Shown: positions 1 to 21,965 of the stretch, one piece after another
Position numbering within the stretch: position 1 is the stretch's first letter
Layout: the number at the start of each line of letters is the position of its first letter
Virus record (IMG/VR): IMGVR_UViG_3300037070_001668
Span: 1 to 21,965 of that record
Length of the DNA stretch: 21,965 nucleotides
Reading direction: 5' to 3' (one strand)
Source: a virus
Notes under the pieces: model-generated
The model's input: the letters and a program-made list of their open reading frames with translations, nothing else
Told to the model about the DNA's origin: nothing
Databases searched by the model: none
Translations under genes and position numbers: made by a program

Positions 1-819
1 AGCTACATTACCTGTATTTGCATTCTGTGCATTGGTGTAGTCAATCTGGTTCTGGAATGCACTTGCGCCATTATCGACACCACCCATGCTCCAAGTCGGT
101 GCATTGACTGTCGCCGCATTCGCTGCATTGTAGCTAGGCTGCTGTGCGTTGTTTTGGAATGAGCCTTCAAGGGCCGACGATGCACCAAGGTTAGCACGGT
201 TGTTGGCTTGCGTTGCGTTCCAAGCATTGAAGCCACCGAGGATGTTCTTCTGCTCCATGTCATTGTCACTACGGTTCAAAGCATCCTGCGAAGCACCCCA
301 AGCCGAGCCACTGCCTGTCGAGAGACCCATGGCAGCAAGCCGCGCATTCTCCTTGTTACGCTGCTGCTCCATCTGCGGGGCAGACTGAGCGCGCATGGCT
401 TGCATGACGTCATTGTTGACATTGAAGTCAGTCTCCATAGCGTCCAGTTGACCACTGTAGTTGCCACGTAGCTTATCGAGCGCCGGCTTTACACCTGCAT
501 CAACACTGTTGGTCTGCGTCCAAGCACCAGTCGTTGGGTCCTGTGCCCAGGCAGTAGACCCGAAGTCACTCGTCTGGTTCGCGCGATTAGCCTGCAATTG
601 CTTATCGTAGGCGCCCTGGTTAATCTCCTGGGCCTTCATCTGACTATCCCAGTTCTTACCGTACTGGGTGTCAGCATCCTGCAAAGCATTAGCACGCGAA
701 ACACGGGCAGCTTCTTCTTGCGCCGCCTGGGCCTTTGCCTGCCCCTTCTTAGTATTCTGGCCTTGAACGACACCGCCGACCAAAGAGGCACCTGCCACAC
801 CTACCGCAACCCATGTCAT
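1..819 (-). CDS. Putative internal virion (DNA-ejection) protein, C-terminus beyond window
   Basis: Open from the ATG at 819 to the window edge (273 codons, no stop), so the C-terminus is missing. A GGAGG sits 6 nt before the start, and the ATG overlaps the upstream stop (ATGA). Residues 4-19 form a glycine/valine-rich hydrophobic segment. The rest is rich in Ala, Gln and Asn, with a basic/Gln stretch at about 23-35 and a long low-complexity helical part. Such a short hydrophobic N-terminus followed by Ala/Gln/Asn-rich helix is common in phage internal or ejection proteins. The position, last in the head-tail block after the adaptor and propeller genes, fits that role. The assignment is inference from composition and context; a tail-fibre-associated structural protein is the main alternative. 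Confidence 0.6.
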   Translation of the reverse strand, partial: MTWVAVGVAGASLVGGVVQGQNTKKGQAKAQAAQEEAARVSRANALQDADTQYGKNWDSQMKAQEINQGAYDKQLQANRANQTSDFGSTAWAQDPTTGAWTQTNSVDAGVKPALDKLRGNYSGQLDAMETDFNVNNDVMQAMRAQSAPQMEQQRNKENARLAAMGLSTGSGSAWGASQDALNRSDNDMEQKNILGGFNAWNATQANNRANLGASSALEGSFQNNAQQPSYNAANAATVNAPTWSMGGVDNGASAFQNQIDYTNAQNANTGNVA

Positions 820-1310
820 ATGCCGCCTCCTTCGATCTGCGCTTTGCGCTCGACTTCTAGTTTGTAGCTGTCGTAGTCAGCAAAAGTCTTGCAGATAATG
901 TCTGCCTCGACTGCATCTACGTCTGTATGCTGTGTACCATGGAACGTCGTCCATACTGTATCTTCATGCGCATAGACAACGCGCTTCGTCCCTGGCTTGC
1001 TAACGAAGGTATAGGGGGCAGTGAACTCATCCACCCCAAACTCGGTCAACACCGAGACATGCCCACATGTAATGAGATTCAGATGCCCGAACTTGTGAAT
1101 CTTACCAATAACTACACTACCCTTTGGCAGGAAAATCTCGCGTGCGTAGACACCATCAGCAAAACGATGCTGTAAAGGGAAGAGGTCTGTGTTTTCGCCT
1201 GGCTCTGTAACACCAGTGAGGACTTCTTCCATGTATAGAATACCCTCACGACTAGCCAATGGTGACGTGAGTTCAGGTACCATACCAGCGAACAAGGCAA
1301 TATCGCTCAT
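816..1310 (-). CDS. Cupin-like phage protein
   Basis: 164 residues. The start overlaps the stop of the propeller gene by ATGA, and the end overlaps the next gene in the same way. The centre (about residues 58-120) reads as a small beta-barrel: LPKGSVVIGKIHKFGHLN, then a run of short strands, then KPGTKRVVYAHEDTVW. His72, His76 and His115 are spaced like cupin metal ligands, with an acidic residue at 90. Proteins of this type recur in podovirus structural clusters without a proven role. They could be minor virion proteins or modifying enzymes. The fold call is moderately firm; the function is unknown. Confidence 0.6.
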   Translation of the reverse strand: MSDIALFAGMVPELTSPLASREGILYMEEVLTGVTEPGENTDLFPLQHRFADGVYAREIFLPKGSVVIGKIHKFGHLNLITCGHVSVLTEFGVDEFTAPYTFVSKPGTKRVVYAHEDTVWTTFHGTQHTDVDAVEADIICKTFADYDSYKLEVERKAQIEGGGI

Positions 1311-2893
1311 CCTGCAATCCCACCCTTCTCGTACACCCAGTCAGTGGCAGCCCAAATAATCTCTGCTGTCGTCTCAATAGAGATACGCACACTGGCTGCA
1401 TAGGAGATGCCGCGGACGAATACCCACTGTTTACCTGACTGCGCACCACCAGACCACACAACCTGGTTCCAATGATCGACATTCCAAAGACCGTACGCAG
1501 CAAGCTCAGCTGATGCTGGAGGTGGGATCGTTGTGAAGTCGAACGCCATATTGGCACCAGCACGGTACACAAACTTGCCACTCTGGATGAAAGTGGGCCG
1601 GAGCATTTTGAAATGCTTGCTCTGGCCCGGTGTACCAAAGTAGCTAAATGCTTGCTGACAATCAGCTCTAATGGGTTTACCATTAGCATTGTCTAGGTCA
1701 ACATTATCCTGCGTCCCTTCCCAAGCACGTAGGACTTTGCCATTCGTGCCAAAAAGAAGCGCACCAAGCACAGTTGACCAGCAATTCGCAGGTATATCGA
1801 CGAATACAGTCCACGCCATTGTGACTGTATTCAATACTAGCTGCGTTGTCGATGCCGCATTGATGCCTGGTATGTTAATGAGCAGCATGTTGGCATCAGG
1901 GTACATCTGAATTGCCCAACCATTACGGTACCCACCCTCAGTCATTACGCTACTCAGTAGCGACTGAATCTTGCGTGATAGTGCATTGTCAAGCACACTG
2001 ACGTTGGTCGGCTTGGCAACAGAGCTCAATGGCACCAGGCCGTACTGTGTCAAGATAGCAATATCACCAGCATACTGAGTGTAACAACGGCGAGTGAAAG
2101 TAGGGCCGACGTAATACACGCCAATTTGGTGCCAAGTGTCAGGGTCCTCAGGATCAATTCCGGCATACATGGAGACCTCACCATTACTACTAATGGCGGC
2201 AAGGTAGTCGTCAGGTCCAAGCCCGCTGTCTTGCGAGTAGACAACAACAGCTTGGAGGTGCCCACCGCGGGAGAAGTTGGCGCCGAAATCGAAGAATTTA
2301 GCAACACCGTAGACAGCCTCAGGAGGTAAATACCAAGCCTTTGTGGAGTCTTTCTCAACCATCCAAATGCGACGATGCGCCACACATGGTGCCAAGAGCA
2401 ATTGTGGGTTGATACCTGCGACGGTGTACGGTACTGTGCCGTCACCAAAAGTAAGGCGGTGCAGGCCATCTGGAGAGACCAAGACAGGCTCGTCTACCCC
2501 ATTGAGGGCCAGCATGTGGGTCCCCGCGGCATTCGCGAAGTTAACATGCAGCCACCATGAGTACGTACTAGCACAAAGCGGTGCACCAGCGCTGTAGTCA
2601 CCTGGCACAGTGACGTCCATAATCTGCGATTGGTCTACAGCATAGATGCGTGTAGTGCCTACCTGTGGCACATAGTACAGGATACTATTAACGTCGCCAT
2701 TAAGGCCTATCGCCTGGTAATGCGTGCCCTTGCGAACCCTAACACCGAAAGCTTCTGGAAAGAAGTTACGGATGACAATGGCATCAGTCTCAGCCATTGC
2801 CGGAATAGGGCTAAGCGCATTCAGACCTCCCACAGGTGCTGTGATAGAGGTCGAGCTCGAGACTTGGCGCGTAGCAGGGGCAGCGAGGCTCAT
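1307..2893 (-). CDS. Propeller-like tail/head-closure protein (P22 gp10 position)
   Basis: 528 residues. The start at 2893 overlaps the adaptor stop (ATGA) with only a weak upstream Shine-Dalgarno, so coupling probably drives its translation. The sequence is nearly all beta, with repeated blade-like units containing W/Y-rich strands, for example around residues 70-90, 155-175, 230-255 and 345-375. There is no signal peptide or membrane segment. The N-terminal motif GGLNALSPIPAM followed by acidic residues and NFFPE is typical of phage proteins that follow the head-tail adaptor and close the DNA-filled head. P22 gp10 (DNA stabilisation protein) occupies the equivalent place. Homology to gp10 itself is not shown by eye; the role is inferred from fold pattern and gene order. 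Confidence 0.55.
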   Translation of the reverse strand: MSLAAPATRQVSSSTSITAPVGGLNALSPIPAMAETDAIVIRNFFPEAFGVRVRKGTHYQAIGLNGDVNSILYYVPQVGTTRIYAVDQSQIMDVTVPGDYSAGAPLCASTYSWWLHVNFANAAGTHMLALNGVDEPVLVSPDGLHRLTFGDGTVPYTVAGINPQLLLAPCVAHRRIWMVEKDSTKAWYLPPEAVYGVAKFFDFGANFSRGGHLQAVVVYSQDSGLGPDDYLAAISSNGEVSMYAGIDPEDPDTWHQIGVYYVGPTFTRRCYTQYAGDIAILTQYGLVPLSSVAKPTNVSVLDNALSRKIQSLLSSVMTEGGYRNGWAIQMYPDANMLLINIPGINAASTTQLVLNTVTMAWTVFVDIPANCWSTVLGALLFGTNGKVLRAWEGTQDNVDLDNANGKPIRADCQQAFSYFGTPGQSKHFKMLRPTFIQSGKFVYRAGANMAFDFTTIPPPASAELAAYGLWNVDHWNQVVWSGGAQSGKQWVFVRGISYAASVRISIETTAEIIWAATDWVYEKGGIAG

Positions 2894-3612
2894 GATCCGA
2901 CAACCCAGTTACCATCTGGTACATTGTAAACGTCAAGATATGGTACACGTGGGCGGTTCGCGAGACTCAAAACCGGTGCACCTGCGTCTTGGCCCATATG
3001 CGAGTCCAGTGCCGAAGCGAATTCGTTCGCCAATGCTGTGGAGTCAAGACCTTTAGACTGCCACAGCTTCATCTTCAAGAACTTGACACAGAGCCAGAAG
3101 TCAAAGCTCACGATGTCATTGTCCTGCTTAACCATGTTTGTCTGCATATCAGGGTCGAGGTACGACTGCACCCAACCATCACTGATATACTGGTAGTTCA
3201 GTTCCAGCCCTGCCTGAGTTGGCACTGGTACAAACTCAACCTTACCTGCTGCGATGCGGTACTGCGTGAATGGGCCCGTCATGGCCACGGCATTCATGAG
3301 GCGCTGCCATTTTTGCGGTGAAAGAGGGCCAACTGCTGGGCGACGTTGGCCCTTGTCCCAGAATGTCTGGTTAATCATCCGCGCATAGTCAGCCGGCGGT
3401 GCATAGGCACCTTGCCCGGCCACACTGATAATGGTCTGCGTCTTAATCAGCCATTCCCAGTCATAGTACATCACCAAGGTATTGCCCACGGAATTGAGCA
3501 AAGCATAAAGCTGCTGAGACTCCTCAACAGGATTCGCAACAAGCGACGCAGGTTGAAGTAGGCCTAACTCTGCAGCTGCCTGCTTTGCAATTTCGAGGGC
3601 AGTACCTTGCAT
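2890..3612 (-). CDS. Head-tail adaptor protein (P22 gp4 / tubular-A-like)
   Basis: 240 residues. The start at 3612 is preceded by AAGGAG. An N-terminal helical part (ALEIAKQAAAELGL, then a helix ending DWEWLIK around 65-75) is followed by a beta-rich middle (FTQYRIAAGKVEFVP, LELNYQYISDGWV) and a C-terminal helix. This helix-DWEW-beta-helix order is the usual look of podovirus adaptors that sit beneath the portal. The next gene overlaps it by ATGA, and the pair probably works as a head-closure module. Family membership is judged from pattern only; I am fairly sure it is a connector-type structural protein. Confidence 0.6.
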   Translation of the reverse strand: MQGTALEIAKQAAAELGLLQPASLVANPVEESQQLYALLNSVGNTLVMYYDWEWLIKTQTIISVAGQGAYAPPADYARMINQTFWDKGQRRPAVGPLSPQKWQRLMNAVAMTGPFTQYRIAAGKVEFVPVPTQAGLELNYQYISDGWVQSYLDPDMQTNMVKQDNDIVSFDFWLCVKFLKMKLWQSKGLDSTALANEFASALDSHMGQDAGAPVLSLANRPRVPYLDVYNVPDGNWVVGS

Positions 3613-3621
3613 GATTGCTCC

Positions 3622-4245
3622 TTACTTCGCGGCTGGTATTGCTTTGGCTGTCTTCTCAGCTGCCTGTGCTGCTACCAGCTTGTTCAACTGCTCCGTCAGT
3701 GCTGCCATATTAGCTTCCATGACACCAATCTTGTTGTCACGTTCAGCCAATTCAGCTAGCAGTTTGCTCGACGCAGCACCATCCTTCGCTGCATCAAGGA
3801 ACAACTTCGCCTTCTGACGCAGACCATTGAAGCCCATGAACTGCTGGGCCAGGTTGTCAGGCAGGTCAGCAAGTTGCTCAACAGTGGTAATGTTGAGGGC
3901 ATTTAGCTCTGCCACTTGCGTGATAGACAACGGTGGCCAGACCTTGAGGGGTGTACCACTGACGACTTGCTCCTCATTACGCATGAACTTGGCGTATTGG
4001 TCGGCAAAGCGGATGTGCGTATGCTCACGAGTGGCTGGTGTATCGAGGATATTGTGCTTGTCACCAGGCACAATGATACGGACATAGATCCGTTCATCAA
4101 AAATGGGCCGGCCCTCTTCATTCGACTTGAATTGATTGTGTACCGGGCGCTTGTAAAAGCGCACCAACAAGCGTTTGTCACCTGCAAAGCGAGCGCTGTC
4201 TTCCATCACCGCTTCTTCATCATATGCCGCGAGAGCATCAGCCAT
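3622..4245 (-). CDS. Phage structural-cluster protein with helix-hairpin-helix-like and coiled-coil parts
   Basis: 207 residues from the ATG at 4245. The start is chosen because AAGGAG lies just upstream; the reading frame continues to 4287 without another ribosome site. Residues 25-90 hold a beta-rich domain. Residues about 105-152 (LSITQVAELNALNITTVEQL onward) resemble a helix-hairpin-helix. Residues 158-198 form an Ala/Leu/Glu-rich coiled coil, ending in a Lys/Ala tail. It lies between the homing endonuclease and the adaptor, so it is probably a minor virion or assembly protein. No function is established from sequence. Confidence 0.55.
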   Translation of the reverse strand: MADALAAYDEEAVMEDSARFAGDKRLLVRFYKRPVHNQFKSNEEGRPIFDERIYVRIIVPGDKHNILDTPATREHTHIRFADQYAKFMRNEEQVVSGTPLKVWPPLSITQVAELNALNITTVEQLADLPDNLAQQFMGFNGLRQKAKLFLDAAKDGAASSKLLAELAERDNKIGVMEANMAALTEQLNKLVAAQAAEKTAKAIPAAK

Positions 4246-4279
4246 TTCAATTCTCCTTTTAGTATTAATCGACGGATAC

Positions 4280-4876
4280 CTAGGCATTTAGATACGCCCA
4301 AGTTAACCCGCGTTTTATATTACGTATACAAGTAGGTGATACGCAATATTCTTTGGCAATAACACGCATTGAACGCGTATCCTGCCGAATTACCAATACT
4401 TGTTGCTCTGTTACTCGTGCAGTACCTGACTTTTCACCATGAGTATATACTGCCCGCCCACGTATGCGCATATCATCCAAATTATCTTGCTGCGTTCCAG
4501 TTTCTAAATGCAAGATATTAATACAACCAGGTACATCACATTTATGTCTAACAACTACATCTGGTGCTAGAGGCCCATGTGCATATTCCCAAACAGCTCT
4601 ATGCGCTAAAATTGGTTTACCGCTACACGCCACAAATCCATATGTTTTACGCCCACGATACAAATGACAGCCATTCTGGTCTACTATATAATCTTCCAAA
4701 CGCTGCGCAAATGTTAGATCGCGTGTAGCTTGTACGCGTGCCAATGGATCGCCATATTTCAGTAGGCGCTTGTAGTGTGCTTGGCATAGCTTACGAGCTT
4801 TGACTATGCCATTGCACCCTTCAATGCTGCAACTACTGCTCTGTATAAATCGTACCATGCCTAGTGATCGTGACAT
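4280..4876 (-). CDS. Free-standing HNH homing endonuclease
   Basis: 198 residues from the ATG at 4876, chosen because GGAGAG precedes it by 5 nt; the frame is open further upstream. Residues 16-34 carry a zinc-finger-like set (C16, C21, C31, H34). The nuclease core is AHRAVWEYAH (91-100) followed by VVRHKCDVPGCINILHLETG (108-127) and N132. This matches the HNH_3 pattern with catalytic His111, the Cys pair 113/118, Asn120 and His123. Residues about 157-193 read as a helix-turn-helix, as in many homing enzymes. Base composition is visibly more AT-rich than both neighbours, and the gene interrupts an otherwise overlapping late operon. Both points support insertion as a selfish element. No intron is evident. 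Confidence 0.88.
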   Translation of the reverse strand: MSRSLGMVRFIQSSSCSIEGCNGIVKARKLCQAHYKRLLKYGDPLARVQATRDLTFAQRLEDYIVDQNGCHLYRGRKTYGFVACSGKPILAHRAVWEYAHGPLAPDVVVRHKCDVPGCINILHLETGTQQDNLDDMRIRGRAVYTHGEKSGTARVTEQQVLVIRQDTRSMRVIAKEYCVSPTCIRNIKRGLTWAYLNA

Positions 4877-4954
4877 TACACTCTCCGGTGCACTTGATCT
4901 TGATAGTTGTGTCCATTGCGCATCCTGCCAAAAACACAAGGATGAGCAAGTATC

Positions 4955-5512
4955 TCATGTGAATGTTCTAACTGCCTCGAGTTGAACCACAAAGAAGCCG
5001 TTGGTCAGCGTACATGCTACACCATTAATCTCTGCTACTGCACGAATGCTATAGACTGCTCCAGGGGCAGGCGCTGGGTCCACGGCTGTCATTGACACAG
5101 CCACCGGGTTCGCTGCACCACCACCTGTAGCTGTAACGCTCCATGGTGTCGCGACACCGTTCTTGAACAGGGTGAAGGTGACGAATCTATTCAGTGCACA
5201 TGCCACATTGGTCGTGAACACAATCGTGGCTACGCCAGCCTCAGCACGGGTCACTGTACTGGCGGGCACCGCTGAGGTTGTCTGAGACGGATCGCTGTCC
5301 GTAGCCGTGGCGAACACAAACAGGGACGAGGCAAGGTTGAACGTCTGAGAGGCAGGGCCGACCAGCTGCAAGTACCCATAAGCTGGGGAAATGGCGTTAA
5401 GCACGTCCACAGCCCAAGTACGCAGCTTCGCCGGGGTGATGAGCCCCGTAGTATTGTCTGGGAAGTTGGCATTGGCTTCGGCAATCAGCTCAACGATGGA
5501 TTTGCGCGCCAT
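4955..5512 (-). CDS. Virion fibre-like protein with conserved phage N-terminal segment
   Basis: 185 residues. The ATG at 5512 overlaps the preceding stop as TAATG. Residues 1-45 (ARKSIVELIAEANANFPDN, then ITPAKLR and a helix ending in NAISPAYGYL) are a segment seen at the start of many small phage fibre or decoration proteins. The remainder is beta-rich and Ala/Thr/Val-rich, compatible with a trimeric fibre or an immunoglobulin-like domain. The last residues, after FFVVQLEA, lie directly beside the inserted HNH gene and may have been altered by that insertion. Virion surface location is inferred; whether it sits on the head or the tail cannot be told. Confidence 0.55.
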   Translation of the reverse strand: MARKSIVELIAEANANFPDNTTGLITPAKLRTWAVDVLNAISPAYGYLQLVGPASQTFNLASSLFVFATATDSDPSQTTSAVPASTVTRAEAGVATIVFTTNVACALNRFVTFTLFKNGVATPWSVTATGGGAANPVAVSMTAVDPAPAPGAVYSIRAVAEINGVACTLTNGFFVVQLEAVRTFT

Positions 5513-5910
5513 TATCCGAAGCCCAAGTCGAACCCTGACGACCAACCATCTGTAGTCGATGGTACCGCATCTGTCATGAACACGCCAAATAGATTGCTGA
5601 CGCGAATACCACCTACATAAGGCTCATCGCCAACAGGCACTGCGTTCATTGCTACTGTGACGAGCCTGCCATCTGCAGCGAAGGGCAAACCACCCTGCCA
5701 TGCATGAATCACAGCACCAGGTGCATAACACAACTGCCCTAGATTAGACGTGCCGAAGCCACCATTAAATCTGGCCGGTGCTGCAATGGGAAGGACGTGG
5801 ACTGCCCCGAGGGCATCACGCATGATGCCACCCTGGGCTGAGGAGGTTGCAGTGGGAAGGGCTGACGTGGTGTACAGCCGTCCCGCTGCGTCGACGCGTC
5901 CAGCGATCAT
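5512..5910 (-). CDS. Hypothetical virion-cluster protein
   Basis: 132 residues from the ATG at 5910, which overlaps the upstream stop as TAATG; the downstream end forms another TAATG. Glycine/alanine-rich with many short beta strands (GRVDAAGRLYTT, GALGAVHVLP-type turns), no membrane segment and no cysteine cluster. The position after the capsid gene and before the fibre-like protein suggests a minor virion or fibre-associated protein. I do not recognise the family. Confidence 0.6.
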   Translation of the reverse strand: MIAGRVDAAGRLYTTSALPTATSSAQGGIMRDALGAVHVLPIAAPARFNGGFGTSNLGQLCYAPGAVIHAWQGGLPFAADGRLVTVAMNAVPVGDEPYVGGIRVSNLFGVFMTDAVPSTTDGWSSGFDLGFG

Positions 5911-6245
5911 TACACTGGCTCGTCTTCTACTACTTCTTCTTCCAGCACTTCTGGGTCCTCCAGCACAACTGCCCACGACAGAGTCTGATGCGTAGTGTTG
6001 CCCGCAATTGCCGTGTACGTAGGGATACCTGGAGTAGGGGCAGTCGTGCTGCGCGTGACTGTATCATCAGCAGCGATGAAGTCCTGCGGCAGCGGCTCGG
6101 CGCTGGTCAGACCAAAGCCGTAGCCAATGAAGTTAGTCGTACAACCTCGCGCTGAGGTCGTACCGTCAGCCACAGCCTTCGCCGGGGCAACTACCGGCTG
6201 TGCGCCGCTAGCGAGTCCAATTAGTGCACCTGCAATACCAGCCAT
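5910..6245 (-). CDS. Small hypothetical protein after the capsid gene, acidic tail
   Basis: 111 residues from the ATG at 6245, which has a strong GAGGAGG 6 nt upstream. An in-frame start at 6275 is poorer. Residues 1-16 (AGIAGALIGLASGAQP) are small and hydrophobic. The middle contains RGCTTNFIGYGFG, and the last 15 residues are strongly acidic (EDPEVLEEEVVEDEPV). It follows the capsid gene after a hairpin and couples to the next gene by TAATG. Possibly a decoration or minor head protein; no family recognised. Confidence 0.6.
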   Translation of the reverse strand: MAGIAGALIGLASGAQPVVAPAKAVADGTTSARGCTTNFIGYGFGLTSAEPLPQDFIAADDTVTRSTTAPTPGIPTYTAIAGNTTHQTLSWAVVLEDPEVLEEEVVEDEPV

Positions 6246-6268
6246 GATAACCTCCTCAAAAGTGGGGA

Positions 6269-6334
6269 GGCGCACCTCAGTAGTCGATAGACCGTATGGA
6301 CTAGTCCTATTAGCCGTAGCCTAAGAGGTGCGCC
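6269..6334 (-). terminator. Long inverted repeat after the capsid gene (terminator or processing hairpin)
   Basis: A perfect 10-bp inverted repeat, GGCGCACCTC at 6269-6278 and GAGGTGCGCC at 6325-6334, encloses 46 nt that themselves contain the palindrome GGACTAGTCC. On the minus strand it lies just after the capsid stop and is followed, after a few bases, by TTTT. It could be a partial terminator lowering expression downstream of the capsid gene, or an RNA-stability structure. Downstream genes remain in the same direction, so any termination is probably incomplete. Confidence 0.5.
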
Positions 6335-6340
6335 GTGCTC

Positions 6341-7321
6341 TTACTCGACCATCTTGCCCTGGAACTGGGCACCGCTCATGGTCAGGTTACCAGCCCAAGC
6401 CAAGATCTGCACTTCAGCGTCTTGGTTGACGCTGTAGCGAGACTTAGGCGACAGAGGCACCATGTTGCGGGCGCTGTGCGGACGGTAGTGGATGTACTTC
6501 GTGTTGAGGAAGTAGGCTTCTTTCGATGCCATGAAGCCACCAATGCCGCCATCCAGGACCACGTCTGCGTCCATGTACTTGACAGAAACGAAGCCGAGGG
6601 TCGCGTCGGTGCTCGAGGTGAAGCGCTGGATGGCCTGCAGACTAGCCATGTACATGCCCCAATAGGCATTGTCCACGACAATCAGGTCGGGGCGATCTTG
6701 GCCACGAACCAGGTTAGCCCACAAGGTGTTGAAGTACAGCTGGATGTTGGCAGGCGTCGTTGCTGCACCACCATTGGTGGAGGCATCGAACACCTTGTTG
6801 CGCCAGAAGGTCCAGGTAGCACGGTCGATACCACCGACCACACCCGTCGTTGGATCGGTTGCCACTTGAGCAGCCAGACCAGTGATTTCCTTACCACCGA
6901 AGCCCGTACCAGTGCTGTAGATGCCGGCAGCAACGAGGTTTGCCATGGTGGATTCAGCCACAGCGATGCGGCTTTCCAGCAAGTCAATGATCTGTTCCTT
7001 ACCTGCGTTCTGGAGTTGCTCCAGACCACTGATGGTCACGGGGACGGCACACTGTTTGATCTGGTACTCAGACGAGCTGATGACGTCCTGCGCAGCGACT
7101 GGCAGAGTCTCGTAGCCACTGTACCATGATGCATTGGCGTTCTCAGCGAACGACAGTTCTTGCATGATGGTATTGCCACCAGAGAAGGTCTTCTGGTTGC
7201 CGCGGCGCTTGAGGTACGACAGAAGCGCGTTGTTCTTGGTCACGTTATCAGCGATCACACCAGAACGATTTTGGATCGTTGTGGCAATGATGTCGCTGAT
7301 GTTTGGATTTGCGAATGCCAT
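6341..7321 (-). CDS. Major capsid protein
   Basis: 326 residues, with AGGAGG 5 nt before the ATG. An N-terminal helix (DIIATTIQNRSG, then NALLSYLKRRG) leads to GGNTIMQELSF and an E-loop-like strand region (SWYSGYETLPVAAQD). A long helix follows (EQIIDLLESRIAVAESTMAN), then a Gly/Thr-rich loop (YSTGTGFGGKEITGL). The C-terminal half contains PDLIVVDNAYWGMYMASLQA and a P-domain-like beta region ending in VQILAWAGNLTMSGAQFQG. This order is typical of HK97-fold phage coat proteins. Position directly after scaffold-like and portal genes supports the call. No protease gene is seen nearby, so maturation by cleavage is not indicated. Confidence 0.85.
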   Translation of the reverse strand: MAFANPNISDIIATTIQNRSGVIADNVTKNNALLSYLKRRGNQKTFSGGNTIMQELSFAENANASWYSGYETLPVAAQDVISSSEYQIKQCAVPVTISGLEQLQNAGKEQIIDLLESRIAVAESTMANLVAAGIYSTGTGFGGKEITGLAAQVATDPTTGVVGGIDRATWTFWRNKVFDASTNGGAATTPANIQLYFNTLWANLVRGQDRPDLIVVDNAYWGMYMASLQAIQRFTSSTDATLGFVSVKYMDADVVLDGGIGGFMASKEAYFLNTKYIHYRPHSARNMVPLSPKSRYSVNQDAEVQILAWAGNLTMSGAQFQGKMVE

Positions 7322-7334
7322 GATGGCCTCCTAG

Positions 7335-7520
7335 TTAGATTGTGGGTGGATCGTTGTCTGATTCACTGACGGTGGGCTCTAGGGCTCCGTCGGGCACTGC
7401 AGACAAAGTGCCAAACACTACAGGAGGTGGAATTCGAAACGGCAAAGGGACTGGTCGATCATCCCATAAGCGCACTCCAGGACCGAAGATGACGCGCAGC
7501 ATCATGTCAGGACTTCTCAT
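7335..7520 (-). CDS. Small hypothetical protein between scaffold and capsid genes
   Basis: 61 residues. The ATG at 7520 overlaps the scaffold stop as ATGA, and GGAGGGG lies within the scaffold gene upstream, so coupled translation is likely. Proline-rich (PVPLPFRIPPPVVFG) with an acidic, Ser/Asp-rich tail; no membrane segment. Placement in a tightly packed operon is the main evidence that it is real. Function unknown. Confidence 0.55.
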   Translation of the reverse strand: MRSPDMMLRVIFGPGVRLWDDRPVPLPFRIPPPVVFGTLSAVPDGALEPTVSESDNDPPTI

Positions 7521-8596
7521 AATCTGCTGCCCCCTCCGCTCATAAGAGCATCGATGGTTCCGCGTAGGTCATTAGGATTGACACGGCTCGCGCCATTAAT
7601 GCCACCAGGTGCCCCACTGACGCTCCTACTCGCACCCTTAGCCTTCTGGGCCTCTTGGTGTGCACGTAGTGCTGCGTCCGTGGCACTGCTCGCGGCAGGT
7701 GCCAAATCGTTCATGCGTACGGCTTTATTATAGGCCGCTGGAAGATCAATGTACACACCTTTTCGCGCACCGTCTTCAATAATCAATGCCATGTCACTAC
7801 GCACTGTCTCAAAGTGCGGATAGGTCTCGTCATCTGCCTGCATCGAGTCAATCGTGGTGTTCATCTCCTGCTCAGCACGTTCTGCCTGCTGCCGTGCTGC
7901 CTGCTCCTGGCGTTCCACGAACGTCATAATGGGGCGAAGGCGCTGGTCGAGCAGTTGCTCGATATTGCTATTCTGCTGCCGACTTGGCTGCTGAGTCTGC
8001 CCTGCTAGAATCTCGTCGAGCATGCCGATGTCGACGCCATACGTCGTTATCATGTCAGCTACGAACTTAGCACGATCCTGTGGTGCTGCACGTGTCAATG
8101 CCTGTTCTGCCTGAAACAAACTCTGGATAGCCGTCATTGGGTTACCGCCATAGTTTTGGCGGATGAACTCAGTGTGGGGTGCTAACACCTGCGTAATCTC
8201 AGTAACCTTGCGGTTATTGAGGCTACTCTCCTTAATAATCCGCGATGTATCGCGTTCACGTTGGTTCACTTGCAGACGGACAGAAAGGGGCAGGTCCTTC
8301 CAAAGGGTTTTGGCACCCTCCTTCCATGACTGTGGCGCCTTGGCAAGAGGATCATCTTGATGCTCTTCAGGTTTGGCTTTTGCTACCTGCTCGATGTTGG
8401 TCTTGCTATCTGGCTGAGGAGCCTCTTCTGCTGGTTCGCTTCCTGCCGGGTGTTCCTCATTAGACTCACCAGAATTATCTGTGACCCCATCGCCTGCATC
8501 GGGGCTAGGCGTATCGGTGGTAGCGCTATCTGGAGCCGTTTCATTAGATTCTTCCTCAATGGCGCTCTCGAGGGCAGCGCGTAGGTCTTCAGCCAT
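7517..8596 (-). CDS. Scaffold-like head assembly protein
   Basis: 359 residues; AAGGAG before the ATG. Residues 1-85 are highly acidic and Ser/Pro/Glu-rich, probably disordered. The middle has helices such as WKEGAKTLWKDLPLSVRLQV and a long helix rich in Gln, Glu and Arg (about 205-245: RLRPIMTFVERQEQAARQQA). The C-terminus is Gly/Ser/Asn-rich. An acidic disordered start with a central coiled coil, located between portal and capsid, is the usual form of a phage scaffold. No protease motif was seen. Confidence 0.7.
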   Translation of the reverse strand: MAEDLRAALESAIEEESNETAPDSATTDTPSPDAGDGVTDNSGESNEEHPAGSEPAEEAPQPDSKTNIEQVAKAKPEEHQDDPLAKAPQSWKEGAKTLWKDLPLSVRLQVNQRERDTSRIIKESSLNNRKVTEITQVLAPHTEFIRQNYGGNPMTAIQSLFQAEQALTRAAPQDRAKFVADMITTYGVDIGMLDEILAGQTQQPSRQQNSNIEQLLDQRLRPIMTFVERQEQAARQQAERAEQEMNTTIDSMQADDETYPHFETVRSDMALIIEDGARKGVYIDLPAAYNKAVRMNDLAPAASSATDAALRAHQEAQKAKGASRSVSGAPGGINGASRVNPNDLRGTIDALMSGGGSRL

Positions 8597-8608
8597 GGTA
8601 ATTTCTCC

Positions 8609-8917
8609 TTATTTATAGATTTGACGCGCCAGCTCTTGGCGTATTGCAGCACGGTCGGGCTTGTATTCCTCGACCGATCGCTTAGGTGGTAGTCCTGCTA
8701 AGTCTGCTGTTGGTACCACATTATGTTTGCTGCAATGCTCACGTAGACCTGCACGGCCGCGTACAATGGTTCCGTCAATAGGCGACTTGAAGTCGGGCAG
8801 GTCTGGTAGGAAAGTCGCTGATCGCGGTGATCCGCCTGTTGCCTCAACACCTTCCGGAAGTGGTTGACTCTTGTCATATAGGACTCCGTTTATCTGGACA
8901 TAACTGGTACGTAGCAT
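8609..8917 (-). CDS. Small hypothetical late protein
   Basis: 102 residues from the ATG at 8917, chosen for the AAGGAGG 7 nt upstream; the frame is open upstream without such a site. Residues 1-50 read as a small beta domain (SYVQINGVLYDKSQPLPEGV). A basic helical part follows (TIVRGRAGLREHCSKHNVVP), and the end KPDRAAIRQELARQIYK is a basic helix. Located between portal and scaffold genes. Family not recognised; a head-assembly accessory role is possible. Confidence 0.6.
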   Translation of the reverse strand: MLRTSYVQINGVLYDKSQPLPEGVEATGGSPRSATFLPDLPDFKSPIDGTIVRGRAGLREHCSKHNVVPTADLAGLPPKRSVEEYKPDRAAIRQELARQIYK

Positions 8918-8918
8918 A

Positions 8919-9140
8919 CTACACCTCCTTATACGTCCGCTCGAAGACATCGGCGGGAGACCAGCTGATATAGCCTTTGTGGTCTGGATGGTTACTCTTA
9001 CCACCCTCCTCGTACTCAACAAGATAACCGTCCTCGTCAGGGTCCTCGTTCTCTGGAAGTGCCCAGCCACGATAGGCATTGTATGTACCACGAGTCATCG
9101 GCTTTGCACTAAGGTACTTAGTTCCAACGTAACGTTTCAT
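8919..9140 (-). CDS. Small hypothetical late protein
   Basis: 73 residues from the ATG at 9140, preceded by AAGGAG. The sequence MKRYVGTKYLSAKPMTRGTY, then WALPENEDPDEDGYLVEYEE, GYISWSPADVFERTY resembles small phage proteins that carry a GYLVEY and ISWSPADVFE pattern. These are often annotated only as hypothetical. It lies directly after the portal stop (1-nt gap) and 1 nt before the next start. Function unknown, but existence is well supported by ribosome site and packing. Confidence 0.68.
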   Translation of the reverse strand: MKRYVGTKYLSAKPMTRGTYNAYRGWALPENEDPDEDGYLVEYEEGGKSNHPDHKGYISWSPADVFERTYKEV

Positions 9141-9141
9141 G

Positions 9142-11244
9142 TCATTCTCCTTTTGATGGGGCAGCCGCGGCCTTCGCAGCGCCAACAACTTCTATCTGCT
9201 CGACCTGCGCATCTGTCTTCTGCTGCAAGATCGACAACTCTTCAATGGTCTTCTCACGCAGCAACTGCAACTCTGTCGCTGCCTTCTCTTGCATGGCTGT
9301 CAGTTCTTGATGGAACTTAGCCCATGCCATCTGCATCTCTTGCTGGAATTGCTCACGCTCCAGTTGCAGCTTCTGTTGCTCTGCTTCTTGCTTCATCTGG
9401 AACTCAGCTTGCTTCTGCTGGAACTCACCCTGTTTGGTTTGCATAGTCTGCTGGAACTCTTGCTGCGACTGCTGCATCTCCATCTTCGCCTTCTCAACTG
9501 CTGGGTCCGGTGGAGGGGGCGGAGGATTCTTGATCTTCTCCATGATAACAGTCAAGTTCCTGTCAATGACACCCTCGAGGTCCTTAGCACCACGGAACCC
9601 ACTCACTGCATACTTAAGGGTCTCGAACAGGATAGGGGCAGTGTCCGGCATGGCCTTGAGCGTCGTGGCAGCAGACTGCAAGAACGTCGCCACAGCATTA
9701 GTGAACTCGACGCGGTCTTTCTTGAGCGCCTCGGCGTCCACCATGCCCATGCTGTCAGCTTCGACCTTGACCCGCCAGCAGAGCATGAGCTTTGGTTGCT
9801 GCGCGTCAGGCGAGAACTGCATGTTTGCCATGCGCAGCAACTGCTCTGCCGAGACATGCTTCGCTAGGATCTGCGCCTTGATCTGCAGTATCTCCTGCGC
9901 AAAGCGGGCCACCTCATCCTGCAGCTTCTGGATGCGTACATTGGCGTACTGTGCCTTAAGACTCTGCGCGCCCAGTGTCTCTGATGCCTTCGTGGCACCT
10001 CGTACGATGTCGCTGATCCCGTTCAGCTCGTATATCTGTGCCTTGATCGACTCCCGAGCATTCTGCAGCTTCTCGAGGGCGGCGATGACGACGTCCAAGG
10101 GCAGCCAATCGACAGCGCCCTTGATGCCACCTTTCTCTGCGAACATCGCCCAACTGTCAACTGGTATGAGCGTGTTCTCAGACCCACTGTCGAGCATGCG
10201 CTTGAGACCTGTCGCTGAGCTGTCATAGACGCCCACGACCTTGCACGCCTCAACCAGGAGCGAGATGCGGTTATTGACCGTGTCCAGCTCATTGTACTGG
10301 TCCTGCGCCATGATAAAGTCATTGACGGGGACGCAGTTACTGGTCGTCATCAAGGCGAACAGAGGCTTAGGGCAAGGCTCGAACTCTTTGAGCTGCAGCG
10401 GATCCTCTTGCGTGTCCAGTATACTAGGCCATTGCTTACTCAGCCAGATGACCCGTTTGGTCTGACGATCCCATATCTCATAGATCGTCGCCTTCTTAAG
10501 GATGTCGTTCTTCGGATCATTGCTGGTCCCAACGCTTGTCTGGTTCTTCGTGCTATAGTCGAGCGGTATCTTCCTGCCTGGGTCCTCTCCGAAGCGTTCT
10601 ACCAGAGAGTCTCTGTCCATGTAGACACGACGACCCACCCAACGACGCTCCTCCCAGACCCTGCAGGGGCTATACAGAAAGTCCTCCCAGTTCACATGCT
10701 CTGTGACGACCTCTTGGTACTTTATTTTGTCGTAGGTGACGGGCTCGTCATCGACCAGTAGAGGGTCGCCCTCCATCTCCTCCATGGTCGCTGTCTCGGT
10801 CTCGGTCTCAAGACGCAACCACGCCGTACCGAGCCCGGGCACCAATCTATCCTGCACAGCATAGCGCAAGACCTGATCGAGGTTATTGTCCTCGTCATCG
10901 AAGCCTTGTGTGACGGCGTTCTGCATGATAGTGCTGGCCACACGGGCCGGGTCGTCGTCTGGTTGCTCGAACCGCCGCGAGACCGACACCTTCGGCAGCT
11001 TCGCGTACAGCACCGACTCCAATATGGACACGTTGGTACTGAAGATATTGAACTTGCGCACGGCGGCGTCAGCGGCGTCGCGCTCGTCCTTGTAGCGGCG
11101 TGACGTCTCGCGACCTCGGCGGCGGAAGCCCTCTAGCTCCTTCTCCGACATGATGACCTCATCACGCCAGCGCCCATAGTCAAGCTCCGGTGTGTCCTCA
11201 GTCTTAATTATGGACTCCAACCGTCCTGGCGTATCTTGTGCCAT
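9142..11244 (-). CDS. Portal protein
   Basis: 700 residues; the start at 11244 lies 12 nt beyond the terminase stop. The N-terminal region (about 25-60, RWRDEVIMSEKELEGFRRRG) and the following helical and beta parts match large podovirus portals. VPVNDFIMAQDQYNELDTVN (about 308-327) and the helix near QIYELNGISDIVRGATKASE are characteristic wing/stem and clip-side segments. Residues 574-579 are a run of prolines. Residues 583-687 form a very long Gln/Glu-rich coiled coil (repeats such as EFQQKQAEFQMKQ), an extended C-terminal barrel helix of the type reaching into the capsid. It would form the ring through which DNA is packaged and ejected. Gene order terminase-portal supports the call. Confidence 0.87.
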   Translation of the reverse strand: MAQDTPGRLESIIKTEDTPELDYGRWRDEVIMSEKELEGFRRRGRETSRRYKDERDAADAAVRKFNIFSTNVSILESVLYAKLPKVSVSRRFEQPDDDPARVASTIMQNAVTQGFDDEDNNLDQVLRYAVQDRLVPGLGTAWLRLETETETATMEEMEGDPLLVDDEPVTYDKIKYQEVVTEHVNWEDFLYSPCRVWEERRWVGRRVYMDRDSLVERFGEDPGRKIPLDYSTKNQTSVGTSNDPKNDILKKATIYEIWDRQTKRVIWLSKQWPSILDTQEDPLQLKEFEPCPKPLFALMTTSNCVPVNDFIMAQDQYNELDTVNNRISLLVEACKVVGVYDSSATGLKRMLDSGSENTLIPVDSWAMFAEKGGIKGAVDWLPLDVVIAALEKLQNARESIKAQIYELNGISDIVRGATKASETLGAQSLKAQYANVRIQKLQDEVARFAQEILQIKAQILAKHVSAEQLLRMANMQFSPDAQQPKLMLCWRVKVEADSMGMVDAEALKKDRVEFTNAVATFLQSAATTLKAMPDTAPILFETLKYAVSGFRGAKDLEGVIDRNLTVIMEKIKNPPPPPPDPAVEKAKMEMQQSQQEFQQTMQTKQGEFQQKQAEFQMKQEAEQQKLQLEREQFQQEMQMAWAKFHQELTAMQEKAATELQLLREKTIEELSILQQKTDAQVEQIEVVGAAKAAAAPSKGE

Positions 11245-11256
11245 GCCCTACTCCTC

Positions 11257-12753
11257 TTATAATCTTTTGCTGGTGGTGGCGACCCTGTCTTCCCATAGGT
11301 CGTCCAATGTCATCTCGTTGATAGTAGGTCGTCTGAGAGGGACGACATTCCCGACCGGCCTAGCGATAGCGAGCAATCTGCGACCCATAAGACCCAGACT
11401 GTCGATGCCGTCGTCAACACCCATACCGATCGCGTTCGGGAACGTCAGCAGCTCCGTCGTCAGCCACGACGCCCATGGCGCGTCCGCTGGCATGTAGACC
11501 TTGTGCCGCTTGTACATGCCACGCAACGGGGCAGCGCGTGTCTCTTTGTTCTGACCCCGCATCCTCAGCATGCACCATGGCACTGGCACCCCCCGCTCTC
11601 TCGCGGCTGTGGCCACTAGAGGGGCGAAGGTCTTGCTCGCGTTGTCGTCGTCTATGAGCCACTCCGTCGGGTGCCATGTCTCACACATGTCGACGATGTC
11701 CGTCGCCGACTCGTTGACGTCAACCCTCTTCCTCCGCGCGTCCACGATGTCCCAGTCCCCTTGGGCGTCCACGGCGACGGCGAAGTGGACTGTGTAGTCA
11801 CCAGTGTTGACGCTCAGCGCCAAGTCAGTCATGCCGTACACCACTTGGTCGGCGGTACGGGGCGGAGAGGGCCGGAACTGAATGTCGGCACTACCCACCC
11901 ATGCTCCATCATCTGCCGGCGGCTCCTGCTGATACAGCGTGCGCCACTTGTAGTCGTCTCGCTTGGCGTCGATGACCATGGACTCTGTGAACCACTCTGG
12001 CCACAACCTCTCTCCTGGTGCTCGACCGAGGACATCGCCCTCGCCTGCCTCCATCTGCAACTTAATGACACGCTGGCGCTTAGTAGGGGCGAGGATGTTC
12101 CTGTCGATGAGGTACCCCGCCATGTCATTGCGGGCCAGCCTCTGACATATGAGGACGGTCTTAGCACCTGGCTTAAGCCGCGTCGTAAAGTCAGTCTCAT
12201 ACCAGTCATGCATCTTAGCCAGGCGCGTCTGACTCTGCGCCTCCTCGAAGCCACTCACTGGGTCGTCGATGATGGCGAGGTCAGCTCTGAACCCAAGTAT
12301 GCCTGAGCCGACACCTGCCGCGTACAACTCCCCACCTGCCGCATTAGCCCAACGACCAGCCGACGTGCTGTCCTGTGACAGTCTCAAGTTGAACAGCAAC
12401 TCGAACTCACTCGAGTCTACTGTGTTGCGCACCCTTCTGCCCCACTTCTCCGCCAACTCCGTGGAGTAGGACGCCGTCAGAACCATTTTGGTCGGGTTCT
12501 TCCCCATAAAGTAGGCGGGGAGAGCGATCGAGGTGTAGGAGCTCTTCGCAGACCCAGGTGGGGCGAGGATGATGAGCTCGTCGTACTGGTCGTCCAGCAG
12601 CTCATCAATGGCTTGACAGATATATCGGTGATGAAGGGCAGGCACTTGGCCCAATACGTGCTCAGAAAAGCCCGCCAAGGACCCTGTCGCAGCCTCTCGG
12701 CGGGACAGCTCCTGCAAAAGTTCTTCTTCGAGGCTTGAGAGGGGCAGAGGCAT
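11257..12753 (-). CDS. Terminase large subunit
   Basis: 498 residues. The ATPase P-loop is APPGSAKSS at 64-72, and Walker B is LAIIDDP at 159-165. A coupling-type motif follows (VLICQRLARNDMAG, 200-213). The C-terminal RNase H-like nuclease has acidic residues at D310 (GMTDLAL), D368-370 (LIDDDN) and D448/D451 (DDGIDSLG). Together these form the packaging motor that cuts and pumps DNA into the head. Length is normal for the family. No Shine-Dalgarno is visible in the 20 nt before the ATG, which is unusual here since most other genes have one. Portal and head genes follow downstream. Confidence 0.93.
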   Translation of the reverse strand: MPLPLSSLEEELLQELSRREAATGSLAGFSEHVLGQVPALHHRYICQAIDELLDDQYDELIILAPPGSAKSSYTSIALPAYFMGKNPTKMVLTASYSTELAEKWGRRVRNTVDSSEFELLFNLRLSQDSTSAGRWANAAGGELYAAGVGSGILGFRADLAIIDDPVSGFEEAQSQTRLAKMHDWYETDFTTRLKPGAKTVLICQRLARNDMAGYLIDRNILAPTKRQRVIKLQMEAGEGDVLGRAPGERLWPEWFTESMVIDAKRDDYKWRTLYQQEPPADDGAWVGSADIQFRPSPPRTADQVVYGMTDLALSVNTGDYTVHFAVAVDAQGDWDIVDARRKRVDVNESATDIVDMCETWHPTEWLIDDDNASKTFAPLVATAARERGVPVPWCMLRMRGQNKETRAAPLRGMYKRHKVYMPADAPWASWLTTELLTFPNAIGMGVDDGIDSLGLMGRRLLAIARPVGNVVPLRRPTINEMTLDDLWEDRVATTSKRL

Positions 12754-13113
12754 GATGTATTGTAGCGCGCAGACAATGTTTAGGGAAATAATTTATGAAA
12801 ACAATGACTTGCGGATGTACTTGGGACTATGGTCTACGTGCTTTGGTCATAGTACTAGGTATAGTTTAAAAAATTCATGGATCTGTGGACGTCTCTCCGC
12901 CCCGCTTCTCCCCCCTACTTCCTCTGCCCGGGGGGTGGGACCTAAATCTGGACCACGCATTGTGGCCGTAGGATTTGGTCCTAAGCGTACGTGGCTGAGC
13001 AGGTGTAAGAGTAGAACATAGATCAAATGAAAAGAAATGTATGTACTCGATGTATGTGCCATGTCCGCAGTACATAGTACATAGCGTATGTCTGTAGTGT
13101 TGTTAAGGTCTTA

Positions 13114-13130
13114 GGTCATGGTACATGACC
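13114..13130. repeat. Perfect 7-bp hairpin
   Basis: GGTCATG, loop GTA, then CATGACC. A perfect inverted repeat in non-coding DNA. Not followed by a T-run, so a protein site or RNA fold is more likely than a terminator. Confidence 0.45.
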
Positions 13131-13252
13131 AGGTTGTTAGGCCGAGTAACACGAGGCCAGGATCATAGGCCCTGGTACCTGGGTCGAGTCGCTGTTCTTA
13201 TGCCTGGTTCCTACATAGGCCAGCGGCCTGGTCTATTACATTCCCCTAACTG

Positions 13253-13274
13253 AGGTCCTGTGGTGCATTAGCAC
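13253..13274. repeat. Left copy of hairpin-bearing 22-nt repeat
   Basis: Starts AGGTC and contains the hairpin GTGC-ATTA-GCAC at 13263-13274. It matches the stretch at 14419-14440 at 18 of 22 positions. One pair of differences is compensating (T-A here, C-G there), so the hairpin is kept. The word GATCCACCC lies 1 nt after this copy and just before the other. Confidence 0.5.
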
Positions 13275-13302
13275 TGATCCACCCAGGTTCCATGGTCTTG
13301 TA

Positions 13303-13320
13303 CAGGTGCGTAGCACCCTG
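13303..13320. repeat. GGTGC/GCACC hairpin
   Basis: CAGGTGC, loop GTA, GCACCCTG: five paired bases, one bulge, then two more pairs. It is the third hairpin in about 200 nt upstream of the rightward promoter. Confidence 0.4.
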
Positions 13321-13355
13321 AACTGCGAGCAACGCGAGCGTCGCGAAAATTAGAC

Positions 13356-13369
13356 TGCAACAGGTTGCA
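13356..13369. promoter_or_regulatory. Operator-like inverted repeat upstream of the rightward promoter
   Basis: TGCAAC-AG-GTTGCA, a perfect 6-bp inverted repeat with a 2-bp centre, ends 19 bp before the -35 box of the rightward promoter. Spacing and symmetry suit a dimeric activator or repressor site. No regulator is identified. Confidence 0.4.
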
Positions 13370-13388
13370 ACAAGATAGCTAAAAGAGT

Positions 13389-13417
13389 TTGACGAAGCTA
13401 AAAGGATGGTACATAAT
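13389..13417 (+). promoter_or_regulatory. Sigma70-type promoter for the rightward operon
   Basis: TTGACG at 13389-13394 and CATAAT at 13412-13417 are separated by exactly 17 bp: each box matches the consensus at 5 of 6 positions. Transcription would start near 13424, about 45 nt before the first gene. It is the best promoter match found in the window. Confidence 0.65.
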
Positions 13418-13469
13418 GTATTCATGGATTAGCAATAACGCTGGTTCAGAAACAACTGGAGTAATACAA

Positions 13470-13793
13470 ATGTCTAAGAATCGTGATTTCTCGTTGTCCG
13501 AACAAGTCGCCGCTGCCGCTACTTCTGACGTGGTTGTTGAACAGGTCGTCGAACAGGTGGCTGAGACTGCAATGGGCATTGGTGCAGTCGCACGCAAACT
13601 GATTATTGGTAACACAACTGCTACTAATAAACAGGTGTTAGAACGTGTGCTTAAGTTGTTTCCAGAAGCAAAGACTACTGCTGCTTGTATTGCGTGGTAT
13701 CGCAATGACTTGGTGAAAAAGGGACTGATTGCAGCGAATGCTTCACGGACTGTGCTGAAGATTGAAGTTAAGGATGAAGACTTCGTGCTGTGA
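13470..13793 (+). CDS. Conserved-type phage protein, possible winged-helix, first gene of rightward operon
   Basis: 107 residues from the ATG at 13470, chosen because GGAG lies 8 nt upstream and about 45 nt after the predicted transcript start. The frame is open from 13389, but that ATG-poor part covers the promoter. An N-terminal Ala/Val/Glu helix (VVVEQVVEQVAET) precedes a compact domain: ATNKQVLERVLKLFPEAKTT, then CIAWYRNDLVKKG. The pattern of a helix, FPxAKT and an IxWYRxxL helix recurs in small proteins of many phages. It looks like a three-helix DNA-binding fold, but no function is known to me. Its stop overlaps the next start (GTGA), so it is coupled to the membrane protein. Confidence 0.72.
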   Translation: MSKNRDFSLSEQVAAAATSDVVVEQVVEQVAETAMGIGAVARKLIIGNTTATNKQVLERVLKLFPEAKTTAACIAWYRNDLVKKGLIAANASRTVLKIEVKDEDFVL

Positions 13794-13960
13794 TACACGC
13801 GATATATTTTTGGTTACAGTTCTTTGCAGCATGCTTCGGCGTGTTGCTTGGAGCTGTACTAATATCGTGTATCGGCAAATGGCGCTCGTTTTTCATGACG
13901 AATGACGAGTGCATACAGGACATAATCAAATGGTCGCAGGACCATCATCGAAAGGACTAA
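13790..13960 (+). CDS. Small membrane protein, coupled second gene
   Basis: 56 residues starting with GTG at 13790, which overlaps the preceding TGA as GTGA. It ends with TAA at 13958-13960, overlapping the next ATG. Residues 5-28 form one membrane segment (IYFWLQFFAACFGVLLGAV, then LISCIG), followed by a basic turn (KWR) and a polar tail ending DHHRKD. An N-out or N-in single-pass protein with a cytoplasm-type basic flank is likely. It has no Shine-Dalgarno of its own, so coupling is the argument for translation. Function unknown; it is too short to be found by ordinary length cut-offs. Confidence 0.6.
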   Translation: MIHAIYFWLQFFAACFGVLLGAVLISCIGKWRSFFMTNDECIQDIIKWSQDHHRKD

Positions 13961-13962
13961 TG

Positions 13963-14157
13963 ATGCAACAAGTAACAGGTTATACCGTATTAGTAACAGT
14001 TTGTGACTGCCCGCATTGTGGCCATAATATCGAATATGCTGGTGTTGAGCTTAACATTGGTGATACGTGCTCCAATGTTATTGATGATACTGAGGTTATG
14101 ACTTGCCCGTCATGCGTTGTAAAGTTCATATTGCATCATGCTCAACCGGTATTCTAA
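13963..14157 (+). CDS. Zinc-ribbon protein, third gene of rightward operon
   Basis: 64 residues. ATG codons occur at 13960 and 13963; AAAGGA is 6 nt before the second, which is preferred. C16-x2-C19 (CPHCG) and C48-x2-C51 (CPSC) make a four-cysteine zinc ribbon, with an extra C14 and C36. Between them is a beta-type stretch (NIEYAGVELNIGDT). Such small ribbons bind nucleic acid or proteins; no partner is known. A TTCG hairpin lies 5 nt after the stop. Confidence 0.68.
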   Translation: MQQVTGYTVLVTVCDCPHCGHNIEYAGVELNIGDTCSNVIDDTEVMTCPSCVVKFILHHAQPVF

Positions 14158-14162
14158 GGACA

Positions 14163-14178
14163 AAGGCCTTCGGGCCTT
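14163..14178 (+). terminator. TTCG-loop hairpin ending the rightward operon
   Basis: AAGGCC-TTCG-GGCCTT, a perfect 6-bp stem with an unusually stable TTCG loop, begins 5 nt after the last stop. The following sequence is C/T-rich (CACCCCTTCTTC) but lacks a pure T-run, so termination may be partial. Confidence 0.6.
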
Positions 14179-14340
14179 CACCCCTTCTTCGTCCTGATGG
14201 CTATGGTCTTAAGGTTGATCTTAGCGATTAGTCCACGAGATGTAGGCAGGTTAAGAGGGACGATGATTCAGGTGGTCGTTAGCGCGGTATGTGAACCTTT
14301 TGAACCACTGGTCCATTTGTCTTACCGCGACATACGTAGA

Positions 14341-14386
14341 GTGACCTATGGTCACATTGTTGGTGGTCTTTACACTTCGCGCGAAG
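14341..14386. repeat. Two perfect palindromes
   Basis: GTGACC-TAT-GGTCAC at 14341-14355 and CTTCGCGCGAAG at 14375-14386. Either could be a protein-binding site or an RNA hairpin. Confidence 0.5.
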
Positions 14387-14418
14387 CGCCTCGATCTGGT
14401 CTTGATCCACCCTGACCT

Positions 14419-14440
14419 AGGTCTTGTGGCGCGTTAGCGC
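14419..14440. repeat. Right copy of hairpin-bearing 22-nt repeat
   Basis: Partner of 13253-13274. It contains GGCGC-GTTA-GCGCC at 14428-14441, with pairing kept by compensating change. The word GATCCACCC precedes it at 14404, whereas it follows the left copy, so the order of the two parts is swapped. Confidence 0.5.
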
Positions 14441-14460
14441 CCGTTCAAGGTCCTTCACCC

Positions 14461-14500
14461 GCGCCCCATGTGCTGCGCAACTTTTTTCCGCTTTTTTCCG
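14461..14500 (+). terminator. Terminator-like hairpin with two T-runs
   Basis: GCGC at 14461-14464 can pair with GCGC at 14475-14478, then come AAC and six Ts. The 10-nt unit CTTTTTTCCG is repeated exactly in tandem (14481-14500). It could stop rightward transcripts that pass the TTCG hairpin. The stem is short, so the call is tentative. Confidence 0.35.
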
Positions 14501-14585
14501 AAAACCTTCGTCCATGGGTATAGACCATAAAAAGGGCAGACCACTGGCCCACCCCGAACAAAATACAATGCAAATTAGTAGTGGC

Positions 14586-14631
14586 CACGACGAACGGTCG
14601 TGTGCGCACCTCCGCGAACTTTTAATTCGCG
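14586..14631. repeat. Pair of stem-loops
   Basis: CACGAC-GAACG-GTCGTG (14586-14602) and CGCGAA-CTTTTAA-TTCGCG (14613-14631), both perfect 6-bp stems, 10 nt apart. On the minus strand they lie after the 117-residue gene and could end its transcript, though no T-run follows. Confidence 0.45.
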
Positions 14632-14770
14632 CACCGTGGTCGTCCCTATTTATACGTTAATCTAGGCGCTTAAACGTCCGCAGTCGCATCCGGACGTCGT
14701 CCGTTATAATATATACACCGGACCACGTAAAACGCGACACGGACCCGTTTAACGTCCTCCGTGCGCGTTT

Positions 14771-15124
14771 TCATACGTCAACGACGTCGTCCGGAGGCCT
14801 CCGCGACAACAATAACGCACGTATATCTTCGCTCTTCATACCTCGTACATCGCCCAACATAGCACGCTCTACGTTTACCTGCACCGCCATCGTCGCTTTT
14901 GGTGCCTCCATAGCGATCAAAAGCTTCAAAAGCTCCGAATAAAACCTCTGTGGATTGTCTTTTGCGACCCTTTCCATAGCACTTCGGCCGCCAATAGCAG
15001 CATAAACTGCCAGATATTCATTGACTAGGTCCTTCGAGGATACTATAGTACCAGTATTTTGCTCGTTGCCTATGTCTTTTGCCTTACATTTACCAGCTAA
15101 AAAGTCTTCCATTGTCCAGATCAT
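14771..15124 (-). CDS. Hypothetical phage protein, candidate terminase small subunit
   Basis: 117 residues from the ATG at 15124, with AAGGA 9 nt upstream. Mostly helical: DLVNEYLAVYAAIGGRSAME, then DNPQRFYSELLKLLI. The NPxxFYxxLLKLLI pattern occurs in small phage proteins that include small-terminase-like DNA-binding proteins. It is the last leftward gene before the terminase large subunit, though the rightward operon lies between them. The C-terminus is basic then acidic (LLSRRPPDDVVDV). Small-terminase identity is inferred from helix pattern and position; a replication accessory protein is also possible. Confidence 0.6.
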   Translation of the reverse strand: MIWTMEDFLAGKCKAKDIGNEQNTGTIVSSKDLVNEYLAVYAAIGGRSAMERVAKDNPQRFYSELLKLLIAMEAPKATMAVQVNVERAMLGDVRGMKSEDIRALLLSRRPPDDVVDV

Positions 15125-15186
15125 GATTCATTTTCCTTGATAAAGTGGGCCAAAAGGGACCGATTCGCCCATCGGTTTTCGGTTAG

Positions 15187-15222
15187 AGTGTGTGTGTATG
15201 TATGTTGTGTACGTATATGTAT
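15187..15222. repeat. Alternating purine-pyrimidine TG/TA tract
   Basis: Near-perfect alternation (GTGTGTGTGTATGTATG, then TTGTGTACGTATATGTAT) with one break. Complementary in kind to the CA tract 50 nt downstream, so a long hairpin or Z-form DNA is possible. Confidence 0.6.
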
Positions 15223-15261
15223 TTCAAAAGGTCATTTTTAAAAAGTGCTTTATATAAAAGA

Positions 15262-15308
15262 GTCGGAAACGCACACACGACACACACACGCACACACTAC
15301 TCTGTCAG
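15262..15308. repeat. CA-rich direct repeat, copy 1
   Basis: Begins GTCGGAAACGCACACACGAC, continues with CA repeats and ends CTGTCAG at 15302-15308. A related copy lies at 15491-15526. Confidence 0.55.
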
Positions 15309-15432
15309 GCAGAACAAAGTACATAGTAATAAGTACTAAATACATCGAATTCGCATCTTTTCATCGATCTAAATACCAAATACGTCGGCCAAAGTAGAAC
15401 GTATGTCTGGCATGCGTGTATGCGCGTAGTGC

Positions 15433-15453
15433 CGAACATTATATAATCGTTCG
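15433..15453. promoter_or_regulatory. AT-centred inverted repeat, possible operator
   Basis: CGAACATTA, centre TA, TAATCGTTCG: nine paired bases with one bulged C. It contains TATAAT on both strands. The related half-site CGGACATTAT appears on the minus strand at 15495-15486. Two related sites near the end of the helicase gene suggest a protein-binding array. Confidence 0.38.
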
Positions 15454-15490
15454 TCATAATATTCATTCGTCATCATCTTTTTCGAATAAT

Positions 15491-15526
15491 GTCCGAAACA
15501 CGCACACAACACACACGCCCTGTCAG
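15491..15526. repeat. CA-rich direct repeat, copy 2
   Basis: Begins GTCCGAAACACGCACACAAC and ends CTGTCAG at 15520-15526, running into the last codons of the helicase gene. It shares start, CA core and end with copy 1, so a duplication of an older element is likely. Confidence 0.55.
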
Positions 15527-17805
15527 TAAGAGGCCTTCGCCCGTTTAATACCCAGCATTGCGTTACGCCCGCCCCCTAAAACAGTGGCCTTTACCTGCTT
15601 ACTGAACTGATTATAGAAACGTTTAGAGAAGCTTTGCTGTGCAACGGGTTTCCCACCAGCGCCTTCGATGTAGCTTTTGTACGAAGCATATAGTTCTCCT
15701 GCAAGAGTAGGTCCCGCCCCTTCTTCGAGCACCCATCCTGCTTCGGTGAGCCAGGCTGAAAATGGGTCATTGTCGACAGTATATTCCTGCTTGGCAACAC
15801 GAAAACGAGGTGGTTTGTCCTGCAATGGTTGTTTTAGCTCAAGAAGACAGCCCTCTACAAGCCAATGCAAAAGATCGCGGAGTATGGTTTTGTCATGGGA
15901 AGCTTCTCCGGCCCACCATGGGTCAGCAGCAGGGAAGTCTTTGACTTCAGGGTCATCGTCGTTTTGCCTGCGCCATCTGACCTCGAAGGGGAGAATGTCG
16001 AGGCGTGATAGGAGCGCAGCATCAAGATGTGAGATACGCGGTATGACATTGGTCATCAAGCACATATTGGTCGTGATACGGATGACTGTTGCAGAACCGT
16101 AGTTGGCCCGACCCGCGACCTCAGTCTCCCCTGTCAGTATTTTGACTGCTGAGGGGTCGAACATGGACTGCTCGTTGGCTTCGGACAAGGCCGTGATCCT
16201 CGCCCCTTTGAAGGTCATCAGGTAGGGTGTTGCTGCGTTGGCGTCGGTGGGACGGAAACTACTAAGGATGGACGCTATGCTGGAACGGTTAAAATAGCCG
16301 CCATTACTAGTAGAACCAAGCGCAGAGGCGATGAGGTCGAAAAGAACCGACTTTCCATTTGCGCCCTTGCCTGGGAGTACTGTGAAGACTTGGTTCTCGT
16401 TCTTACCGAGGAGCATAAGACCGAAGCGGCGTTGTAGATAGTCGACTGCGGCAAGGTCGGGTATAACCTTACCATCTTTGTCTCGGCCAGCGCCGCAGAT
16501 TTCGGCAATGAATGATGCGAAGTCATGTGTCTGCCCTTCTTTGGTTGACTGGAGTGGGTAACGGTAGTGGATGGGGCAACGGCGAAGTAGCTTGTCCGCC
16601 TGCATGGCAGGACGCAACTGGCCAGTGCGTAGATCAACGACACCATCAAGAGTACCAAGTAAATAAGGGTCCATGTCGAAGTCATTGGAGTCACAGCGTA
16701 TTTCGGCCTTGTTCATCAGACATTCGAGGACTGCCTTTCTTGCACCTGCCCCGCCCAGGTGATGCTCTCGTGCTGAGATTGCAGCAGCCATAGTACGTTG
16801 TGCCTTTTGCGTAGCTGTGTCATCTGACTTGTCCTTCGGTAATGCACTAAGTATAGCAGCCGCTCTAACGGCGTGCGCACGTGCCACTTCGCCTGAGATG
16901 AGGTCAAGCGGCGTGCCCTCAAGGCGCTGCCACCAGCCATCGATCCATTGTGCGAAGACGCCTTGATCGACGAGATATCTGATATTGTCATAGCCTACGT
17001 TCCTTAAAAGTAAATTAGCGTCGCCCGCGTCGGTAAGGGCAGCGTTTTCGATGGTGTAGCGGTTGGCAGTGGACGCGACGAAAGATCGCGATGCTGGGAT
17101 TTCAACGGTGTCGATTTGCTTGATCTTGAAGATAGCACGACGGACAGCCTCAATGTCAGGCCAAGCCTCACGAATAGTACCGTAGGTGCGGAGCAACCAA
17201 TCGTCTGCCCCTAAACGACGTCCATTAACATCGCACTCAAGATCAAGACAAAGTGGCTTGAGCGCATGCTCCTCTAGTAAGGCGCGGTAGTTGCCAAGGG
17301 CTGAGCGGACATTGTAGTTGTCGCGCCAGTCGCCGTCCATAAGGACAAGGTGCACGCTGTCGGGTTGGATCTGACACAAGATGTCACTGTGGAGCTGGAT
17401 GCCACCGTCGCAGATGCCGTTCTCGGTTGTACCAGTACCAGGTTCGACGAACCCCCAGCAGCCTTGGAGCACGAGCGTAGGAATGCCAGTAGCGAGATGG
17501 AAAGCGCGTGCCTTCTTCGCCCCTTCTACGGTCGCCGAGATTTTACTGCTGCCGAAGTCACCCCATGCGATGACAGGCGGCTGCATACCAACAGGGGCAT
17601 GGTACTTGTCACGTTGACTGTCACGGCGGTTGATGACGTACGTGGGGCTAAGGATAAGGTCGTAGTTGGGGAAGCCTTCGAAATCACGTGGCTTAGCAAC
17701 TGGGAGTATGGGCCAGTCCTCAGGCGTCAGCCCACTCCGGGCCAGGTCATCGATCATGAACTGCTCGGATGCAGCAGTCGCCGTGTTGTCAACAATAACT
17801 TCCAT
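15523..17805 (-). CDS. DUF3854 (TOPRIM-like) plus SF3 helicase replication protein
   Basis: 760 residues; GAGG lies 7 nt before the ATG. The N-terminal half (about 60-210) looks like DUF3854, a TOPRIM-like domain: VEGAKKA with E94 (93-99), LVLMDGDW with D157/D159 (153-160), and an acidic LDLECDVNG segment. The C-terminal half is a D5/P4-type superfamily 3 helicase. Its Walker A is GKGANGKS (479-486), Walker B lies within ARITALSEANE (535-545), and the sensor segment is IRITTNMCLMTNVIP (575-589). An arginine finger candidate is R601 before LDILPFEVRW. A winged-helix-like end follows residue 680. It probably unwinds DNA at the phage origin and may carry primase activity. No separate archaeo-eukaryotic primase motif was seen. 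Confidence 0.85.
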   Translation of the reverse strand: MEVIVDNTATAASEQFMIDDLARSGLTPEDWPILPVAKPRDFEGFPNYDLILSPTYVINRRDSQRDKYHAPVGMQPPVIAWGDFGSSKISATVEGAKKARAFHLATGIPTLVLQGCWGFVEPGTGTTENGICDGGIQLHSDILCQIQPDSVHLVLMDGDWRDNYNVRSALGNYRALLEEHALKPLCLDLECDVNGRRLGADDWLLRTYGTIREAWPDIEAVRRAIFKIKQIDTVEIPASRSFVASTANRYTIENAALTDAGDANLLLRNVGYDNIRYLVDQGVFAQWIDGWWQRLEGTPLDLISGEVARAHAVRAAAILSALPKDKSDDTATQKAQRTMAAAISAREHHLGGAGARKAVLECLMNKAEIRCDSNDFDMDPYLLGTLDGVVDLRTGQLRPAMQADKLLRRCPIHYRYPLQSTKEGQTHDFASFIAEICGAGRDKDGKVIPDLAAVDYLQRRFGLMLLGKNENQVFTVLPGKGANGKSVLFDLIASALGSTSNGGYFNRSSIASILSSFRPTDANAATPYLMTFKGARITALSEANEQSMFDPSAVKILTGETEVAGRANYGSATVIRITTNMCLMTNVIPRISHLDAALLSRLDILPFEVRWRRQNDDDPEVKDFPAADPWWAGEASHDKTILRDLLHWLVEGCLLELKQPLQDKPPRFRVAKQEYTVDNDPFSAWLTEAGWVLEEGAGPTLAGELYASYKSYIEGAGGKPVAQQSFSKRFYNQFSKQVKATVLGGGRNAMLGIKRAKASY

Positions 17806-17820
17806 GTTATGCCTCTTGTG

Positions 17821-18036
17821 CTAAAAGTAATCGGTGTGGAGATTGGTGACGTACCAGTAGGGCGCGTCTGCCCCTTCTATTTGTGCAAACATACGCTCAC
17901 GCAGGATGCTGTAAAGGTTGTAATTACCACTATAGTCGAGCGCACTGGTGACACACAAAGCACTTTTGAAGAGAACTTTGTCACGTATCAGAAACCAAGG
18001 AGTAGTGTTATGAGTACTGCGCGTAATTCGCTGCAT
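17821..18036 (-). CDS. Small protein, second of left overlapping pair
   Basis: 71 residues from the ATG at 18036, chosen because TGGGATATTAACA precedes it; the frame is open to 18081. It overlaps the previous gene by 29 nt. Starts MQRITRST; aromatic-rich C-terminus (APYWYVTNLHTDYF) and a middle segment NYNLYSILRERMFAQIEG. The arrangement mirrors the pair at 20672-21035. Function unknown. Confidence 0.5.
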   Translation of the reverse strand: MQRITRSTHNTTPWFLIRDKVLFKSALCVTSALDYSGNYNLYSILRERMFAQIEGADAPYWYVTNLHTDYF

Positions 18037-18199
18037 TGTTAATATCCCAGATATTGCTGTAGACCGACCCATCAGTAACACCTTGAATCTCCATCTTTGT
18101 ACTTATATCACACGCATCGACTTTGGACTTAAGCGGGTCGGCGATGGCATACCATACAATCTCAAACATTTGGTCGTACATCTCATTGAGAACTTTCAT
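18008..18199 (-). CDS. Small protein, first of left overlapping pair
   Basis: 63 residues. The ATG at 18199 overlaps the preceding TGA as ATGA, with GGGGAG 7 nt upstream. The C-terminus VYSNIWDINNAANYAQYS shares the WDI(N/D)N word with the gene at 20841-21035, and in both cases that word encodes the ribosome-site region of the next gene. A Tyr/Trp/Asp-rich pattern recalls small phage proteins built of V-W-D-Q-V-like units. Function unknown. Confidence 0.6.
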   Translation of the reverse strand: MKVLNEMYDQMFEIVWYAIADPLKSKVDACDISTKMEIQGVTDGSVYSNIWDINNAANYAQYS

Positions 18200-18888
18200 T
18201 TAACACTCCCCGCAGCGCTCTGGTCGGTGGTGATGGCTGCACGGATGGCTCTGGAGCAATAGGCGGCAGCCTTGTTCCAAATGAACACATCACGTTCAAT
18301 TCCAGAATCATCGCCATTATCATTCGACGCTTCGCATATCTTTGCGCACACCTCGTAAGCGTCTGCCTGTGCGGCGGCGAGCTGGGTGCGGAGTTCGTCG
18401 CGCTCTCTACAACACTCGGCTGCGAACTTACCCCAGCGTGCAGCGGACTCTTCAGCCTCCGCAATCCTCGCGTCTCGCTCATCGGCGGGAGGTGCGGCGA
18501 ATAGCAACACAGTTCGCGTTATGAGTTCCTCGCGCACATGCTGCTTGGCGGTTCCCGGCGGGACATAAACCCAGTCTTCGACCGCATTGGGTGAGCGTTT
18601 GAAATAGACTTTCTCTTCAACCGGCTTGGCCGCAGCCAGAGGTGCGGTGAATAGCGGCTGCCACGCGCCGCTTGCCTTGCGGATGTCTTCAATGGCGCCT
18701 TCTGGCAGAAGCTCAGGCTGGCGCATAGGATCGCCAATACTGAAGCGAGCCCAAGCAACCGGCCTGGCCTCCGCCAGCACTTCGGTCAGAGCTTGGCGCC
18801 ATTTAGCCAGGTCGGGTCTCAGATTCTGAACGCCCAAGGCTAGAGCTCGCTGCTCCACCGCGTCGATGATGCTGTTTTTGTTGGTCAT
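18196..18888 (-). CDS. Ea22-like phage accessory protein
   Basis: 230 residues; AAGGA 7 nt before the ATG at 18888. It contains AWQPLFTAPLAAA (about 74-86), the WxPLxTAP word common in Ea22-like and related prophage proteins, and VYFKRSPNAVEDWVYVPPGT. A long coiled coil follows (RDARIAEAEESAARWGKFAA, ERDELRTQLAAAQADAYE). The C-terminus carries several cysteines (CAKICE, YCSRA). Stop overlaps the next start (ATGA). These proteins are frequent in temperate phages' non-essential regions; function is not established. Confidence 0.62.
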   Translation of the reverse strand: MTNKNSIIDAVEQRALALGVQNLRPDLAKWRQALTEVLAEARPVAWARFSIGDPMRQPELLPEGAIEDIRKASGAWQPLFTAPLAAAKPVEEKVYFKRSPNAVEDWVYVPPGTAKQHVREELITRTVLLFAAPPADERDARIAEAEESAARWGKFAAECCRERDELRTQLAAAQADAYEVCAKICEASNDNGDDSGIERDVFIWNKAAAYCSRAIRAAITTDQSAAGSVK

Positions 18889-18897
18889 GATTGTTCC

Positions 18898-19134
18898 TTA
18901 AAGCGGCAGCAGCGAGAAAACGACGTAGCCTGTCTGCTGCGCGTAGTCGGTGACATAGCCGATACGATGGGTGACGATGTCGCCGCTGTAGCTGTTGGTC
19001 GGTGCGTGGTACTGCTGCTGTTCAATGGTGTCGCCTTCGCAGTAGTTGCGGTCGTTCAGGCGAATCTCGAAAGTTTTGTCGCCAGCGCGTACTGCTTCAA
19101 AATGCGGATCAACGGATTTGACGATGTGGTGCAT
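18898..19134 (-). CDS. DUF3850 / ASCH-domain protein
   Basis: 78 residues from the ATG at 19134, which shares a base with the upstream stop (TGATG) and follows GGGGGAG. An open frame continues to 19251 but without a start site of equal quality. The whole protein matches the short DUF3850 pattern: MHHIVKSVDPHFEAVRAGDK, TFEIRLNDRNYCEGD, then strands to GYVVFSLLPL. ASCH-type domains are thought to bind RNA or nucleotides; the K-x-FEIRLNDRNY core is well kept. Its role in phages is unknown. Confidence 0.85.
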   Translation of the reverse strand: MHHIVKSVDPHFEAVRAGDKTFEIRLNDRNYCEGDTIEQQQYHAPTNSYSGDIVTHRIGYVTDYAQQTGYVVFSLLPL

Positions 19135-19946
19135 CACTCCCCCGCTTTCTTGGAGAGTGCTGCGTCGATGGCGCGCAGTGGTCGTCCGCAATACTGGCAA
19201 AGGTGTCCGTATTGCATTGAGCACAGCAGCCTGCCGCAAGTGCTTGTCCATGTGCCCGAGACGTCAGACTTCACCCACTCGCAAACCTTCTCCTGCTCCG
19301 CACTCTTGCCAAGCTCTCCGCTGGGCTGGTCGTACAGCCCCATCCGCTGCGATTCGTCGGCCAAATCTTGCAGGGCTTTGCTGGCTTCGGCTCGCTTGGC
19401 TACATCATCCACAACTCTCAGCATGTGCGCTACATCATCCACAACTCTCAGCGTGTGCGCTGCGGACTCCATTGCGCGCCGGGCTGATCGTGATTCTGAT
19501 TTCTTGGCGGACTGCTCAAGTTCCAGCGCTTGGCCTAAAAAATCGATGCGGATGCTGGTGCCAAGACTTTCGACAACGCCGTGCCAGAACTCTTCATCGG
19601 CAACGTATCCGGCTTCCCGAGCTTTGCTGGCCTCGGCTCGCTGGATGGCTTTACGCATCTGAATAATGCAAAGCACTCTGTCAGTCAGCCACCCGTCACC
19701 AGCAGCAAGCACGGCAGCCCTGTCGGAATCCTCGCCCAAATGCCAGATTGCTTGTCTTAACGCCGCCAGCAATTCCTCATCGACCGAGACCGATGGCGGG
19801 CTCGCGGGGAGTTGGGCACGCAATGCCGCACGCCAACCATCACGGCATAGCTGAAGGATGTACTGGCGCTCATCGCTTTCGTCGCAGTGTTGTGCGAAGT
19901 AGTCGGAGAACCACAGATCAAACTTCTCGCGCTCAGCCTTGTCCAT
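19134..19946 (-). CDS. Phage accessory protein with C-terminal zinc-ribbon-like end
   Basis: 270 residues from the ATG at 19946, where AAGGAG is 7 nt upstream; the frame extends to 19976. The N-terminus (EREKFDLWFSDYFAQHCDES, then CRDGWRAALRAQ) is a pattern frequent in prophage accessory proteins. The word RAEASKA occurs twice, about 88 residues apart. A 10-residue tandem repeat (AHTLRVVDDV, AHMLRVVDDV) lies near the centre. The C-terminus holds CEWVKSDVSGTWTSTCG, then HLCQYCGRPL, a likely zinc-binding set. It overlaps the previous gene by 14 nt. Function unknown. Confidence 0.65.
   Translation of the reverse strand: MDKAEREKFDLWFSDYFAQHCDESDERQYILQLCRDGWRAALRAQLPASPPSVSVDEELLAALRQAIWHLGEDSDRAAVLAAGDGWLTDRVLCIIQMRKAIQRAEASKAREAGYVADEEFWHGVVESLGTSIRIDFLGQALELEQSAKKSESRSARRAMESAAHTLRVVDDVAHMLRVVDDVAKRAEASKALQDLADESQRMGLYDQPSGELGKSAEQEKVCEWVKSDVSGTWTSTCGRLLCSMQYGHLCQYCGRPLRAIDAALSKKAGE
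19399..19458. repeat. Tandem 30-bp repeat, two copies
   Basis: Units 19399-19428 and 19429-19458 differ at one base (CAGCATGTGC versus CAGCGTGTGC). The repeat is in frame and doubles a 10-residue segment, so it is a recent duplication. Confidence 0.85.
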
Positions 19947-20505
19947 GCTCTTCTCCTTGGGGGTGCGGGGCGGCAAGCGACATCAGGAACTTGCGAACCG
20001 TGCGGAATTCTTCATTCCGGTAGCTGCCCTCGGCGTAGATGCGCGGCTCATGCAGGTTGTGGCCGTTGCGCGCGATGTAGTCATTGCAGCCTTGCTCGGT
20101 GAAGCAGGCGGTCACGAACTCCCAAACATGAAACATAGGCAACCGCTTCCATCCGTCTGGCTCTTCTCTGGTTTCAGCGAAGTGCGCTTCGAGTCGATCA
20201 TGCTCGGCGTCGTCTTCCGGGCCGCCGTACTCGCCACTCTCTGTTTCGTGCCACTCGTATTCGCAGTCGTTGTAGCCGTCGTCGGTCACGTACTTCCGCT
20301 TCTGCTGGACGATGAAGATCGGCGAGTCGGTGATGCGATTGTTCTGCGTGGCAATGAGACGGCCGATCTCTGCCAACTCCCCCTGCGCCCGCAGCGCGGC
20401 CTCGGCCATGCGGAGGGCTTCGGATGCTTGGTTGTTAAGCAGGTGGCAGATGTCAGCATCCGTCGCTATCCTGGCAATAAGGTGGGCAGCCTCTTCATTG
20501 GTCAT
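19933..20505 (-). CDS. Ea22-like phage protein
   Basis: 190 residues from the ATG at 20505, with GGAG 8 nt upstream; an in-frame GTG lies at 20514. The N-terminus is helical (AHLIARIATDADICHLLNNQ). The middle is acidic with ETESGEYGGPEDDAEHD. The C-terminus contains FVTACFTEQGCNDYIARNGH, then PRIYAEGSYRNEEFRTVR, a segment shared by many proteobacterial phage accessory proteins of the Ea22 type. The gene belongs to the overlapping early run. Known relatives lie in non-essential early regions; function is unknown. Confidence 0.65.
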   Translation of the reverse strand: MTNEEAAHLIARIATDADICHLLNNQASEALRMAEAALRAQGELAEIGRLIATQNNRITDSPIFIVQQKRKYVTDDGYNDCEYEWHETESGEYGGPEDDAEHDRLEAHFAETREEPDGWKRLPMFHVWEFVTACFTEQGCNDYIARNGHNLHEPRIYAEGSYRNEEFRTVRKFLMSLAAPHPQGEEHGQG

Positions 20506-20596
20506 CTTGCACACTCCAACGCCCGACTATGAAGCCCATTATCGTACACACGCCACCTGTAATCATACCGATTATAAAAGCCAAGTTTACAGTCAT
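20495..20596 (-). CDS. Tiny membrane protein (33 residues)
   Basis: ATG at 20596 with AGGAGG about 9-10 nt upstream. It overlaps the previous stop as ATGA and the next gene by 11 nt. One membrane segment covers nearly the whole chain (LAFIIGMITGGVCTIMGFIV), then GRWSVQDDQ. Ribosome site, coupling and hydrophobic pattern support a real gene that length cut-offs would miss. Function unknown. Confidence 0.6.
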   Translation of the reverse strand: MTVNLAFIIGMITGGVCTIMGFIVGRWSVQDDQ

Positions 20597-20691
20597 CTCC
20601 GCTTCCCTCCTTTGTCTGCAGTATGACATACGATTGCGATGGCAATGAACACACCACCAAGAATCATGACTTCAATAAACCATTGTGGCAC
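20593..20691 (-). CDS. Tiny membrane protein (32 residues), GTG start
   Basis: GTG at 20691 with AGGAGG exactly 6 nt upstream, lying inside the end of the previous gene. The stop overlaps the next ATG (ATGA). A single membrane segment (WFIEVMILGGVFIAIAIVC) is followed by a basic tail (HTADKGGKRR), which predicts a cytoplasmic C-terminus. It sits as a coupled pair with the 33-residue protein. Function unknown. Confidence 0.6.
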   Translation of the reverse strand: MPQWFIEVMILGGVFIAIAIVCHTADKGGKRR

Positions 20692-20863
20692 GGCTAGCCT
20701 CCTGAATTCTTACTACATTGTTGACAGCTAGATCTACATTATGCTGTCTACGTACCTGGTTCCAGACAGTACCCCATGCGAAAGGGCGCATTTTGTTGTC
20801 AATAGCCTGTGACATAGCATAGTACGCAGTACCTGAGACACTAATCTTGTCTAGTCTTTTCAT
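20672..20863 (-). CDS. Small protein, second of right overlapping pair
   Basis: 63 residues from the ATG at 20863, which follows TGGGATATCGATA and overlaps the previous gene by 23 nt; another ATG at 20929 has AAGGG upstream. Sequence starts MKRLDKISVSG and contains FAWGTVWNQVRRQHNVDL. Same position and start context as the gene at 17821-18036. Function unknown. Confidence 0.52.
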   Translation of the reverse strand: MKRLDKISVSGTAYYAMSQAIDNKMRPFAWGTVWNQVRRQHNVDLAVNNVVRIQEASRATMVY

Positions 20864-21035
20864 TATCGATATCCCATTTGAGGCTACAGACCCGGTCCCA
20901 AGTATAGCCCCAGACCCTATTAGTAACATCTGCCCTTTTATTCTGGTTATAGACAGTCCAAATACCCACGAAATGCGTCACTCGTTGGGTAGTTAGACTA
21001 TGCATTGAGCCAGTTTTCTTCGCCAAGCGCTGCAT
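20841..21035 (-). CDS. Small protein, first of right overlapping pair
   Basis: 64 residues; ATG at 21035 with GGAG at a long distance (about 11 nt) upstream. Starts MQRLAKKTGS; C-terminal half RVWGYTWDRVCSLKWDIDNE is Trp/Asp-rich with V-W-x-x-x-W-D-x-V spacing. The WDIDN word equals WDINN in the gene at 18008-18199. Function unknown. Confidence 0.5.
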   Translation of the reverse strand: MQRLAKKTGSMHSLTTQRVTHFVGIWTVYNQNKRADVTNRVWGYTWDRVCSLKWDIDNEKTRQD

Positions 21036-21189
21036 TTGTTATGAGCTCCTCGTTGTCTGCTGGGCCAATATTGCACAGAACACCAAATATGCCATGCACT
21101 TTGCTGTATATATTAGGCGGCAATATGAGTGTTGTTAGTATTGGTACATTAATCTCTGTCTGCAATGGGTTTAGACTAAGCCTTAGCAT
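20998..21189 (-). CDS. Small hypothetical protein
   Basis: 63 residues; GAGG lies 6 nt before the ATG at 21189, and the start lies inside the end of the upstream gene. Hydrophobic beta-like middle (VPILTTLILPPNIYSKVHGI) and an acidic end (ADNEELITNAALGEENWLNA). It keeps the overlapping pattern of its neighbours. Family not recognised. Confidence 0.52.
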   Translation of the reverse strand: MLRLSLNPLQTEINVPILTTLILPPNIYSKVHGIFGVLCNIGPADNEELITNAALGEENWLNA

Positions 21190-21367
21190 ACTTATGCCTC
21201 ATTATATCGACTAGAACCTCACCAACAGTATCCATGACATGGACAATGACACCAAGACGCGCAATTGCATGCGTCCGTGGCTGTATTGGTGAATGCAATT
21301 CATTCCTAACCTGCTTTGTGACCTCGATCATGACGTCAGTGCAATAGCAACTAACCCGCTTCATCAT
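21176..21367 (-). CDS. Small protein, tandem paralogue 2
   Basis: 63 residues from the ATG at 21367; GGAG lies 7 nt upstream, and the next codon is also ATG. An ATG at 21373 is too close to GGAG to be used. Gapless alignment to the neighbouring gene from MKR onward gives about 26 identities in 62. The shared core is IQPRTHAIARLGVIVHVMD, then TVGEVL. Function unknown; duplication is clear. Confidence 0.65.
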   Translation of the reverse strand: MMKRVSCYCTDVMIEVTKQVRNELHSPIQPRTHAIARLGVIVHVMDTVGEVLVDIMRHKYAKA

Positions 21368-21542
21368 GGTCATACTCCATCACGCGTCCTAAGGCTACAC
21401 CAACAGAGTCAGACACATGCACAGTAGCACCAAGACGCGCAATAAAGTCTGTCTTGGGCTGTATACGCCCATGTGCTGGTTGGCGCAATTGCCTGGAAAT
21501 CTCGATAAGAATGGCACTAGGCCGTGGATCAATTCGTTTCAT
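21351..21542 (-). CDS. Small protein, tandem paralogue 1
   Basis: 63 residues; GGAGGG 5 nt before the ATG at 21542. Core IQPKTDFIARLGATVHVSD followed by SVGVAL matches its downstream copy. The N-terminal helix ILIEISRQLRQ is also kept (VMIEVTKQVRN in the copy). The stop lies inside the start region of the copy, so the two are co-translated. Function unknown. Confidence 0.65.
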   Translation of the reverse strand: MKRIDPRPSAILIEISRQLRQPAHGRIQPKTDFIARLGATVHVSDSVGVALGRVMEYDHDEAG

Positions 21543-21594
21543 CTGTCCCTCCGAGTGTCAATAAGGGCCACGTGCGCAGCCCTTGTCCACACAA

Positions 21595-21960
21595 TTAAGC
21601 CTCGTACTGGTACTCGAGCTCAGGATTATCTTCGCAGTCTTCCGGCGACCACTCAGTTGCCTGCCACTTACGAGCAGCCTGGGCCGTGCGAAGGTCCTCA
21701 TGGACAGGCTCAAGATAGACCGGCTGACTTCCGTCCGCGAGAGGGGGCGAGAGCTGTTGCAGGATTTTGATGGTCGGATCGTACTTGCAGGCGAAGAGCT
21801 TGTAAATAAGATTGGTCTTCTCGTCGATCCACATGTCGATTTCCTCTGCACCGAGCAATTCGAAGACGAACTTGTAGCCAACATGTGTGCAATACGCACG
21901 ACGAATCTCAGTGTTGGTGATGTCGAGGTACTCTTGACGTGTGAAAGACTGTGGCTGCAT
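21595..21960 (-). CDS. Hypothetical early protein
   Basis: 121 residues; the ATG at 21960 lies 5 nt from the window edge, so its ribosome site is outside. Mixed alpha/beta start (RQEYLDITNTEIRRAYCTHV, then FVFELLGAEEIDMWIDEKTN), two cysteines, and a very acidic end (WSPEDCEDNPELEYQYEA). It is the first gene of the leftward run in this window. Family not recognised. Confidence 0.6.
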   Translation of the reverse strand: MQPQSFTRQEYLDITNTEIRRAYCTHVGYKFVFELLGAEEIDMWIDEKTNLIYKLFACKYDPTIKILQQLSPPLADGSQPVYLEPVHEDLRTAQAARKWQATEWSPEDCEDNPELEYQYEA

Positions 21961-21965
21961 GATCT

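Follow-up and report, generated by a model that had tools for sequence, protein, structure and literature searches.

Within the window, by which we mean the whole stretch of 21,965 nucleotides that was analyzed, a cassette of three plus-strand genes lies inside the packaging block, from a terS-like gene to terL, and not between early and late blocks, as the initial annotation had proposed. The three rightward ORFs that it described are present at the sizes given there (107, 56, and 64 amino acids), with a GTGA overlap at the gene 1/gene 2 junction and TAATG at the gene 2/gene 3 junction. The features of the locus, in window positions, are as follows.

11257-12753, minus strand: terL, the terminase large subunit gene, divergent from the cassette
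13244-13342, no strand assigned: noncoding block between the divergent terL and gene 1, conserved at 94% identity and containing short inverted repeats; a possible regulatory region
13389-13417, plus strand: sigma-70-like site TTGACG-17-CATAAT, the promoter of the initial annotation; the -35/-10 pair is unsupported
13458-13461, plus strand: GGAG, the probable ribosome-binding site of gene 1; sequence kept in the closest relative (locus L002)
13470-13793, plus strand: gene 1, 107 aa (coordinates include the stop), with an FPxAxTTxxxIxWYR domain, predicted three-helix and HTH-like
13790-13960, plus strand: gene 2, 56 aa, GTG start, predicted one-helix membrane protein
13952-13956, plus strand: AAGGA, a plausible ribosome site for gene 3
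13963-14157, plus strand: gene 3, 64 aa, zinc-ribbon-like (CPHC...CPSC), optional
14163-14178, plus strand: AAGGCC-TTCG-GGCCTT hairpin closing the cassette, also in the closest relative
14175-14368, no strand assigned: noncoding block separating the cassette from the terS-like gene, conserved at 93% identity; may serve in regulation, or as a pac site or origin
14771-15124, minus strand: terS-like gene, 117 aa, convergent with the cassette; named by position, with no PHROG match

Gene 1 starts at ATG 13470 with GGAG upstream, and the best start of gene 3 is 13963, six bases past AAGGA; a longer TTG-start frame for gene 1 is broken by a stop in the relative. That closest relative, IMGVR_UViG_3300037071_003297 (38,330 bp; hereafter G001, with aligned locus L002), is ∼85% identical to the window over their common DNA and keeps both gene 1 and gene 2 at identical position and strand. 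Gene 1 is 95% identical between the two (3 amino-acid-changing and 19 silent differences; dN/dS 0.042) and gene 2 is 83% identical (dN/dS 0.154), each ratio resting on these two sequences, and codon position 3 takes the majority of the changes in both genes. These ratios, together with the position-3 bias, indicate coding on the plus strand: genes 1 and 2 are genuine, translated in the plus direction, and under purifying selection. Gene 3, in contrast, is cleanly absent from G001, where its place is a precise indel flanked by CTAA repeats with the hairpin retained, and no copy was found elsewhere in that genome. Since genes 1 and 2 are kept while gene 3 is precisely missing, the conserved unit is the pair and gene 3 is optional, so that the proposed three-gene unit holds for its first two members only. 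Nor does the trio recur in other phages: across viral contigs and phages, gene 2 was found only in G001 and gene 3 nowhere, and a nucleotide search of the cassette DNA against phages and plasmids returned no match.

Gene 2 is predicted to contain a membrane helix at about residues 11-29 (hydropathy maximum of 2.4 over 19 residues), followed by a short soluble C-terminal tail; it has no match above a curated cut-off in any library, and no homologue outside G001 in any collection searched. Gene 3, known from a single sequence, has two CxxC knuckles, CPHC and CPSC, and weakly matches phrog_2834, a family of unknown function. The GC content of the cassette is low (44% versus 54%). Conservation of genes 1 and 2, the hairpin, and the flanking noncoding blocks support the earlier view of a separate counter-oriented unit, and the cassette looks like a small accessory or regulatory unit that is ordinary in kind.

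Every other gene had been described as lying on the minus strand, which is true within the window; however, the other arm of G001, of ∼9 kb (∼3.1-12.3 kb), runs on the cassette's strand and encodes a family-A DNA polymerase, an SNF2 helicase, a thymidylate-synthase-like protein, and a dCMP deaminase (the gene calls on IMG/VR contigs being mechanical ORFs). The window is therefore one arm of a two-arm genome, and the cassette is an island of the other arm's strand. The replication genes of G001 follow the order seen in YuA/RDJL-like phages: polymerase, SNF2 helicase, a gene of the same family as gene 1, thymidylate-synthase-like gene, and dCMP deaminase.

The TTCG hairpin was found as first described and is conserved in G001, with a T run after it in L002 that is absent from the window. 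The consensus-like promoter fared less well: the region holds 5 such sites versus 4.0 ± 2.2 in shuffles, and the -35 element is not conserved, L002 having only a -10-like ATAAT at the aligned place. Both noncoding blocks (93-94%) exceed the mean identity of 85% for the pair, their 100-base windows ranking in the top 12-32%, and their identity is also above that of most coding DNA of the window and G001. An Rfam search of the cassette flanks returned no RNA family, the z-scores of the blocks' fold energy against shuffles were not significant, and the blocks yielded no repeated operator motif, which counts against a regulatory reading. An ORF at 14175-14368 was rejected: most of the differences within it alter the amino acid, and the frame does not stay open in the relative. 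The two blocks may have a regulatory function, or may mark a packaging site or an origin.

Gene 1 matches phrog_17205 among the PHROG profiles (E 1.1e-11), and a family profile that we built recovers it from the window at E 3.4e-25, gene 1 itself being among the profile rows; no Pfam or NCBIfam model matches it at its own cut-off. Its PHROG and tblastn matches lie in YuA-like, Pamexvirus, Steinhofvirus, and RDJL phages, whose homologues are hypothetical proteins encoded after a helicase. An alignment-based scan of viral contigs yielded 64 family loci, and none of 84,980 species genomes of bacteria and archaea gave a confirmed member. Two residues, namely P65 and Y77 (gene 1 numbering), are common to all aligned members. 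The largely open-access literature searched contains no account of the FPxAxTTxxxIxWYR domain. Judged by sequence similarity, gene 1 belongs to a phage domain family that nobody has named and that is widespread in YuA/RDJL-like phages, which ties a formerly orphan cassette to a widespread domain.

The family occurs in three settings: (i) behind, or fused to, SNF2 helicases, (ii) doubled in ADP-ribosyltransferases predicted to be injected, and (iii) counter-oriented beside the terminase; identifying the ligand of one small member would open a way to test all three. In the first setting, 32 of the 48 standalone family genes come immediately after a co-directional SNF2 helicase gene, and a thymidylate-synthase-like gene lies inside the fetched flank of 36. 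Moreover, in one contig (L041, 3991-5862), the gene 1 domain is fused to the C-terminus of an SNF2 helicase, mirroring the helicase/standalone order seen elsewhere. Gene 1 itself lies not at this site, which is typical of the family but not defining, but beside terL. G001 carries two family copies, namely the cassette copy and a helicase-side paralogue (5785-6246, minus strand) that is 42% identical to gene 1 over 89 alignment columns, including a C-terminal SRTV stretch. In the second setting, two domain copies are present in MuF-type head proteins of YuA-like phages (L035, 8096-11686; PaMx28, 8474-12055; ZQG1, 1698-5087), with the ADP-ribosyltransferase domain confirmed at the C-terminus of the L035 protein; this MuF-ADP-ribosyltransferase class is predicted to enter the cell together with the injected DNA (PMC5512222, PMC9503650). 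In the third setting, RDJL-like phages carry, besides a helicase-side copy, copies of ∼150 aa that are divergent from terL by 2.5-4.1 kb and sit in a counter-oriented cluster running from primase to terS.

Among named phages, a close likeness to gene 1 is shown by hypothetical or "TolA-like" post-helicase proteins of YuA-like phages (Mesyanzhinovviridae), Pamexvirus, and Steinhofvirus (e.g., PaMx28_56 and ZQG1 WID42025.1; phrog_17205, phrog_34102), which are likewise small and standalone and share its 50-55 residue domain at 34-43% identity. Gene 1, however, is without the long Ala/Lys-rich C-terminal tail of most known members, and the positional counterpart of the post-helicase protein is the helicase-side paralogue of G001, not gene 1. 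Roseobacter phage RDJL3 (genes at 1-225 and 1468-1941) resembles the cassette in having counter-oriented small genes beside the terminase with the same domain family, a family copy being the first annotated gene of its cluster next to terS; but the RDJL-like cluster is much larger and lies upstream of terS, whereas the cassette lies between the terS-like gene and terL, and the 150 aa RDJL-like members fall in a clade of their own and have an additional domain at the N-terminus. The MuF-ADP-ribosyltransferase head proteins (phrog_21789; Xp12 A0A7G9UT14) share the domain in two copies, but are virion proteins of ∼1,190 aa in most of which the motif W and R are replaced. A tree of the 54-residue core, weak because of its few columns and a long branch, places gene 1 with the helicase-side clade, apart from the terL-side RDJL clade; family members thus seem to have been recruited to the terminase side more than once and not to have been inherited there from a common ancestor. 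Since each genome has several copies (2-6 in the YuA/RDJL-like phages checked), the terL-side parallel may also be convergent or due to chance.

AlphaFold, run with a 48-row alignment, predicts helices at residues 37-47, 53-63, and 71-84 of gene 1, with a core pLDDT of about 80-90 and disordered ends. Foldseek against the PDB ranked Lrp/AsnC and Fur-type winged helices best, although weakly (best E 0.33, probability 0.96); no PDB fold matched at E 0.001, PDB chains searched by sequence gave no significant match, and the matches among viral structures were to the family itself, including the Xp12 ADP-ribosyltransferase. The predicted fold, the fusions, and the gene neighbors suggest that gene 1 probably binds DNA, while the few basic residues in its third helix count against such a function. 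The role as a switch first put forward for the cassette is compatible with the predicted HTH fold and with the placement divergent to terL.

We tentatively favor, at somewhat less than an even chance, an explanation in which gene 1 is a DNA-binding duplicate from the replication module, residing in a cassette that acts on packaging or late transcription, with a membrane accessory. In its favor are the purifying selection on genes 1 and 2, the phage-borne family and its usual place after the helicase, the helicase-side paralogue, the helicase fusion, the three-helix prediction with its weak winged-helix matches, the terL-divergent copies of RDJL-like phages, and the conserved noncoding flanks. 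Gene 1 is a duplicate of the family member that this phage group encodes immediately after its SNF2 helicase, and the zinc-ribbon gene would have been inserted into, or lost from, the gene 1-2 cassette. The cassette would be expressed from the replication-arm strand, probably, as a guess at timing, early or mid infection; the gene 1 protein would bind the conserved intergenic DNA between gene 1 and terL (the target site also being a guess) and, once bound, would time or insulate the transcription of packaging and late genes. The gene 2 protein, by a further guess, would be a co-expressed accessory in the host inner membrane.

Two explanations are close rivals to this one. The first, which we consider somewhat unlikely, is that the cassette is a host-takeover island, that is, a shortened early-gene cluster acting on host DNA, polymerase, or membrane, without a role in phage gene timing. 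The counter-oriented small-gene cluster of RDJL-like phages (∼5-7 kb, primase to terS/terL) does contain family members, in two loci (L062 and L066) the gene after the family member encodes a small membrane protein, and the low GC of the cassette suggests accessory DNA; however, these two membrane proteins have no detectable homology to gene 2, no host target is indicated, and the clusters vary in gene content. Stenotrophomonas phage BUCT555, which has a two-arm genome and a related morphogenesis module (capsid 67% identical), likewise begins a cluster of small genes divergent from terS, but no member of the family of gene 1 was detected in it. Two proteins of BUCT555 (L172, 3966-4538 and 38177-38869), one in the terS-divergent cluster and one in the early arm, share an LNPGQQRM...GN..R motif; the layout in two copies is similar, but the small domain is not that of gene 1. 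Another contig, L074, whose terL is 65% identical, has between primase and terS (4180-5288) counter-oriented genes for a zinc-ribbon protein, a 73 aa protein, and a 51 aa membrane protein; homology of this cassette to that of the window was looked for and not found, the likeness being in composition only, and no relatives of it were found.

The second rival, to which we assign a lower probability, makes gene 1 a replication or packaging accessory that coats or organizes phage DNA with the SNF2 translocase, the terminase, or the virion, and not a transcription regulator. The helicase neighbor and fusion, the adjoining terL, and the two domain copies in head proteins predicted to be injected all agree with it, but the copy beside terL runs opposite to both terS and terL, which makes co-transcription unlikely, and there is no virion evidence for gene 1.

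A more speculative proposal, of low probability, is that the domain serves as a DNA-recognition module specific to phages, tethering the SNF2 translocase, the injected ADP-ribosyltransferase, and small regulators to the genome of their own phage, whose bases would probably be modified, with gene 1 as a stand-alone reader marking the terminase region. Helicase-side family genes lie with thymidylate-synthase-like and dCMP-deaminase genes, and this nucleotide-modification context is suggestive. Thymidylate synthases normally have Asn at the last position of the GLPxD motif. The thymidylate-synthase-like protein of G001 (L148, 4582-5403) has Asp there, as do those of five YuA/RDJL-like phages, a possible hint of modified pyrimidines in the phage DNA.

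Superinfection exclusion or anti-defence had been suggested initially; a membrane-based form, with gene 2 as the effector and gene 1 as its regulator, appears quite improbable. Gene 2 does encode a short membrane protein with one span and overlaps the gene of an HTH-like protein, and gene 3 is variable among relatives, a trait common in defence-related cargo; but composition alone is weak evidence, gene 2 has neither a library match above a cut-off nor a homologue beyond G001 in the collections searched, and the sole PADLOC match is a weak one, to gene 1 (E 0.017). Finally, that the ORFs are spurious and antisense to a leftward transcript is hardly credible: a 139 aa antisense ORF does overlap gene 1, but it has no family match and a poorer dN/dS (0.142 versus 0.042), grounds on which it was also rejected as the main gene, and gene 1 homologues are wide, with selection and homology contradicting this reading for genes 1 and 2, while gene 3, known from a single sequence, may still be spurious.

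Elsewhere in the window, an HNH-type (HNH_3) endonuclease gene at 4280-4939 lies inside the structural block; ∼550 bp of it are absent from G001, where its flanks are nearly adjacent, and it is likely a mobile homing-type insertion. Beyond primase, at 18240-20600, the window and G001 have only short patches in common, suggesting rapid gene turnover.
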